Assembly: GCF_013003985.1 (NCBI RefSeq)
Contig: NZ_CP053073.1
Span: forward strand, 1,922,001-1,986,000
DNA length: 64,000 nt
DNA from: Usitatibacter palustris
GTDB taxonomy: Bacteria > Pseudomonadota > Gammaproteobacteria > Burkholderiales > Usitatibacteraceae
Direction of reading: 5' to 3'
Part shown: one piece after another, positions 1 to 64,000 of the stretch
Layout: every line of letters starts with the position of its first letter
Numbering within the stretch: position 1 is the stretch's first letter
The notes under the pieces: model-generated
The model's database searches: none
What the model saw: only the letters and a program-made list of their open reading frames with translations
What the model was told of the DNA's origin: nothing
Translations under genes and position numbers: made by a program

Positions 1-1584
1 GACCAGACGCCGGCCACCTATACGTGGAGCCACACGCAGCCCGATACGTCGATCTCCTCGGGACCGAGCGGCACGACGACGCAGACCACCGCGGTGTTCG
101 ACTATTCCGGCAACGGCGGCGGGTGGGCCCTCTCCTGGCAGTGCAGCCTGGACGGCGCGCCGTTCACGACCTGCGGCAGCGACCCGATCACGTATACGAA
201 CCTCGCGAGCGGCGAGCACGTGTTCCAGGTGCGCATCGTGATTCGCGACGCCTACGGCGTCGATTCCCCCGATCCGACGCCCGCCACGCGGACGTGGACG
301 GTGGACACGGTGGCGCCGGAGACCACGATCGCGACGGGTCCGTCGGGCACGGTCGGCGAGGATACGGCGTCATTCACGTTCTCGTCGTCCGAGTCCGGCG
401 CGACCTTCGAGTGCAGCCTCGACGCAGCCGCGTTCGCCGCGTGCACCAGCCCGAAGGCGTACAGCACCGTCGCTCAAGGCATGCACATGTTCGAGGTGCG
501 CGCCCGGGACGCCGCCGGCAACGTCGACGCGACGCCGGCCCTGCGCTCGTGGTCCGTGGATACGACGAATCCGAACACGACGATCAGCAGCGGCCCGGAC
601 ATGGTGACGTTCCACACGGACGCCACCTTGGTGTTCAGCGCGAATGAAACTGGCGTCGGATTCCTGTGCAGCCTCGATGGCGGGGCGTTCGCCGCGTGCA
701 CGAGCCCGAAGAGCTACAGCGGGCTCGCCGGCGGAGGGCACTCGTTCTCGGTCTACGCGACCGACGCCGCGGGAAACCCCGACAACTCGCCCGCCACGTG
801 GAGCTGGGCGGTGGACCTCGCCGCACCCGAAACCACGCTGTCGGGCGGCCCGACGGGGACCGTGACTCAAACGACCGCCGCATTCACCTTCGGCTCACCG
901 GAGCCGGGCGTCACCTTCGAGTGCCGTCTCGACGCCGCGGCGTTCGCAACCTGTGCGTCGCCGGTGAACCTGAGCGGCCTCGCGGATGGGGCGCACACGT
1001 TCGAGGTCCGCGCGAAGGATCCGGCGGGCAATCCCGATCCGACGCCGGCATCGCGGACCTGGACCGTCGACACCACCGCGCCGCAGACCACGATCACGGT
1101 GGCGCCCGCAGCGGCAACCAACCAGACGATCGCGAGCTTTACCTTCGCGTCGTCGGAAACCGGCAGCACCTTCCAGTGCAAGCTCGACAGCGGCTCGTTC
1201 TCGAGTTGCACGAGCCCGAAGAGCTACTCGGGACTGTCGGCGGCAAGCCATACCTTCCAGGTTCGCGCCACCGATGCACTGGGACAACAGGACGCGACGC
1301 CCGCCACGCACACCTGGACGGTGGATACATCGGCGCCGAGCACGACCCTCAACAGCGGGCCATCGGGGACCGTGTCGTCCACGAGCGCGACCTTCACGTT
1401 CAGCTCGAACCAGACGGGCAGCACGTTCGAATGCCGCATGGACAATGGATCGTTCGCGGCGTGCACGAGCCCGAAGGCCTACACGGGACTTTCCCCGGGC
1501 AGCCATACGTTCCGCGTGCGCGCGATCGATCCGGCCGGAAACGTGGATGCGAGCCCGGCGACGCGGACGTGGACGATCAACTGA
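1..1584 (+). CDS. Ig-like repeat surface protein, C-terminal part (partial)
   Basis: The reading frame is open from base 1, so the start lies outside the window and 527 residues are visible. They form six tandem beta-sandwich-like repeats. The last five start exactly 255 nt (85 residues) apart, at about 325, 580, 835, 1090 and 1345. Each repeat carries the pattern TTI..GP.GTV, FTF.S.E.G..FECSLD, F..C.SPK.Y..L..G.H.F.VRA.D.AGN.D.TPA, W.VDT, with two conserved Cys that could form a disulfide. There is no transmembrane tail or sorting signal at the C-terminus, which ends TRTWTIN. The family is typical of secreted or surface bacterial Ig-like proteins; ligand and role are unknown. Its stop directly abuts the stop of the convergent TonB receptor gene. 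Confidence 0.8.
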   Translation, partial: DQTPATYTWSHTQPDTSISSGPSGTTTQTTAVFDYSGNGGGWALSWQCSLDGAPFTTCGSDPITYTNLASGEHVFQVRIVIRDAYGVDSPDPTPATRTWTVDTVAPETTIATGPSGTVGEDTASFTFSSSESGATFECSLDAAAFAACTSPKAYSTVAQGMHMFEVRARDAAGNVDATPALRSWSVDTTNPNTTISSGPDMVTFHTDATLVFSANETGVGFLCSLDGGAFAACTSPKSYSGLAGGGHSFSVYATDAAGNPDNSPATWSWAVDLAAPETTLSGGPTGTVTQTTAAFTFGSPEPGVTFECRLDAAAFATCASPVNLSGLADGAHTFEVRAKDPAGNPDPTPASRTWTVDTTAPQTTITVAPAAATNQTIASFTFASSETGSTFQCKLDSGSFSSCTSPKSYSGLSAASHTFQVRATDALGQQDATPATHTWTVDTSAPSTTLNSGPSGTVSSTSATFTFSSNQTGSTFECRMDNGSFAACTSPKAYTGLSPGSHTFRVRAIDPAGNVDASPATRTWTIN

Positions 1585-3678
1585 TCAGAAAGGGGTATCG
1601 ACGCTGATGCCCGCCAGGAAGCTGCGCCCGGGGGCGGGCTCGAAGTACCGGGCGTTGGCCTCGTTCACGATCACCGAGCCCGCGTAGCGACGGTCGAAGA
1701 GGTTGTCCACCCGCACGAAGGCGCGCGCAACCAGGCCGCCGCTGCGCCACGTGCCGCCAATGCGGACGGCAGCCACTGTGTACGCAGGCGCTTCGTCCGA
1801 GTTGGCGTCATCGACCTTCATGGCGCCCGCGTGCCGCGCCTCGATGGCGGCTTCGAAGTTCGCGTTCGCACGCCACCGGATTTCGGCGTAGCCCGAGGTG
1901 CGCGGCACGCCGGGAAGCCGATTGCCGGGCATGAAGCCTTCGCGGTAGGCGGCTTTCAGGCTCGTCCAGGATGCGAAGAGGTCGAGGCCCTGCGCGATCT
2001 CGCCCGAGGCGAGGAGCTCGAGGCCTTCGCGCCGCGTCGTCCCCGCGTTGCGGAAAGTCGAGCGGCCGCCGGAGTTCGTCGCGACCACGATCTCATCAGT
2101 CGTATCGACGAGAAATGCCGCGGCCGTCGCGCGCCAGCGTCCCTCGCTCCATTTCGCGCCGGCCTCGAAGTGATCGCTCTTCGCGGGACGGAGCGCGAGA
2201 TTGGGACCCGATTGGCCATCGGGGCGATAAGCGATCTCGTTCAGCGTCGGCGTCTCGAAGCCGCGGCCCGCGGTCGCGTAGAGGCTGAGCGCCTTCGTGG
2301 CCTGCCAGTTAATGCCACCGACGGGCGTGGTCGCGCGGTAATCGACGTCGCCGCTGTCGTCCGGATTTTGCGCGGTGACGTAGCGATCGCTCGAACGAAA
2401 GCCGACCTGGCTCGCGCGCACACCGGCGATGACCGTCCAGCGTTCGGTTGGGTTCCACTCCGCCTGCACGTACTGGCCCGTCTCAGATGCCCGATTGGTC
2501 TCGTCGCGACGAAGCGCGCCCAGCACGCCGAGCTCGGTGCCCACGAAATTCTGGAAGCCGCGGCGGTCTTCCTCGAGGCGGTCGGCGTTGACGCCGGCAA
2601 CGATCGACAGCGATCCATTGCCGACGTTTCCCTTCCAGTTCCAGCGCGCGTCGACACCGCCATAAGCGCGATCGAGATCGATGACACCGCCCGGATGCGT
2701 CGGGTTCAGCTGCGGCGCAACCGGAATCGCCTGGAACTGCTGCGTGCGGCGGTGCCCGGCGTGTGCGGTCACGCGCATCGCATGCCCGTTGGCGAAATCG
2801 TGATCGAGCGCGAGTCCGATCTGTTGCTGGTCGACGCTCTTCCGGGTGTTGAACGTGATCGCCGCCGGATCGACCGAGCGCGGATCGGCTTCGAACTGCG
2901 CGCGCGAAAGTCCGAGGGGATCCTGCGTGCCGGGCATGTCCACGGCGTTGCCGATGATGTTCACGACCGTTGCGGCACCGCTCTCGATGCGAAGCCGCGC
3001 GTTGACGCCCGTTCGTGTCGCCGCGCTGTGGTCGCGATAACCGTCCGTGTCGAAGCGAAGAAACGATGCGTTGTAGGCGAAGGGGCCGCGGCCATCACCG
3101 ATGCGCGCGCCGAAGCGGCGCAGGTTGTCGCTGCCGAACATTGCGTCGGCGTGTCCTTCGAGAACGGGAGGGCCGGGACTCGTCGTCACCGAGACCACGC
3201 CACCCGAGGAGTTTCCGTAGAGCGCGGAGAACGGACCGCGAAGCACTTCGATGCGCTCGGCCGAACCGAGATCGACGTGCGAGATCTGCGATTGCCCGTC
3301 GGGCATCGTCGCGGGAATGCCATCGACGAGGATGCGCAGCCCGCGAACCCCGAACGTGGAACGCGCACCGAAGCCGCGAATGGAGATCTGGAGATCCTGC
3401 GCGTAGTTCTGGCGGTCGTTGGCAACCACACCGGGAAGGCGCTGCAGGCTTTCCGAGAGATTGACCTGGAGTCGGCCGGCATGAAGCGCGTCCGCCTCGA
3501 GGACATCGATCGACGCGGGAACCGTGGCTGCCGCGCGCGGAATGCGCGTGGCCGTGACCACGACCGGATCGATGAGGGAAGGGGGCGCCGCCTCCTGCGC
3601 GCTCGCAGGCGCTACCGCAAGCAGCAGCGCAGCGAGGGGAGCGGGATTACGACTTGCAGGGACCCGTGTGCTTGCCAC
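1585..3678 (-). CDS. TonB-dependent outer-membrane receptor
   Basis: A 697-residue outer-membrane receptor, the usual family length. A signal peptide ending near ASAQ is followed by a TonB-box-like PVVVTATR (about residues 37-45). Next comes the plug domain (about 50-160, with LPGV, ISIRGFGARS, RGLRILVDGIP, RIEVLRGPFSALYGNSSGGVV) and a 22-strand-type barrel ending in the aromatic residue expected for BAM insertion (VDTPF). It should import a ferric chelate or similar ligand with TonB energy; the substrate cannot be read from sequence. The start is a GTG lying 32 nt inside the upstream DUF3617 gene with no clear ribosome-binding site, so translational coupling or a slightly different start is possible. 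Confidence 0.88.
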   Translation of the reverse strand: MASTRVPASRNPAPLAALLLAVAPASAQEAAPPSLIDPVVVTATRIPRAAATVPASIDVLEADALHAGRLQVNLSESLQRLPGVVANDRQNYAQDLQISIRGFGARSTFGVRGLRILVDGIPATMPDGQSQISHVDLGSAERIEVLRGPFSALYGNSSGGVVSVTTSPGPPVLEGHADAMFGSDNLRRFGARIGDGRGPFAYNASFLRFDTDGYRDHSAATRTGVNARLRIESGAATVVNIIGNAVDMPGTQDPLGLSRAQFEADPRSVDPAAITFNTRKSVDQQQIGLALDHDFANGHAMRVTAHAGHRRTQQFQAIPVAPQLNPTHPGGVIDLDRAYGGVDARWNWKGNVGNGSLSIVAGVNADRLEEDRRGFQNFVGTELGVLGALRRDETNRASETGQYVQAEWNPTERWTVIAGVRASQVGFRSSDRYVTAQNPDDSGDVDYRATTPVGGINWQATKALSLYATAGRGFETPTLNEIAYRPDGQSGPNLALRPAKSDHFEAGAKWSEGRWRATAAAFLVDTTDEIVVATNSGGRSTFRNAGTTRREGLELLASGEIAQGLDLFASWTSLKAAYREGFMPGNRLPGVPRTSGYAEIRWRANANFEAAIEARHAGAMKVDDANSDEAPAYTVAAVRIGGTWRSGGLVARAFVRVDNLFDRRYAGSVIVNEANARYFEPAPGRSFLAGISVDTPF

Positions 3679-4087
3679 GCAGGGCCGTGACGACGGTCGC
3701 CCTACCCGCGTTGCTCTCGGTGTCCATGGTTTGCCGCATCGTGAACGACTTCGAATCCGGCGTTTGCACGCTCGATTCGTATTCCATCTCGTAGTTCACG
3801 GCGACGCAGCGCATGCGCTTGTCGGCAGGGTTGCCGCTCACCGGCTGCAGGCCCGTCACGCAATTCGATTGCCCGCGCTTGGTCTTCGGCCCGAAGAAGC
3901 GCGCGACGTCGGCGAGATGCTCGGCGGTCAGGCAAACCTCGTAGAACTTGTTGGGCTCGGACTGGCCGTTGGTGATGGTGGCCGCGCCGATGGCCCAGTT
4001 GCCCGGCTCGAGGGTGGTGGTCTGGGCGAATACGGAAGTGCCCGAGACGAGGAAGGCGGCGAGGGCGATACGGGAGAGGCGGCTCAT
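3647..4087 (-). CDS. DUF3617-like periplasmic protein
   Basis: A 146-residue secreted protein. The start is set by an ATG preceded by GGAG at 5-nt spacing, followed by a clean signal peptide ending VFAQ. The mature part has the DUF3617 look: an early LEPGNWAIG segment, Cys residues at CLTAEHL, NCVTG and MRCVAV, and a terminal GPCKS, which suggests a disulfide-stabilised fold. Function of the family is unknown. An upstream in-frame ATG at 4204 would add 39 residues but would bury the signal peptide, so it was not used. It is transcribed just ahead of the TonB receptor and overlaps it by 32 nt, so the two are probably co-expressed. Confidence 0.7.
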   Translation of the reverse strand: MSRLSRIALAAFLVSGTSVFAQTTTLEPGNWAIGAATITNGQSEPNKFYEVCLTAEHLADVARFFGPKTKRGQSNCVTGLQPVSGNPADKRMRCVAVNYEMEYESSVQTPDSKSFTMRQTMDTESNAGRATVVTALRGKHTGPCKS

Positions 4088-4194
4088 GAACGACTCCAAA
4101 GGGACAGGTCTGGGGAAATGGTCGCCGCTCCGGACAGTTCCTGCAAGGCCCTGCAACGCAATGTCACGGATCGAATCACCGGGATAATGGCGGC

Positions 4195-4593
4195 ATGAAC
4201 GCACAGACCGACGAACGCACCCCCTACGAGCGCATGGGTGGCGAGCCTGTCCTACGAGAGCTGGTCGATCGCTTCTACGACCTGATGGACCTCGAGGCCG
4301 AGTACGCCGAGCTTCGCCGCGCCCACCCCGGCCCGCTCGACAACGCGCGTAAGCGCCTCTTCATGTTCCTTTCCGGTTGGCTCGGAGGTCCGCAGCTCTA
4401 CACCGATGCCTTCGGCCATCCGATGCTGCGTGCGCGCCACCTGCCTTTCTCGATCGGCGAAGTCGAGCGCGACCAGTGGATGGCGTGCATGACGCGAGCG
4501 ATGGAGGAGGTGGGCGTGGACGAGCTCCTGAGGCTGCAACTCGCCGGGGCGCTCTTCAAGACTGCGGACTGGATGCGCAACCGCCCCAATTGA
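4195..4593 (+). CDS. Group II truncated haemoglobin
   Basis: A 132-residue 2/2 globin. Visible landmarks are Tyr28 (B10 position), the YTDAFGHPMLRARHLPFSIG block with proximal His82, and Trp95 (G8), which together mark the group II (TrHbO/GlbO) type. Such proteins bind O2 and NO in the cytoplasm and are linked to NO detoxification or redox chemistry. Length is normal. It is divergent from the DUF3617/TonB pair, with about 107 nt between the start codons, and lies upstream of typA, from which it is separated by a candidate promoter. Confidence 0.9.
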   Translation: MNAQTDERTPYERMGGEPVLRELVDRFYDLMDLEAEYAELRRAHPGPLDNARKRLFMFLSGWLGGPQLYTDAFGHPMLRARHLPFSIGEVERDQWMACMTRAMEEVGVDELLRLQLAGALFKTADWMRNRPN

Positions 4594-4629
4594 GGGCGCA
4601 AGAAAGTTGATGCGCCGCAGCAGACGGGA

Positions 4630-4638
4630 TGCTAAAAT
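4630..4638 (+). promoter_or_regulatory. Candidate extended -10 promoter upstream of typA
   Basis: The sequence TGCTAAAAT matches an extended -10 (TGn plus TAAAAT). A TTGATG lies upstream at 4607-4612 but at 20-nt spacing, which is long. Position 74 nt before the typA start suits a typA promoter. Inferred by eye only. Confidence 0.35.
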
Positions 4639-4711
4639 GTTGAGTTAATTAAGATTTTGTCAGTTCAATCACTGCAGTCGTAACTTTACCCAGGCTCCTT
4701 ACCCTCAAATC

Positions 4712-6526
4712 ATGGCCCGCCCCCTTCGCAACATCGCGATCATTGCCCACGTCGACCACGGGAAGACCACCCTCGTCGACAAGCTCCTTCACCAGGCGGG
4801 TACGTTCGCCAAGCACCAGCACATCGCCGAACGCGTGATGGACTCGGGTGACATCGAGAAGGAACGCGGCATCACCATCCTCGCCAAGAACACGGCGGTG
4901 GATTACCACGGCGTGCACATCAACATCGTGGACACGCCCGGCCACGCGGACTTTGGTGGCGAAGTCGAGCGCGTGCTCTCGATGGTCGATAGCGTGCTGC
5001 TGCTGGTCGATGCGGTCGAAGGGCCGATGCCGCAGACGCGCTTCGTGACTCGCAAGGCGCTGGCCCAGGGCCTGAAGCCGATCGTCGTGGTCAACAAGGT
5101 CGACCGCGACGGCGCTCGCCCGGATTGGGTCGTGAGCCAGACCTTCGACCTGATGGACAAGCTCGGCGCCACCGAAGAGCAGCTCGACTTCCCGGTGATC
5201 TACGCCTCGGCCTTGAACGGCTGGGCGACGATGGAAGAGGGCGTGGTCGGCACCGACATGCGCCCGCTCTTCGACTGCGTGCTGAAGAACGTGCCGGAGC
5301 CGAAGGGCGATCCCGAAGGCGGCCTGCAGCTGCAGATCAGCGCCGTCGACTACTCGACGTTCCTCGGCCGCATCGCCGTCGGTCGCATTCGCCGCGGCAC
5401 GATCAAGAAGGCGCAGGAAGTCGCGATCATGGCTGGCGACAAATTCGTGCGCAAAGCCCGGATCGGGCTCATCCACACCTTCCAGGGCCTCGAGAAGATC
5501 GAGACCGACACGGCCTCCGTGGGCGAGATCGTCTCGGTCACCGGCATCGAGGACTTCGTGATCGGCACCACGTTCTCCGACCCGCTCGTGCAGGAAGGCC
5601 TGCCGATGGTGGGCGTGGACGAGCCGACGCTCACGATGAATTTCCAGGTGAACACCTCGCCGCTCGCCGGCACCGAGGGCAAGTACGTCACCAGCCGCAA
5701 CATCCGCGACCGCCTCGACAAGGAGCTGCTCTCCAACGTCGCGCTGCGCGTCGAGAACACCGGCGACGCCGACATCTTCCGCGTCTCGGGCCGTGGCGAG
5801 CTGCACCTCACGATCCTCATCGAGAACATGCGCCGCGAAGGCTACGAGCTCGCGGTCGGCAAGCCGCGCGTCGTCGCCAAGGACGTTGACGGCGAGCGCC
5901 AGGAGCCGTGGGAGACGCTGACGGTCGACGTCGACCAGGAGAACCAGGGCAAGATCATGGAAGAGCTGGGCCGCCGCAGCGGCGAGCTCACCGACATGGT
6001 TCCGGACGGCAAGGGCCGTGTCCGCCTCGACTACAACATTCCCTCGCGCGGCCTCATCGGCTTCCACATGGAATTCATGACGCTCACGCGCGGCACGGGC
6101 ATCAAGAGCCACGTGTTCGACCGCTATGCGCCGGTGAAGGGCGAGCTCCCGTCGCGTCGCAACGGCGTGCTCATCTCTTCGGAAGCGGGTGAAGCGGTTG
6201 CCTTCGCGCTCTTCAACCTCGAAGACCGCGGCCGCATGTTCGTCTCCCCGGGCGAGAAGCTCTACGAAGGCATGGTCATCGGCATCCACAGCCGCGACAA
6301 CGACCTCATCGTCAATCCGGTGAAGGGCAAGAAGCTCACCAACGTTCGCGCCGCCGGCAAGGACGAGAACGTGGTGCTCACGCCGCCCATCCAGCTCACG
6401 CTGGAGTCCGCGATCGAGTTCATCGAGGACGACGAGCTCGTGGAAGTCACGCCGAAGTCGATCCGCCTTCGCAAGCGCTTCCTGCTGGAACACGAGCGCA
6501 AGCGCGCTTCGCGCGAGGCCGCCTGA
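4712..6526 (+). CDS. typA: Translational GTPase TypA/BipA
   Basis: A 604-residue ribosome-associated GTPase of the EF-G/LepA superfamily, full length. G1 AHVDHGKT (about residues 12-19), the switch region with [12 protein letters not shown]3 DTPGH and G4 NKVD are all present. They are followed by domain II, two EF-G-like domains and the BipA-specific C-terminal region (SRGLIGF, TRGTGI, NDLIVNP.KGKKLTN.RA). BipA supports 50S subunit assembly and stress or low-temperature growth. The gene is monocistronic: a candidate promoter precedes it and a strong terminator follows 26 nt after the stop. Confidence 0.97.
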
Positions 6527-6552
6527 CGCCTCACGCTTAGTGACACAATAGA

Positions 6553-6585
6553 GGCGCCGTGACCCACGTCACCGGCGCCTTTTTT
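6553..6585 (+). terminator. Rho-independent terminator of typA
   Basis: GGCGCC-GTGA pairs with TCACC-GGCGCC around a short loop and is followed by TTTTTT. It ends 21 nt before the next gene start, so it separates typA from the glycine-zipper gene. Confidence 0.85.
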
Positions 6586-6606
6586 GTTTCCCGACGAGGA
6601 GTTCCC

Positions 6607-7056
6607 ATGTTCAAACTCTCAGCGCTCCTGGTGACCTTGCTGTTCTCGGCCGCCGCTTCCGCACAGACGTTCGTCTATCCCGCCAAGGGCCAGTCGCCCG
6701 AGCAGCAGAAGAAGGATGAAGCGGCCTGCCACACGTGGGCCGTGGACCAGAGCAAGTACGATCCGGCCAATCCGCCGCCCGCACCCGCTGCACCGCCGCC
6801 GCCCACGGGCGCGACGCCGGGCTCCGGAGTTCGCGGTGCCGCGCGTGGTGCCGTCGTCGGTGAAGTCGTCGGCGGCGATGCCAGCACCGGTGCTGCGGCA
6901 GGTGCTGTCGCCGCACGGGGACAGAGTCGGCGCCAGAACAACGCTGCCGCACAGCAGCAACAGGCGGCCGCTTCGTCGCAGAACACGGCCGGGCAAGCCG
7001 CCTACCAGAAGGCGCGCGGCGCGTGCCTCGATGGCAAGGGCTACTCCGTCAAATAA
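6607..7056 (+). CDS. Glycine-zipper family envelope protein
   Basis: A 149-residue exported protein. The ATG at 6607 follows GAGGAG and opens a signal peptide ending ASAQ; the longer in-frame GTG at 6559 lies in the terminator and was rejected. After a Pro-rich linker there is a glycine-rich stretch (GSGVRGAARGAVVGEVVGGDASTGAA broken over about residues 75-100) like the YMGG-type glycine-zipper families, which insert into or associate with membranes. A Gln/Ala-rich segment follows, and then a C-terminal KARGACLDGKGYSV motif that is common in these proteins; Cys in the N- and C-terminal parts may pair. Precise function is unknown. Confidence 0.72.
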   Translation: MFKLSALLVTLLFSAAASAQTFVYPAKGQSPEQQKKDEAACHTWAVDQSKYDPANPPPAPAAPPPPTGATPGSGVRGAARGAVVGEVVGGDASTGAAAGAVAARGQSRRQNNAAAQQQQAAASSQNTAGQAAYQKARGACLDGKGYSVK

Positions 7057-7080
7057 AGACAACAAGCAAAGGGACCCCAC

Positions 7081-7671
7081 ATGAACGTCTTCATGAAAGC
7101 CCAGCTTCCGATCGTGTCCATGGCACTGCTCCTCGGTGCTGCCTTGCTTACCCTGTCGCCCATCGCCGACGCGCAAGACAAGAAGAAGGACGCGGAGCGC
7201 GCCGAACGCAACAAGATGGCGAACGACACTTTGCAGCGCCTGTACAAGACGGAACCGAAAGCAAAGGCGGCCATCGAGAAGGCCGCGGGCTACGCCGTGT
7301 TCAGCAACTTCGGCATGAAGATCCTCGTGGCCGGCGGCGGCTCGGGCCAGGGCCTCGCCAAGGACAAGGCGGGCAAGGTCACGTACATGAAGATGTTGGA
7401 GATGCAGGCGGGCCTGGGTTTCGGCGTGAAGAAGTTCCGCCTCGTCTGGGTGTTCGATACGCCGGACGCATACAACAAGTTCGTGAACTCCGGCTGGGAG
7501 CTCGGCTCGCAGGCGACTGTATCGGCCAAGAAGGGCGACCAGGGAGCAGGGGCCGCGGGCGCGATGCCGGTATCGCCCGGGATCTGGCTCTATCAGCTCA
7601 CCGACGACGGTCTCGCGCTCGAGCTCACCGCCAAGGGCACGAAGTACTCGAAGGACGAAGCGCTGAACTGA
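7081..7671 (+). CDS. YSC84/SYLF-domain lipid-binding-type protein
   Basis: A 196-residue exported protein whose signal peptide ends near IADAQ. The mature part is one YSC84 (SYLF) domain: an N-terminal helix with KMANDTLQRLY, then AAGYAVFSNFG, GGGSGQGLA, MLEMQAGLGFGVKKFRLVWVF, and a C-terminal GIWLYQLTDDGLALELTAKGTKY strand region. SYLF domains bind phosphoinositides in eukaryotes; the bacterial periplasmic versions have no settled role. It starts 24 nt after the glycine-zipper gene and is probably co-transcribed with it. A 9-bp-stem terminator follows. Confidence 0.85.
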   Translation: MNVFMKAQLPIVSMALLLGAALLTLSPIADAQDKKKDAERAERNKMANDTLQRLYKTEPKAKAAIEKAAGYAVFSNFGMKILVAGGGSGQGLAKDKAGKVTYMKMLEMQAGLGFGVKKFRLVWVFDTPDAYNKFVNSGWELGSQATVSAKKGDQGAGAAGAMPVSPGIWLYQLTDDGLALELTAKGTKYSKDEALN

Positions 7672-7695
7672 TCCGCGCAGGTCGGGCGGTAAACT

Positions 7696-7723
7696 GGGCC
7701 ATGCATCGCGCATGGCCCTTTTT
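7696..7723 (+). terminator. Terminator hairpin overlapping the next start codon
   Basis: GGGCCATGC and GCATGGCCC form a perfect 9-bp stem with a 5-nt loop, followed by TTTTT. The left arm contains the ATG of the downstream LVIVD-repeat gene, so transcription ending here would also remove that gene's start region. Confidence 0.75.
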
Positions 7724-8939
7724 CATTCTTGTTTGCACGCTGACCGCCGCCGCGCACGAAGCGCGCGACATGGCGCTCGTCGGCGCGCATTCGTTGCAGG
7801 GGCGCTCGAGCTACCAGCCCGTTATCCACCGCGTGGGCGATCGCTGGATTGCGTTCATCGGCCACCATGCGGGCCGCGCGGTAAATCCGCTCACGAACGT
7901 CAATGAAGAGAACGGCACGTCGCTTCTCGACGTCACCGATCCGCGTGCACCGAAGCTGGTCGCGCACATTCCCGGCGATGGCGGCGCGCAGATGGCGCGC
8001 TTCTGCAACGGCTACCTCCTGCGCACGCTGGGCCACTCGGCGCATGAAGTGTGGGATGTGCGCAATCCGGTGAAGCCCGTGAAGGCGAGCACGGTGGTCT
8101 CGGGCCTCAGCGACACGCACAAGAGCTGGTGGGAGTGCGACACGGGGATCGCGTACCTCGTCGCCGGTGCTCCGGGTTGGCGTACGTCGCGCATGACGCA
8201 GGTGTTCGATCTCTCGGATCCCGCGAAGCCGAAATTCATTCGCAACTTCGGGCTCGTCGGCCAGCAGCCGGGCGCGAGTGGCGACGTGCCCACGGGATTG
8301 CACGGGCCCATCTCGACCGGACCGACAGGCAATCGCATCTACTTTGGCTACGGCACGAATTCGCGCGGTGTCCTGCAGATCGTCGATCGGAAAAAGCTGC
8401 TCGACGGCGCACGCGAGCCGACGGAAGCGAACCTGCTCGCACCCCAGGTGGGCCGCTTCGATTTTTCTCCCTCGTACGGCGCGCACACGGCTTTCCCCAT
8501 CCTCGGTCTCGATGGCCGCGACGTCGTGCTGGTGGTGAACGAGGCGCTGACCTATCACTGCAACGAAGCGCACCAGAAGGCGTGGCTGGTGGATGTCACG
8601 ACCGAAGCGAAGCCCACCGTGATCTCGACATGGGAAGCGCCTGACGAGAAACGCTTCTGCGCGAAAGGGCGCTTCGGGGCGCACTCGTCCAACGAGAGCT
8701 TCGCACCTATCTACTACCGCAAGCTCGTCTTCATCGCGTACTTCAACGCGGGTGTGCGCGTGCTCGACATCCGCGACCCGAAGAAACCTGCGGAAGTTGC
8801 GTACTTCATCCCCGACGGAAGCCCGCTCACCAACAATGTCGAAGTCGACGAGCGGGGCTACGTCTACATCGTCGATCGCGGTTCGCTGGGGCTGCATGTC
8901 CTCGAGCTGACCGGCAATGCCCGCCGTTGGGCACAATAG
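7701..8939 (+). CDS. LVIVD-repeat beta-propeller protein, exported
   Basis: A 412-residue protein with a signal peptide (hydrophobic run WPFFILVCTLTAAA, likely cut near AHEA). The body shows repeated blades of the LVIVD type: SLLDVTDPRAPKLVAHI, EVWDVRNPVKPVKA, TQVFDLSDPAKPKFI, VRVLDIRDPKKPAEVAYF and a last LHVLELTG. This predicts a periplasmic or surface beta-propeller; ligand and enzymatic role, if any, are unknown. The start ATG lies inside the upstream terminator hairpin and has no good ribosome-binding site. The frame stays open upstream, but that part overlaps the YSC84 gene and is rejected. Confidence 0.75.
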   Translation: MHRAWPFFILVCTLTAAAHEARDMALVGAHSLQGRSSYQPVIHRVGDRWIAFIGHHAGRAVNPLTNVNEENGTSLLDVTDPRAPKLVAHIPGDGGAQMARFCNGYLLRTLGHSAHEVWDVRNPVKPVKASTVVSGLSDTHKSWWECDTGIAYLVAGAPGWRTSRMTQVFDLSDPAKPKFIRNFGLVGQQPGASGDVPTGLHGPISTGPTGNRIYFGYGTNSRGVLQIVDRKKLLDGAREPTEANLLAPQVGRFDFSPSYGAHTAFPILGLDGRDVVLVVNEALTYHCNEAHQKAWLVDVTTEAKPTVISTWEAPDEKRFCAKGRFGAHSSNESFAPIYYRKLVFIAYFNAGVRVLDIRDPKKPAEVAYFIPDGSPLTNNVEVDERGYVYIVDRGSLGLHVLELTGNARRWAQ

Positions 8940-8989
8940 CCTGGTGAGATCTCTCGCCCGGATTCCGCACCGACCTCAACAAACCGGGC

Positions 8990-9009
8990 TCGGTGCGCTA
9001 GCGCACCGA
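8990..9009. repeat. 20-bp perfect palindrome
   Basis: TCGGTGCGCTAGCGCACCGA is perfectly self-complementary (10-bp arms, no loop). It sits in the 104-nt gap between the LVIVD-repeat gene and the next small gene. No T-run follows, so it could be a protein-binding site or an mRNA 3' stabiliser; nothing in the sequence decides. Confidence 0.5.
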
Positions 9010-9043
9010 CTGGGCACCCACCGGCGCCTATTCTTGCGCCACC

Positions 9044-9319
9044 ATGGCGACAAGATTCATTCTCGAGGACGTTTCGCTCGTGGAGAACGACTTCTCCGCG
9101 GATTCGCGAAACAAGGAAGGAATTCGCATCGTGACCTACGAGCCGCGGCGCTGCATCACGCTCCAGCTCGCCATCGACCACATCGTGCAGATCGAGGTGG
9201 TGAAGGACAGCAAGGCCGGCGAGGATCGCTCGATCGTGACCCTGACCTCGGGGGTTCGCTACGTGACCCGGCGCGGCGCCAAGGAGCTATGCGCGGCCAT
9301 TGAAAAGGCCCACCCGTAG
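9044..9319 (+). CDS. Conserved-looking small protein, unknown function
   Basis: A 91-residue acidic/basic mixed protein with no signal peptide or membrane segment. It reads like a compact alpha/beta cytoplasmic fold (FILEDVSLVENDF, RIVTYEPRRCITLQLAIDHIVQIEVV, RSIVTLTSGVRYVTRRGAKELCAAIEKA). I do not recognise the family. The frame keeps a coding third-position bias and it is spaced normally between two transcription units on the same strand, which supports a real gene. Confidence 0.55.
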   Translation: MATRFILEDVSLVENDFSADSRNKEGIRIVTYEPRRCITLQLAIDHIVQIEVVKDSKAGEDRSIVTLTSGVRYVTRRGAKELCAAIEKAHP

Positions 9320-9342
9320 TTTCTTCCCGGTGGCATGCGAAA

Positions 9343-10512
9343 ATGCCGCCTATGGACTCCCAGTCGCTGCTCGTCGTTCTAGCCGTCCTCGTCGTCATCC
9401 TCGTGGCGGTGGTCGCATGGCTCGCCGTCACCCTTCGCGCCGGGCAGGAAAGCCGCCATCGCGAAGTCCTCTCCGACCTGCACTCCGGGCTGAACACCTC
9501 CGCCGACCGCATTGCCTCGCGCCAGAGCGAGGAGGGCGATCGCCTGCGCCGCGCCGTGGCCGACGAGCTGCAGCGTAATCGCGAGGGGTTGCTATCGTTC
9601 GAGAAGGCGCTGGCCGAGAAGGTCGATCACCGCCTGGGCGAGATCGGCGGCAAGGTGAGCGAACGGCTCGATGAGGGCTTCAAGCGCACGAACGACACCT
9701 TCGTGAACGTGATGCTGCGGCTGCAGACGATCGACGATGCGCAGAAGAAGCTCGAAGCGCTTTCCTCCAACGTCACCAGCCTGCAGAACCTGCTGGGGAG
9801 CAAGAGTGCCCGCGGCGCGCTGGGCGAGCGCCAGCTCGAGGACCTCGTGCGCAACATGCTTCCCGACACCGCCTTCGATTTCCAGTACACCTTCCCGAGC
9901 GGTGTCCGCGCCGACTGCGTGCTGAAGCTGCCCGAGCCGATGGGGCTGCTGTGCGTGGACTCCAAGTTCCCGCTCGAGAATTACGAGCGGATGATCAGCG
10001 ATGGCGCGGAGAAGGTCTCGATCACCGTGTTCAAGAGCGATGTTCGCCGCCACGTCGACAACATTGCGCTGCGATACATCATCCCGGGGCAGACCGCGGA
10101 TGGCGCCGTGATGTTCGTGCCGTCGGAAGCGATTTTCGCGGAGATCCACTCGCGCCATCGCGACCTCGTGGACTACGCGCTGCAAAAGCGCGTGTGGATC
10201 GTCTCGCCCACCACGATGATGGCGGTGGTGAACACCGCGCGCGTCGTGATCAAGGATGTCGAGCAGCGCCGCCAGATCCACCTCATCAAGGATGAGCTGG
10301 GCAAGCTTGCCGCGGACTTCAACCGCTTCCAGGCGCGCATGGACAAGCTCGCCACGCACATCAACCAGGCGAAGACCGACGTCGAGGACGTGCAGACCTC
10401 GAGTCGCAAGATCACCGAGCGCTTCGTGAAGATCGAGCGCGTCGAGCTCGATTCGAACAAGCCGTCGCTGACCCTCGTGAAACCCAACGCAGAAGGAAAC
10501 GATTCCGAATGA
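9343..10512 (+). CDS. rmuC: DNA recombination protein RmuC
   Basis: A 389-residue protein of the RmuC family, which limits recombination at inverted repeats. An N-terminal membrane anchor (LLVVLAVLVVILVAVVAWLAV) is followed by a coiled-coil region (about 35-135) and the nuclease-like RmuC domain (about 140-360, with SKSARGALGERQLEDLVR, DSKFPLENY, VMFVPSEAIFAEI, VWIVSPTTMMAVV). The start could also be the ATG three codons later at 9352; neither has a strong ribosome-binding site. The gene overlaps the following dehydrogenase by ATGA. Its presence is worth noting because the window contains several long palindromes. Confidence 0.93.
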   Translation: MPPMDSQSLLVVLAVLVVILVAVVAWLAVTLRAGQESRHREVLSDLHSGLNTSADRIASRQSEEGDRLRRAVADELQRNREGLLSFEKALAEKVDHRLGEIGGKVSERLDEGFKRTNDTFVNVMLRLQTIDDAQKKLEALSSNVTSLQNLLGSKSARGALGERQLEDLVRNMLPDTAFDFQYTFPSGVRADCVLKLPEPMGLLCVDSKFPLENYERMISDGAEKVSITVFKSDVRRHVDNIALRYIIPGQTADGAVMFVPSEAIFAEIHSRHRDLVDYALQKRVWIVSPTTMMAVVNTARVVIKDVEQRRQIHLIKDELGKLAADFNRFQARMDKLATHINQAKTDVEDVQTSSRKITERFVKIERVELDSNKPSLTLVKPNAEGNDSE

Positions 10513-11633
10513 AGGTTCGCGCCGCCGTTCTCGAGACGATGGGAGCCGCGCTCCCGTACGCCCAATCGAAGCCGCTGACGATCTCCGAGGTCGAGCTGCG
10601 TCCACCCGGGCCGGGTGAAGTCCTCATCCGCATGGGTGCGGCGGGCCTTTGCCACTCCGACCTTTCGGTGATCAATGGCGATCGCCCGCGCCCGACGCCG
10701 ATGGCGCTGGGCCACGAAGCCGCCGGTGTCGTCGAAGCGCTCGGCCCCGGCGTCGATGACCTCAAGACGGGTGATCACGTCGTGCTGGTCTTCGTGCCGA
10801 GCTGCGGCCATTGCGCGCCTTGTGCCGAAGGCCGTCCTGCACTGTGTGAACCCGCGGTGATCTCCAACACGGCGGGCACGCTGCTTTCCGGCGAGCGCCG
10901 CATCTTCCGTGACGGGCAAATGGTTCATCACCACATGGGCTGCTCGGCGTTTGCCGAGGCCGCGGTGGTTTCGCGCCGCTCGTGCGTGAAGATCGATCCG
11001 GAGCTGCCGCTCGACGAAGCCGCACTGTTCGGATGCGCGGTCCTTACCGGCGTGGGCGCGGTCGTGAACACCGCGCAAGTTCGCGCGGGGAACTCTGTGG
11101 CGGTCGTGGGCCTTGGCGGCGTGGGTCTCGCCTCGGTGCTCGGTGCCGTGGCCTCGGGTGCGCGCGATATCGTCTGCGTGGATCTCTCCGACGAAAAACT
11201 CAAGCTCGCGACCGAACTGGGTGCCACGCACACCTTCAACGCGGCCGACCCGGATCTCATCGCCAAGGTGAAGGCGGCGACCGGCGGGGGCGTGGACTTC
11301 GCGATCGAGATGGCGGGTTCGGTGAAGGCGTTCGAATCGGCGTATCGCATCACGCGCCGCGGCGGCACGACGATCACCGCGGGCCTGCCGCATCCGAATG
11401 CGACGTGGCCGATGCCCGCCACGAACCTCGTCGCCGAGGAACGCACGATCAAGGGAAGCTACATCGGCACCTGCGTGCCGGCGCGCGACCTGCCGCGCTA
11501 CATCTCGCTCTATCGCCAGGGCCGCATGCCGGTGAACAAGCTGATGACCGCGCGCCTCAAGCTGGAAGACATCAACAAGGGTTTCGACCTGCTGCACGAA
11601 GGCAAGGCGGTGCGGCAGGTAGTGACGTTCTGA
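10509..11633 (+). CDS. Zinc-dependent alcohol dehydrogenase
   Basis: A 374-residue medium-chain dehydrogenase. The catalytic-zinc ligands are visible as Cys48 (GLCHSD), His69-Glu70 (GHEAAG) and a later Cys in ALFGCAVLTG. The structural-zinc loop has Cys99, Cys102, Cys105 and Cys113. The Rossmann motif is VVGLGGVGL, and the following VDLS acid suggests NAD. It resembles the class III/aryl-alcohol group of MDRs; the substrate is unknown. It starts 4 nt inside rmuC and ends 23 nt before the isocitrate dehydrogenase-type gene, so the three may be one transcription unit. Confidence 0.88.
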   Translation: MKVRAAVLETMGAALPYAQSKPLTISEVELRPPGPGEVLIRMGAAGLCHSDLSVINGDRPRPTPMALGHEAAGVVEALGPGVDDLKTGDHVVLVFVPSCGHCAPCAEGRPALCEPAVISNTAGTLLSGERRIFRDGQMVHHHMGCSAFAEAAVVSRRSCVKIDPELPLDEAALFGCAVLTGVGAVVNTAQVRAGNSVAVVGLGGVGLASVLGAVASGARDIVCVDLSDEKLKLATELGATHTFNAADPDLIAKVKAATGGGVDFAIEMAGSVKAFESAYRITRRGGTTITAGLPHPNATWPMPATNLVAEERTIKGSYIGTCVPARDLPRYISLYRQGRMPVNKLMTARLKLEDINKGFDLLHEGKAVRQVVTF

Positions 11634-11656
11634 AGCGCACACGACAAGGAATTGGC

Positions 11657-12688
11657 ATGGCCAAGAAAACGAAAGCGGCAATCACCGCGACCCTCATTCC
11701 CGGCGACGGCATCGGCCCGGAGATCAGCGCCGCGGTGGTCGCGATCCTGGATGCGGCGGGCGCACCATTCAAGTGGGACAAGCAGCTCGGAGGCGTTGCG
11801 GCCGTCGACAAGCATGGCGACCCGGCTCCGAAGCCGCTGCTCGACAGCATCACGAAGAACAAGATCGCGCTGAAAGGTCCGCTCGCGACCCCGATCGGTG
11901 GCGGCTACCGCTCGATCAACGTGCGGCTGCGCGAGACCTTCGGCCTCTACTGCAACCTCCGGCCCGTGCGCACGCTGGTTCCCGGCGGTCGCTACGAGAA
12001 CATCGACATCGTTCTCTTCCGCGAGAACCTCGAGGGCCTGTACGTCGCCTGGGAGCATTACCTCAACATCGACGGCGATCCGCACGCGGTGGCGGTGTCT
12101 TCGGGCATCAACACGCGCGCGGGCAGCAAACGCATCTGCGAGGCGGCGTTCGAATACGCGGTCAAGCACAAACGCAAGAAGGTCACGGTGGTCCACAAGG
12201 CCAACGTGTTGAAGGCGCTCACCGGCATCTTCCTCGAGACCGGCAAGATGGTCGCGAAGGACTATCCGAAGATCGAGTGCAACGACCGCATCGTCGATGC
12301 CTGCGCGATGGAGCTCGTGCTCAATCCCTGGAAGTACGACGTCATCGTCACCACGAACCTGTTCGGCGACATCCTGTCCGACCTGTTGGCGGGCCTCGTC
12401 GGCGGCCTGGGCATGGCGCCCGGTGCCAACATCGGCGACGGCGCGGCGATTTTCGAGGCGGTGCACGGCTCGGCGCCCGACATCGCGGGCAAGGGCATCG
12501 CCAATCCGCTCGCACTGCTGCTTGCCGCAAACCTCATGCTCGACCACGTGGGCGAGGAGGCGATCTCCAAGCGCATCAACAACGCGATCGATGCCGTGCT
12601 CAACAAGGACAACATTCGCACCGGCGACCTGGGCGGCAAGGCAACCACCAAGCAGTTCGCCAATGCCGTAATCAAGAGGCTCAAGTAG
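11657..12688 (+). CDS. NAD-dependent isocitrate dehydrogenase-type enzyme
   Basis: A 343-residue enzyme of the isocitrate/isopropylmalate dehydrogenase family. Seen are LIPGDGIGPEI near the N-terminus, the substrate-binding RLRETFGLYCNLRPVR, the FRENLEGLYVAWEH block (ENLEG type, closer to NAD-isocitrate dehydrogenases than to LeuB), KANVLK, and the metal-binding region TTNLFGDILSDLLAGLVGG. The expected reaction is oxidative decarboxylation of isocitrate in the TCA cycle; homoisocitrate or another malate analogue cannot be excluded. The ATG at 11657 follows AAGGA. Confidence 0.85.
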   Translation: MAKKTKAAITATLIPGDGIGPEISAAVVAILDAAGAPFKWDKQLGGVAAVDKHGDPAPKPLLDSITKNKIALKGPLATPIGGGYRSINVRLRETFGLYCNLRPVRTLVPGGRYENIDIVLFRENLEGLYVAWEHYLNIDGDPHAVAVSSGINTRAGSKRICEAAFEYAVKHKRKKVTVVHKANVLKALTGIFLETGKMVAKDYPKIECNDRIVDACAMELVLNPWKYDVIVTTNLFGDILSDLLAGLVGGLGMAPGANIGDGAAIFEAVHGSAPDIAGKGIANPLALLLAANLMLDHVGEEAISKRINNAIDAVLNKDNIRTGDLGGKATTKQFANAVIKRLK

Positions 12689-12701
12689 GTATCATCGCGT
12701 A

Positions 12702-13220
12702 ATGAAACTGATCGGCATCGCGGGATTCAGCGGCAACGGCAAGACCACGCTCATCGAGAAGCTGGTCCCGATCTTCGTGCGCGAAGGCCTCAAGGTCTCG
12801 CTCATCAAGCACGCGCACCACGAGTTCGACGTGGACAAGCCGGGCAAGGATTCGCACCGCCATCGTCAGGCCGGTTGCACCGAGGTGCTCGTCAGTTCGT
12901 CGCGCCGCTGGGCGCTCATGCATGAGCTGCGGTCGGTCTCGGAGCCCACGCTGCCCGAGCTGCTCTCGCACTTCTCGCCGTGCGATCTCGTGATCGTCGA
13001 AGGCTACAAGCACGCCGACATCCCCAAGGTGGAAGTCCATCGCAAGGATGCGAACTCGCCGACACTGCATCCGGAGGACGCGAACGTTGTCGCGGTGGCC
13101 ACGGATGAAGCGCTTCCGACCAAGCTGCCGCAGTTCTCGATCGACGACGCCGAGGCCATCGCGAGCTTCGTGATCAAGCACCTGGGTCTGCATCGCGCGC
13201 GGCTCGGGATCGTCAAGTAG
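12702..13220 (+). CDS. mobB: Molybdopterin-guanine dinucleotide biosynthesis adapter MobB
   Basis: A 172-residue P-loop GTPase. Walker A GFSGNGKTTL is at residues 8-17, followed by a conserved LIKHAHHEFDVDKPGKDSHRHRQAG segment (broken here over about 40-65) and LVIVEGYKHADIPKVEVHR, typical of MobB. It assists MobA in attaching GMP to molybdopterin. It is the first of three cofactor genes (mobB-moaD-moaE). The bis-MGD chemistry is not needed by SoxC itself, which uses the Mo-molybdopterin form, so other molybdoenzymes probably exist elsewhere in the genome. Confidence 0.93.
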   Translation: MKLIGIAGFSGNGKTTLIEKLVPIFVREGLKVSLIKHAHHEFDVDKPGKDSHRHRQAGCTEVLVSSSRRWALMHELRSVSEPTLPELLSHFSPCDLVIVEGYKHADIPKVEVHRKDANSPTLHPEDANVVAVATDEALPTKLPQFSIDDAEAIASFVIKHLGLHRARLGIVK

Positions 13221-13226
13221 CTTCCA

Positions 13227-13481
13227 GTGGTCACGCTCCTTTACTTCGCCAGCCTGCGCGAGAGCCTTGCCTGCTCACGTGAGCAGGTTGCGCTTCCTTC
13301 CGGTTCTCCCACGGTTGCCGCACTCCTCGAGCAACTGCGTTCGCGCGATGCGCGCTGGTCCGAAGCCTTCGCGCCCGGGAAGAACTTTCGCATCGCCGTG
13401 AACCAGCAGATGGCGAATGCCACCACCGCGCTGAAGACCGGTGACGAGATCGCGTTCTTTCCGCCGGTCACCGGAGGCTGA
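13227..13481 (+). CDS. moaD: Molybdopterin synthase sulfur-carrier subunit MoaD
   Basis: An 84-residue ubiquitin-like protein that starts with GTG six nt after mobB and ends in the required Gly-Gly (PPVTGG). The C-terminal glycine is thiocarboxylated and donates sulfur to precursor Z in the MoaD2-MoaE2 complex. Typical features are the N-terminal LLYFASLRE strand and the NQQ....T.LK.GDEIAFFPPVTGG end. The stop is 4 nt from moaE, consistent with coupled expression of the two subunits. Confidence 0.93.
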   Translation: MVTLLYFASLRESLACSREQVALPSGSPTVAALLEQLRSRDARWSEAFAPGKNFRIAVNQQMANATTALKTGDEIAFFPPVTGG

Positions 13482-13485
13482 GGCG

Positions 13486-13941
13486 ATGCCGATCGTCCGC
13501 GTCCAGGAGGCCGACTTCGACACGGGCCGCGAGCTCGATGCGCTGACGGGCGGCCGCAAGGATGTCGGCGCGCTCGCGAGCTTCACCGGCCTCGTGCGTG
13601 ATGCCAACGACGGCTCGTCGGTGAGCGCGATGACGCTCGAGCACTACCCGGGCATGACGGAAAAGGCGCTCGAGGAAATCTGCCGCGAAGCTCACCAGCG
13701 GTGGAGGTTGCTCGACACGCTCGTCATTCATCGCGTCGGCGCGTTGAAACCCGGTGACCGCATCGTGCTCGTGGGTGTGACGAGCGCGCATCGCGGCGAT
13801 GCGTTCGCCGCGTGCGAGTTCATCATGGACTACCTCAAGACCCGCGCACCGTTCTGGAAGAAGGAGGCGACGCCGCAGGGCGAGCGGTGGGTCGAGGCGA
13901 GATCCAGCGACGACACCGCCGCGAATCGCTGGCGCAAATGA
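13486..13941 (+). CDS. moaE: Molybdopterin synthase catalytic subunit MoaE
   Basis: A 151-residue catalytic subunit. Landmarks are GALASFTGLVRD, LEHYPGMTEKALEEI, IHRVGALKPGD, VGVTSAHRGDAFAACEFIMDYLKTRAPFWKKE and WVEA, including the Lys pair (FWKKE) of the active site. With MoaD it converts cyclic pyranopterin monophosphate to molybdopterin. The start at 13486 gives the normal N-terminus; the earlier in-frame ATG lies inside moaD. Confidence 0.94.
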   Translation: MPIVRVQEADFDTGRELDALTGGRKDVGALASFTGLVRDANDGSSVSAMTLEHYPGMTEKALEEICREAHQRWRLLDTLVIHRVGALKPGDRIVLVGVTSAHRGDAFAACEFIMDYLKTRAPFWKKEATPQGERWVEARSSDDTAANRWRK

Positions 13942-13963
13942 AGGCCTGAGGCTCGCTACTGCC

Positions 13964-15301
13964 TCACTTGGGTTTCGTCGTCGAGACGAAGCTCGCGCCC
14001 ACCTTGACGGGGCGGTCGACGACGCAGACGGGCTCCTTCTTGTCTTCGCATGCGCCAACCCAGCTCCTGAAGACATAGCCCGGGCGCGGCACGGCTCGCA
14101 ACTCCTCGGAGCCCGCGACCACGATTTCGCACCCCTTCTCGGGTACACAGTTGCTCTTGACCTCCCCTGGCCGGAGGATCACTCCATTCACCGCGGGCAG
14201 GAGCGTGACCGGGAAGCTCTTGGGCGGGGGCGGCGGCTTTCCCGCGGCAAACTTCGCGCCCACCTTGACGGACCGGTCGACCAGGCAGACGGGCTCCTTC
14301 ACTGCCTCGCATGCGCCAACCCAGCCGGCGAAGAGAAAGCCCTGGCGCGTCACGGCTCGCAACTCCACGGGGCCCGGGACCACGACTTCGCACGCCTTCT
14401 CGGGTACGCACTTGGTCTTGAACTCGGCAGGCCCGAAGATCGCTCCGTTCTGGGTCGGCAGGAGCGCGACCGTGAAACTCTTGTTCAGGGATTTCTTCGT
14501 GACGAAGGTCGCGCCCACCTTGGCGGGCTTGTCGAGGACGCAGAACGGCTCCTTCCTTCCTTCGCACGCGCCAATCCAGCCGTCGAACACGTAGCCGCCT
14601 CGCTCCGCGGCGCGCAGCTCTACCGCGCCCACGATCGTGAACTGGCACGCCTTCTCGGGCACGCACTTGGCCGGGTAGCCGCCGGGCAGGAGGATCGCGC
14701 CGCCTGTAGTGGGCATGAGCTCGCCCGGGAATTGCTTGGGCTTGGGCGGCGGCGGCGTGACCGGCGGCGGCGTGACCGGCGGCGGCTTGACCGGCGGCGC
14801 AGGCGTCGGGGGCGGGGGCGTCGGCGCCTTCGCAGTGACGCACGTGAGCTTGCCGTCGAGGTTCTCGATGGAGCCGTTGCAGGGCATCTTCAGCTCGGAT
14901 ACCGCCTTGACACCGGCCTTGTTCGCGCAGAGTGCGCGGAGCACTTCGTCGTAGCTGATGATCGGGCCGACGCACGTCTGCGTGTAGCTGCCGGCCGGGG
15001 CCGGGCGAATTCCACCTTGCGGAGGCGGGGACGGGGGAGGCGGCGTGTACGGAACGCACGTCAGCACGCCATTCAAGTTCTCGACCAGTCCCTTCGTGCA
15101 GGGCAGCGTGAGCGTGGTCGCATTGGGGGTCTGGTTCGCACGCAGGCAAGTCGCGGAGAGCGTGTTGCCGGACACCTTCACGTTGGAGCAGGTCGACACG
15201 TAGCTTCCCTGGGGCGCTCCCGGCGGAAGGGGCGGTAGCTGCGCCTGGGCTGCCGTGGCCGCGAGCAGCAGGCCGAGGGTCGTGCGCCATTGCGTGGTCA
15301 T
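13964..15301 (-). CDS. Secreted CVNH-like and InlB-repeat-like modular protein
   Basis: A 445-residue exported protein (signal peptide ending AAQAQ). Two N-terminal modules of about 55-60 residues (about 32-85 and 100-155) follow the cyanovirin-N homology pattern: GSY..TC.N, NTLSATC, LPC, ENLNG.LTC. A Pro-rich hinge (about 158-190) follows. Three repeats of about 75-80 residues (from about 190, 270 and 355) then contain P..GGAI/NGVI, K/NCVPEK.C, ELRA, GYVF..W.GACE..KEP.C.VD..VKVGA.F, resembling divergent InlB B-repeats. Each repeat has four Cys. CVNH domains often bind glycans; binding here is an inference. It is convergent with moaE and is followed upstream by a related, smaller gene. Confidence 0.75.
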   Translation of the reverse strand: MTTQWRTTLGLLLAATAAQAQLPPLPPGAPQGSYVSTCSNVKVSGNTLSATCLRANQTPNATTLTLPCTKGLVENLNGVLTCVPYTPPPPSPPPQGGIRPAPAGSYTQTCVGPIISYDEVLRALCANKAGVKAVSELKMPCNGSIENLDGKLTCVTAKAPTPPPPTPAPPVKPPPVTPPPVTPPPPKPKQFPGELMPTTGGAILLPGGYPAKCVPEKACQFTIVGAVELRAAERGGYVFDGWIGACEGRKEPFCVLDKPAKVGATFVTKKSLNKSFTVALLPTQNGAIFGPAEFKTKCVPEKACEVVVPGPVELRAVTRQGFLFAGWVGACEAVKEPVCLVDRSVKVGAKFAAGKPPPPPKSFPVTLLPAVNGVILRPGEVKSNCVPEKGCEIVVAGSEELRAVPRPGYVFRSWVGACEDKKEPVCVVDRPVKVGASFVSTTKPK

Positions 15302-15384
15302 TGTTGTCTCCCTTTGTTATATGAACGACTGCGCAAGTATGGGGCGACGTCCCCTGCGGCGGTATGCGACCTAGGTCCCGCGAA

Positions 15385-15945
15385 CTACCTCCCGGGCGGC
15401 CGCGGCGTGGTCACGCAGGTCAGCGCGCCATTGGCGTTCGCGATGTCCCCCAGGCAGGGCAGCAGCAGCGTCGCTCCCTTGTTGACGGACTTGTCGGTGC
15501 GCCGGCAATCGGCCACGAGCGTCGTCTTCGGAAGTCCGGCTGCTGCACTCTGTTTCGTGCCGATGTTGCTGCACGTCTCCACGTAGGTGCCCTCGGGCAG
15601 GTTGGTGGTGCGCAGGAAGGCGGCGATCACCCGGCCGCTTTCGTTCACGGTACAGACGGCCGCGGGTCCGGTGCAAAGCCCCATCCAGTTCGTGAACCTG
15701 GTGCCTGCGGCGGTGCGTGTCGTGAGCTTCGCGGGTCCCGTCACCACGAACGTGCACACGAGCGGCGGTGAGCAGGTATGCACCTTCTGATCCTGCGATG
15801 TCAGGATCACCTCTCCGCCGATCTCGGGCGCGATCTCGATCTTCAGGAGCGTGGGGGGTTGCGATGGCGACGGCGCGGGAGTTTGCGCTTGCGACGCGAT
15901 CGCGGCGGGGAGCGCAAGCACGACGAACAGGGTTCTCAGTTTCAT
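15385..15945 (-). CDS. Secreted InlB-repeat-like and CVNH-like protein
   Basis: A 186-residue exported protein (signal peptide ending near ASQAQ) made of the same two module types as its neighbour but in the opposite order. One InlB-like repeat (about 35-112: GGEVILTS, TCSPPLVCTFVV, F.NWMGLCTGPAAVCTVNESGRVIAAF) is followed by one CVNH-like module (about 117-180: GTYVETCSN, TTLVADCR, LLLPCLGDIANANGALTCV). It is on the same strand as, and 83 nt upstream of, the larger paralogue. Function is unknown; glycan or surface binding is a reasonable guess. Confidence 0.7.
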   Translation of the reverse strand: MKLRTLFVVLALPAAIASQAQTPAPSPSQPPTLLKIEIAPEIGGEVILTSQDQKVHTCSPPLVCTFVVTGPAKLTTRTAAGTRFTNWMGLCTGPAAVCTVNESGRVIAAFLRTTNLPEGTYVETCSNIGTKQSAAAGLPKTTLVADCRRTDKSVNKGATLLLPCLGDIANANGALTCVTTPRPPGR

Positions 15946-15974
15946 TGTTGACCTCTTTGTCTTCAGGTTTGTCT

Positions 15975-16313
15975 TCAGGAGCTGCAGAAAATCTCGCGCG
16001 TGAGCGAGATCATCTTGAGGATGCGCGGATCCTCGATGCGGTAGAAAACTTTCTGGGCTTCCTTGCGCGCGACGAGGATGTTCTGGTCGCGAAGGACGGC
16101 AAGGTGCTGGGAGATGTTGCTCTGCGAGGTGCCCACCGCATCCACGATCTCGAGGACCGAGAGCTCCTCGGTGCCGACGAGGCAGAGGATCTTGAGTCGC
16201 AGCGGGTGCGCCATCGCCTGCATCGCGGCGCTGGCCTGTTCGATGTTCTCAGTCTTGCCGATCAGGTCGAAGATGTCTTCGTTGGCAGCGGATGTCTTCT
16301 TGCGGGTGGGCAT
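15975..16313 (-). CDS. ArsR-family repressor, SqrR/BigR-like persulfide sensor
   Basis: A 112-residue winged-helix regulator. The HTH covers about residues 52-80 (LSVLEIVDAVGTSQSNISQHLAVLRDQ), followed by a beta-wing (ILVARKEAQKVFYRI). It lacks the arsenite motif. Two Cys are present at 44 (KILCLVG) and 110 (EIFCSS), 66 residues apart. That is the spacing of the sulfide/persulfide-sensing Cys pairs in R. capsulatus SqrR (41/107) and BigR (42/108). It is divergent from soxC across an 84-nt gap, so I infer that it represses the sox operon until sulfane sulfur accumulates. A consensus TATAAT promoter precedes it. Confidence 0.85.
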   Translation of the reverse strand: MPTRKKTSAANEDIFDLIGKTENIEQASAAMQAMAHPLRLKILCLVGTEELSVLEIVDAVGTSQSNISQHLAVLRDQNILVARKEAQKVFYRIEDPRILKMISLTREIFCSS

Positions 16314-16340
16314 GGCGGGTGCGATGGAGAGGGTGCGGCC

Positions 16341-16368
16341 ATTATAGGTATGTATTAGCCCATCGCAA
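16341..16368 (-). promoter_or_regulatory. Promoter of the SqrR-like regulator gene
   Basis: On the minus strand TTGCGA (16368-16363), a 16-nt spacer and a perfect TATAAT (16346-16341) form a good sigma-70 promoter 28 nt ahead of the regulator start. It lies in the divergent sox control region, so an operator for the regulator is likely to overlap it. Confidence 0.6.
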
Positions 16369-16381
16369 TATTAGGCAACAC

Positions 16382-16390
16382 TGATATACT
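16382..16390 (+). promoter_or_regulatory. Extended -10 in front of soxC
   Basis: TGATATACT matches an extended -10 (TGn plus TATACT). The predicted transcription start would fall at about 16397, at or next to the soxC ATG at 16398. Either the sox message is leaderless or the true promoter lies further upstream. Confidence 0.4.
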
Positions 16391-16397
16391 GGTCCGC

Positions 16398-17732
16398 ATG
16401 TCGCGTGAATCCACCGGGCGCCTGATCCGGGCCCCCGAGAACTTCCTCAGCCAGGATGAAATCGCCGCGGTGCAGTCGGGCCGGCGCGATTTCCTGCGAA
16501 ATGCCTTCCTTGCTGCCGCCGGCACGCTCGGCGCGCAAGCCGCGATCGCGCAGCCACCCGGATACAAGGGCGACTCCGCGATCCTCGAGCTGCCCGAACA
16601 CTCGAAGGGCCTGGGCCAGCCGGTTGCGGCGCGCGCTTATGGCGAGCCTTCGAAGTTCGAGAAGAATCTCCAGCGTCGCGAAAGCCCGGGCCTCACGCGA
16701 GTCGCCGCGGCATCGGTATCCTTCGCCCCGCTGCAAGGCCTCTTCGGAATCATCACGCCCAACGGCCTGCACTTCGAGCGCCATCACCAGGGCTGGTGGG
16801 ACATCGATCCGAACCAACACCGCCTCATGGTCATGGGGATGGTGAAGCAGGCGAAGGTCTACACGATGGACGACCTCATGCGCCTGCCATCGATGTCGCG
16901 CATGCACTTCATCGAGTGCGGCGCGAACACCGGCATGGAGTGGGGCAACGTCGCGGTGCCGACGGTGCAGTACTCGCACGGGATGCTCTCGTGCTGCGAA
17001 TTCACCGGCGTGAAGCTTTCCACGCTGCTCGACGACTGCGGCTTCGATCGCAAGAACGGCAAGTTCGTCCTGGCCGAAGGCGCGGACGGCTCCTCGATGA
17101 CGCGCACGATCCCGATGGACCGCGCGCTCGACGACGTGATGGTCGCGTGGGCGATGAACGGCGAGATGCTGCGGCCCGAGAACGGCTATCCGCTGCGACT
17201 CGTGGTCCCCGGCATCCAGGGCGTGTCGTGGGTGAAGTGGCTGCGGCGCATCGAAGTGGGCGACGAGCCGTGGGGCACGAAGGACGAGACGCTGCACTAC
17301 ATCGACCTCATGCCCGACGGCACGCACCGCCAGTACACTTCGATCCAGGAGTGCAAGTCGGTCATCACGACTCCCTCGGGCGGACAGACGCTCCTCGACA
17401 AGGGTTTCTACAACGTGACGGGCCTTGCGTGGTCCGGCCGCGGGAAGATCACGCGCGTCGATGTGTCTGTCGATGGCGGCCGCAACTGGAAGACTGCGCG
17501 CCTTGAAGGGCCCACGCTCACGAAGTGCCTCACGCGCTTCAACATCGACTGGGTCTGGAATGGCGGCCCCGCGGTGCTGCAGTCGCGCGCGATCGACGAG
17601 ACGGGCTACGTGCAGCCGAAGATCAACCAGCTGCGCGCCACGCGCGGCACGCGGTCGATCTATCACAACAACGCGATCCAGTCGTGGAAGGTCGCGGAGT
17701 CGGGCGAGATTTCCAATGTCCAGATTTACTAG
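16398..17732 (+). CDS. soxC: Sulfane dehydrogenase molybdenum subunit SoxC
   Basis: A 444-residue periplasmic molybdoenzyme of the sulfite-oxidase family, full length. A twin-arginine-type leader (GRRDFLRNAF, then a hydrophobic stretch ending AIAQ) is expected for export of a folded cofactor protein. The molybdenum ligand is Cys174 in HFIECGANTG; the C-terminal dimerisation domain includes DVSVDGGRNWKTA and LQSRAIDE.GYVQP. With SoxD it oxidises SoxY-bound sulfane sulfur, releasing six electrons. It is the first gene of the operon and its 3' end overlaps soxD by 17 nt. Confidence 0.96.
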   Translation: MSRESTGRLIRAPENFLSQDEIAAVQSGRRDFLRNAFLAAAGTLGAQAAIAQPPGYKGDSAILELPEHSKGLGQPVAARAYGEPSKFEKNLQRRESPGLTRVAAASVSFAPLQGLFGIITPNGLHFERHHQGWWDIDPNQHRLMVMGMVKQAKVYTMDDLMRLPSMSRMHFIECGANTGMEWGNVAVPTVQYSHGMLSCCEFTGVKLSTLLDDCGFDRKNGKFVLAEGADGSSMTRTIPMDRALDDVMVAWAMNGEMLRPENGYPLRLVVPGIQGVSWVKWLRRIEVGDEPWGTKDETLHYIDLMPDGTHRQYTSIQECKSVITTPSGGQTLLDKGFYNVTGLAWSGRGKITRVDVSVDGGRNWKTARLEGPTLTKCLTRFNIDWVWNGGPAVLQSRAIDETGYVQPKINQLRATRGTRSIYHNNAIQSWKVAESGEISNVQIY

Positions 17733-18717
17733 CGCGCTGCTATTCGTCTTTGCGCTGCCTGCGGCGGCGCAGACTACTTATCCCGGCGTGGGTCGGCCAG
17801 CAACGCCTGCCGAGATCACCGCGTGGGACATCGACGTTCGCCCCGACTTCAAGGGATTGCCCGCGGGATCCGGAAGTGTTGCGAAGGGGCAGGTGGTCTG
17901 GGAATCGAAGTGCGCCTCCTGCCACGGCACGTTCGGCGAATCCAACGAATGGTTCGCGCCGATCGTCGGCGGCACCACTGCCGAGGACGTGAAAGCCGGC
18001 CGTGTGAAGACGCTCGTCACGGGCGATGTCTCGCGCACGACGCTGATGAAGCTCTCGACGATCTCGACACTCTGGGACTACATCAACCGCGCGATGCCGT
18101 GGACCGCGCCCAAGTCCCTCACGACCGAGGAGGTCTACGCGGTCGTGGCGTACATCCTCAATCTTGGCGACATCCTTCCCAGCGACTTCGTGCTCTCGAA
18201 CGAGAACATCGCGCAGGTCCAGGAGAAGCTCCCGAATCGCAAGGGCATGCGCCGCGATCACGGGCTATGGAATGTAAAAGGCCCGGGCGATGTTCGTAAC
18301 GTGGCCTGCATGAAGGATTGCCCGGTCAGCAGCGGCCCGGCCTCGTCGTTGCCCGAACACGCACGCGATGCGCACGGCAACCTCGCCGAGCAGAACCGTC
18401 CGGTGGGCGGCGTGCGCGGCGCGGAGACGACCGGCAAGCCCGCGTTGCCGAAGGTTGCTTCGGTGGTCGTGGGACCGGCCGATCTTGCGAAGAGCAAGGC
18501 CTGCACGGCGTGCCACAACGCGGAAAACCGGGTCATCGGTCCCTCGTGGAAGGAAATCGGTGCCAAGTACAAGGGCGAGGTGGGCGCGGAGGCGAAGCTC
18601 ATCGCCAAGATCAAGGCCGGGGGCAGTGGCGTCTGGGGCCCGGTTCCGATGCCGGCAAACCCTGACTTGGCGGATACCGATGCGCAGGCACTGGTGCGGT
18701 GGATCCTCGGAAAGTAG
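17716..18717 (+). CDS. soxD: Cytochrome c subunit SoxD of sulfane dehydrogenase
   Basis: A 333-residue secreted dihaem cytochrome c; the signal peptide ends PAAAQ. The two haem-binding motifs are CASCH (about residue 65) in the N-terminal domain and CTACH (about 263) in the C-terminal domain, with PMPANP near the end as a candidate axial Met region. SoxD takes electrons from SoxC. The ATG lies 17 nt inside soxC, supporting translational coupling. The last codons and stop are part of a perfect 72-bp palindrome that separates soxD from soxY. Confidence 0.95.
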   Translation: MSRFTSALLFVFALPAAAQTTYPGVGRPATPAEITAWDIDVRPDFKGLPAGSGSVAKGQVVWESKCASCHGTFGESNEWFAPIVGGTTAEDVKAGRVKTLVTGDVSRTTLMKLSTISTLWDYINRAMPWTAPKSLTTEEVYAVVAYILNLGDILPSDFVLSNENIAQVQEKLPNRKGMRRDHGLWNVKGPGDVRNVACMKDCPVSSGPASSLPEHARDAHGNLAEQNRPVGGVRGAETTGKPALPKVASVVVGPADLAKSKACTACHNAENRVIGPSWKEIGAKYKGEVGAEAKLIAKIKAGGSGVWGPVPMPANPDLADTDAQALVRWILGK

Positions 18718-18778
18718 AGGGGTCAGAACCCTTAACTTTCGCGCGAAAGTTAAGGGTTCTGACCCCTCTACTTTCCGA
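18707..18778. repeat. Perfect 72-bp palindrome, REP-like element between soxD and soxY
   Basis: Left arm 18707-18742 and right arm 18743-18778 are exact reverse complements (36 bp, no loop). The arms include the GGGGTCAGA/TCTGACCCC core seen at five other places in the window. The outer 8 nt on the left are soxD coding sequence, copied inverted on the right. As RNA it would be a very stable hairpin inside the sox operon. Confidence 0.9.
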
Positions 18779-18843
18779 AGGGAAATGAGGGTCCCGGTGG
18801 GTTACAATTTTCGTTCGTTCTCGTGATTGATAAGGAGTCGTTG

Positions 18844-19302
18844 ATGAACCCCAACCGCAGAACAGCCCTCAAGGGCGCCGCGATGATCGGCGCGCTCGCC
18901 ATGGGCCTGCTGAAAAGCGCAGGTGCCTGGGCCCAGAGCTGGAACAAGGCCGCTTTCGAAACCAAGTCGTTGAACGACACCGTGAAGGCGATGGGTGGCG
19001 CGAGCGCCGCCGAGAGCAAGGACATCGTGATCACGTCGCCGGACATCGCGGAAAACGGCGCGGTCGTGCCGTTCTCGATCGCGAGCAAGATCCCGAAGAC
19101 GGAATCGATCTCGCTGCTCGTCGAGAAGAACCCCAACGCGCTCGCGGCGAGTTTCGGCATCCCCGACGGCACGGAGGCGGGCATCACGACGCGCGTGAAG
19201 ATGGGCCAGACCTCGAACGTGATCGCGCTCGTGAAGGCCGACGGCAAGTTCTATTACACGTCCAAGGAAGTCAAAGTGACCCTTGGCGGATGCGGAGGCT
19301 GA
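18844..19302 (+). CDS. soxY: Sulfur-carrier protein SoxY
   Basis: A 152-residue carrier protein. The start is the ATG at 18844 preceded by AAGGAG; the N-terminus (RRTALKGAAMIGALAMG) is a twin-arginine-like signal that would export the SoxYZ complex. The Ig-like core ends in the swinging-arm motif GGCGG, whose Cys carries the sulfur intermediate during thiosulfate oxidation. It lies one nt ahead of soxZ, its obligate partner. Confidence 0.95.
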   Translation: MNPNRRTALKGAAMIGALAMGLLKSAGAWAQSWNKAAFETKSLNDTVKAMGGASAAESKDIVITSPDIAENGAVVPFSIASKIPKTESISLLVEKNPNALAASFGIPDGTEAGITTRVKMGQTSNVIALVKADGKFYYTSKEVKVTLGGCGG

Positions 19303-19303
19303 C

Positions 19304-19615
19304 ATGGCTGACCCGATGAAGATTCGCGCGGCGATGGCCGGCAACCAGGTGGAAGTGAAGATCCTCATGAGCCACGAGATGGAGACGGGCCAGCGCAAGG
19401 ATTCGAAGGGCGCGACGATCCCGGCTCACTTCATCCAGAACGTGACCGCGACGCACAACGGCAAGACCGTCCTCTCGGCCGAGTGGGGCCCGGCGGTCGC
19501 GAAGAACCCGTTCCTGTCGTTCAAGTTCTCGGGCGGAAAGCCCGGCGACAAGGTCGTCGTGACCTGGGTGGACAACAAGGGCGACAAGCGCACCGATGAA
19601 GCGACCATTTCGTAG
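19304..19615 (+). CDS. soxZ: Sulfur-oxidation carrier partner SoxZ
   Basis: A 103-residue Ig-like protein without its own signal peptide, as expected because it is co-exported with SoxY. Conserved features are KILMSHEMETGQRKD, PAHFIQNVTA and NPFLSFKFSGGKPGD. The ATG follows soxY by one nt, and the 3' end overlaps the next gene by 20 nt. SoxYZ is the substrate carrier acted on by SoxAX, SoxB and SoxCD. Confidence 0.95.
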   Translation: MADPMKIRAAMAGNQVEVKILMSHEMETGQRKDSKGATIPAHFIQNVTATHNGKTVLSAEWGPAVAKNPFLSFKFSGGKPGDKVVVTWVDNKGDKRTDEATIS

Positions 19616-20030
19616 CGCCCTCGCAGCCATCGTCCTCGCGACCGCCGCCCACGCGGCGATCGCGGGTCCCAATGATCCGGTCAAGGTCGTCTATCACGTG
19701 AACGAGGCGGGCGACCAGGCGACCAGCGCCATCCGCAACATCCGCAACCACCTGACTGCGGATCCCACGGCAAAGATCGTCGTGGTCACGCATGCGGGCG
19801 GGGTGCAGTTCCTCCTGCAGGACGCGAAGGACAAGAACAACGCGCCCTATGACGCGCAGGTGCAGGAGCTCGTCGCGAAGGGTGTCGAGTTCAGGGTCTG
19901 CAAGTTCACGCTCGAGCGCAACAAGATCGACCCGAAGCGCGTTCTGGAAGAGGCGAAGCTCGTTCCCTCCGGGGTGGCGGAAGTGAGCCGCCTGCAGGCG
20001 AGGGAAGGCTACGCGTACTTGAAGCCGTAG
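19596..20030 (+). CDS. DsrE/DsrF-like periplasmic protein
   Basis: A 144-residue protein with a signal peptide (AAIVLATAAHAAIA) and a DsrE-like alpha/beta core: VKVVYHVNEAGDQATSAIRNIRNHL, AKIVVVTHAGGVQFLL, VQELVAKGVEFRVCKFTL. The single Cys in FRVCKFTL sits where DsrE-family proteins carry the reactive Cys. Such proteins occur repeatedly in sox clusters and may handle sulfane sulfur, but a role is not proven. It overlaps soxZ by 20 nt and precedes soxA. Confidence 0.8.
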   Translation: MKRPFRSALAAIVLATAAHAAIAGPNDPVKVVYHVNEAGDQATSAIRNIRNHLTADPTAKIVVVTHAGGVQFLLQDAKDKNNAPYDAQVQELVAKGVEFRVCKFTLERNKIDPKRVLEEAKLVPSGVAEVSRLQAREGYAYLKP

Positions 20031-20065
20031 CAGGGCAGTCACCAATAACGATAGGAGGAAGCATC

Positions 20066-20869
20066 GTGGACCGGAAAACCGGCCTGATCGCCGCACTGTT
20101 TGTTTTCGCGTTGAGCGCCCAGGCGCAGCAGCGCACCACCGTCGAGGAGATCGAGCGTTACCGCCAGGCCCTCGGCGACGGCAACCCCGCCGAGCTTTGG
20201 GAAGCGCGGGGCGAAGATCTCTGGAAGCAGGCGCGCGGCCCGAAGAAGGCCTCGCTCGAGAAGTGCGACCTGGGCCTCGGGCCAGGCGTGGTGAAGGGAG
20301 CGTACGCATCGCTCCCGAAGTACTTCGCCGACACCGACAAGGTCGAGGACCTCGAATCGCGCCTCGTCACGTGCATGGTCACCCTGCAGGGCTTCACGCG
20401 CGAGCAGGCCGTCAAGGATCCGTTCGGCGGCCCGGGCAAGAAGTCCAACATGGAAGGCCTCGTCGCGTACCTCACCGCGGCATCGCGGGGCGTCACGATG
20501 AACGTCGCCGGCAAGCATCCGAAGGAAGTCGAAGCCTACGAGCTCGGGAAGAAGATCTTCTTCCACCGCGGCGGCCCGCATGACTTCGCGTGCTCCACCT
20601 GCCACGGCGTCGACAGCCAGCGCATCCGGCTGCAGGACCTGCCGAACCTCACGAAGAAGGAAGACGCCCAGCGCGCGTACACGTCGTGGCCGGCGTATCG
20701 CGTCTCGCAAGGCGAGCTGCGTTCCTTCCAGTGGCGCCTGTTCGATTGCTTCCGCCAGCAGCGCTTCCCGGAGCTCGTGTTCGCCTCGGATGCCTCGATC
20801 GCGCTCACGATGTTCCTCGCGCAGAACTCCAACGGCGGCGTGTTCAACGCGCCGTCCATCAAGCGCTGA
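20066..20869 (+). CDS. soxA: Cytochrome c SoxA, monohaem type
   Basis: A 267-residue secreted cytochrome starting with GTG after a strong AGGAGG; the signal peptide ends AQAQ. One haem motif, CSTCH (about residue 176), is present. The N-terminal domain keeps two Cys (KCDLGLG and VTCMV) but no CxxCH, so this is the monohaem SoxA form, with a presumed disulfide in place of the first haem. The active-site Cys that serves as persulfide haem ligand is in FDCFRQQRFPELVF (about 229). With SoxX it joins thiosulfate to SoxY. Confidence 0.94.
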   Translation: MDRKTGLIAALFVFALSAQAQQRTTVEEIERYRQALGDGNPAELWEARGEDLWKQARGPKKASLEKCDLGLGPGVVKGAYASLPKYFADTDKVEDLESRLVTCMVTLQGFTREQAVKDPFGGPGKKSNMEGLVAYLTAASRGVTMNVAGKHPKEVEAYELGKKIFFHRGGPHDFACSTCHGVDSQRIRLQDLPNLTKKEDAQRAYTSWPAYRVSQGELRSFQWRLFDCFRQQRFPELVFASDASIALTMFLAQNSNGGVFNAPSIKR

Positions 20870-20881
20870 CGGAGACCGGAC

Positions 20882-21505
20882 ATGAACAAGAAGACATTGA
20901 TCGTCAGCTTCGGCGTGCTGGGCGCGGTTGCCGCCGGCTGCGCCTCGATGATGACCGAGGAGCAGAAGGCCGCGAAGGCGCTCGAAGTGATGAAGGCGTC
21001 GTTCAAGGAGAACGGGCAGGCGAAGCTCGATCGCCTCGACCAGGACGACATGCAGCGCATCTGCAGCCTCTCGGAACAGAAGCCGCTTCCCAAGGACGTT
21101 TCCGACAAGCTGGAGAAGGCGCAGCAGGCGCTGATCAAGTATCCGGCTGACGGGAAGTTGCTGGGCGACTGGAAGTCGGGCGAGCGCATCGCGCAGTCGG
21201 GCGTAGGCAAGCAGTTCAGCGACAACCCCGCGAATCCCAACGGGGCCAATTGCTACGCGTGCCATGAGCTGACGAAAGCCGAGGTTTCCTTCGGCACGAT
21301 CGGCCCGAGCCTCTACAACTTCGCGAAGATCCGCGGCTACTCGCCCGAGATGCAGAAGTACGCCTGGGGCAAGGTCTACAACTCGCAGGCCTATACGCCG
21401 TGCTCGAGCATGCCGCGGTTCGGGCACTCGGGCATCCTCACCGAGCAGCAGATCAAGGATGTGGTCGCCCTGTTGATGGACCCCAGCTCGCCGGTCAACA
21501 AGTGA
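20882..21505 (+). CDS. soxX: Cytochrome c SoxX, long form
   Basis: A 207-residue protein, longer than the roughly 120-160-residue SoxX of many species because about 100 residues precede the haem motif CYACH (about residue 122). The axial-ligand Met is probably in CSSMPRFGHSG. The N-terminus has a hydrophobic leader ending GAVAAGCAS, a lipobox-like sequence, so the protein may be lipid-anchored. It forms SoxAX with the preceding gene. Its stop overlaps the start of the next gene (GTGA). Confidence 0.93.
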   Translation: MNKKTLIVSFGVLGAVAAGCASMMTEEQKAAKALEVMKASFKENGQAKLDRLDQDDMQRICSLSEQKPLPKDVSDKLEKAQQALIKYPADGKLLGDWKSGERIAQSGVGKQFSDNPANPNGANCYACHELTKAEVSFGTIGPSLYNFAKIRGYSPEMQKYAWGKVYNSQAYTPCSSMPRFGHSGILTEQQIKDVVALLMDPSSPVNK

Positions 21506-21990
21506 GAACGCTCCTCGTCATCGCGGGATTCGCTTCGGTTGCCGCCGTTGCGCAGCCCGCGGCGACGTTCAGCGTGAAGCAGCTCACGCCGGAGACCGCG
21601 CTCATCGCGGCGAAGGCTGCGCTCGAGAAATGCCGCGCTGAAGGCTTCCAGGTCGCGGTCGCCGTCACGGACCGCGCCGGCGTTACGCAGGTATTGCTGC
21701 GCGATCGCTTCGCCGGTCCTCACACCGTCGAAATGGCGACGAGGAAGGCCTACACCGCCGTGTCGTTTCGCGTCTCCACGCTCGATTTCGAGCGCGATAC
21801 GCAGGCGGGCAAGCCATCGTCGGGAGTTCGTCACCTGTCCAACATTGCGGCCGTCGGTGGCGGACGCACGATCGAAGCCGGTGGCGCGCTGCTCGGCGGC
21901 ATCGGCGTGTCGGGTGCGCCCGGTGGCGTGAACGACGACGCGTGCGCGGCGGCGGGCATCAAGGCGATCGCCGACAGCCTCGAGTTCTGA
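21502..21990 (+). CDS. GlcG/HbpS-family heme-binding-like protein
   Basis: A 162-residue protein whose GTG start overlaps the soxX stop; the start gives a signal peptide (LLVIAGFASVAAVAQP). The domain is the HbpS/GlcG (DUF336) type: LIAAKAALEKCRAEGFQVAVAVTDRAG, LLRDRFAGPHTVEMATRKAYTAVSFR, GGRTIEAGGALLGGIGVSGAPGGVNDDACAAAGI. Homologues bind haem or cobalamin, or lack a known ligand; the role within sox clusters is unclear. Longer in-frame starts lie inside soxX and are not used. Confidence 0.8.
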   Translation: MRTLLVIAGFASVAAVAQPAATFSVKQLTPETALIAAKAALEKCRAEGFQVAVAVTDRAGVTQVLLRDRFAGPHTVEMATRKAYTAVSFRVSTLDFERDTQAGKPSSGVRHLSNIAAVGGGRTIEAGGALLGGIGVSGAPGGVNDDACAAAGIKAIADSLEF

Positions 21991-21994
21991 CGCG

Positions 21995-23701
21995 ATGGAC
22001 CGCCGCGAATTCATGCACGCGCTGGCGATGGCGGCGGCGGCCGGAATGCCGATCGCTTCGCGCGCCGCGCTCGCCGGTGACGGCGAGAAGCTCTACGACA
22101 TCCCCGCTTTCGGAAACGTGAACCTGCTGCACATGACCGACTGTCATGCGCAGCTTATGCCGGTTCACTTCCGCGAGCCCTCCGTGAACATCGGTATCGC
22201 AGGTGCCAACGGTAAGCCGCCACACCTCGTCGGCGAACATCTCATCAAGGCTTATGGCTTCAGCCCCGGCGGCTCGAATGCGCACGCCTTCACCTTCCTC
22301 GACTTCGAGAAGGCCGCGCGCGCGTACGGCAAGCTCGGCGGCTTCGCGCATCTCGCAACGCTCGTGAAGAGGCTCAAGGCGTCGCGTCCTGGCGCACTGC
22401 TCCTCGATGGCGGCGATACGTGGCAGGGCTCGGCCACCGCGCTCTGGTCGAACGGCCAGGACATGGTCGATGCCGCGAAGCTGCTCGGCGTGAACGTGAT
22501 GACCGCGCACTGGGAGTTCACCTACGGCGCGGCGCGCGTGAAGGAAGTCATCGAAAAGGACTTCAAGGGCAGCATCGACTTCGTCGCGCAGAACGTGCTG
22601 ACGACGGACTTCAATGACCCCGTCTTCCAGCCGTTCGTGATGCGCGAGATGAACGGTGTGCCGGTCGCGATCATCGGCCAGGCCTTCCCGTACACGCCCA
22701 TCGCCAATCCGCGCCACTTCGTGCCCGACTGGACGTTCGGCATCCAGGAGCCGCAACTGCAGAAGCATGTGGAGGCAGCGCGCGCGAAGGGCGCCAAGGT
22801 TGTGATCCTGCTGTCGCACAACGGCATGGACGTGGATCTCAAGCTTGCGAGCCGCGTTTCGGGCATCGACGCGATCCTCGGCGGCCACACGCACGATGGC
22901 GTTCCGCAGCCGGTGGAAGTGAAGAACCCCGGCGGCATGACGCTCGTCACCAACGCGGGCAGCAACGGCAAGTTCCTGGGCGTGCTCGACCTCGAGGTGA
23001 AGGACGGGCGGATGCGCGCGTGGAAGTACCGGTTGCTGCCGGTGTTCTCGCGCCAGCTCGAACCCGACAAGGCGATGGCGTCCCTCATCGAGAAGGTACG
23101 CGCGCCGTTTACCCACAAGCTTTCAGAGCGCGTGGCCACCACGGAAGGCCTGCTCTACCGCCGCGGCAACTTCAACGGCACCGTGGACCAGGTGATCCTC
23201 GATGCGCTGATGAAGGTGAAGGGCGCGGAGATCGCGTTCTCGCCGGGCTTCCGCTGGGGCACGTCGCTGCTGCCGGGCCAGGCGATCACCACCGAGCACG
23301 TGATGGACTGGACCGCGATCACCTATCCGCAGGTCACGGTGAACGACATTTCGGGCGAGATGATCAAGACCATCCTCGAGGACGTCTGCGACAACCTGTT
23401 CAATCCCGATCCGTATTACCAGCAGGGCGGGGACATGGTGCGCGTGGGTGGCCTCACGTACACCTGCACGCCGGGCGAGACGATGGGCAAGCGCGTGAGC
23501 GACATGCGCCTCGCCGGCAAACCCATCGACGCCGCGAAGACCTACAAGGTCGCGGGCTGGGCGCCGGTCGCGGAGGGTGCGAAGGGCGATGCGATCTGGG
23601 ACGTGGTCACCACGTACTTGCGCGACAAGAAGACCGTGAGCTCCGTGAAGCTCAACCAGCCGAAGCTCGTCGGTGTTGAAGGCAACCCTGGCATCGCGTA
23701 A
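21995..23701 (+). CDS. soxB: Thiosulfohydrolase SoxB
   Basis: A 568-residue periplasmic enzyme of the 5'-nucleotidase/metallophosphatase superfamily. A twin-arginine-like leader (MDRREFMHALAMAAAAG) is followed by the dimanganese-site motifs HMTDCHAQL, LLDGGDTWQGS, LLSHNGMDVD and ILGGHTHDG. The C-terminal domain contains ITYPQVTVNDISGEMIK. It hydrolyses the SoxY-bound sulfonate to release sulfate. It lies 4 nt after the GlcG-like gene and closes the core sox operon. Confidence 0.96.
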   Translation: MDRREFMHALAMAAAAGMPIASRAALAGDGEKLYDIPAFGNVNLLHMTDCHAQLMPVHFREPSVNIGIAGANGKPPHLVGEHLIKAYGFSPGGSNAHAFTFLDFEKAARAYGKLGGFAHLATLVKRLKASRPGALLLDGGDTWQGSATALWSNGQDMVDAAKLLGVNVMTAHWEFTYGAARVKEVIEKDFKGSIDFVAQNVLTTDFNDPVFQPFVMREMNGVPVAIIGQAFPYTPIANPRHFVPDWTFGIQEPQLQKHVEAARAKGAKVVILLSHNGMDVDLKLASRVSGIDAILGGHTHDGVPQPVEVKNPGGMTLVTNAGSNGKFLGVLDLEVKDGRMRAWKYRLLPVFSRQLEPDKAMASLIEKVRAPFTHKLSERVATTEGLLYRRGNFNGTVDQVILDALMKVKGAEIAFSPGFRWGTSLLPGQAITTEHVMDWTAITYPQVTVNDISGEMIKTILEDVCDNLFNPDPYYQQGGDMVRVGGLTYTCTPGETMGKRVSDMRLAGKPIDAAKTYKVAGWAPVAEGAKGDAIWDVVTTYLRDKKTVSSVKLNQPKLVGVEGNPGIA

Positions 23702-24680
23702 GAACTCCCTCTCCCCTGGGAGAGGGCCGGGGAGAGGGTTGGTTGTCGCGGCCCTGTTGCTGGTCTCGCTTGTCGCGCTCGCCGCTGACTACGCCGCCAT
23801 CAAGTCCGTCGTGAAACCTGTGCCCGTGACGGCGCGCGCGTTCTACGTGCAAGGTGAAGCGGGCGTTGCTTCGAGCGCCAACGAGGGCTTCAACTCCAAC
23901 GCGGGCTTCGTGGTGACTGACGAAGGTGTCGTTGTCATCGATGCGCTCGGCTCGCCCGCGCTGGGCAACGCGCTGCTGCAGGCGATCCGCAAGGTGACCA
24001 ACAAGCCGGTGAAGCGGGTGATCGTCACGCACTATCACGCCGATCACTTCTACGGCCTCAAGGCGTTCAAGGACGCGGGCGCGGAGATCTGGGCGCACGT
24101 GAGCGCGCAGGAGTACTTCGAGAGCGGTGAAGCCGGCCGGCGGCTCGAACAACGCGCGCGCGACCTCTTTCCCTGGGTCGAAGACAACATGCCGCTCGTG
24201 AAGGCCGACCGCTGGCTCGACGCCGACACGAGCTTCACGATGGGCGGCATCCGCTTCGACATCGCGCACCTCGGCCCCGCGCACTCGCTGGAGGACACGA
24301 TCGTCGTCGTCCCCTCCGAAGGCCTGCTCTTCAGCGGCGACATCCTCTACACCGGCCGCATCCCGTTCGTGGGCGAGGCCGACAGCAAACGGTGGCTCGC
24401 GATGATGGATCGTCTTATCGCGCTCAAACCGCGCGTGATGGTGGCGGGCCACGGCGAAGTCTCCCGCGATCCGGCGAAGGACTTCACGCTCTCGCGGGAG
24501 TACATCACCTACATGCGTACCGTGATGGGCAAGGCCGTGGAGGACTTCGTGCCCTTCGAGGAGGCGTACGCCAAGACCGACTGGAGCCGCTTCGCGAAGA
24601 TTCCCGCGTTCGATGCCGCCAACCGCGTCAACGCCTATGGCCAGTACCTGGTGATGGAGCGGGAGTCGCTGAAGAAATAA
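23673..24680 (+). CDS. SoxH-like metallo-beta-lactamase-fold hydrolase
   Basis: A 335-residue protein with an exported N-terminus and an MBL fold. The zinc motif is THYHADH (HxHxDH), followed by GPAHS, LLFSGDILYTGR and AGHGE. MBL hydrolases of this type (SoxH) sit next to sox genes in several bacteria, with an undefined role. The start is uncertain: TTG at 23673 overlaps soxB, and an alternative TTG at 23739 would give a leader beginning VVAALLLV. The intervening residues (NSLSPGRGPGRG) are encoded by a repeat element that has been inserted at the gene's 5' end. Confidence 0.78.
   Translation: MLKATLASRKNSLSPGRGPGRGLVVAALLLVSLVALAADYAAIKSVVKPVPVTARAFYVQGEAGVASSANEGFNSNAGFVVTDEGVVVIDALGSPALGNALLQAIRKVTNKPVKRVIVTHYHADHFYGLKAFKDAGAEIWAHVSAQEYFESGEAGRRLEQRARDLFPWVEDNMPLVKADRWLDADTSFTMGGIRFDIAHLGPAHSLEDTIVVVPSEGLLFSGDILYTGRIPFVGEADSKRWLAMMDRLIALKPRVMVAGHGEVSRDPAKDFTLSREYITYMRTVMGKAVEDFVPFEEAYAKTDWSRFAKIPAFDAANRVNAYGQYLVMERESLKK
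23707..23738. repeat. CCCTCTCCC/GGGAGAGGG hairpin repeat at the start of the SoxH-like gene
   Basis: CCCTCTCCC, a CT loop and GGGAGAGGG form a 9-bp stem, followed by a CCGGGGAGAGGG tail. The same unit occurs inside dnaE2 at 61241. It belongs to a class of dispersed intergenic hairpins common in proteobacteria. Confidence 0.75.
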
Positions 24681-24700
24681 TGGGGTCAGACCCCATTATT
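24676..24700. terminator. GGGGTCAGACCCC palindrome acting as a bidirectional terminator
   Basis: AATAATGGGGTC and GACCCCATTATT are perfect 12-bp arms with a 1-nt loop. T-rich sequence follows on the plus strand and an A/T-rich flank on the minus. It lies between the convergent SoxH-like gene, whose stop codon it contains, and the UbiA-type gene. It is a member of the REP-like family described in the findings. Confidence 0.7.
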
Positions 24701-24701
24701 T

Positions 24702-25655
24702 TTATCCGGCCGCAATACCGATCGCCAGCAGCGCGGCGTATGTGAACGTCAGCAGCGCCGCTTTCGCGGTCATCGGCTCGAGGGTCGGCTCGTCGTCGTG
24801 GGTCATGACGACCGGCAGGATTCGCAATGCCAGCGGCAACGTGACGAGGGGAAGCAGGACCCATGCGGTGTATCCGAGTGCCCAGAGAACGAGGGGCGCG
24901 AGATAGGCAAGCAATGACAGGAGGCAGTAGAGCAGCCGGCTTCCCGCGGGACCGAAGCAGACGGCCACCGTGCGCCATCCCTTGCGCGTGTCGAACTGTC
25001 GATCCTCCAGGTCGTCGATGAGGAGGATGTTGGTCACGAGCGCGCCCACCGGCAGCCCGACGAGGTATGCCGCAGGGGGTAGTGCCGCCAGGCTGGGCAC
25101 GGGCTGCGAGGCCGCGGCCGCGAGCCACGCGATCTGCGCGTAGTAGGTTCCCGCGATGGCGACGATCCCGAACATCGCAAAGAATATGGGTTCGGCGATG
25201 CCAAGCGTCGTGTAGGGACGCGCGCTCACCGAGTACCCGAAGCTTGCGACCACGCCCACGACGCCGATCGCGAGCGCATTCACTCCGCCCACGACCAGGA
25301 AACACACCGCGACCGGGATCACCACCAGGAGGCAAGCGGCGATCGCGACCTTGAGCTGGCCGAGGGTGAGCGTGCCGTCCCGCAGGGCGTTCGTGAGATC
25401 GGGATGCTCGACCTCTTGCGGATACCGGCGCAGCAGCTCGTGGGTGTCGGTGAAAAGGCCCGCGAGATGGATGAGCCAGCTGCCCAGGAAAGCGAGCGCG
25501 ACAGCCATCGGCGCGAACACGTGATCATGCGAGGCCAGTGCGGCACCCACCATCACCGGCGCCGCCGCAATCGGCAAGGTATGGGTCGGATAGACCAGGA
25601 GGTCGACCCAGATGCGTTTGCGCGTTGGTGCCGCGTTGCTCAACGGATGCTCCAT
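24702..25655 (-). CDS. UbiA-family prenyltransferase
   Basis: A 317-residue polytopic membrane protein with about eight or nine hydrophobic segments. The second Asp-rich motif DDLEDRQFDTRKGWRT is clear. The first motif is represented by GLFTDTHELLRR, somewhat different from the usual NDxxD. This places it with the UbiA/MenA aromatic prenyltransferases (quinone or haem O-type biosynthesis), with the end of the sequence resembling MenA-like members. The ATG at 25655 follows GAGG; an upstream ATG at 25703 would add a charged tail and is less likely. The substrate is unknown. Confidence 0.82.
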   Translation of the reverse strand: MEHPLSNAAPTRKRIWVDLLVYPTHTLPIAAAPVMVGAALASHDHVFAPMAVALAFLGSWLIHLAGLFTDTHELLRRYPQEVEHPDLTNALRDGTLTLGQLKVAIAACLLVVIPVAVCFLVVGGVNALAIGVVGVVASFGYSVSARPYTTLGIAEPIFFAMFGIVAIAGTYYAQIAWLAAAASQPVPSLAALPPAAYLVGLPVGALVTNILLIDDLEDRQFDTRKGWRTVAVCFGPAGSRLLYCLLSLLAYLAPLVLWALGYTAWVLLPLVTLPLALRILPVVMTHDDEPTLEPMTAKAALLTFTYAALLAIGIAAG

Positions 25656-25739
25656 GCCTCGATTGATATACCTGATGAGGCGTGAGGAGTTGTCCGGAAT
25701 CAACGCGACGCTTCGCCTCCAGCTACCTCGCCGCCAGCA

Positions 25740-26192
25740 TTACTTGCAATTGATCTTGGTGATCTTGACCGTGTCCAGGTCGTTGGCCGTGTAGACCGCG
25801 GGAACGTTCGGATCTCCCTGGTTGATCATGTTGATATTCAGGGCGGCGATCGCCTGCAGGTGACCGGGCTCCGCGAGCTTGAATTTCTCCTGTTGCTTTG
25901 ATGTTGCGCCGAACATTCCGTTGCAGAGGTACGCCTTCCTGAAGATCTCCATGACCGCAATTCTCGCCTTGTAGCTCGCCAGGCGATCCTTGGCATTCCC
26001 AGGGTTGTGGGTGATCTTCTCGTATTGCTTGCCGCACTGGATTCCGAGGACGTCGTAGGCGTCCTTTATTCCCGCGCACGTAGGTTCCTTGGCCGGTGGG
26101 ACGGCAAGCGCGGCGGTTGGTGCGAGGGTAGCGGCGAGGATCGCGAGCACGGCCCCGGCAAGGCTGGCAGCGCGTGGAGATGCGTTTTTCAT
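25740..26192 (-). CDS. Exported protein of unknown function
   Basis: A 150-residue protein with a long signal peptide (AGAVLAILAATLAPTAALA). The mature part has Cys at CAGIKDAYDVLGIQCGKQ, LCNGMF and the C-terminal INCK, so two disulfides are possible, and otherwise a helical look. No family is recognised. The start ATG is preceded by GGGAGG (minus strand). It is a single gene on the minus strand between two unrelated units. Confidence 0.6.
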   Translation of the reverse strand: MKNASPRAASLAGAVLAILAATLAPTAALAVPPAKEPTCAGIKDAYDVLGIQCGKQYEKITHNPGNAKDRLASYKARIAVMEIFRKAYLCNGMFGATSKQQEKFKLAEPGHLQAIAALNINMINQGDPNVPAVYTANDLDTVKITKINCK

Positions 26193-26296
26193 TGAAGCCT
26201 CCCTGTGTCGTTATGGTCGAGATGCCACGCGAGTGGCAAATGCCAAGATAACGAACGTTAAAGACACAAGGCAATCAGACTAACGTCCCGAGTGCA

Positions 26297-26773
26297 CTAG
26301 TCGTAAGACGGAAGGGTTTCGACATCAAGGCGTCCTTGGGAAACTTCCTGCAATGCTTCCCTCACGATTCCCTGTGCTTCGCCGGCGCCACGGGGACGGC
26401 GACAATTCGGCTGGGGCCACATGCCGTGACAGACACCCCAACGTTCCGAAAGGCGAAGCCAGTCCGACTCGCGCATCTCTCCGTACCTCCAGAACTCGCG
26501 AATCTCCGCTGCACGCGCCAGGCGTTCCTCACCTGTCGACTCCTGGTAGGCGGCCCAGATGAATGCCCACGACGCCGAAGGTGCCATGGTTCCGAGGTGG
26601 ACAACAGCGCTTCCAAGCAGCGTAGCCGCGACCAGCAACGTGAGCGGAAGGGCAGCGCGAGCACGGCGAAAGGACGCGATCCCGGCGATCGCGAGGCCCA
26701 CGGCGATCAGTGCGAAAAAGAGTCCGCCCATGTCCAGGGCGAGGTGATAACCCCAGGGATAGAAGTGAGCCAA
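26297..26773 (-). CDS. Small membrane protein of unknown function
   Basis: About 158 residues from a TTG at 26773, or 144 from the ATG at 26731; both lie just after the pbpC stop. Two hydrophobic helices (MGGLFFALIAVGLAIAGIASF and ALPLTLLVAATLLGSAVVHLG) are followed by a charged soluble tail with a Cys pair (GVCHGMWPQPNCRRPRG). No family is recognised. Its place immediately downstream of pbpC suggests co-transcription. The longer frame running back into pbpC is rejected. Confidence 0.5.
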   Translation of the reverse strand: MAHFYPWGYHLALDMGGLFFALIAVGLAIAGIASFRRARAALPLTLLVAATLLGSAVVHLGTMAPSASWAFIWAAYQESTGEERLARAAEIREFWRYGEMRESDWLRLSERWGVCHGMWPQPNCRRPRGAGEAQGIVREALQEVSQGRLDVETLPSYD

Positions 26774-26777
26774 ACGG

Positions 26778-28916
26778 CTACTTCCGGACTTCGAAGCTCG
26801 CGTGATCCAGCTCGGCGCCGCGACCATCAACCAAGGCGACGCGATGCCTGCCCGGCGCCGGATTCCAGAGGAATGGCTGAGCTGCCGCAACTTTGCGGCC
26901 ATCGGGCAGCACGAAGCGTGAATCTTGTTCAGCGCCACGAGCGCGCAGCACGATGCGCTGCCGCGACCCGGGAATATCCGGATCCAGTGCGAAGATCGCG
27001 CCGTTCGCGGGTGCTTCGAGGCGGGGCTTGCCCGCCGGTGTCGCGACGGCCGTGATCGATGCTGCCTGCGTTCCTGCGACGAACCACTCCTCGCGATCCG
27101 GCTCGAGGCCGTTGGCGAATCGCACCGAAGCGTGGATCACGCCTTCCGGCGGTTTCGTCGTGCCCGGGACGCCGTTCGCATGCATGAAGTCCATCACGTC
27201 ACGCCATACCGGCGCGGCGCCCGTGACGCCGGAGACGTCGTGCATCGCATCGCCCGCGAAGTTGCCGACCCACACGCCCACCGTGAAGTGCTCGGTGTAG
27301 CCCACGGCCCAGTTGTCGCGCATGTCCTTGCTGGTGCCGGTCTTCACGCTCGCGCGGTAGCGGGTGGAGAGCGGGCTGGCGAGGCCGAAGGTGATCGCGC
27401 GCGCGCCTGAATCGGCGAGGACGTCGGAGATGATGAATGCAGAGGTCGGATCCATGACGACGCGGTGCGGCAGTGCGTCCATCGAGCGGGCAAAGCGCAC
27501 TGGCGAATACTCACCGTGATTCGCAAGCGCGCGATAGGCGTTGGTGAGTTGGAGCAGCGTCACTTCGCCGCCGCCGAGGGCCAGGCCGTAGCCGTAGTGC
27601 TCGGCGTCGCGGTCGAGCGTGTCGAGGCCGAGCGCGCGCAGGCGCGCGTGGAACGGCTGGTAGCCGATCAGACCCAGCGTGCGGACGGCGGGCACGTTCA
27701 ATGAGCCGGCCAGCGCCACGCGCAAGCTCACCGGCCCCTTGAAGCTGCGATCGTAGTTCTGCGGAACGTAGAGGCCGGCCGCGGTGGTGATCGCGAGCGG
27801 GGAGTCATCGAGGATCGAGGCCGCGGTCAGCATGCGCTCCTCGATCGCGAGCTCGTAGAGGAAGGGCTTGAGGGTCGAGCCCGCCTGGCGGCGCGCGGCG
27901 GCGCCATCGACGTCGGCGGAGCGCGAAAGCTCGCCGCTCGATCCGACGTACGCAAGGACTTCGCCCGTCTTGTTATCCAGCACGACCACAGCGCCGTCCT
28001 GCACGTTGCGGCCTTCGAGCTCACGGAGATGCCGTGCGAGCGAATCGCGGGCGAAACGTTGGGTGCGTGCATCGAGGGAGGAGATCTGGAGTTGGCCCGA
28101 CTCCTTCAGCAGTCGGCGAGCGGCGTGCGGCGCGTCGCCTTCGACGCCGACCCGGAAATGCCGACCTGCAAGCACTTCGGAGGCGATGCGCTCGGCCTTG
28201 CGACACGCGAGCTCATCGTTCTCGAAGATCGCGCACGCGCGGCGCGCAACGCGGACTGCCGGCGCGTTGGGGGCACGAACAAGTGCCGTGAGAATCGCCG
28301 CCTCGCCGCGATCAAGTCCCGCAGGGCGCTTTCCCGCGAGTGCACGCGACGCAGCATCGACGCCTTCGATCTCGCCGCGGAAAGGCGTGAGGTTGAGCCA
28401 CGCCTCGAGAACCTGTTCCTTCGTCCACATGCGCTCGATCGCGAGCGCCTGGCGCATCTGGCGCCACTTGTCGATGAAGCCGCGCTGGCCGCCCATCTCC
28501 AGCTCGGGGTTGAGGTGTGCCGCGAGCTGCATCGTGATCGTGCTGCCGCCGCGCCGCTCGCCCAGCGTCGACTGCTTGGCCGCGCCCATCATCCCGAGCC
28601 AGTCCACGCCTTCGTGCTGGCGGAAGCGCTTGTCCTCGGTGGAGATCACCGCTTCGATGAGCGATGGCGACACGTCGCGGATCCCGACCCACTCGCCGCG
28701 CCGGCTCTTGTGATCGACACGAACCTTCGAAAGCGGCTGGCCGTGGCGATCGAGCAGCCACGCATCGGCCGAGCGCCACGACAGGCGCACCGCGTCGAGG
28801 TCCACGACCGGATAGGGCGCGATGGCCAACGACAGGACCGTCGCGATAGACGCGAGCGCGACGCCCAGGAAGGTGGCGCAGGCGAATCGCTTGAGGGTGA
28901 CGCTACGGAACAACAC
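26778..28916 (-). CDS. pbpC: Penicillin-binding protein 1C
   Basis: A 712-residue bifunctional murein synthase. An N-terminal membrane anchor is followed by the glycosyltransferase domain (AVISTEDKRFRQHEGVDW, GGSTITMQLAAHL, about 90-150). The transpeptidase domain has SxxK as STLKPF (about 343), SLN (about 400) and KTGTS (about 535). The C-terminal biPBP-type beta domain contains PANGAIFALDP. E. coli PbpC is paired with an alpha-2-macroglobulin, as here. The gene overlaps the ClpP-like gene by 14 nt. Confidence 0.95.
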   Translation of the reverse strand: MLFRSVTLKRFACATFLGVALASIATVLSLAIAPYPVVDLDAVRLSWRSADAWLLDRHGQPLSKVRVDHKSRRGEWVGIRDVSPSLIEAVISTEDKRFRQHEGVDWLGMMGAAKQSTLGERRGGSTITMQLAAHLNPELEMGGQRGFIDKWRQMRQALAIERMWTKEQVLEAWLNLTPFRGEIEGVDAASRALAGKRPAGLDRGEAAILTALVRAPNAPAVRVARRACAIFENDELACRKAERIASEVLAGRHFRVGVEGDAPHAARRLLKESGQLQISSLDARTQRFARDSLARHLRELEGRNVQDGAVVVLDNKTGEVLAYVGSSGELSRSADVDGAAARRQAGSTLKPFLYELAIEERMLTAASILDDSPLAITTAAGLYVPQNYDRSFKGPVSLRVALAGSLNVPAVRTLGLIGYQPFHARLRALGLDTLDRDAEHYGYGLALGGGEVTLLQLTNAYRALANHGEYSPVRFARSMDALPHRVVMDPTSAFIISDVLADSGARAITFGLASPLSTRYRASVKTGTSKDMRDNWAVGYTEHFTVGVWVGNFAGDAMHDVSGVTGAAPVWRDVMDFMHANGVPGTTKPPEGVIHASVRFANGLEPDREEWFVAGTQAASITAVATPAGKPRLEAPANGAIFALDPDIPGSRQRIVLRARGAEQDSRFVLPDGRKVAAAQPFLWNPAPGRHRVALVDGRGAELDHASFEVRK

Positions 28917-29703
28917 GGGTCACCCTTTCCTGGTTATCGAGATCGAAGGTGAGGTAACGGCCCCCGAGCAGAAACGGGCCGACGGGCGACTTGCGCATGT
29001 ACGCGAGCGTCCCGTAGCCCTCCGGCGCGTCCACGTTCAGGATTCCGAACCGCTGCATGACGCGAGGCGTCACGGTCCACATGTCGATGCCGAAATCGAC
29101 CGGCTCCTGCCCGAGGCGCGTGATGTACTCGTTGACCTGGAGGTCGTCGTAGAGCCGCCCCTGCAGCTCGCGGAGCTCGCGTGCGGAGTTGAAATGCAGG
29201 CGTTTGTCCTCCAGGAATTGGCGCTCGACCTCGGTCACGGGCGACGGTCCCGTATAGATGCGAAGCAGCATGCCTTCGTACTGGTTCACCAGCGCTCGCA
29301 CGTCCTTCTGCTCCATGCTTCCGTGCCAGAGGACGAGCGACCCGGGGCAGATGATCTTCTTCTGACCCGCCGGAAAGACGTAGTTGGCGCAGGCGGAAAC
29401 GCAGAGGCCCTGTACCTCGACATCGAGCTTGTGCTCCCAGACCCATCGGCCGAATTTGAGCCCCGCTGCGCCGTCGCCGCCACTGGAGTTGATCACGAGC
29501 TTGGTCGCGCCCTTCGGATCGATCGCACGAATGAATGTCTCGACGCGCTCGGGCGAGATCGGCCCGAGGAACGAGACCAGTGCATTCTCCGGATCGGCAC
29601 CGCCCTTCACCTCGACGGAACACTTCGGTTTGGGCAGCGCGGTCGCCGCGAGCGGCAACGCGAACATCGCGGCCATGACGCCGAGAATCACGCCGTGTTT
29701 CAA
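28903..29703 (-). CDS. ClpP-like periplasmic serine protease-type protein
   Basis: A 266-residue exported protein (signal peptide ending near ATALP). The central region matches the ClpP/crotonase fold: LVINSSGGDGAAGLKFGRWV, then the nucleophile-elbow-like GLCVSACANYVFPAG, then LVLWHGS with a possible catalytic His. The SxxGGD and SACAN pattern is that of ClpP-like proteases in this fold. It sits between the alpha-2-macroglobulin and PBP1C genes and overlaps both, so it is clearly in the same operon. Substrate and activity are unproven. Confidence 0.65.
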   Translation of the reverse strand: MKHGVILGVMAAMFALPLAATALPKPKCSVEVKGGADPENALVSFLGPISPERVETFIRAIDPKGATKLVINSSGGDGAAGLKFGRWVWEHKLDVEVQGLCVSACANYVFPAGQKKIICPGSLVLWHGSMEQKDVRALVNQYEGMLLRIYTGPSPVTEVERQFLEDKRLHFNSARELRELQGRLYDDLQVNEYITRLGQEPVDFGIDMWTVTPRVMQRFGILNVDAPEGYGTLAYMRKSPVGPFLLGGRYLTFDLDNQERVTRVVP

Positions 29704-32700
29704 GGCTTCACCTCGATCGACGGGTTCGGCGTCTCACCCAGCATCTCCGGCGCGTACATCGCCTCGACGCGCGTGGCCGGTAGATCGAAGCGCCCGGCGT
29801 TGTTGAGGCGCGCGGTGTACTCCACCGTGAACTTCCCCTTGGGTACGTACGCGTAGTACGCGCGGTAGGCCGAGAAGGTGCGCTCGATGTACGCGGGCCA
29901 TGCCCAGCCTTCGCGGCGCTCGCCGCGGGTGAGGGTGGCTGAATCACCGCCGAGACCCGAACCCAGGATCGTGGCCCCCGAGGGAATCGGATCGTCGACG
30001 ACGACCCACGTCATGTCCGACTGCGCCTCGATCTCGAGCGTCACGCGATAGACGTCGCCGCGCGAGTAGGCCGACGGGTCCTTCTGCTCGACGCTTTTCA
30101 CCGTGCGGCGGATCTTGTAGCCGGTTTCGAGCGGTTGCTTGAGCGGGAGTGCCGCACGCGATTGCACGATCACCCAGGGCTTGCCTTCGCCCTTGTGCTC
30201 GAGTGCCAGGCGCTCGCGCTGCGCGGGCCACGCGAAGTCTTTCATCACGCGATCGGCGCCGACTTCCATCTTGTGGTCCGAATGCGAGAACGAGACCACG
30301 GTCGTGCCCGTCGCGGGAACCTTCTCGAACACTTCGGCATAGCGCTCCATCGCAACCGTGCCCCAAGCGTTGGCGACTGTCGTGCTCCACACGCCGCGCA
30401 ACTGGCGCGAGAGAGCACCGCGCACGAGCCGGCCGATGTCTTCCTTCCAGGCGCCTTCCTCGAGCACCGCGAGCAGCGCGCGATTCGCGTTCACGTCGGT
30501 GGAGACCATCAGCCACCACAGCGCGTCCGAGCGCTCCGTGGAGAAGGTCATCACCGTGCCCTGGAAGTTGAGGCGGCTGCGCAGGATCGAGTGCGCCTGC
30601 TCGAGCTTGGTGGCGGCGTCCTTCACCGGCACGCGCTTGAGAATGCCGATCCAGTCGATCAGCGCCGAGGTGGGCCAGCGCGCCGGGTCGATGCCGATGG
30701 AATCGAGCATCTCGGGCTTCGCGCGCTCGTGACGTGACAACGCTTCGATCGCTGCGAGCTTGCGAACCGTGAGATCGGCCGTCGGAAGTGCGCTGCCCCG
30801 GACGATCTTGCCAGTGGCGAACGCCTCGAGCCCGCTCAGCATGCGATTGAGGGAAGAGGGCTCCCACTCGCGCTTGTCGGCGTCAGCGATCTGCACCAGG
30901 TACGCGGTGAGCGCGTCGCTGCCTTCGAGCATCTCGTTGGGGAAGTAGCGCACGAGGCCATCGCGGTCCTGGTAATTCGGAAGCGAGGCGGCAACACCAC
31001 GCCAGAGACTTTCGGCACGCAGGCCGATTGCCTTCGACGCGCGCTGCTCCATGCACGAGTACGGGTAGTAGTTGAACCACTCGCGCACGGCGACCATGTC
31101 GCCGACCAGCGTGCCCATCAGCTCCACGCGGATGCTGCCGCGGCCCGGAATCGCATCGGCCGGACGCTCCACATAGAAGATCGTGGGCTTGTCCATGCGA
31201 GCGAGCGTTGCCTGGTAGACGCGCACCGGATGCACGGGTGTCACATCCTGGCCCACACGCAGCGTGTCGCGCGCGCCGCCCGACGTCGTGGCCGTCACCT
31301 CCCAATGGAGCTTGCGCACATCCACCGGGACCTTGTAGGGCGCGCTCACGATGCGAGACTCGTTCGCGGCGAGCGTCACGCGGCTCTCGCCCGTGCCGAT
31401 GCTCTTGCGAGCCTTGTCGTCGGCGGCACGGTCGTAGACGGTCCATTGGAGACGCGTATCGAGTGGCGCCGCGGTGGTGTTGCGCACCGTGAACATCGCG
31501 GTGAAGTCGTCCTGCTCGCGCATGACCGGCGGCAGGCCCGAGAAGAGCATCAGGTCCTGCGTCGTGCGAATGGTCGTATGGCCCTCGCCGAACTTCGCGA
31601 CACCCGAATGCGACACGGCGACGATGCGGAAGCTCGTGAGCGAGTCGTTGAGCGGAATCTCGACGGTCGCGCGCCCGTTGGCATCGAGCGGCACGCGGCC
31701 CTTCCAGAGGAGGAGCGTGTCGAAGAGCTCGCGAGCACCTTCGCGGCCTCCGCCACCGCCTGCAGCCACCGCCTTCTTGCCGAAGTGTCGCTTGCCGATC
31801 ACGTGGCCCTGGGCCGTCGCGGTCGATACTTCCTGCGGCCGTTGACCCAGCAGCGCGTCCAGGATGTTCCAGGACGCGTTGTTCATGAGTTCGAGCAGGC
31901 CCTCATCCACGGCGGCGAGCGCGATCTCGCCATTGGCCGCGGGCTTGCCGCTCGAATCCGTCACCTCGATCGCGACGCGCGCCTTCTCGCGCACCTTGAA
32001 CACTTCGCGATCGGGCGTGACCTTCACCTTCAGCTCGTACTCGCGCCGGCCGACGTTGATGTTGGTCATGCCGAGCTTGTACGCAGGCTTGGCGAGATCG
32101 ACGAGGCCCGTGGGCTTGGGTGCATCGGCCCCTCCGACGCGGCCGCGCACAGCAAGCGCCGAGACATAAACGTTGGGACCGTAGTGCCCGAGCATCGGGA
32201 CATCGACGACCGGGCCTTTGCCCTGGAGCGTCACGACCTTGTGCGAGAGCACACCTTCGCGCTCGACGGTGACCAACACTGTGGCCGAGCGGAAGGGCAT
32301 GCGGACCTGCAGCTTGGCGTTCTCGCCGGGCTCGTAGCGGCGCTTCTCGGCCACGAGCTCCATGCGATCGTTGCTCGAAGGGTCGAACCACCAGTCGTCC
32401 TCGCCGATCACCCAGAGGCTCGTCATGCCGAAGGACGTGCGCTTCTGGTCGTCCTGCACGCGCGCGACCAGCAGCAGTTCGCCGCCCTTGCCGGGCTTCG
32501 CGGAACAGAAGATGAGGCCGCGCGCGTCGGTCGTGCCCGTGCAGCCCGTGCCGATCTTCTTCGTTTCCGTGATCGAGTCGTACGCGTAGAAGCCCCCGAG
32601 CACGCGGCGGCGGCTCGAATACGTCTGGCGCTCGAAGACATCGACCACGACCTGGCGGCCCGCAACGGGCTTGCCCGACGTATCGACCACGACCACCTGC

Positions 32701-35429
32701 GCATTCACGCCGGCCTTCGTCGCCGCCCATCCGTCGGGACGAATGCCGACGTAGAGCGATGAGGGATGCAGCGCGACACGCGTGGAAGTAGAGAGGAGCT
32801 CGCCATTGGGATCGGCGTATTCCATTTCCACGACGAGGTTCGCGGGCTTTGGGCTCACCGGGAGTTTTTCGAAAGTGAGCGCGGCAGTACCCGCGGCGTC
32901 GAGCGTGTAGGTCTTGGTGCTGATGGGGCCGGCGGCTTCGGCTTCGGTCTCCTGCGCGCCCTCGTCATCGGATTCCGGATCGTAGGTCGCCCACGGATCG
33001 GCGCCGGACCGTGTGCCTTCCTTGACCTCTTCGCCGTTGAACATGAAGTCGCCGTACTCCGCGAAGCCGACACCGCGCGGTTCGATGCGGTGACGCACCT
33101 TCACGGGCAGGTTCGAAGCCGGACCGCCCGCGAGGTAATTCACCGCGGCATCCACCTTCGTCTTGGTCGCGCGAATCTGCGCTTCCTTGGGCGCAGCGAG
33201 GCTGGCACGCATGAGCGGCACGCGGAAAGCCTCCACGCGGAAGTTCGCGTTCGATTCGAGGGACCCGCGATATTCCCACTGCAGGTAGTACTGCCCGAGC
33301 TTCGCTTCCTTCGGAATCGCCCAGGTCGATTCAGCCACACCCTGCGCGTCGAACTTGACCTGGAGCTCCACCTTCTGGCCCGTGCCCGCGTGGAAGAGGC
33401 TCGCCATCTTCGGGTACTGGTCGGCGGCGGGCATCTTGAAGCCGTTGCCGCTGGTCACGCGCGCGATGTGCTTCATGCTCACCGTCTCGCCGGCGCGGAA
33501 GAGCGTGCGGTCGAACACGGTGTGGATCGAGAGCGGCCGCTGCTTCCAGTAGCCCGTGTTCATGCCGAAGTTCCACGGCTCGATGCCTTCGCGCCAGTTG
33601 GAGAACGTGAAGGAGACGTCCTCGCCCACGCGCGCGAAGGCGATGAGCGGGCAGGGCGGGTAGCCACGCAGCTGCGGCAGCTTGTCGCCGGCCACCGCGA
33701 TGCCGTCGCCGTCGGTCTTGCCTTCGAAGTGGAGCTTGCCGCGGCAATCTCGCACCGTGACCTTCGCATCGCGCACGGGCTTGCCGTCGGCGAGCGACGT
33801 GACCCACACGAGCGAGTTCTCGCGGCCGTGCTTGAGGTGCACGGCGTAGTTGGTGACGAGAACGCTGGTGGAGACGAAGTAGGGCTTGTCGGGAACGCCG
33901 TGCAGCGCCGAGCCCAGGCGCGGGCTTTCGAACTCGACGAGATAGAAGCCGGGCTTCGGGAGCGGAATGCCGATCACCTCGAGCGTGCGGCCGGCGGCGG
34001 GGCGCGGCAGCTTCACCGGCGTGGACTTGTCGCTCGCCTCGATGGCGGTGATGTCACCGGTCTGCGAATTCTTGCGACCTTCCCACGGCGAGATCTCGGT
34101 GCGCTTCATGTACGCGAAGAAGCGCTTGAGGATCTGCTCCTCGTCGTTGTCCACGCGCATCGTCTTGCCGGGAATTGGTTCGCCCGATGAGGCGGTTGTA
34201 TCGACCTGCACGCCCTTCATGTCGGGCTCGATGCCGCGCACGGTGATCGGGAGCGTTGCGTTGCCCGCCTCGAGAATGCCGAAGCGCCCCGGGAACTTCA
34301 CGAGCGGCGGGTAGACATCGGTCTTCACGGCGAGCGGGAAGGACGCGGCGTTGCTGGGCACGCGGCCCGCGTCGTCCTTGAAGTCCTTCGGCAGCTCGAT
34401 CGTGAAGTTCGCGCTCTCGGCGAAAGGGCCGTCGAAGCGGATCGAATCGACCACGTTCACCTTCGGGTCGATCTCGCCGCGCTGCACGCGGTTGGCGGAC
34501 TTCAACCACACCCTGGAGGCGAGCTCGCGCGGCACGGGGGAATTGAAGGAGAGCGTCATCGGGGTGGCGGGCAGGCACTGCGCGTCCTTGTTCACCTTCT
34601 GGCAGCGGAAGGTGAGCGTGAACGCGGGGCGGACCTGGTACGCGAGGCGCTGCTCGACGCCGCGGGGAATGCCCGTGCGGGTCTTTACGCCTTCGCCGAC
34701 GACCACCGACATCTCCGCGGCGTTGGGAAGCTTTCGTGAGCAACGCACGCCGACGAGGGGCATCGTCTGGAAGCGCTTGTCCTCGAGGCGGAAGTCGTGG
34801 ATCGGAATCGGGCGCGGACCCTTGAACCAGAGGCGGTAGTAGCGATAGGCGAGCTGCTTGTTCGCGGCGAGGATGTCGCGCGCTTCCTTGTCGGTGAGGA
34901 GCGTGGTCGGGATGCGCTCGTTGATGCCCTTCGCCTCGCACCACAGGTGGTTCAGCGACGCCGGATCCACGGGGCCGTCGAACAGGAGAATGAAGGCCTG
35001 CTCTTCGTCGACCGCCGTGTGGCCTTCGCGCGGCATCGAGACCACGACCGCCGGGCCGCCCGTGTGGAAATCGAAGTCACGCTTGCCGGTGAGTGCCACG
35101 TTGTCCGAAGTCTTGGCGCCGACCTTGAGGCTGAAACGACAGCGCTGGCCCGCGGGAAGGTCGGCATCGAAGTCGTAGACCCAGTTCGTGGCGTCCGCCC
35201 AGCGGCCCTTGCCCTTGAGCGCCGCCGGATCGCCTTCGCACTTCACGGTGAAGGGGTCGTCGAGCCGCGGGTCGCCGAACGCGACCATCGGGTCCGAGAA
35301 GCGCACGGCCACCTGTCGCACGCCCTTGGACTCCCCCTGGGGCGAGAACGCATCGACCTTGGCGGCCCAGGCGGGCGCGGCGGCAAGGAGGAGGGGGGCT
35401 GCGACGGCGGCGAACAAGCTGCGGAACAT
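29700..35429 (-). CDS. Alpha-2-macroglobulin family protein
   Basis: A 1909-residue periplasmic protein with a type I signal peptide (LLLAAAPAWA); it lacks the lipobox Cys of the E. coli YfhM type. MG-like beta domains fill the N-terminal two thirds. The thioester motif CMEQ lies near residue 1458 (YYPYSCMEQRASKAIGL), so covalent trapping of proteases is possible. The C-terminal macroglobulin receptor-like region ends near VKP. These proteins are thought to protect the periplasm when the wall is breached while PBP1C repairs it. First gene of the four-gene operon with the ClpP-like gene, pbpC and a small membrane protein. Confidence 0.95.
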   Translation of the reverse strand: MFRSLFAAVAAPLLLAAAPAWAAKVDAFSPQGESKGVRQVAVRFSDPMVAFGDPRLDDPFTVKCEGDPAALKGKGRWADATNWVYDFDADLPAGQRCRFSLKVGAKTSDNVALTGKRDFDFHTGGPAVVVSMPREGHTAVDEEQAFILLFDGPVDPASLNHLWCEAKGINERIPTTLLTDKEARDILAANKQLAYRYYRLWFKGPRPIPIHDFRLEDKRFQTMPLVGVRCSRKLPNAAEMSVVVGEGVKTRTGIPRGVEQRLAYQVRPAFTLTFRCQKVNKDAQCLPATPMTLSFNSPVPRELASRVWLKSANRVQRGEIDPKVNVVDSIRFDGPFAESANFTIELPKDFKDDAGRVPSNAASFPLAVKTDVYPPLVKFPGRFGILEAGNATLPITVRGIEPDMKGVQVDTTASSGEPIPGKTMRVDNDEEQILKRFFAYMKRTEISPWEGRKNSQTGDITAIEASDKSTPVKLPRPAAGRTLEVIGIPLPKPGFYLVEFESPRLGSALHGVPDKPYFVSTSVLVTNYAVHLKHGRENSLVWVTSLADGKPVRDAKVTVRDCRGKLHFEGKTDGDGIAVAGDKLPQLRGYPPCPLIAFARVGEDVSFTFSNWREGIEPWNFGMNTGYWKQRPLSIHTVFDRTLFRAGETVSMKHIARVTSGNGFKMPAADQYPKMASLFHAGTGQKVELQVKFDAQGVAESTWAIPKEAKLGQYYLQWEYRGSLESNANFRVEAFRVPLMRASLAAPKEAQIRATKTKVDAAVNYLAGGPASNLPVKVRHRIEPRGVGFAEYGDFMFNGEEVKEGTRSGADPWATYDPESDDEGAQETEAEAAGPISTKTYTLDAAGTAALTFEKLPVSPKPANLVVEMEYADPNGELLSTSTRVALHPSSLYVGIRPDGWAATKAGVNAQVVVVDTSGKPVAGRQVVVDVFERQTYSSRRRVLGGFYAYDSITETKKIGTGCTGTTDARGLIFCSAKPGKGGELLLVARVQDDQKRTSFGMTSLWVIGEDDWWFDPSSNDRMELVAEKRRYEPGENAKLQVRMPFRSATVLVTVEREGVLSHKVVTLQGKGPVVDVPMLGHYGPNVYVSALAVRGRVGGADAPKPTGLVDLAKPAYKLGMTNINVGRREYELKVKVTPDREVFKVREKARVAIEVTDSSGKPAANGEIALAAVDEGLLELMNNASWNILDALLGQRPQEVSTATAQGHVIGKRHFGKKAVAAGGGGGREGARELFDTLLLWKGRVPLDANGRATVEIPLNDSLTSFRIVAVSHSGVAKFGEGHTTIRTTQDLMLFSGLPPVMREQDDFTAMFTVRNTTAAPLDTRLQWTVYDRAADDKARKSIGTGESRVTLAANESRIVSAPYKVPVDVRKLHWEVTATTSGGARDTLRVGQDVTPVHPVRVYQATLARMDKPTIFYVERPADAIPGRGSIRVELMGTLVGDMVAVREWFNYYPYSCMEQRASKAIGLRAESLWRGVAASLPNYQDRDGLVRYFPNEMLEGSDALTAYLVQIADADKREWEPSSLNRMLSGLEAFATGKIVRGSALPTADLTVRKLAAIEALSRHERAKPEMLDSIGIDPARWPTSALIDWIGILKRVPVKDAATKLEQAHSILRSRLNFQGTVMTFSTERSDALWWLMVSTDVNANRALLAVLEEGAWKEDIGRLVRGALSRQLRGVWSTTVANAWGTVAMERYAEVFEKVPATGTTVVSFSHSDHKMEVGADRVMKDFAWPAQRERLALEHKGEGKPWVIVQSRAALPLKQPLETGYKIRRTVKSVEQKDPSAYSRGDVYRVTLEIEAQSDMTWVVVDDPIPSGATILGSGLGGDSATLTRGERREGWAWPAYIERTFSAYRAYYAYVPKGKFTVEYTARLNNAGRFDLPATRVEAMYAPEMLGETPNPSIEVKP

Positions 35430-35545
35430 GGATTTCGGACCTCTAAGGGAGTGGGCTCAGCGTGGACGATGAGGGAGGAAGGTGCACGAGGACTATTTGA
35501 ATTGCGGCGGAATCATGGCGCGGGATGGCAAGGCGGCGACAACTA

Positions 35546-35922
35546 CTACTTCAGGACATAGCTCGCGAGGACGCTCTGCACCTCGTTGATGCTGAGCTTT
35601 TGTTGAAGGTCTTCTGGATCGGGACGGGATTACTCGAGATCCTGATCTTCAGCTCGGCATCGAGATCGAAAGCCCCGCCCGTCTCCACGCTGAAGTGGGA
35701 GATTGCCTTGTGCGGGATGGAGTGGTACTCGACCTTGCTGCCGGTGATGCCATGCTTGTCGACCACCACCAGGCGCCTGTTGGTGAACACGAAGTAGTCG
35801 CGGATGAGCTGGTAGGCATGCTCGACGACTTCACCTTCGGTCAGGACCGGAGAAAACTCTGCCTGGATTCTGGAACTGTCGATCTTGGATGCGTTACCGA
35901 GCACGCCGCCGAAAAGTCCCAC
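35546..35922 (-). pseudogene. PH-domain (bPH) protein with a 3' frameshift
   Basis: The first 108 residues follow the bacterial PH-domain family (FSPVLTEGEVVEHAYQLIRD, FTNRRLVVVDKHG, EYHSIPHKAISHFSVE, ISSNPVPIQKTFNK). The frame then continues as SSASTRCRASSRAMS and stops at 35551. In the next frame the expected ending KLSINEVQSVLASYVLK is intact and stops at 35546. The simplest reading is loss of one base in the A-run (T-run on the plus strand, 35598-35601), either real or a sequencing error. Confidence 0.8.
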
Positions 35923-36048
35923 AATGCCTCCCCGTTGAGCGGGTTTACTTTGCAGGCTGCAGTTTAGTCGAAGGCCGCGGCAATCGTGTTGCCATGGTAT
36001 GGGTTTGAAGCTCGGCAGGATTGACCTACTGTATCCGCCAGGCTACAG

Positions 36049-36831
36049 TTGGCTGTGCACATTGAAGCCTACTTCGACGAGTCTGGGACTGACGGGAAGT
36101 CTCGGCATCTGTGCGTCGCGGGCTACATCTTCGATCGCGATCGATGCGCAGAAATGACTTTCAAGTGGTCCAGGATGCTGAGTGAATTTCAGCTTCCCTA
36201 TTTCAGGATGTCGCAATGCGCTCCGGACCCGGGCAATGGCCCTTTCGCGCGCCTATCAAAAGCCCAACGGATTGACGTCGCGACTAGGGCGATCGACCTT
36301 ATCAAGTCGCACGCGATTCAAGGAGTGGCTGTTTCCGTAGACAAGCGGTTCGCACATCTGATCCCCACGTACGGCTACTACAGGAGTCCGTATACATTCG
36401 CCTGCTGGCACGTCCTGATGGCGGTCAGGCGGTGGATGCAGAAAGCGCACTTCAAGGGTGACGCTTCGTATTTCTTCGAGGATGGACATCAGAGTCAGGG
36501 AGAAGCCCATCGACTCATGTCCGCAATATTCGCCGAGCCACTACTCAAGGCAGCCTATCGGGCTAGTTCCTTTGGCTTCGGAAAGAAAGAAGAAATGCGA
36601 CCGCTCCAATGCGCAGACATTTATGCGTGGCATTGGTCGAAGAGGCTGAAGAACCTGGATCGTGGCATCTCCAAGCATCGTGCCGATTTCAACAGCCTTC
36701 TCGACATTGCGCACCTTGGATCGCACTACGACGAAAAGATGATTCTGTCATTTCCAGAAACCATCAAGCAGTTGCATGCCTATCAACTCGAGGTAGGAAG
36801 ACGGTACAGCGGCGGCTTCCATGCCTACTAG
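36049..36831 (+). CDS. DUF3800 domain protein
   Basis: About 260 residues. The N-terminal AYFDESGTDGKSRHLCVAGY motif (Asp-Glu pair) and the late LQCADIYAWHWSKRL block (Asp) are the signatures of DUF3800, a predicted RNase H-like fold often found in mobile or defence-linked DNA. No catalytic role is proven. The start is TTG at 36049 or GTG two codons later; neither has a clear ribosome-binding site. GC content and codon use look lower and less biased than in the flanking genes, suggesting acquisition. It is followed 22 nt later by an antitoxin-like regulator. Confidence 0.75.
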   Translation: MAVHIEAYFDESGTDGKSRHLCVAGYIFDRDRCAEMTFKWSRMLSEFQLPYFRMSQCAPDPGNGPFARLSKAQRIDVATRAIDLIKSHAIQGVAVSVDKRFAHLIPTYGYYRSPYTFACWHVLMAVRRWMQKAHFKGDASYFFEDGHQSQGEAHRLMSAIFAEPLLKAAYRASSFGFGKKEEMRPLQCADIYAWHWSKRLKNLDRGISKHRADFNSLLDIAHLGSHYDEKMILSFPETIKQLHAYQLEVGRRYSGGFHAY

Positions 36832-36853
36832 GAAGGTATCCAGCGGAGGCGAC

Positions 36854-37147
36854 ATGCCAAGGACAACGAGCACGCGTTACGATGTAGCCGATCATCTGCG
36901 CACGCCAAAAGAGATGGCCGCATATCTCGAAGCTAGCCTTCAGGAGGCGGATGGGGACGCGGCGCTAGTCGCGAAGGCGCTTGGTGACATCGCGCGAGCA
37001 AGAGGCATGTCCCAAGTCGCGCGAGAGGCCGGTTTATCGCGCGAGAGTCTCTACAAAGCGCTGTCTGGAGATAGGAACCCAGACTTCGAGACTGTCTTGC
37101 GCGTCATGAACGCCCTAGGAATCAAGCTGCGCGCGGAGCCGGTGTAG
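36854..37147 (+). CDS. Addiction-module antidote-type HTH protein (HI1420-like)
   Basis: A 97-residue XRE-type helix-turn-helix protein: YDVADHLRTPKEMAAYLEASL at the N-terminus, then GDIARARGMSQVAREAGLSRESLYKALSG and NPDFETVLRVMNALGIKL. This is the pattern of the downstream component of HI1419/HI1420-type modules (antitoxin). The usual RelE/HigB-like toxin gene upstream is absent; DUF3800 occupies that place. It may be an orphan antitoxin or part of a different pair. The ATG at 36854 is preceded by AGCGGAGG. Confidence 0.8.
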   Translation: MPRTTSTRYDVADHLRTPKEMAAYLEASLQEADGDAALVAKALGDIARARGMSQVAREAGLSRESLYKALSGDRNPDFETVLRVMNALGIKLRAEPV

Positions 37148-37173
37148 CTGCATCGAACGGATGCGCTCGGGTT

Positions 37174-37989
37174 TCACTCGTGAAGTTGCTTAGCAAGATG
37201 GCGCATGAGTCCCCTTACAGCCGCCAGTATGGGTTCGGCGTCATCCCCCTCGTACTTGCCGCGCTGGTGCATTGCTGCATCTCGCCATGCGTTCTTGATG
37301 AACGTGAACTGTGTCGCCGCCGCAGAATGAAACTCCTTCCGAGGGTCGGCCGATTTCAGGTTCGTTATCGAATCCTCGATCTCATCCAGTATCGGCCCCC
37401 AAGAGTCTCGATTCGGGACGTAGCCCAATTCTCGAGCCTGCAGCGTAAGTGGCGTCTCCAGCGCGCGCATTAGGTGCATGACGCAGGCCGTGTATCGCCC
37501 CAAGGCATAACACTTGCCGGCCTCAGACACCTCGAAGCGCGAAGACGGAAAAGCGTCGTGAACTTCCTGCCCGAACAAGGGCGAGGCAGGGTCCCAGTAG
37601 GACTGCAATCCGGGTGCGAGAGCGAAGAACAGTCGCCCCTCCATCTCGTCCCGGAATCGACCGTGAAACTCATTCATTGGAACGTTTAGTTCGCCTTTCC
37701 ATTTTTCACCACGAAGGACGATCTCTTTCGCCTTGGTAAGGGACTTGACCGTAAGGGGCATTCCCAGCGCCTGGATTGTTTCGATCATCTGGTCAATCCA
37801 ATTGGCAAAGATTGGTCGGTCAGCCTCGGGTATGTGCTCGGCAATTGTGCGAAGGCGCTCAAGCACCGTTCGCATCTCCGTCATTTTCTTTACGTCGAGG
37901 CGGATCATGTCCTGCAAGCTCCAAGGTTCATCGGTACGTCGAAGGTACAGTTTGCCAAGACCGCCACGTTGGGGACGCGGAATCGTCAC
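37174..37989 (-). CDS. HEPN-like protein of unknown function
   Basis: A 271-residue largely helical protein. The C-terminal third has a HEPN-like look, with WRDAAMHQRGKY giving an RxxxxH motif, the usual RNase signature in HEPN proteins. The region AGKCYALGRYTACVMHLMRALET resembles a HEPN helix. No named family is certain. It is convergent with the antitoxin-like gene and lies in the same small accessory stretch, so a role in phage or plasmid defence is possible but unproven. Confidence 0.55.
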   Translation of the reverse strand: MTIPRPQRGGLGKLYLRRTDEPWSLQDMIRLDVKKMTEMRTVLERLRTIAEHIPEADRPIFANWIDQMIETIQALGMPLTVKSLTKAKEIVLRGEKWKGELNVPMNEFHGRFRDEMEGRLFFALAPGLQSYWDPASPLFGQEVHDAFPSSRFEVSEAGKCYALGRYTACVMHLMRALETPLTLQARELGYVPNRDSWGPILDEIEDSITNLKSADPRKEFHSAAATQFTFIKNAWRDAAMHQRGKYEGDDAEPILAAVRGLMRHLAKQLHE

Positions 37990-38005
37990 CTAGTAAGGGT
38001 GACCG

Positions 38006-38314
38006 CTACTGCGCCGCAAACTTGTAGTACGTGTCGTTCAAGAAAACGACGATGTGCTCCTCGTCCTCCGGGAAGAGGCTGAGGTTGAGCTCCGTGTTGC
38101 AGCGAGCAACCTGGGTCTTGAGCTGTGCCATCGAGGTGACCTTTCGGTCCTTGCGCAGGTAGACCGCCTTCGCATCCCCCTGCGTCTTGTTGTGGTGGCA
38201 GGTCTCGCACTTGGAGGCCTCCACGAGCTTCTTGCCTTCGGCCGCGTTGGGCGCAGCGAGTGCTACCCACGGCGCAAGGCCGAGGAGGGCGGCGGCAAGG
38301 ATTCGGGCAGTCAT
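38006..38314 (-). CDS. Small secreted c-type cytochrome
   Basis: A 102-residue protein with a signal peptide (ILAAALLGLAPWVALA) and one haem motif, CETCH, at about residues 36-40. No clear downstream Met ligand is visible (the only candidate is in VTSMAQL), so the sixth ligand may be His, Asn or missing. The end, DEEHIVVFLNDTYYKFAAQ, is typical of a c-type terminal helix. Electron partner unknown. Start chosen at the ATG giving the signal peptide. Confidence 0.75.
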   Translation of the reverse strand: MTARILAAALLGLAPWVALAAPNAAEGKKLVEASKCETCHHNKTQGDAKAVYLRKDRKVTSMAQLKTQVARCNTELNLSLFPEDEEHIVVFLNDTYYKFAAQ

Positions 38315-38324
38315 GCCCCGAAGT

Positions 38325-38714
38325 TTACGCTCGGCTGCGTGACTTCTTTGCGGGAGCGGAGGTCGCGGCCTTCACCTTGGCCTTCACGACCTTGGCGATG
38401 AGCGGGTAGGGCACGGGCTTGTCCATCGGGAACTTGAGTGTTGCCTTGCCCGAGAGGTAGGGCGTGAGCTCGTCTCGCACATCGATCGTGTCCTCGTGCA
38501 CCGGGTAGACGCCGATGTGCTCCCTGAAGCCCGCGAAGTAGACGAGGTACTTGCCCGCGAGCTTGAACGTGGGGATGCGGTAGCTGATCGCTTCGGTCGC
38601 ACCGGGGGCGGCCTTGGCGATGGTCTTCCGGATCTTCTCGAGGCGCTCCTGGACGGGCTCCGGGAATGCGGCGATGTAGGCGTCGATGGTCGCGGGCTTG
38701 ACGGTCGATTTCAC
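38325..38714 (-). CDS. DUF1801 (YdhG-like) protein
   Basis: A 129-residue cytoplasmic protein of the YdhG/DUF1801 fold: TIDAYIAAFPEPVQERLEKIRKTI, AISYRIPTFKLAGKYLVYFAGF, HIGVYPV and TLKFPMDKPVPYPLIAKVVKAKV are conserved. Related proteins include Fra-like iron chaperones, but function is not settled. The GTG start has GGAGG at 7-nt spacing and overlaps the upstream YciI gene stop by GTGA; a Lys/Ala-rich tail ends the protein. Confidence 0.8.
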   Translation of the reverse strand: MKSTVKPATIDAYIAAFPEPVQERLEKIRKTIAKAAPGATEAISYRIPTFKLAGKYLVYFAGFREHIGVYPVHEDTIDVRDELTPYLSGKATLKFPMDKPVPYPLIAKVVKAKVKAATSAPAKKSRSRA

Positions 38715-39097
38715 TTCGCTGCCTCCATGAGCGCTTCGGCCTTGGCCATGAACTCCGAGTCGATGGCGCGGATCTCGAAGGGGCCGATGGCGACCCCGGG
38801 GTGTTTCAGCATGAGCTCGGTCGCGTGCTTCATGTCGCGGGCTTCGAGCATCAGGATGCCGCCGATGTATTCCTTGGTCTCGGCGTACGGGCCGTCGATG
38901 GCGACGGCCTGGCCGTTCTTCATCTTGAGGGTGACGGTTTCGTTGGCGCTGTGCAGCGCTTCGCCACCGACGTAGTGGCCGTTCTTGCGCAGGACCGCAT
39001 CGTAGGCCATGCACTTCTTGAACATGCTCTCCTGCGTCTCCGGGGAGAGGGTGTTCCACTGGGCTTCGTCGAAGTAGCCGAGGCAGGCGAATCGCAT
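38711..39097 (-). CDS. YCII-related (YciI-like) protein
   Basis: A 128-residue protein of the YciI/DGPF family. The hallmark DGPYAETKEYIGGILMLEA block is present (about residues 68-87), with an N-terminal MRFACLGYFDEAQW strand and a central GEALH. The family is a ferredoxin-like fold of unknown activity, common beside sigma factors or other small genes. The start at 39097 gives the standard N-terminus; a 17-residue extension from 39148 is not conserved-looking. It is translationally coupled to the DUF1801 gene. Confidence 0.85.
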   Translation of the reverse strand: MRFACLGYFDEAQWNTLSPETQESMFKKCMAYDAVLRKNGHYVGGEALHSANETVTLKMKNGQAVAIDGPYAETKEYIGGILMLEARDMKHATELMLKHPGVAIGPFEIRAIDSEFMAKAEALMEAAK

Positions 39098-39177
39098 GAT
39101 GGGCTCCGAGGGTGTGTTGACACCCCTAGTCGTCTGGCGAAGAGCCAATTCGACACCGAGCCGCGGGATTTGGAAAG

Positions 39178-39205
39178 AAAAAAGCCCCTGCGCGTGCGCA
39201 GAGGC
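39178..39205 (-). terminator. Terminator downstream of tRNA-Asn
   Basis: On the minus strand GCCTCTGCGC and GCGCAGGGGC pair (10 bp with one wobble) and are followed by TTTTTT. It lies 10 nt past the tRNA 3' end. Confidence 0.85.
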
Positions 39206-39214
39206 TTGGATTCT

Positions 39215-39290
39215 TGGCTCCCCGACCTGGACTCGAACCAGGGACCTGCGGATTAACAGTCCGTCGCTCTACCAGCTGAGCTATCGGGGA
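39215..39290 (-). tRNA. tRNA-Asn (GTT)
   Basis: 76 nt on the minus strand. The acceptor stem TCCCCGA pairs with TCGGGGA and CCA is encoded. The D-loop AGCTCAGCTGGTAGAGC, anticodon loop CTGTTAA with anticodon GTT, and T-loop GGTTCGAGTCC all fold in the standard cloverleaf. A terminator follows directly. Confidence 0.97.
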
Positions 39291-39347
39291 ATGGCGAAGC
39301 CCCGAATTTTAGCGTTTTTCACCCCCGAGGGTCAAACACGGAGGGGC

Positions 39348-41294
39348 TCAGTGTTGGGTCGTGCTGGCCGGTTCGAGGGCCTTGGCCCGGGCGTACTGGG
39401 CTTCCGGTGACTTCAGGATGCGTTCGATGATCTGGTTCGCCTTGGCAAGCGTCGAGGTGTTCTTTCGAGTGACGCCTTTGAGCGTGTCGAGGTCGGCCCC
39501 CCCGGCTACCTGGATGGACTGGATCACGTCCTTGAAGGCGATCACGAGCTTCGGATCGAACTGCTTTCCCGAGAGTGCCATGACCTCGAGGAGCGCCACG
39601 TCGATCGTCGCGGCCTCGTGGTACGGGCGGGTCTGGATCAGCTCATCGAAGGTGTCGGCAATGGCGACGATGCGGGCGGCCTCGGGGATCGCTTCGCCCT
39701 CGAGGCGCCGCGGGTAGCCCGATCCGTCCCACCATTCGTGGTGGTGGAGGGCGATCTCTGCGGCGAGGCGCAGGGTTTGGTCTTCGCTCGATCGCCCGCT
39801 ACCCATGATGCTTTCCGCGGATGCAAGGATGTCCGTGAGCATGGTGCAGCCTTCGAGGGCGTGCCGGCGGATGATTTCGGTCTCGGTCGGTGTGAGCTTC
39901 CCGCGCTTCAGCAGTACGACGTCGGGCACTGCGAGCTTGCCGATGTCATGAAGTCGGGCGGACATGTCGAGGACAGCGGCACGCTTTTCATCGTAGCCGA
40001 TGCTCTTGGCGAGCATCCTCGACAGCCAGCCGACACGGGCTGAATGCTCGCCGCTTGAGACCTCACGAAGCTCGGCGAGGGTGGCAAGCGATTCGACTTG
40101 GCCGAGAAGTTCCTTGCGGTGTCGGCGATTCTTGGCGCGGGAGATCAGTCCTGCACGAGCTTCAAGGGGGAGGGGAGCAACCAAATTGTGGGTAACTTCA
40201 GTTCCGGCCCGGACGGATCGCTGGAGCGCTGCCACTTGTTGAATCGCAACGGATCGCTGCCAAGCGGATAGGCATCGCAGGTGCTCTTCGTCGTACGGGC
40301 GGCCCTCCTGTCCACTTAGCTTGCGACAAAGGCTCATGGTTTGGAGGTAATCGCGATAAATAGGCTGGTCGTGGGGAATGGTGCTTTCCATGCCTGCCAG
40401 CAACTCCAAGCCACCCCCTTTGCCCTCCGCGGTGGACAACAGTGTTTCAGCAAGTGCCAAGTGAGTTCTTGCGGAAGCACTTTCGGCTCGTTGCGCCTGC
40501 ACGCGCACCGCCTCGACTTCGCGACGGGCATCGTCAAACCTGGCAAGCCGCACGTAGATCCTCGCTGCTGTCGCGTGGCGGATGGTTGCCTGCCAGATCC
40601 AGAACGAGGTTTCGGGAGGCTGCGCAGTCTTGTTGGCTAGTTCAACGCTTGTCGCTGCGCCTTCAAGGTCGCCGAGAATCTCGAGTGAGGCAGCAATGTT
40701 GTGATACGCAACAGACATTATCGCTTGACGCATCGGCTGTCCCGTACACGAGGCTACTACGAACCTATTCAGGGCTATGACCTCATCCAGCAGGCCAATA
40801 TCAAACTTGGTCGACGATAGATTCGAAAGAACGGCACAGAGGCCGAGGGCGTCTCCAGTACGCTGTGCGATTTCTGCAGCCTCGCCCAAGGAAGCAATCG
40901 CTTTGGTAGTACAAAGCTGCTTGGTCTGCAAAGCACCCATCACGTTTAGCGATCGACGCAGCGAGGCTTCCGCGCCTGAGCTGCGAGAAAGCTCGATTGC
41001 TGACTCCATCAACGTCTCTGCTGTGGCGAGTTCCCCTTTGTTGAAATACCACTCGAACGTCAGTATCAACAAATCGACTCGTTGCGCGGGAGCGACAACC
41101 GTACGTATTGATAAGAGCTGCTTGCTGAGTTCTTCGAACCACGCACCGCTCTTTGCCTGGTCGGCGTCCCTCATATGTGAGGTAGCTTCAACCGCCAGTT
41201 CGACGAGTACACGACGTAACGTCGGTTCGTCGCCACTGTGAAGCGCTTGGAAGCCTTCAGTCGGGTCCGGCTGATCGAGGCGGCTAGGCAGCAT
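39348..41294 (-). CDS. TPR-HD-GYP protein, downstream of the peptide genes
   Basis: 648 residues. The first roughly 370 are helical repeats of the TPR type (for example SLNVMGALQTKQLC and LGLCAVLSNLSSTKFDIGLLDEVIALNRFVV). The HD-GYP domain follows (about 405-600): GEHSARVG, RLHDIGKLAVPDVVLLK (about 448), HALEGC, LHHHEWWDGSGYPRRL (about 525) and IADTFDELIQTRPY. All metal-ligand positions look intact, so c-di-GMP hydrolysis is expected. It is closely related to the second TPR-HD-GYP gene at 42196. It is transcribed in the same direction as, and after, the three peptide genes; GAGGTG lies 6 nt before the ATG. Confidence 0.9.
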   Translation of the reverse strand: MLPSRLDQPDPTEGFQALHSGDEPTLRRVLVELAVEATSHMRDADQAKSGAWFEELSKQLLSIRTVVAPAQRVDLLILTFEWYFNKGELATAETLMESAIELSRSSGAEASLRRSLNVMGALQTKQLCTTKAIASLGEAAEIAQRTGDALGLCAVLSNLSSTKFDIGLLDEVIALNRFVVASCTGQPMRQAIMSVAYHNIAASLEILGDLEGAATSVELANKTAQPPETSFWIWQATIRHATAARIYVRLARFDDARREVEAVRVQAQRAESASARTHLALAETLLSTAEGKGGGLELLAGMESTIPHDQPIYRDYLQTMSLCRKLSGQEGRPYDEEHLRCLSAWQRSVAIQQVAALQRSVRAGTEVTHNLVAPLPLEARAGLISRAKNRRHRKELLGQVESLATLAELREVSSGEHSARVGWLSRMLAKSIGYDEKRAAVLDMSARLHDIGKLAVPDVVLLKRGKLTPTETEIIRRHALEGCTMLTDILASAESIMGSGRSSEDQTLRLAAEIALHHHEWWDGSGYPRRLEGEAIPEAARIVAIADTFDELIQTRPYHEAATIDVALLEVMALSGKQFDPKLVIAFKDVIQSIQVAGGADLDTLKGVTRKNTSTLAKANQIIERILKSPEAQYARAKALEPASTTQH

Positions 41295-41410
41295 GACTGC
41301 ACCTCTATGTGGAGGGCTATCGCGCGCAAGGAACTATTGCGGGACGCCACCCTAATGGGGACATCCTGTTCAAGACCGCATTCTAAGGCGAGCTACTTGG
41401 AGTCCACACG

Positions 41411-41455
41411 CCTGACGTGCGAGCGGCCATCGGTTGACCTGCCCGCCACGTCAGG
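41411..41455 (-). other. Inverted repeat between the peptide genes and the HD-GYP gene
   Basis: CCTGACGTG (41411-41419) and CACGTCAGG (41447-41455) are perfect 9-bp arms around a 27-nt loop. There is no T-run. In the transcript it would form a hairpin just 15 nt after the third peptide stop, suited to mRNA processing, 3'-end protection or partial attenuation before the HD-GYP gene. The rest of 41295-41470 shows nothing else. Confidence 0.55.
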
Positions 41456-41470
41456 GTGTCGAGTCGACAA

Positions 41471-41614
41471 CTAGGCGATCACTACCGTCACGTCTCCACC
41501 GCCAATCATTGCCAGTTCATCCACGGTAAGCGGCTGGAACTCGACAATCGGCTCGCTGAGGCCCGTTATCGCGGAAATGCGTTCGTCAATCACTCTCACC
41601 ACACCGGGAATCAT
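41471..41614 (-). CDS. Double-glycine leader peptide precursor, third of three
   Basis: A 47-residue precursor. It ends PLTVDELAMIGGGDVTVVIA. Placing GG at residues 39-40, the canonical double-glycine leader positions are all matched: Leu -12, Thr -11, Glu -8, Leu -7, Ile -4, Gly -2, Gly -1. Cleavage would release DVTVVIA. An ATG five codons upstream is possible, but the inner ATG has GGGAG at 8-nt spacing and gives the same 47-residue length as both sister genes. The first 27 residues differ almost completely from the sisters. The exporter with a C39 peptidase is encoded 2.6 kb away. Confidence 0.85.
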   Translation of the reverse strand: MIPGVVRVIDERISAITGLSEPIVEFQPLTVDELAMIGGGDVTVVIA

Positions 41615-41634
41615 CGCTTGCGCTCCCATGGTGA

Positions 41635-41778
41635 TTAGGCGATCACGACGGTAACGTCACCGCCGCCAATCATTGCCAGTTCATCCACCGTCAGAGGCTG
41701 AACCTCGCTCCCCAGTTCGTTGAGGTCCGCAGTCGTACGGTCGTCATTCGTAATCGTATTCGTCAGATTCGCGATCAT
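41635..41778 (-). CDS. Double-glycine leader peptide precursor, second of three
   Basis: A 47-residue precursor aligning without gaps to its two neighbours. The first 27 residues (starting MIANLTNTITND) are unlike the others. The last 20 are identical to the third copy: the leader end LTVDELAMIGGG followed by DVTVVIA. It starts after AGGGGA and stops 20 nt before the third copy, so the two are one transcript. The predicted secreted product is the heptapeptide DVTVVIA. Confidence 0.85.
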   Translation of the reverse strand: MIANLTNTITNDDRTTADLNELGSEVQPLTVDELAMIGGGDVTVVIA

Positions 41779-41867
41779 TTCAATGTCCCCTATGGAAATA
41801 GCTTGCGCGCACTATTTGGATTGAGTCCTCAATCGAGCTGGCCAAGAGCTCGTCCGAGGCCGTGTAA

Positions 41868-42011
41868 CTAGCCGATCACAACGGTGACGTCGCCGCCGCC
41901 GACCATGTCCAACTGGTCGCTCGTCAGCGGCACCACAGCCGATTCGTCATGCACCACTTGAGCTTGTTCGGAAAGATCGCGAATCACGTTTGCCTTTTGG
42001 TTCGTAGACAT
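41868..42011 (-). CDS. Double-glycine leader peptide precursor, first of three
   Basis: A 47-residue precursor beginning MSTNQKANVIRD and ending LTSDQLDMVGGG plus DVTVVIG. It has the same length and the same leader geometry as the other two, with conservative changes (Gln for Glu at -8, Val for Ile at -4) and Gly instead of Ala at the very end. The start is supported by AAGGAGG 9 nt upstream, the strongest ribosome-binding site of the three. As first gene of the run it is next to the divergent control region before the second TPR-HD-GYP gene. Confidence 0.85.
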   Translation of the reverse strand: MSTNQKANVIRDLSEQAQVVHDESAVVPLTSDQLDMVGGGDVTVVIG

Positions 42012-42103
42012 CGAATACACCCTCCTTTTTGGGTTTACCAAGAGAAATGCCGCACGCACAGAAAGATTTATTGCGTACTAACAGACCGCATTTGGAATAG
42101 CTG

Positions 42104-42112
42104 TGCTAATCT
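42104..42112 (+). promoter_or_regulatory. Candidate extended -10 in the divergent peptide/HD-GYP region
   Basis: TGCTAATCT resembles an extended -10 for the plus-strand HD-GYP gene, 84 nt before its start. No good -35 is seen. The whole 42012-42195 gap is A/T-richer than its surroundings and must hold both divergent promoters; no clear operator repeat was found by eye. Confidence 0.3.
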
Positions 42113-42195
42113 AAAAAGACGTATTAAAAACAAGGGCTTCTACCGACTGTGCAAGCGTACTCCCACCTCGAGTCCCCCGCAACCATGGACGTCCT

Positions 42196-44130
42196 GTGCT
42201 GACCGTTGAGCGCGCGCAGGAACTGGGTCTAGTGGGTTTGGTTTCCGCACTAGATGGTGCGGATCACGACGCCTCTCGCCAAGCACTGTCCGACCTTGTG
42301 GAAGCTGTGAGAGGTCGCCTCACACTCAATGAGCGGCCTGATCGTGAGTGGTTTGATGTCGTTTCGGACCTGCTCTTGCGAAGTGGCGGCGAGAATGCAC
42401 CTGAACTTCGTGTTGACTGCCTCTTGCTCTTTGCTGAGTGGTACTTCAAGGAAGGCAAATGGGCTGCTGGCATATCGGTAGCCGAGAAGGCTGCTGGGAT
42501 CGCCTTACATGCAGGGGCTCTGTCGCATTTGCGTCGCGCATACATGCTCCTCGGCATACTTCAAAGCCGTTGCAAGGACATCGCGCAAGCGACTGTCTAC
42601 TACGTGAAAGCACTTGAAATTGCCGAGCGCATATCCGACCGGGTCGGACAGTGTGTTGTGATTGGAAATCTCGCTTCCGCGCGTTGCGAGGCGGGTTTGC
42701 TCGAGGAATCAATCACGCTCAGCAAGTACGTGACTACGCTGCCTGGGGACGAGCCAACGGTCTTGGCCGTGAAGAGGTCCGCGCATCACAATATCGCGTT
42801 AGTGTCTTTGATCCTCTCTGATCTGGAGTCCGCCTTAGAGCACATCGAAATCGCGGCATCTTTGGCTCCTGAACCTCGAACTCAATTCGAGGCATATCAG
42901 CGGGTCATCTTGGAACTGACGTACACGAAGATTCTTGTCCGTATGGGGCGCGCACCTTTTGCGCGCGAGCGTGTGGCGCTAGCCGCGATGTACGCCGAGA
43001 AGGCAAAAAGTAGGCCAGCTCAAATACAGGCCCAACTCGCCGAGACTCTGTGCGACGCCGCGGATCAACGGACCGACATTGCCCTGACTCGTCTCGAGAA
43101 ACTGAAGGCAGAAGTTCGCAACAGCGAACCTGCCTTGCGCGACATCCTAGAGGTTGAGGTCCTGTGCAATAGTTTTGCGGGGCGGCATCGTGATGCCAAG
43201 CACTATCACCAGAAGTATCTGGCCCACCTCGCCGAATGGCAGAGAAAGACCGCGATTCAGCAGGTCGACGCTCTCCGGCGTTCGTTTCTGAAGCGAGGAA
43301 GCGTTACTCCTGACGAACTTACCGTCCTACCTGACGAGATCTTGGATCGCCTGCGCGATTCCAATGAGGGCGCTATCCGCTGGGAGAGTTTTCAATCTCG
43401 GCTTGAAACCCTCGCTGTCCTCGCGGAGCTTCGTGACGATTCCACGGGTGAACATTCCTTTCGCGTTGGGCGTATGGCCGCCATGCTTGCACGCCGCATC
43501 GGCTATGACGAGAAGCGGATCGCAACCTTGGAACTTGCCGCACGCCTTCACGACATCGGCAAGCTCGCCGTGCCTGACGTCGTTCTCCTGAAAAAGGCCA
43601 GCTTGACGCCCGCCGAACTCGATGTCATGCGTCGCCACACAACTGAGGGAGCGCAGATTCTCACCGACGTTCTCACGGGCATGGACCGCGAGACCGTGCC
43701 GCCGTCCAAGAAGGGAGGGTCATTTCGGCTCGCTGCCGAGATAGCGCAGCATCACCACGAATGGTGGAACGGCGAAGGGTATCCGCGTGGGGTTGCGGGC
43801 GAGGCGATTCCGGAAGAGGCGCGCATTACCGCGCTTGCGGACGTCTTCGACGCGCTGACCCACGTGCGCCCGTACAAGGAAGCCTGGACGATCACGCAAG
43901 CGCTTAGGGAGATCGAAGGACTCTCGGGTCGCCAATTCGATCCGCGGCTTTGCGCTGAGTTCTTGCGGCTCGTGGTGGAATTGCACGAGACGCACGAGGC
44001 GGACCTTGATGCTTTCCTTGGCGCTGAGGCCCGAACTTCCCCGCTGGTCTCCGCCAACCGAGTTCTCGGCCGGATCATGCGATCGGCGCTGCGTTCAGAT
44101 ACCCGGAACTACCCCACCGGTCCGGTCTAG
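42196..44130 (+). CDS. TPR-HD-GYP protein, divergent from the peptide genes
   Basis: 644 residues, paralogous along its whole length to the gene at 39348. The N-terminal roughly 370 residues are TPR-like helices (LLLFAEWYFKEGKWAAGISVAEKAAGIA, RRAYMLLGILQSRC and others). The HD-GYP domain has GEHSFRVG, RLHDIGKLAVPDVVLLK (about 451), HTTEGAQIL, QHHHEWWNGEGYPRGV and LADVFDALTHVRPYKE, all intact. It starts with GTG and has no strong ribosome-binding site; a tiny ATG-DVLC-stop reading frame overlaps that GTG. The 3' end overlaps the convergent exporter gene by 36 nt. TPR domains are the peptide-binding part of RRNPP regulators, hence the proposed receptor role. Confidence 0.9.
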   Translation: MLTVERAQELGLVGLVSALDGADHDASRQALSDLVEAVRGRLTLNERPDREWFDVVSDLLLRSGGENAPELRVDCLLLFAEWYFKEGKWAAGISVAEKAAGIALHAGALSHLRRAYMLLGILQSRCKDIAQATVYYVKALEIAERISDRVGQCVVIGNLASARCEAGLLEESITLSKYVTTLPGDEPTVLAVKRSAHHNIALVSLILSDLESALEHIEIAASLAPEPRTQFEAYQRVILELTYTKILVRMGRAPFARERVALAAMYAEKAKSRPAQIQAQLAETLCDAADQRTDIALTRLEKLKAEVRNSEPALRDILEVEVLCNSFAGRHRDAKHYHQKYLAHLAEWQRKTAIQQVDALRRSFLKRGSVTPDELTVLPDEILDRLRDSNEGAIRWESFQSRLETLAVLAELRDDSTGEHSFRVGRMAAMLARRIGYDEKRIATLELAARLHDIGKLAVPDVVLLKKASLTPAELDVMRRHTTEGAQILTDVLTGMDRETVPPSKKGGSFRLAAEIAQHHHEWWNGEGYPRGVAGEAIPEEARITALADVFDALTHVRPYKEAWTITQALREIEGLSGRQFDPRLCAEFLRLVVELHETHEADLDAFLGAEARTSPLVSANRVLGRIMRSALRSDTRNYPTGPV

Positions 44131-46191
44131 CCGCACCACGCGGTCCGCGCCCGCCGCGCTGTCGGGGCGGTGGCTCACGATCACCAGCGTCACTCCCGTG
44201 CCGGCGATGTGCTTGGAGATCTCCACTTCCAGCGGCAGGTCGAGCTGGTCGAACGCTTCATCCAGGAAGATCAGCTTCGGCTGCCGGTAGAGCGCGCGGG
44301 CGAGCAGCACCCGCTGCTTCTGCCCGCCTGACAGCGCCGCACCCAGGCTCCCCACGATCGTGTTGTAGCCCATGGGCATCTTCGAGATGTCCTCGTCGAT
44401 CATCGCGACCTTCGCGCACTCGCGCACCCGCGCCGGGTCGTGGTCGGGGTCGAAGAAGCTCACGTTGTCCTCGATCGTGCCCACGAAGAGCTGGTCGTCC
44501 TGCATCACCGCGCCGATGCGGCCGCGGTACTGCGCCATGTCCCAATCGCTGAGCAGCCGGCCGTTCACGCGCACCTCGCCCTCGGTGGGCGGCAGCAGGC
44601 CGAGCAGGACCTTCAGCAGCGTGGTCTTCCCGCACCCCGAAGGACCGACTATCGCGATCGATTCGCCCGGCTGCACGCTGATGCTCACCCCGCGGAAGAC
44701 GAAGCCCTCGGGCCCGTACGCGTAGCCCACGTTCTTCGCTTCGATCACGAGCGGGCCGGCAGCGGTCTCGCCAGGCAGTGCGGGCTTCGAATGCTCCTCG
44801 TCTGCAAGCGCGATGTCGGCGATGCGCTCGGCATGCAGATCGAGCATCCGGAAGTCGTTCCACTTGTCCACAAGGTTCACGACCCGCGTGAGGAACACGA
44901 CCTTGAAGCCGATGAATGCGTAGAGCATGCCCACGGTGAACTTGCCGTCCATCACCGCGATCGCTCCGATCCAGATCACGATCACGCTTTCCAGCCCGAA
45001 GATGAGTCCATTCGCCGCGCGCTGGGCGATACCCACGTTCTGCACGCGCACGCCGGCGTTCGTCTGGTCGACCACGAGGTTCTGGTACGACGAGCGCCGC
45101 TCCGACTCGCGCAGGTTCAGCTTGATCGCCATCATCCCGCGCAGCGTCTCGATGAAATGCGTGGACGAGCGGGCTTCATGCGCAAGTTGTTCATCCGTCG
45201 CATACCGCTGCGGGTAGAAGAACGTCCAGCGGGCCGCGGCGTAGAGGAGGGCGCCGCCCACGACCACAAGCGTCATCGTGAGGCTGTAGTAGCTCATCAC
45301 GAGGACGGTGAGGATCACCATCACGCCATCGACCGCGGTCTCCACGAAAGTCGTCGTCAGCGTCCGCTGGATCGCGTCCACGCTCCTGAACTTGGAGACG
45401 ATGTCGCCGATATTCCTCTTCTCGAACCACGCGAGCGGCAGCCGCACCATGTGCGCGAAGAGCGTGGTGAGGAGCTTCATGTTCACGTGGGTGGAGAGAT
45501 ACACGCCCACCCAGGCGCGCACGGCGGTGACGGCGACGGAAATCACGACCAGCACGCCGAACGCGAGGCCCAGCACCGTGAGGAGATCGCGGTCCCGCCC
45601 CACCAGCACGCGGTCCACCACGAGCTGCAGGAAGAAGGGCATCGCGATCGCGAACACTTCGAGCGCGAAGGAAAGCAGCACGATCTGCGCGATCGTCCCC
45701 TTGAAGCCCGACGCCACGCTCAGGAGTTGCCACGAGCTCACCTTCTCGCGCTCGTCCTTCTGCTGGAACGCGGCAGTCGGCGTGAACTCCATCGCGACCC
45801 CGGTGAAATGCTTGGACGCTTCGTCGAACGTCAGCACGCGTTTGCCGCGAGCCGGGTCGTGCACGACCATGTTGCGGCCCGACACCTCGACCAGCACGAC
45901 GAAGTGATTGAGGTCCCAGTGGAGGATCGCGGGCAGCTGCAGCTTGCCGATCGATTCCAGCGACACCTGCACGCCGCGAGACGACAGCCCCATCGCTTCA
46001 CCGAGCTGCGCGATGTGCTTGAGCGTGATCCCCTTCAACGACGGCGAAAGGCGCACGCGCATCGATGAGACATCGGTGAGGTGCCCATGCGCGGAAGCGA
46101 TCATCGCGAGGCAGGCGATGCCGCACTCGGGCGCCTCGCTCTGGAGGATCACCGGCACGCGGCGCTTGAAGAGGCTCGGGAACCAGGCCAT
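44095..46191 (-). CDS. C39-peptidase ABC exporter for double-glycine peptides
   Basis: A 698-residue PCAT-type exporter. The N-terminal C39 protease has catalytic Cys in QSEAPECGIACLAMI, His in HWDLNHFVVLVEV and Asp in VHDPARG, so it should be active. Transmembrane helices occupy about 160-430. The nucleotide-binding domain has Walker A GPSGCGKTT, signature LSGGQKQRVLLARAL and Walker B LIFLDEA. Such proteins cleave a GG leader while exporting the cargo. The ATG overlaps the HlyD stop (TGATG). The natural cargo candidates are the three precursors at 41471-42011. Confidence 0.94.
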   Translation of the reverse strand: MAWFPSLFKRRVPVILQSEAPECGIACLAMIASAHGHLTDVSSMRVRLSPSLKGITLKHIAQLGEAMGLSSRGVQVSLESIGKLQLPAILHWDLNHFVVLVEVSGRNMVVHDPARGKRVLTFDEASKHFTGVAMEFTPTAAFQQKDEREKVSSWQLLSVASGFKGTIAQIVLLSFALEVFAIAMPFFLQLVVDRVLVGRDRDLLTVLGLAFGVLVVISVAVTAVRAWVGVYLSTHVNMKLLTTLFAHMVRLPLAWFEKRNIGDIVSKFRSVDAIQRTLTTTFVETAVDGVMVILTVLVMSYYSLTMTLVVVGGALLYAAARWTFFYPQRYATDEQLAHEARSSTHFIETLRGMMAIKLNLRESERRSSYQNLVVDQTNAGVRVQNVGIAQRAANGLIFGLESVIVIWIGAIAVMDGKFTVGMLYAFIGFKVVFLTRVVNLVDKWNDFRMLDLHAERIADIALADEEHSKPALPGETAAGPLVIEAKNVGYAYGPEGFVFRGVSISVQPGESIAIVGPSGCGKTTLLKVLLGLLPPTEGEVRVNGRLLSDWDMAQYRGRIGAVMQDDQLFVGTIEDNVSFFDPDHDPARVRECAKVAMIDEDISKMPMGYNTIVGSLGAALSGGQKQRVLLARALYRQPKLIFLDEAFDQLDLPLEVEISKHIAGTGVTLVIVSHRPDSAAGADRVVRLDRTGGVVPGI

Positions 46192-47438
46192 CAGAGGCGG
46201 CTCTTCAGTTGCAGGATGGGCTCGAACAGCCACTCGATGAGCGTTCTCTTCTCGAGGAGGAGATCCGCGTTCACGAGCATGCCGGGGCGAAGCGCGAACG
46301 TCTGCCCGAGTGCGGCGACATCCTGGCGATCGAGCTTCACGTCCACGCGGTAGACGGGTTCCTTGGCGGCGAGGGGGCCGATCTTCTCGCCGGCGGACCA
46401 GACGTTGCGGCCGATGTCTGCAATGGTCCCGCGGTACTGGCCGAAACGCTCAAACGGAAACGCTTCATACCGCAGCACGACTTCCTGGCCCTTCTGCACG
46501 AAGCCGATGGCGCGCGTGGGCACGAGAAGCTCCACGTGCAGGCCGCTGCCGGTGGGGAGCACGGTAGCGAGCGTGGCATCGGACGCTACCGACTGACCCA
46601 GCGTCACCGCAATGTTCGTGACCACGCCGCTCACGGGCGCGCGGATCACGTTCTCGCGCCGCGCTTCCACGTTCGCGAGGCCTTCCTTCAATTCACTCAT
46701 CTGCCGCGACACCTGGTCGGCCTGCGTGCGGGTGCGCAGGCGAATCGACGGCTCTTCCATCTTCGCGGCACCGAGGTCGCGCTCGACCTGCGAGCGCTGG
46801 CGACGCAGCGCCTGGAGCTTGATCTCCTGGTCGGTGACTTCATCCTGCTTTTGCTTGGCGGCGACATCGGAGACGAACTTCTCGCCGGCGAGCGATTTGT
46901 AGCGGTTCGCTTGTTCCTTGGTCGAGGCGACGCGCGTCTCCTGCAGCTTCATCTCACGGTCAACCTGCACGAGCTCGTTCTCGAGGTCCTTCACCTTGCG
47001 GCGAACCTGCTCGACCTGCTGGTCGCCGAGCTCCTTCCACTGCGACTGCTCCTTCTCGAGGCTGGCACGTCGCGACTCCATTTCCTTCGCGACCGCCTCG
47101 CCTGAAGAAGCGCCCGAAGCGGTCAGCCGCTCGATCGACACCTTGGCCATCGGGGCACCGGCGACGATCACGTCACCTTCCTTGATCAGCAGCTCATTGA
47201 CCCGGCCCGCATCGGAGATGAGCACGCGCGCCGCACCCTGGTCGAGCGCGAGGAAGCCATCGACGCGTTCGCGCCGCTGGTACTGGCCCCAGAGGGCGAC
47301 GGAGACAAGGAGGATCGCGATGCCGACGGCAAGCGCCGTGAAGACCCAGAAGGGCACGGGCCTCGCGATGATCGCCTCGCCGAGGTATTTCTCGCGTTGG
47401 GCGTCGATCGCCTCTTGGCGGAATAGTTGGCGTGGCAT
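46191..47438 (-). CDS. HlyD-family periplasmic adaptor of the peptide exporter
   Basis: A 415-residue membrane-fusion protein. One N-terminal membrane helix (VFTALAVGIAILLVSVALWG) is followed by a lipoyl-like half, a long coiled coil (about 100-250) and the second half with VIRAPVSGVVTNIAVTLGQSV and beta-barrel segments. It links an inner-membrane exporter to a TolC-type channel, which is not in this window. The start at 47438 gives a short basic N-terminus; a 249-nt longer frame upstream is rejected. It is translationally coupled to the C39 exporter. Confidence 0.92.
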   Translation of the reverse strand: MPRQLFRQEAIDAQREKYLGEAIIARPVPFWVFTALAVGIAILLVSVALWGQYQRRERVDGFLALDQGAARVLISDAGRVNELLIKEGDVIVAGAPMAKVSIERLTASGASSGEAVAKEMESRRASLEKEQSQWKELGDQQVEQVRRKVKDLENELVQVDREMKLQETRVASTKEQANRYKSLAGEKFVSDVAAKQKQDEVTDQEIKLQALRRQRSQVERDLGAAKMEEPSIRLRTRTQADQVSRQMSELKEGLANVEARRENVIRAPVSGVVTNIAVTLGQSVASDATLATVLPTGSGLHVELLVPTRAIGFVQKGQEVVLRYEAFPFERFGQYRGTIADIGRNVWSAGEKIGPLAAKEPVYRVDVKLDRQDVAALGQTFALRPGMLVNADLLLEKRTLIEWLFEPILQLKSRL

Positions 47439-47523
47439 TGGGCTCGAATTGTAAAGCAGGGCACAATACGTCACACCTAGAAAAAAATCGCGGTCCTGTA
47501 TCTCCCCATGAGAAGCCAAAATA

Positions 47524-49380
47524 ATGAAAAGCTTCACGCGCGCACTCGCGGTACTCGCGGTATCCCTTCTTTCACTCCACGCTAACGCAGTCACCACCAT
47601 CGTCAACGAGGCTTGGCCCGCCGGCCAGGTCAGGACGCTGGTCACGAACATCAACGGGCCGATAAACGGCCAGCAGACGTCGTTCACCGGCTATACCGCC
47701 GGTCCGTACAACTACGTCCTGTGGCCGTTCAAGGTGACGCAGACGGGCGTGTACACCGCCACGGCCGCGACGACGGGCGTTGCCGTGAACACCACCTGGT
47801 TCCTCAACGGGTTCTTCAGCCCGTCGAATACCGCGCCGACCACGCCGCTCAGCAGCTTCATCGTGGCGGTGTTGTCGCTCCAGTCCGCCTCGCCGTACGT
47901 CGGCACCTTCACGGGCATGACCTTCACGGCCGGGCAGCAGTACTCGATCCTCGTCGCCTTCAACTCGAACAGCATCGTGGGGGACTTCGCCACCGTCGCG
48001 ATTACCGGGCCCGGCTGCGTCATCATCGGGCCGGTCTTGTGCAAGCCAACCGAACCGCTCTCGCCGGCGGCGGTGGGCTCCGGAACGACGGCCACCGTGA
48101 CGTTTGCCGCACCCACGTCGGACGGTGGGTCACCCATTACCGGCTACACGGTCGTGTCCAACCCCGCGGGCGGCGTGGACAGCAACGCGGGCAGCACGAG
48201 CACCACACACGTGGTCACGGGCCTGACGTACGGCACGTCGTACACATTCACCGTGGTGGCAACCAACGCGCAGGGTTCGGGAGGCGCATCCCTTCCGTCC
48301 AATAGCGTTACGGCGATGGCGGTTCCGAACGCCCCGGCGATCGGCGCGGCCACACCCGGCAACGGCCAGGTGTCGGTCGCGTTCACCGCGCCCGCCGCGA
48401 ACGGCTCTGCGATCCTCGACTACACGGCGAACTGCGGCGGCACGACCGCGACCGGTGCTGGATCGCCGATCGTCGTGGCCAGCCTCGCGAATGGCACGCC
48501 CTACACGTGCACGGCGTCCGCAAGGAATGCCGTTGGAAACGGTCCCGCGTCCGCAGCGTCTGCGAGCGTCACGCCGTTCACGATTCCCGGCGCACCCGCG
48601 ATCCCGACAGTGACCCGCGGCAACGGCCAGCTCACGGTGGCCTTCACGGCGCCGGCTTCGAACGGCTCCGCGATCACCGGATATACCGTCAACTGCGGCG
48701 GCACGATTGCGACGGGCACCACGTCGCCGATCACGGTGTCGGGCCTCACGAACAGCACGTCGTATACCTGCACCGTGTTCGCGACCAATGGCGCGGGCAA
48801 CGGCCCGCCGTCCGCCGCTTCGGCGCCTGCGGTACCCGCGCAGAGCACTGCGAGCGGGGCGTCGGCCACAGGCACGGGCACCATCAGCGCGTCCTTCACC
48901 GGCGGCGGCGCGGCGTGCACCTTTGCGGTGGGCCAGTTCATTCCGCTGACGGGACACGCGGCGAGCCCGCCCAACGGCACCGCACCGGGAGCGACGACAT
49001 TCCCGCACGGGCTGTTCGACTTCCGCCTCACAGGCTGCACGCCGGGTTCGGCGATCACGATGACGGTCACGTATCCGGCGGCACTGCCTGCGGGATCCGT
49101 CTATTGGAAGTACGGACCGACGCCGTCGGACACCAGGCCGCACTGGTACACATTGCCGGCGACGATCGCGGGCACCACGGCGATCTTCACGATCACCGAT
49201 GGGCAACTGGGTGACGACGATCTCCTCGCCAACGGCACGATCGTCGACCAGGGTGGCCCGGGTGTTCCGGGTGCTCCGGGAACCGTAACGGCAGTCCCGA
49301 CGCTCTCCGAGTGGATGCTGATGCTGCTCGCACTCGTGATGCTGGGTTCCGTCGTCGTGATCCGGCGTCCTTCGAGGTAG
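47524..49380 (+). CDS. Fibronectin type III surface protein with IPTL-CTERM tail
   Basis: 618 residues. The signal peptide ends ANAV. After a unique N-terminal region (to about 175), three fibronectin type III repeats follow (about 180-440; TGYTV..., Y.C.V.A.N..GNG..S..S). A choice-of-anchor U-type domain (about 450-585; FPHGLFDFRL, VYWKYGPTPS, DDDLLANGTIVDQGGPG) leads to the IPTL-CTERM sorting signal (PTLSEWMLMLLALVML plus basic tail). Such tails are processed by dedicated sorting enzymes in betaproteobacteria; the protein is probably displayed or released at the surface. First of three tandem genes with the same tail. Confidence 0.85.
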   Translation: MKSFTRALAVLAVSLLSLHANAVTTIVNEAWPAGQVRTLVTNINGPINGQQTSFTGYTAGPYNYVLWPFKVTQTGVYTATAATTGVAVNTTWFLNGFFSPSNTAPTTPLSSFIVAVLSLQSASPYVGTFTGMTFTAGQQYSILVAFNSNSIVGDFATVAITGPGCVIIGPVLCKPTEPLSPAAVGSGTTATVTFAAPTSDGGSPITGYTVVSNPAGGVDSNAGSTSTTHVVTGLTYGTSYTFTVVATNAQGSGGASLPSNSVTAMAVPNAPAIGAATPGNGQVSVAFTAPAANGSAILDYTANCGGTTATGAGSPIVVASLANGTPYTCTASARNAVGNGPASAASASVTPFTIPGAPAIPTVTRGNGQLTVAFTAPASNGSAITGYTVNCGGTIATGTTSPITVSGLTNSTSYTCTVFATNGAGNGPPSAASAPAVPAQSTASGASATGTGTISASFTGGGAACTFAVGQFIPLTGHAASPPNGTAPGATTFPHGLFDFRLTGCTPGSAITMTVTYPAALPAGSVYWKYGPTPSDTRPHWYTLPATIAGTTAIFTITDGQLGDDDLLANGTIVDQGGPGVPGAPGTVTAVPTLSEWMLMLLALVMLGSVVVIRRPSR

Positions 49381-49382
49381 CC

Positions 49383-51914
49383 ATGCGATTCTCGACCCTC
49401 GCTGTTGCTGGCTTCACTTTTCTTGCAGCATCCGCCTTTGGCCAGACCACCCACACGTGGACGGGACTGGTCAACAATCAATGGGGCACCGCGGGTAACT
49501 GGAACACCAACCTGGTGCCGGTCACCGGCGACAGCCTGGTCATCGCCAGTGGTGCCACCACGACCATCAACAACCTGGTCGGCGTGAGCCTGCAATCCGT
49601 CACGATGGCGCCCAACACCGCCGCGACCATCTTCCAGGGCAGTCCCATAGTCCTGCTGAGCGGCGGGACGATCGTCGACAGCGCCGGTTTCGACGTGGAC
49701 TATCTCAGCACCGGCGTCACCTTGAATGGTCCGGCGACGATCACGGCCAACTCGGGCAACGCCCTCATCATCGACACGCCCATCACGGGAACTGGCGATG
49801 TCACGTTCTCGACCCCCGGGGCCATCATTTTCGGCTCGAGCGTGGTCCACACCTATGTGGGCGCGACGACGATCTCCGGCATCAACTACGTGCACACGTA
49901 TGAAGGCAGGTTTCCCACGGCGAGCCCGATCACGCTCAACTCGAATCTCTTCATCTACGGCGTGAGCCAGAGTCTCGGCTCGCTTGCCGGCAGCGGAACA
50001 CTCTGGAGCGACGGGCCGGTGAGCGTGGGTTCCAACAACACCACGACCACCTTCTCGGGCATCTTCAAGGACGACCTGGGACCGGCCGCGTTGCTGAAGA
50101 TGGGAACCGGGACGATGACGCTCTCGGGCGCGAACATCTACACGGGCCAGACGCAGGTGGTCAGCGGCCGCCTCAACGTGAACGGCACAACGGTTTCTCC
50201 CACGGTGGTCGAGTCGGGCGCCACGCTCGGCGGCACGGGCACGATCAACAACACGGTGCAGGTGAACAGCGGCGGCACGCTCGCGCCCGGCGTTTCACCG
50301 GGCACGCTGACGACCGGCGCGCTCACGTTCAACGCAGGGAGCACGTATGCCGTCGAGCTGAACGGCACCGCAGCCGGTCAATTCGATCGCGTGGTCTCGA
50401 CCGGCGCGGTGAATCTCGGTGGCGCGACGCTCGCGGTGAGCTCGAGCTTCACGCCGGCGCTCGGGACGACGTTCGCGATCGTGCAGGGGCTCTCGGTCAC
50501 TGGAACCTTCGCCGCGATCACCGCACCTCCGGGCCTCTCGCTGGTCGCCCAATACGGTTCCAACTCCGTCACCCTGCTGGTGGCTGCGGCGCCAAGTGCG
50601 CCGGCGATCGGGACGGCGGTGCCCGGCAATGGCCAGGCCACGGTTTCGTTCACGCCGGGTGCCGACAACGGCTCGCCGATCACGAGCTTCACGGCGACGT
50701 GCGGCGCATTCTCCGCATCGGGTCCGACATCACCCATCACGGTGCCGGGCCTCACCAACGGCACGCCGTACACGTGCACCGTGTTCGCGACGAACGCCGC
50801 GGGGAACGGCGCTGCATCTGCTGCTTCGGCGAGCGTCACGCCCTTCACGAATCCTGCCGCGCCTTCGATCACGAGCGCGACGCCCGGCAATGCGCAGGTG
50901 ACGATCGTATTCACGCCACCCACCGCCAACGGTTCTCCGATCCTCGACTACACCGCGAACTGCGGCGGAACGACTGCGACGGCTGCAACGTCGCCGATCA
51001 CGGTGACTGGCCTCGCGAACGGGACGGCGTACACCTGCACCGTGCTCGCGAGGAATGCGGCCGGTAACGGACCTGCGTCCGGGCCGTCGGCCAGCGTCAC
51101 GCCGTTCACCATTCCCGGTGCGCCCACGATCACCGCGGTGACGCCGAGTGTCGGCTCGCTCGCGGTGGCATTCAGCGCGGCAGCTCCGAACGGCTCGGCC
51201 GTCACGGGCTACACGGCGAACTGCGGCGGCATCACCGCGACGGGCGCTGCTTCGCCCCTCACGGTCGCGGGCCTCGTGAACGGCACGCCTTACACCTGCA
51301 CCGTCTTCGCGACCAACGGCGCCGGCAATGGCCCGAGCTCCGCACCTTCGGCGCCCACTGCGCCCCTGATCAACAGCTTCAGTGCGGCATCGGCGACGGG
51401 CAGCGGCACCATCACCGCATCCTTCACGGGTGGCGGAGCAGGGTGCTCGTATTCGGTGAACCAGTTCATTCCGGTGAGCGGACATGCGGCGAGCCCGCCC
51501 AACGGAAGCGCGCCGGGAGCGACGACATTCCCGCACGGCCTCTTCGACTTCCGGCTCATCGGTTGCACGCCGGGTTCCGCGATCACGATGACGGTCACGT
51601 ATCCGACAGCACTTCCCGCGGGGACGGTCTATTGGAAGTACGGCCCGACACCATCCAACACCGCGCCGCACTGGTACACGCTGCCGGCCACGATCGCGGG
51701 AAGCACAGCGACGTTCACGATCACCGACGGACAGCAGGGTGACGATGATCTCGTCGCCAACGGTGTCATCGTCGATCAGGGTGGCCCGGGTGTTCCGGGT
51801 GCACCGGGAACCGTCACGGCAGTCCCCACGCTCTCCGAGTGGATGCTGATGCTGCTGGCACTCGTGATGCTGGTTTCAGCCGGCGTACAAAGGCGCGCGT
51901 CATTGCGTTTGTAG
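49383..51914 (+). CDS. Autotransporter-repeat/fibronectin protein with IPTL-CTERM tail
   Basis: 843 residues, starting two nt after the previous gene. A signal peptide (ending AFGQ) is followed by a passenger-like beta-helix with an autotransporter-associated repeat (LLKMGTGTMTLSGANIYTG near 240, then GATLGGTGTINN...GGTLAPG). Three fibronectin type III repeats, a choice-of-anchor U domain and an IPTL-CTERM tail (PTLSEWMLMLLALVMLVSAG) complete it. The C-terminal half is closely similar to the first gene at DNA level. No translocator barrel is present, so secretion is by the CTERM route and not by type V. Confidence 0.85.
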   Translation: MRFSTLAVAGFTFLAASAFGQTTHTWTGLVNNQWGTAGNWNTNLVPVTGDSLVIASGATTTINNLVGVSLQSVTMAPNTAATIFQGSPIVLLSGGTIVDSAGFDVDYLSTGVTLNGPATITANSGNALIIDTPITGTGDVTFSTPGAIIFGSSVVHTYVGATTISGINYVHTYEGRFPTASPITLNSNLFIYGVSQSLGSLAGSGTLWSDGPVSVGSNNTTTTFSGIFKDDLGPAALLKMGTGTMTLSGANIYTGQTQVVSGRLNVNGTTVSPTVVESGATLGGTGTINNTVQVNSGGTLAPGVSPGTLTTGALTFNAGSTYAVELNGTAAGQFDRVVSTGAVNLGGATLAVSSSFTPALGTTFAIVQGLSVTGTFAAITAPPGLSLVAQYGSNSVTLLVAAAPSAPAIGTAVPGNGQATVSFTPGADNGSPITSFTATCGAFSASGPTSPITVPGLTNGTPYTCTVFATNAAGNGAASAASASVTPFTNPAAPSITSATPGNAQVTIVFTPPTANGSPILDYTANCGGTTATAATSPITVTGLANGTAYTCTVLARNAAGNGPASGPSASVTPFTIPGAPTITAVTPSVGSLAVAFSAAAPNGSAVTGYTANCGGITATGAASPLTVAGLVNGTPYTCTVFATNGAGNGPSSAPSAPTAPLINSFSAASATGSGTITASFTGGGAGCSYSVNQFIPVSGHAASPPNGSAPGATTFPHGLFDFRLIGCTPGSAITMTVTYPTALPAGTVYWKYGPTPSNTAPHWYTLPATIAGSTATFTITDGQQGDDDLVANGVIVDQGGPGVPGAPGTVTAVPTLSEWMLMLLALVMLVSAGVQRRASLRL

Positions 51915-51995
51915 CGTCCGGCTGTGCCGTAACTCATACAGTTTGCGGGTCACGGGCGTTACATTCGCTCCAGATCCGCACGCTGGAGTTTGCCG

Positions 51996-52232
51996 TTGAA
52001 AGTCGCTGCCCTTGTATTCGCAACTGCAGTCCTTGGCCTTGTGTCCACCACGACGTTCGCATCGGAGCGCTGCAGCACCAAGGAGTGCAAGGTGAGCAAG
52101 GAAGCGCGCAAGCGCGTCGCTCGCCTGGATGGCGACCGGCTGGCCCAGGCGAAGATCGACGCCCTCTACCGCAAGCAGCGGCAGGAAGTCGAAGCGCGCA
52201 GCATGTGCCAGTGGGGTAGTGCCAGCTGCTGA
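51996..52232 (+). CDS. Small exported Cys-containing protein
   Basis: About 78 residues from a TTG at 51996, preceded by GGAG at 7-nt spacing. A signal peptide (VAALVFATAVLGLVSTTTFA) is followed by a short mature part with CSTKEC and a terminal MCQWGSASC, a basic helix between them (KARKRVARLDGDRLAQAKIDALYRKQ, broken). Four Cys suggest two disulfides. No family recognised. It sits between two large surface-protein genes on the same strand. Confidence 0.5.
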   Translation: MKVAALVFATAVLGLVSTTTFASERCSTKECKVSKEARKRVARLDGDRLAQAKIDALYRKQRQEVEARSMCQWGSASC

Positions 52233-52275
52233 CTCGGCACGTGTAGACTCCCGGAAAAATCAGGGAGCTCAATCG

Positions 52276-55230
52276 ATGCCGCGCCTGCGCACTGCGATCC
52301 CCGCGATCGCGTCTTTCCTCGCCTTCTTGTCCTTCGCCGCGTATGGGGGTGTCGTCGGCTCCATCGTGGACAGCGTCGGCAGCGTGGGCTCGTTCACCTC
52401 GCTGCAGCTCAATGGCGGCAACCCGGTCATCAGCTATCACGACCTCACCAACGGCACCCTCAAGCTGGCGACGTGTACGGCCAACTGCCAGTCCGCAACC
52501 CCGACCTGGCAGATCGTGACCGTGGACGTCGGGGGTGTCGGACTCCACAGCTCGCTGCGCCTCAATGCCGGCAATCCGGTCATCAGCTATCGAGACGTGA
52601 GCAACGGCGACCTCAAGCTCGCCACGTGCACGGCCAATTGCCAGTCGGCCGTACCCACCTGGCAGATCGTGACCGTGGACGCGGCCGGAGACACGGGCTA
52701 CTTCACCTCGATGTCCTTGAACGGGGGCAACCCGGTCATCACCTATGAAACCGCCGGCGCCGGCCTGAGGATGGCCACCTGCACGGCCAACTGCGCGACG
52801 GCAACGCCGACCTGGGTCATCGTCAACGTCGTCGCCAACGGACAGGTTTCGTCGCTGCAGCTCAATGGCGGCAACCCGGTCATCAGCTACCAGAACTTCG
52901 GCTCCCAGGATCTCGAGCTCGCCACCTGTATCGCCAACTGCGCGACGCCGGTCCCGACCTGGCAGTTCGTTTCCGTGGACGCCCCGGGCAACGTCGGCAC
53001 CTACTCGTCGTTGGTCCTGAACGGCGGCAACCCCGTCATCAGCTACTACAACACTGGCAGCCAGGATCTGAAGCTCGCCACGTGCACCGCCAACTGCCAG
53101 TCCGCGACGCCGACATGGCAGGTCGTGACCGTGGACAGCGCAGGTTCCCAGGGCGTGTTCACGTCGCTGCAACTCGACGCGGGCAGGCCGGTCATCGCCC
53201 ACTACGACATCGCGAACAACGACCTCAGGCTCGCCACCTGCACGGCCAACTGCCAGTCCGCGACGCCGACGTGGCGCCTCAGCACGATCGAGAGTGCTGG
53301 CAGCAAGGGCTCCACGCCGTCACTGCAGCTGAGCGGCCTCGATGTCCTGATCAGCCACTTCGACAATGGCGATCTCGACCTCCGGTTCGCATCGGTTACG
53401 CCGCCCACGGTGACGAGCATCGTGCGCGCTGCCACGAACCCCACCAACGCGGCCAGCGTGACTTACACGGTGACCTTCTCGGAGAGCGTGACCGGCGTGG
53501 ATGCGAGCGACTTCACGCTCGTCACGACGGGTGCGGTCACCGGCGCATCGGTGACCGGCTTATCCGGCACGGGCACGACCTATACCGTGACGGTCGGCAC
53601 CGGTACCGGCGACGGCACGTTGCGCCTGGACCTTGTCGACAACGACAGCATCGGCGGTTTCCTCCCGTTGGCGGGCCTGGGTGTGGGCAACGGCAACGCG
53701 ACCGGCGAGGTGTACACGATCGAGAAGACGCCGCCCACCGTCACGATCAACCAGGCGGGCGCGCAGGCCGATCCCACGATGGCCTCGCCGATCCTCTTTA
53801 CGGTGACGTTCAACGAGACCGTCACGGGTTTCGCCGCTGCGGGCGTGAGCTTCGCGGGTAGCACCGTGGGTGGAACGCTCGTCGCGAACGTGAGCGGCAG
53901 CGGCACGACGTACACGGTTTCGGTCACGGGGATGTCGGGCAACGGTTCCGTCGTCGCGAGCATTGCCGCCGGCGCGGCCGCCGACGCGGTGGGCAACACG
54001 AGCCTCGCCTCGACCAGCACCGACAACGCCGTCACCTTCGGCGCAGCACCCTCGGTGACGATCAACCAGGCCGGTGGCCAGGCGGATCCGACCAATGCTT
54101 CGCCGGTGCTCTTCACCGTCACGTTCAGCGAGCCGGTGACAGGCTTCACGGGCACCGACGTGAGCTTCACCGGCAGCACCGTGGGCGGCACGCTCGCGGC
54201 CAACGTCACCGGCAGCGGTACCACGTACACCGTCTCGGTCACGGGCATGACGGGCAACGGCGCCGTGGTCACAAGCATTCCGGCTGGCGCCGCCACGAAC
54301 GGCGCGTTCACGAGCCTCGCATCGACGAGCACGGACAACACGGTCGCCTTCGACGGCACTGCGCCGACGGTCACGATCAACCAGGCGGGCGCGCAGGCGG
54401 ATCCCGCCGGGGCTTCGCCGATCCTCTTCACGGTCGTGTTCAGCGAGCCGGTGACGGGGTTCACCAATACCGATGTCAGTTTCGCGGGGAGCACTGCCGC
54501 GGGCACGCTGGCAGCAGCCATCACAGGAAGCGGTGCGAACTACACCGTGTCGGTGTCGGGCATGACCGGCAACGGAACGGTGATCGCGAGCATTCCTGCG
54601 GCGGGCGTCATCGACGTGGGCGGCAACGCGAATCTTGCCTCCACCAGCACCGATAACTCGGTGCTCTACAACGGCGCCGGAGTCGTCACGACATTCACGG
54701 GGCCGTCTGCAACCGGCAGTGGCAACATCACCGCGCAGTTCACGGGAGGCGGACCGATCTGTTCCTTCGCCACGCCGCAGTACATCGGCCCGCCGCCGGG
54801 TGCAGCACCCATTCCGCCGACCGCGCCTCCGGGTGCGATCGCGTTCCCGCATGGCCTGTTCGATTTTCGGACGGTCAACTGCACGCCGGGCGCGACGCTT
54901 GCGTTCACGATCACGTATGCCAGTGCGCTGGGGACAACGGCTCAATACTGGAAGTACGGACCGGAGCCGGGCAACGCCACGCCGCACTGGTACGTGCTGC
55001 CCGCGACGATCGTGGGCAACGTCGTGACCTTCTCGATCACGGACGGCGGGCAGGGCGACGACGATCTCGCGGCGAACGGGACGATCGTCGACCAGGGGGG
55101 TCCGGGTGTGCCGGGCGCGCCGGGAACTGCGACTGCAGTCCCGACGCTCTCCGAATGGATGCTGATGCTGCTGGCCCTCGTGATGCTCGGCTCGGCCGGC
55201 GTGTTCAGGCGGCCTTCTCGACGCGTCTAG
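52276..55230 (+). CDS. Repeat-rich surface protein with IPTL-CTERM tail
   Basis: 984 residues; ATG preceded by GGAG and followed by a signal peptide (AIASFLAFLSFAAYG). About seven repeats of roughly 50 residues (to about 375) contain GNPVISY, LKLATCTANC and PTWQIVTVD, each with a Cys pair. One degenerate and three near-identical Ig-like repeats (about 380-800; VTINQAGAQADP, SPILFTVTFSEPVTGF, GTTYTVSVTGMTGNG) follow. The end is a choice-of-anchor U domain and IPTL-CTERM (PTLSEWMLMLLALVMLGSAG). The longer frame to 52129 overlaps the small gene and is rejected. Confidence 0.85.
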   Translation: MPRLRTAIPAIASFLAFLSFAAYGGVVGSIVDSVGSVGSFTSLQLNGGNPVISYHDLTNGTLKLATCTANCQSATPTWQIVTVDVGGVGLHSSLRLNAGNPVISYRDVSNGDLKLATCTANCQSAVPTWQIVTVDAAGDTGYFTSMSLNGGNPVITYETAGAGLRMATCTANCATATPTWVIVNVVANGQVSSLQLNGGNPVISYQNFGSQDLELATCIANCATPVPTWQFVSVDAPGNVGTYSSLVLNGGNPVISYYNTGSQDLKLATCTANCQSATPTWQVVTVDSAGSQGVFTSLQLDAGRPVIAHYDIANNDLRLATCTANCQSATPTWRLSTIESAGSKGSTPSLQLSGLDVLISHFDNGDLDLRFASVTPPTVTSIVRAATNPTNAASVTYTVTFSESVTGVDASDFTLVTTGAVTGASVTGLSGTGTTYTVTVGTGTGDGTLRLDLVDNDSIGGFLPLAGLGVGNGNATGEVYTIEKTPPTVTINQAGAQADPTMASPILFTVTFNETVTGFAAAGVSFAGSTVGGTLVANVSGSGTTYTVSVTGMSGNGSVVASIAAGAAADAVGNTSLASTSTDNAVTFGAAPSVTINQAGGQADPTNASPVLFTVTFSEPVTGFTGTDVSFTGSTVGGTLAANVTGSGTTYTVSVTGMTGNGAVVTSIPAGAATNGAFTSLASTSTDNTVAFDGTAPTVTINQAGAQADPAGASPILFTVVFSEPVTGFTNTDVSFAGSTAAGTLAAAITGSGANYTVSVSGMTGNGTVIASIPAAGVIDVGGNANLASTSTDNSVLYNGAGVVTTFTGPSATGSGNITAQFTGGGPICSFATPQYIGPPPGAAPIPPTAPPGAIAFPHGLFDFRTVNCTPGATLAFTITYASALGTTAQYWKYGPEPGNATPHWYVLPATIVGNVVTFSITDGGQGDDDLAANGTIVDQGGPGVPGAPGTATAVPTLSEWMLMLLALVMLGSAGVFRRPSRRV

Positions 55231-55745
55231 ATCCGCTGCTCATACGACTTCACGAGCTCCCGGTGCGCGGTCCAGAAGGGCCGGCGCGGCGTGCCCGTGA
55301 GGATGTCTTCGAGGATGGCGGTGTGCGTGTCCCAGCCGCTCGCGTAATTCACCTTGAGGTCGCGGGTCTGGATGTTGCGATGGGTGATCGCGAGCAGGAC
55401 GTTGTCGCCGCTGTGCGATAGCTCGAAGGTGATCTCCGAGTCCGTCGGATTCGGTCCCCAGTTGAACGTGAGCAGGTGAGGGGGCTCGCAGCGCACCACG
55501 GTGCCGGTGACGACCTTACCCTTGTGCTTGAGGGCATCGGCCGGGTAGCGCTCGTCCGAGAGGTTGTCGTGGTCGAAGACGAGCTCGGCCTTGCCGCCCA
55601 CCTTGAGCTCGAATTCTCCTGACGCGAACCACTGGCCGCGCTTCTTCGAATCGGTGACGTAGGACCAGACGCGCTCGATCGGGCCGGGCAGGATGCGCTC
55701 GAGGCGAATGGTGGTGTTGTCGACGGCGGTGACGTGCGGGTTCAT
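55227..55745 (-). CDS. AHSA1/SRPBCC-domain protein
   Basis: A 172-residue START-like protein: RLERILPGPIERVWSYVTDSKKRGQWFASGEFELKVGG (broken), the beta-sheet region and a C-terminal helix HTAILEDILTG.PRRPFWTAHRELVKSY. Family members bind hydrophobic ligands or act as general SRPBCC proteins. It is translationally coupled to the upstream ArsR regulator (ATGA), a very common pairing. The start at 55745 is the one after the ArsR gene; the longer frame runs into it. Confidence 0.88.
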   Translation of the reverse strand: MNPHVTAVDNTTIRLERILPGPIERVWSYVTDSKKRGQWFASGEFELKVGGKAELVFDHDNLSDERYPADALKHKGKVVTGTVVRCEPPHLLTFNWGPNPTDSEITFELSHSGDNVLLAITHRNIQTRDLKVNYASGWDTHTAILEDILTGTPRRPFWTAHRELVKSYEQRI

Positions 55746-56083
55746 TTCTTCGGTCCTTTCGCTTTGGCGACGGCGTCTTCTGCGCGGAGCAGCGATTCGA
55801 GGGCATCCAGGCGCTGGGTCCAGAACGTCCTGTGGTGCTGCATCCACTTCGTGATGTCGTCGAGGGGTTCGGTCTCCAGCGCAAGCAGGTGGTCGCGGCC
55901 GAGGATCGTCCTTCGGACGAGCCCCGCGCGTTCCAGGATCCGGATGTGCTTGGACACCGAGTTGAGGGAAATCGGAAACGGGGCAGCGAGCTCGGTCACC
56001 TTGGCCGGTCCCTGTGACAGGCGCTCGAGGATGGAGCGCCGGGTCGTGTCGGCGAGGGCGATCAAGGTGTTGTCGAGGTCCAT
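55742..56083 (-). CDS. ArsR-family regulator paired with the AHSA1 gene
   Basis: A 113-residue winged helix protein (LADTTRRSILERLSQGPAKVTELAAPFPISLNSVSKHIRILERAGLV, then RRTILGRDHLLALE). It lacks Cys, so it is not a metal or persulfide sensor of the known types. Its C-terminal part (WMQHHRTFWTQRLDALESLL) is the usual ending of regulators paired with AHSA1 proteins, which they probably control together with themselves. It faces lexA across a 115-nt gap. Confidence 0.9.
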   Translation of the reverse strand: MDLDNTLIALADTTRRSILERLSQGPAKVTELAAPFPISLNSVSKHIRILERAGLVRRTILGRDHLLALETEPLDDITKWMQHHRTFWTQRLDALESLLRAEDAVAKAKGPKK

Positions 56084-56145
56084 GGCGGCTATATTAACCC
56101 AAAAGGATGAATAAGCAAGCGGGTTGTTTGCACCCTGGACCTGAT

Positions 56146-56183
56146 AGGTGATAATGTTGTCACCAGTGCCTGTTCTATCACCT
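56146..56183 (+). promoter_or_regulatory. Candidate operator region upstream of lexA
   Basis: AGGTGATA (56146-56153) and TATCACCT (56176-56183) form an inverted repeat; a second, overlapping one is GGTGA with TCACC (56147-56151 and 56160-56164). The site ends 15 nt before the lexA start, where autoregulation by LexA is expected. The match to any known LexA box is not clear by eye. Confidence 0.4.
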
Positions 56184-56198
56184 GTGGGGAGATTGCTC

Positions 56199-56816
56199 AT
56201 GGAAACCCCCGTACTCACGGCCCGCCAGGCCGAGATCCTCGACATCATTCGCCGCCACATCGCGGAGACCGGCGTTCCACCGTCGCGGCCGGAGCTCTCG
56301 AAGATGCTCGGCATCGCTTCGACCAACGGCGTCTTCAAGCATCTGGCCGCGCTCGCGAAGAAGGGTGCGATCGAGCTGGTGCCCAATTCAGCGCGCGGCA
56401 TTCGCCTCGTCGTGGAGGAGGCGGGGCTTGCGCTCATCGGCAACGTCGCTGCGGGCAGTCCGATGATGGCCATCGAGAACATGCTCGGCCGCTATCCGGT
56501 CGATCCCTCGCTCTTTTCGCCGCGCGCCGATTACCTGCTGCAGGTGAGGGGCCTCTCGATGAAGGACGAAGGCATCCTCGATGGCGACTGGCTCGTCGTG
56601 CACAAGACCAACGCGGCGAAGAGCGGTCAGCTGGTCGTCGCGCGCCTGGGTGACGACGTCACCGTGAAGCGGTTGAAGATTCGCGGCGACAAAGCCGAGC
56701 TCATTCCCGCCAACAAGGACTTCCAGACGCTGCACCTCGATTTGAAGCGCCACACCCTGCACATCGAGGGCATCGGCGTGGGCGTCATCCGCAACCTCGG
56801 CGCCCGCGCGCATTAA
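56199..56816 (+). CDS. lexA: LexA-type SOS repressor of the mutagenesis cassette
   Basis: 205 residues. The N-terminal winged helix (TARQAEILDIIRRHIAETGVPPSRPELSKMLGI) is followed by the cleavage site Ala-Gly in GNVAAGSP and the catalytic Ser in RGLSMKDEGILDGDW and Lys in DDVTVKRLKI. RecA-stimulated self-cleavage should derepress the adjacent imuA-imuB-dnaE2. The position makes it the cassette-linked copy; a separate main lexA elsewhere is possible. The start follows GGGGAG; a 17-residue extension is less likely. Confidence 0.93.
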   Translation: METPVLTARQAEILDIIRRHIAETGVPPSRPELSKMLGIASTNGVFKHLAALAKKGAIELVPNSARGIRLVVEEAGLALIGNVAAGSPMMAIENMLGRYPVDPSLFSPRADYLLQVRGLSMKDEGILDGDWLVVHKTNAAKSGQLVVARLGDDVTVKRLKIRGDKAELIPANKDFQTLHLDLKRHTLHIEGIGVGVIRNLGARAH

Positions 56817-56840
56817 CCAATGGGGACAGACCCCATTGGT
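56816..56840. repeat. REP-like palindrome providing the imuA start
   Basis: ACCAATGGGG and CCCCATTGGT are perfect 10-bp arms around ACAGA. The left arm contains the predicted imuA ATG and the element starts on the last base of the lexA stop. Same family as the other GGGG-CAGA-CCCC elements. Confidence 0.75.
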
Positions 56841-57524
56841 GCCCGCATTGCGGGAGTGTGGCGTGGGAGCGAGCTGGAAAACGCTCCGCGCGTCACGCAT
56901 CCCACGGGGCATGACGCGCTCGATCGCGAGTTGCCCGGCGGTGGCTGGCCCGAGGGCTCGCTCTCGGAAGTGCTGCACGACGCGGTGGGCATCGGGGAAG
57001 TGAAGATGCTCGCCGGCGTGCTGGCCCATGCCGCGAAGGACGATCGGCTCATCGCGTGGATCGATCCGCCGCATCTGCCTTATGCGCCCGCGCTTGCACA
57101 GGCCGGCGTTCCGCTCTCGCGCTGCCTCGTCGTGCGTCCGGCTTCGCAGGAAGACGGGCTCTGGGCCGCGGAGCAGACGTTGCGTTCCGGCGCCTGTGGC
57201 GCGCTGCTCTTCTGGCCGGAGCGTCGCGCGCGAACGACCGACTACGCGTGGATGCGCCGGCTGCAGATGGCCGCCGAAGCCGGGCGCTCGGTCGCGGTGC
57301 TGTTTCGCTCGACGGCCGCCGCGGCGCTCGCCACACCCGCGCATCTTCGCGTTGCGCTCGCCCTCGAGGCGGGTGAAGTGAAAGTCCGAATTCCGAAGCG
57401 GCGCGGGCCGCCGCTCACGACCCCGGTTCCGCTCCATGTTGTGGATCGCCCTCGAGTTGCCGTCGTTGCCGCTGCAGTTGGCGGAGCGCGGCTGCGTGTC
57501 GCCCACGCCGCTCGTCATCGCTGA
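56820..57524 (+). CDS. imuA: Translesion-synthesis-associated protein ImuA
   Basis: 234 residues of the ImuA (RecA/SulA-like) family: VWRGSEL near the start, GHDALDRELPGGGWPEGSLSEVL, IAWIDPPHLPYAPALAQAGV, ALLFWPERRARTTDYAWMRRLQMAAEAG and the basic end RIPKRRGPPL. It helps organise the ImuB-DnaE2 mutasome. The ATG is inside a palindromic element, so the first eight residues (MGTDPIGA) are not native; a GTG at 56856 (VWRG) is an alternative start. Its 3' end overlaps imuB by 89 nt. Confidence 0.88.
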   Translation: MGTDPIGARIAGVWRGSELENAPRVTHPTGHDALDRELPGGGWPEGSLSEVLHDAVGIGEVKMLAGVLAHAAKDDRLIAWIDPPHLPYAPALAQAGVPLSRCLVVRPASQEDGLWAAEQTLRSGACGALLFWPERRARTTDYAWMRRLQMAAEAGRSVAVLFRSTAAAALATPAHLRVALALEAGEVKVRIPKRRGPPLTTPVPLHVVDRPRVAVVAAAVGGARLRVAHAARHR

Positions 57525-58887
57525 CGGCCCCGCGCAACGCCCGCTCGTCGTGTGCGCGAACGCCGCGGCGCGAGGGGCGGGCATCCGCGAGGGGCAGGCG
57601 GTGGCGTCGGCCAAGGCGCTCGCGCATGAATTGAAGGTGCTGCCGCGCGATGCATCTGCCGAAGTCGCGGCCCTCGAAGGACTCGCCGGCTGGGCCTGCC
57701 AGTACTCGCCGCACTCGAGCGTGGATGCGCAGGGCATCGCGATGGAAGTGGAAGGAAGCCTGCGTCTGTTTGGCGGCCACGCGAAGCTCACGGCGGAAAT
57801 CCTTCGCGGTGTTCGCGACCTCGGCTACCAGGTGACGATGGGCATCGCGCCCACGCCGCTCGCCGCACGGCTCTTCGCGCGCGCCGAGGCGCTGGGCACT
57901 CGCATGCGCGCCTGCTTCGATCTCGCAGAATTGCCTGGGCGCGTGGCGGGCCTGCCGCTCTTTCTCCTCGATTGGCCCGAACGCACGCTGGCCCTCCTCG
58001 CTGATCTCGGGGTCCTTCGCATGCGCGATGCGTTGGCACTTCCGCGTGAAGGCCTGTCGCGCCGCTTCGGACCTGACGCCCTCGATACACTCGACAAGCT
58101 TCTCGGCCGCCGCGCGGATCCGCGTCCTCCGTACATCGCGCCGCAGGCTTTCCACGCGAAGATCGAGCTCGCAGCGGAAACGTCCTCAACCGAAGCGCTG
58201 CTCTTTCCGCTGAAAAGGATGCTCGTGCAGATGGAAGGCTTCCTGCGCGGCCGCGGTTCGGGCGTGCAGCAGCTCGAGATCACGCTGACTCCTGTGCGCA
58301 AGGCAGCGACCCGACTCTCGCTCGAATTCGCATCGGCCGAACGCGAAGCCGATTTCATCCTCGCCCTCGTGCGCGAGAAGCTCGGCCGCACGCGTCTTGC
58401 CGCGCCCACGCTGGAGATCGAGCTCCACGCCGCGTGTCTCCTTTCCTATGCGCTGCGCACCAAGGCCTGGCTACCGGGCCGCGACGACATGGCGCTCGAC
58501 CGCAACCGCCTGCTCGAACGCCTCGCCGCGCGCCTGGGCACCGATCGTGTTTTCGGCATCGCCATCGCCGACGACCACCGCCCCGAACGGAATAGAGGGG
58601 TCAGACCACTCTATTCGGCGAAGCAAATAGAGTGGTCTGACCCCTCTATTCGTCCTTTGTGGCTGATGCATACGCCGCAGAAGCTGGTGACCCAGGAGGG
58701 AAAGCCCGCGCTGCAGGGCGCGCTGGAGTTGGTGGCGGGGCCGGAGCGGATCGAAGCGGGGTGGTGGGATGGCGAGCCGGTGAGCCGCGATTACTTCGTG
58801 GCGAGCAACCCGGGCGGCGAGCGCTATTGGATCTACCGTGAGCATCGCGCCCCGAACGCCTGGTACGTGCACGGGGTGTTCGCGTGA
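57436..58887 (+). CDS. imuB: Inactive Y-family polymerase ImuB with in-frame insertion
   Basis: 483 residues of the Y-family fold. The catalytic acidic motif is replaced (WIALELPSLPLQL where an active enzyme has DxD), which is normal for ImuB; it acts as the beta-clamp-binding hub of the mutasome. Palm, fingers and little-finger regions are recognisable (GIAPTPLAARLFARAE; LRTKAWLP; ADDHRPER...RPLWLM; RDYFVASNP..RYWIYRE). Between DDHRPER and RPLWLM about 20 extra residues (NRGVRPLYSAKQIEWSDPSI) come from a palindromic element. Confidence 0.92.
   Translation: MLWIALELPSLPLQLAERGCVSPTPLVIADGPAQRPLVVCANAAARGAGIREGQAVASAKALAHELKVLPRDASAEVAALEGLAGWACQYSPHSSVDAQGIAMEVEGSLRLFGGHAKLTAEILRGVRDLGYQVTMGIAPTPLAARLFARAEALGTRMRACFDLAELPGRVAGLPLFLLDWPERTLALLADLGVLRMRDALALPREGLSRRFGPDALDTLDKLLGRRADPRPPYIAPQAFHAKIELAAETSSTEALLFPLKRMLVQMEGFLRGRGSGVQQLEITLTPVRKAATRLSLEFASAEREADFILALVREKLGRTRLAAPTLEIELHAACLLSYALRTKAWLPGRDDMALDRNRLLERLAARLGTDRVFGIAIADDHRPERNRGVRPLYSAKQIEWSDPSIRPLWLMHTPQKLVTQEGKPALQGALELVAGPERIEAGWWDGEPVSRDYFVASNPGGERYWIYREHRAPNAWYVHGVFA
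58590..58651. repeat. REP-like palindrome inside imuB
   Basis: Left arm 58590-58615 and right arm 58626-58651 are perfect 26-bp reverse complements with a 10-nt loop; each arm contains GGGGTCAGACC or its complement. The open frame is kept through the element. Confidence 0.9.
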
Positions 58888-58889
58888 CC

Positions 58890-59570
58890 TCAGGGCAAGG
58901 GCAGGCGCGCGAAGGCCTCCGTGAATCCGCGCCACGTTTTCGAGCCGAGCACGAAGAAGGTCGGCGCCTGGGTTGCGACGAACAAGGAGAGCATCGCGGG
59001 ATAGATGCGCGTGTAGTGCTGCTGTATCCGGTCGTGGACGATCAGCGCGCAGAGGATCAGGTCGATCACGCCGTAGGTCAGCAGCTGCAACACGGGTGGC
59101 TCGACGCCGAAGTGGTTCGCGAGAATGCGCGCAAGGATCGGATCCACGAGTGCCAGGGCCGTGCACACCATGAAGCGCATGTGCAGCTTCGGCGCGCGGC
59201 GATTGAGGATCGCGAGGCCGTAGGCGACGAGGAACTGCACGAGCAGCGCGAGCTGGACATAGAAGAAGTAGATCAGCTCGTCATTGAGCCCCGAGCGCAT
59301 GCGGTAGTGCGCAAGCAGCAAGGTGGAAGCCACGATCACCGGCACCAGTACGAACGAAGTCCTTCCGAGCGCGCGGTGGGCTGCGAGCGACTTGATGCGC
59401 ACCAGGCCGGCCTGTGCGATGAGCATCAGCATCCACAGGAGCATGGCGATGCCGTGCAAATGCACGTGCCAGTCGGTCTCGTAGCGCTTCGGAAACAGGT
59501 AGGAAGGCCAGAAGGCGGGCACCGCCAGCAGCAGGAGGGCGAAAAAGTAGAAAGCGCTGGCGCGGTACAT
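58890..59570 (-). CDS. Polytopic membrane protein of unknown function
   Basis: 226 residues with about six or seven transmembrane helices (FALLLLAVPAFWPSYL, HGIAMLLWMLMLIAQAGL, FVLVPVIVASTLLLA, LVQFLVAYGLAIL, VIDLILCALIVH and others). An HVHLHG segment near the N-terminus offers possible metal or haem-binding His. No family is recognised with confidence, though it resembles DUF2306-like membrane proteins. It lies on the opposite strand, wedged between imuB (2-nt gap) and dnaE2 (20-nt gap), which breaks the usual imuB-dnaE2 operon. Confidence 0.65.
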   Translation of the reverse strand: MYRASAFYFFALLLLAVPAFWPSYLFPKRYETDWHVHLHGIAMLLWMLMLIAQAGLVRIKSLAAHRALGRTSFVLVPVIVASTLLLAHYRMRSGLNDELIYFFYVQLALLVQFLVAYGLAILNRRAPKLHMRFMVCTALALVDPILARILANHFGVEPPVLQLLTYGVIDLILCALIVHDRIQQHYTRIYPAMLSLFVATQAPTFFVLGSKTWRGFTEAFARLPLP

Positions 59571-59590
59571 GGCGCCGCAAAGGATAGCCC

Positions 59591-62713
<3,123 letters not shown>

Positions 62714-62760
62714 TCTTCGGCAGGCCCACGAGGCCATAACAAAAGGAGGATCAATCAACC

Positions 62761-63324
62761 ATGGTTACCCTGACCCAGCTCTGGCTCCCCATCCTGCTGT
62801 CCGCGGTGGCGGTATTCGTCGCGAGCAGCCTCATCCACACCGTCATCAAGTGGCACCAGTCCGACTACTTCAAGCTGGGCAACGAGGATGACGTTCGCGC
62901 GGTGATTCGCGCGGGCGGCGCGAGGCCGGGCCTCTACGTGATCCCGCACGTCCTCGAAGGCGCCGATTGCGCGAAGCCCGAGGTCCTCGCGAGGTTCACC
63001 GAAGGACCGGTCGGGTTCCTCACGCTGCGGCCCGTCGGCCCGCCCAACATCGTGAAGCCGCTGATCCAGTGGTTCAGCCTGGTGCTCCTGATCGCGATCG
63101 CCGTCGCCGCGCTCGCGGCGTGGACGCTGCCGAAGAACGCGAGCTTCATGACGGTCACGACGATCGTCGGCGCGATCACGTTCCTCGCCTACGCGTGCGG
63201 CGGCCCGATCAACGGGATCTGGATGGGCAAGCCGTGGCGCAGCGCGTTCAAGGAAATCCTCGACGGCTTCGTCTACGCCGCCGCGACCGCGCTGGTCTTC
63301 GCCTGGCTCTGGCCGCGCGGCTAG
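62761..63324 (+). CDS. Membrane protein of unknown function
   Basis: 187 residues. An N-terminal helix (LWLPILLSAVAVFVASSLIHTVI) and three or more C-terminal helices (FSLVLLIAIAVAALAAWTL, TIVGAITFLAYACGGPING, FVYAAATALVFAWLWP) flank a soluble segment of about 60 residues. The ATG follows a strong AAGGAGG. The family is not named with confidence. Its stop overlaps the convergent hydrolase by 4 nt. Confidence 0.7.
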   Translation: MVTLTQLWLPILLSAVAVFVASSLIHTVIKWHQSDYFKLGNEDDVRAVIRAGGARPGLYVIPHVLEGADCAKPEVLARFTEGPVGFLTLRPVGPPNIVKPLIQWFSLVLLIAIAVAALAAWTLPKNASFMTVTTIVGAITFLAYACGGPINGIWMGKPWRSAFKEILDGFVYAAATALVFAWLWPRG

Positions 63325-64000
63325 GCCGCGAAGGCGAACCTCGCCGGTTCCAGGCTGTGGCGCGCGGTCACGCCGGCGAGGAACTGCTCGATCGCGCTGT
63401 TCACGTCGTCGGGCCGCGTGATCGGGCCGAGGTGGCCGAGTCCCGCGAACTCGTGGCGCCAGGCACTCGGCAGCGCAAGGGCAAGGCGTCGCGTGATCGA
63501 ACGGCCGCACGCCGGTGACAGCGTGCCGTTCATGAGCAGCGTCGGAACCCGCAGCGTCCTGAATTCCTCGATGGCCGTGTCGTCGTTGAAGAGCGCATGG
63601 AAGTGGTCGACGACCGCGGACATGCGCTCGAGCACCTTCACGCGCTGCTTGTCGTCGAGCCGCGCGAACGTGCCGGCGCCCGACCAGAAATCGACGAACT
63701 GGTACGCCGACTCCTCGACGTCGCCCGCGTGGAAGGTATTGCAGATGGCGGTGCCGGCCGCCACGACCTCTTCGCCCGCGCGATCGTGCACAAACCCGTC
63801 GTAGATCAACCGGAACAGGACGGGCTCGTACACCGCGAGGCTGCGAATGCGCTCGGGCATATCGAGCGCGAGCTTCAATGCCACCGCCGCGCCATACGAA
63901 TGCGCGACGACGTGCATGCCCTCCGGCGCGGAAGCGAGCAGCGGCCGCAGCGCCTCGGCTTCGACCTGCAGCGACGGTTCCTCGTTCGCCGCCCAGCCGG
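63321..64000 (-). CDS. Alpha/beta hydrolase (partial at window end)
   Basis: The frame is open to the end of the window (226 residues visible), so the start lies outside. The nucleophile elbow is GMHVVAHSYGAAVALKLAL (Ser in HSYG), followed by a cap region, VPTLLMNGTLSPACGRS around the acid residue, and a late His in FAGLGHLGPITRPDDV. A typical esterase/lactonase-like hydrolase; substrate unknown. The internal ATG at 63917 is not the true start because it would remove the strands before the elbow. Confidence 0.85.
   Translation of the reverse strand, partial: GWAANEEPSLQVEAEALRPLLASAPEGMHVVAHSYGAAVALKLALDMPERIRSLAVYEPVLFRLIYDGFVHDRAGEEVVAAGTAICNTFHAGDVEESAYQFVDFWSGAGTFARLDDKQRVKVLERMSAVVDHFHALFNDDTAIEEFRTLRVPTLLMNGTLSPACGRSITRRLALALPSAWRHEFAGLGHLGPITRPDDVNSAIEQFLAGVTARHSLEPARFAFAA

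Follow-up and report, generated by a model that had tools for sequence, protein, structure and literature searches.

Do the three short reading frames between two TPR-HD-GYP genes of Usitatibacter palustris encode precursors of a heptapeptide signal, and if so, how would such a signal leave the cell, be perceived and act? The window analysed here (the whole stretch of 64,000 nucleotides) had been predicted from its letters to carry three such precursors at 41471..42011, and the three reading frames are present at that place on the minus strand; genes for a C39 peptidase exporter and for HlyD lie close by.

Precursor genes and their neighbours

With the starts chosen in the original prediction, all three ORFs indeed comprise 47 residues, and GGG occupies residues 38-40 in each. 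In the mechanical ORF list, copies 1, 2 and 3 are 63, 47 and 52 aa long; the longer readings result from an upstream GTG (copy 1) and an upstream ATG at 41629 (copy 3). The 47-aa starts of these two copies have the better ribosome-binding context, with AAGGAGG at 42021-42027 ahead of copy 1 and GGGAG ahead of copy 3, and nothing alike precedes the 52-aa start of the latter. Double-glycine leaders are characterised by L-12, E/Q-8, L-7, I/V-4, G-2 and G-1. The three leaders end in the pattern L-T-x-D-E/Q-L-x-M-I/V-G-G-G and carry all of these residues; the leader positions originally named are thus correct. Among the copies the first 28 residues differ, while the last 19 are alike, being identical in copies 2 and 3, with five changes in copy 1.

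Table 1. Coordinates of the precursor, receptor and exporter genes in the window and of the second peptide/receptor set in the same genome (L041)
Feature	Position	Strand	Length	Remarks
Precursor 1	41868..42011	-	47 aa	40-aa leader ends LTSDQLDMVGGG; cargo DVTVVIG (codons 41871-41891)
Precursor 2	41635..41778	-	47 aa	leader ends LTVDELAMIGGG; cargo DVTVVIA (codons 41638-41658)
Precursor 3	41471..41614	-	47 aa	leader ends LTVDELAMIGGG; cargo DVTVVIA (codons 41474-41494)
TPR-HD-GYP protein A	39348..41294	-	648 aa	Pfam; same strand as precursors, downstream of them
TPR-HD-GYP protein B	42196..44130	+	644 aa	Pfam; divergent from precursors
C39 peptidase-containing ABC exporter	44095..46191	-	698 aa from likely start	Pfam; ORF opens 46233
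HlyD-type membrane fusion protein	46191..47438	-	415 aa from likely start	Pfam; ORF opens 47687
Third TPR-HD-GYP gene	L041:9943-11682	-		0.67 Mb away from the window's locus
Precursor, second set	L041:8791-9015			cargo DAGPNWP
LuxR-type HTH gene	L041:9032-9943			adjoins receptor gene; GerE by Pfam

GC content is 0.556 locally and 0.647 in the whole window. Pfam, NCBIfam and PHROGs contain no family for the precursor peptides searched; two NCBIfam matches, to a CTB family bacteriocin (14.2 bits against a cut-off of 32) and to ATP synthase subunit B (12.6 against 183), were weak and were dropped. A promoter and terminator search gave no match.

HD-GYP phosphodiesterases are recognised by the motifs HDxGK and HHExxDGxGYP. 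Protein A (HDIGK, HHEWWDGSGYP) conforms exactly, and protein B (HDIGK, HHEWWNGEGYP; HD-GYP domain at about residues 391-634) has N in place of D. In a model of protein B, seven TPRs were counted in residues 69-365. Hydropathy indicates no transmembrane segment in A (peak 1.32) or B (peak 1.17), and a few relatives are borderline (1.6-1.85). The starts of the exporter and the HlyD protein were set by start comparison. The peptidase domain of the exporter can be aligned to two proteases of solved structure, LahT150 (6mpz) and PCAT1 (4ry2), and retains, at the corresponding positions, their Cys, His and Asp, which we take to be the catalytic residues. Two further C39 proteins and 12 SBP_bac_5 matches (Opp/Dpp-type binding proteins) are present in the genome, none of the latter at the locus. 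Beside the HlyD gene, positions 47524-49380 (+) encode a 618-aa protein with a choice-of-anchor U domain and an IPTL-CTERM sorting signal (NCBIfam). On the other side of the locus lie genes for a DUF3800 protein (36049-36831, +) and an HI1420-type addiction-module antidote (36821-37147, +).

According to our proposal, the three ORFs are probably precursors of peptide pheromones that are exported by the C39 protein and sensed by the TPR domains of A and B, with c-di-GMP turnover by HD-GYP as output. The C39 domain of the adjoining exporter would cut the precursors after GGG, the ABC/HlyD machinery would secrete DVTVVIA and DVTVVIG, and the heptapeptide would re-enter cells through an importer of the Opp/Dpp type. 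Binding in the TPR groove of A and B would then switch their predicted c-di-GMP phosphodiesterase activity. We infer export, cleavage site, re-import and binding, as well as the direction of the effect on c-di-GMP (activation or inhibition, both being possible) and signalling between cells rather than to the producer itself. Alternatively, the TPR-HD-GYP proteins might, within the producing cell, bind the precursor or its tail and so report the state of the exporter, with no signal passing between cells. Two features of the locus fit this: A and B lack a predicted transmembrane segment, and the genes for precursors, receptors and exporter are adjacent while no importer is linked to them. Evidence on the other side comes from the relatives.

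Recurrence beside TPR-HD-GYP genes in relatives

Of the 28 genomes in the window's family, 14, including its own, contain a TPR-HD-GYP match (E <= 1e-60). Ten of the 14 stretches fetched combine C39-ABC and TPR-HD-GYP genes with one to six precursors, and HlyD was matched in eight of these ten. Their cargoes are IGDTII/IGNTII; CGEVIMA; SGDVAFG; GGDVFVG and HGDVHVG; IGDVVFA; GGMVDLG; CGDVIWG/GGDIHWG/GGDIVWG/SGDTVWA; CGEVVFY; SGDVIF/AGDVIF; and SAAVCF. Across the relatives the cargo has 6-8 residues, with two longer exceptions, the ten-residue GGDVFVGTTH and a copy from the second type of set described below. A profile built from the precursors of these ten stretches and of the window (A1) matches 1784 of 7976 scored database candidates at E <= 0.01; among the 120 matches listed, all have a cargo of 6-8 residues, 112 of them of seven, and one protein is named Usitatibacter sp.

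Among 399 genomes of the order, A1 matches are confined to 8, which all belong to the window's family. At 21 of the 22 sites a TPR-HD-GYP gene is no more than about 1.3 kb away; the remaining site (G018) adjoins C39 close to the end of a contig. With the TPR-HD-GYP profile (E <= 1e-80), at least 15 of the 399 genomes are found, ten in the window's family, four in f38 and one in f20, counts that are lower bounds with at most three candidates scored per genome. At class level (cut-off 1e-80, top three candidates per genome), the matches listed outside the window's genome cover the HD-GYP half (about positions 305-611), none being full-length.

The cargoes in f38 and f20 differ strongly from those of the window's family. 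For example, G403 encodes QAVMVFL three times, SLAVVEM, SLAIIEIY, SGIFVLA and SGIYLF, and G064 EAVGTTY five times and EAVGSTY; others are EIAVVGS (G249), EGLFNFQ and TGHGSGV (G220), and DVVQMGG (G149). In G403 (L277:470-5087, L176-L178) there are five TPR-HD-GYP receptors, each with its own precursor type alongside. At L179:10590-11401, six precursor copies are arranged head-to-tail with 139-base spacing; five are identical proteins and the last is the EAVGSTY variant.

The original prediction proposed searching related genomes for homologous short ORFs, and these are present: a precursor was found within 1.5 kb in 23 of the 31 TPR-HD-GYP loci scanned (window included). In the other eight loci (L038, L183, L184, L039, L040, L188, L189 and L145) the motif scan found none within this distance. 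Three of the TPR-HD-GYP genes without a precursor found near (L183:8081-9997, L184:8571-10598 and L038:2995-4842) are possible listeners to another peptide. L145:3108-3263 contains a precursor-like frame ending GGGSVAVAF, adjoining C39 and TPR-HD-GYP genes, that has no in-frame start codon.

Within 1.5 kb of TPR-HD-GYP genes (153.8 kb in all) there are 47 motif ORFs; the remaining 443.4 kb of these loci contain 6, so the density near the genes is 22.6 times as high. Two of these six, the G018 precursors beside C39, look real. As a control we used loci from a generic HD-GYP scan, which was run with the TPR-HD-GYP alignment on the basis of HD-GYP motifs and yielded 80 loci. Two of them turned out to be relatives with precursors and were set aside, both outside the 31 loci above: L042 (a Burkholderiales MAG; ESLTNCH and ESLTNTH) and L045 (a Burkholderiales peat MAG; YGTPAM). 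L042 was taken to be the same contig as L271 (both 8280 bases, same peptides) and counted once. The other 78 loci contain 5 motif ORFs in 975 kb, so the density near TPR-HD-GYP genes is about 60 times higher. The P values for this enrichment overstate independence, because the motif was written with peptides already seen and the loci are related.

In seven loci (L041, L143, L177, L178, L185, L186 and L187), precursor and receptor are paired but the stretch fetched contains no C39 gene, an odd arrangement if the receptors merely monitored the exporter. The same loci bear on a further reading, in which the ORFs code for small bacteriocins or for precursors of RiPPs, with the HD-GYP proteins acting just as their regulators. 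Bacteriocins typically have double-glycine leaders and C39 exporters, and the best NCBIfam match of the window's ABC protein is the NHLP bacteriocin exporter model TIGR03796 (431.7 bits, below the cut-off of 853.3). We nevertheless regard this reading as quite improbable, given a cargo of 6-8 residues and precursors that accompany a receptor gene but no exporter; also, no modification or immunity gene was noticed at the window's locus, the neighbours at other loci being partly annotated.

One of the exporter-less pairs belongs to the genome of the window itself. This second set (L041:8791-11682; C1:1289290-1292181) has related sets in three other genomes, with the cargoes DSTPNW (second copy longer, DSTPNWQDPPTP), DFEPEWP and DVTPDWP. 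All four receptors fall into a single clade (support 1.00), in which HDIGK is changed to HDIGM in L041 and to HDIGL in the other three, and HHE to HHA in all four. A homologue of the HTH gene, 42-46% identical, occupies the same place in the other three loci. Because of the altered HD-GYP residues and the adjoining LuxR-type HTH gene, the output of this branch may be transcription.

Sequence change in the cargo and the modelled TPR domain

Silent and replacement differences were counted between the cargo copies of one locus, pairs of copies not being independent, and Fisher tests cover six loci. In the window, 8 of 18 silent versus 2 of 45 replacement sites are changed; the corresponding values are 13/14.3 versus 0/48.7 in G403, 15/26 versus 4/82 in G025, 27/33 versus 12/93 in G023 and 9/13 versus 2/41 in G009. 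G024 (26/67.5 versus 49/247.5) is a weak case and L042 (1/4.7 versus 2/16.3) is uninformative; for L030, L144 and L179 we counted 2/5 versus 0/16, 1/4 versus 1/14 and 15/85 versus 5/230. Thus, in most multi-copy loci the cargo changes mainly silently while the leaders diverge. This codon pattern supports translation of the precursor ORFs, and chance ORFs are ruled out by it together with the recurrence.

Between species the cargo behaves differently. Of 17 genomes from genus g41 (family f38), 12 match the precursor profile at E <= 0.001. The 13 cargo types compared all have seven residues and begin with E (9) or D (4); their identity is 19% versus 70% for the last twelve leader residues. ENAVNFL, EVVIGTK, ESLTNCH, EAVGSTY and TGHGSGV, the last of which starts with neither D nor E, were not part of this comparison. 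Cargo that differs within one genus behind a conserved leader would be odd for receptors that report on the exporter from inside the producer, and we consider that account unlikely. The same variation would suit a third one, according to which the seven residues are an unselected tail and either the leader is what functions or the ORF serves another role. It appears very improbable in view of the mainly silent cargo change and a cargo length mostly kept at 6-8. P0131, a homologue of precursor 3 on a separate 564-base contig, also speaks against it: relative to the 52-aa reading of copy 3, all its seven changes fall within the first 33 residues, and the last 19, cargo included, are unchanged.

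The modelled TPR domain reached its highest Z (26.6) with Rap receptors crystallised with pheromones of 5-7 residues, APPBP2 being tied and MalT near; Foldseek ranked LGN first. From this model we predict a Rap-like TPR superhelix. Asn158 occurs in 32 and Asn199 in 33 of 35 receptors (579-681 aa), both asparagines being present in protein A; in the model's repeat count they belong to TPR3 and TPR4. In RRNPP receptors, a conserved Asn binds the main chain of the peptide (PMC3601957). No phage record matched the TPR part.

In ten g41 receptors both asparagines are invariant, and identity amounts to 59% in the TPR part and 71% in the HD-GYP part. The asparagine-bearing helices A3 and A4 are variable (0.51 and 0.50) and A6-A7 are not (0.72 and 0.88). 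Variability is not limited to the expected groove, since helices N1, A1, B4 and B5 are equally or more variable (0.43-0.47). The pattern fits fixed main-chain anchors combined with variable specificity residues, without proving them. The exporter next door, the 6-8-residue cargo in relatives, the mostly silent cargo change and the Rap-like modelled TPR domain all argue for the double-glycine precursor with heptapeptide-sized cargo originally predicted. The C39-ABC and HlyD genes as parts of the locus, the second set with DAGPNWP and the differing cargoes of relatives are additions to that prediction.

Relation to known signalling systems

PMC10075063 and PMC13220807 describe linear-peptide signalling via cytoplasmic TPR receptors as a trait of Firmicutes. 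The system resembles RRNPP/RRNPPA signalling (Rap-Phr, NprR, PlcR, Rgg-SHP, AimR) in its short linear cargo and in the small precursor gene directly beside the TPR receptor gene; the conserved Asn within the TPR domain and the modelled fold may be further likenesses. Repeated precursor copies are known from RRNPPA propeptides as well (PMC9765709), and SHP2-C8 (DIIIIVGG; PMC4162386) resembles DVTVVIG. In contrast to the Firmicutes systems, the hosts here are likely Gram-negative, and the TPR domain lies at the N-terminus, fused to HD-GYP. RRNPP receptors have 250-500 aa, whereas A, B and the 35 receptors are longer, and RRNPP precursors are exported by Sec or PptAB (PMC10075063), whereas those described here have a double-glycine leader and a predicted C39 exporter. 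Because of receptor size and export route we therefore do not file the system as RRNPP, though it would work like RRNPP signalling.

With the double-glycine peptides exported by C39 PCATs, it shares the leader motif and a nearby C39 exporter in which Cys, His and Asp are conserved in position. Known examples of such peptides are ComC/BlpC and the ColV-type microcins, with a usual cargo of 20 or more residues. The present family differs by its 6-8-residue cargo and by a predicted cytoplasmic TPR receptor in place of a histidine kinase. A TPR domain joined to a c-di-GMP enzyme is also found in the Vibrio TPR-GGDEF protein RcbB, whose TPR represses the enzyme; there, a partner protein brings relief (PMC12282931), as opposed to the peptide proposed here. 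We predict a combination of two known kinds of system, PCAT-exported peptides and TPR pheromone receptors, with c-di-GMP turnover as a third element, the output. A literature search by title and abstract, with subscription papers and bioRxiv mostly outside its scope, returned no paper describing such a system.

The peptides of the window and its relatives likely form one family of secreted signals, for which control of c-di-GMP is predicted. On balance, we lean towards a so far undescribed form of Gram-negative peptide quorum sensing, in which double-glycine pheromones of 6-8 residues act on Rap-like TPR receptors that are themselves c-di-GMP phosphodiesterases, with several private channels per genome (five in G403), different words in congeners and one branch in which a LuxR-type regulator replaces the enzyme. 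If true, this would account for many unnamed short ORFs, such as those matched by the A1 profile, and specificity could be studied with natural pairs of peptide and receptor whose sequences are known. Such a Gram-negative counterpart, having a c-di-GMP enzyme for its output, would tie peptide quorum sensing directly to the switch between biofilm and motility.
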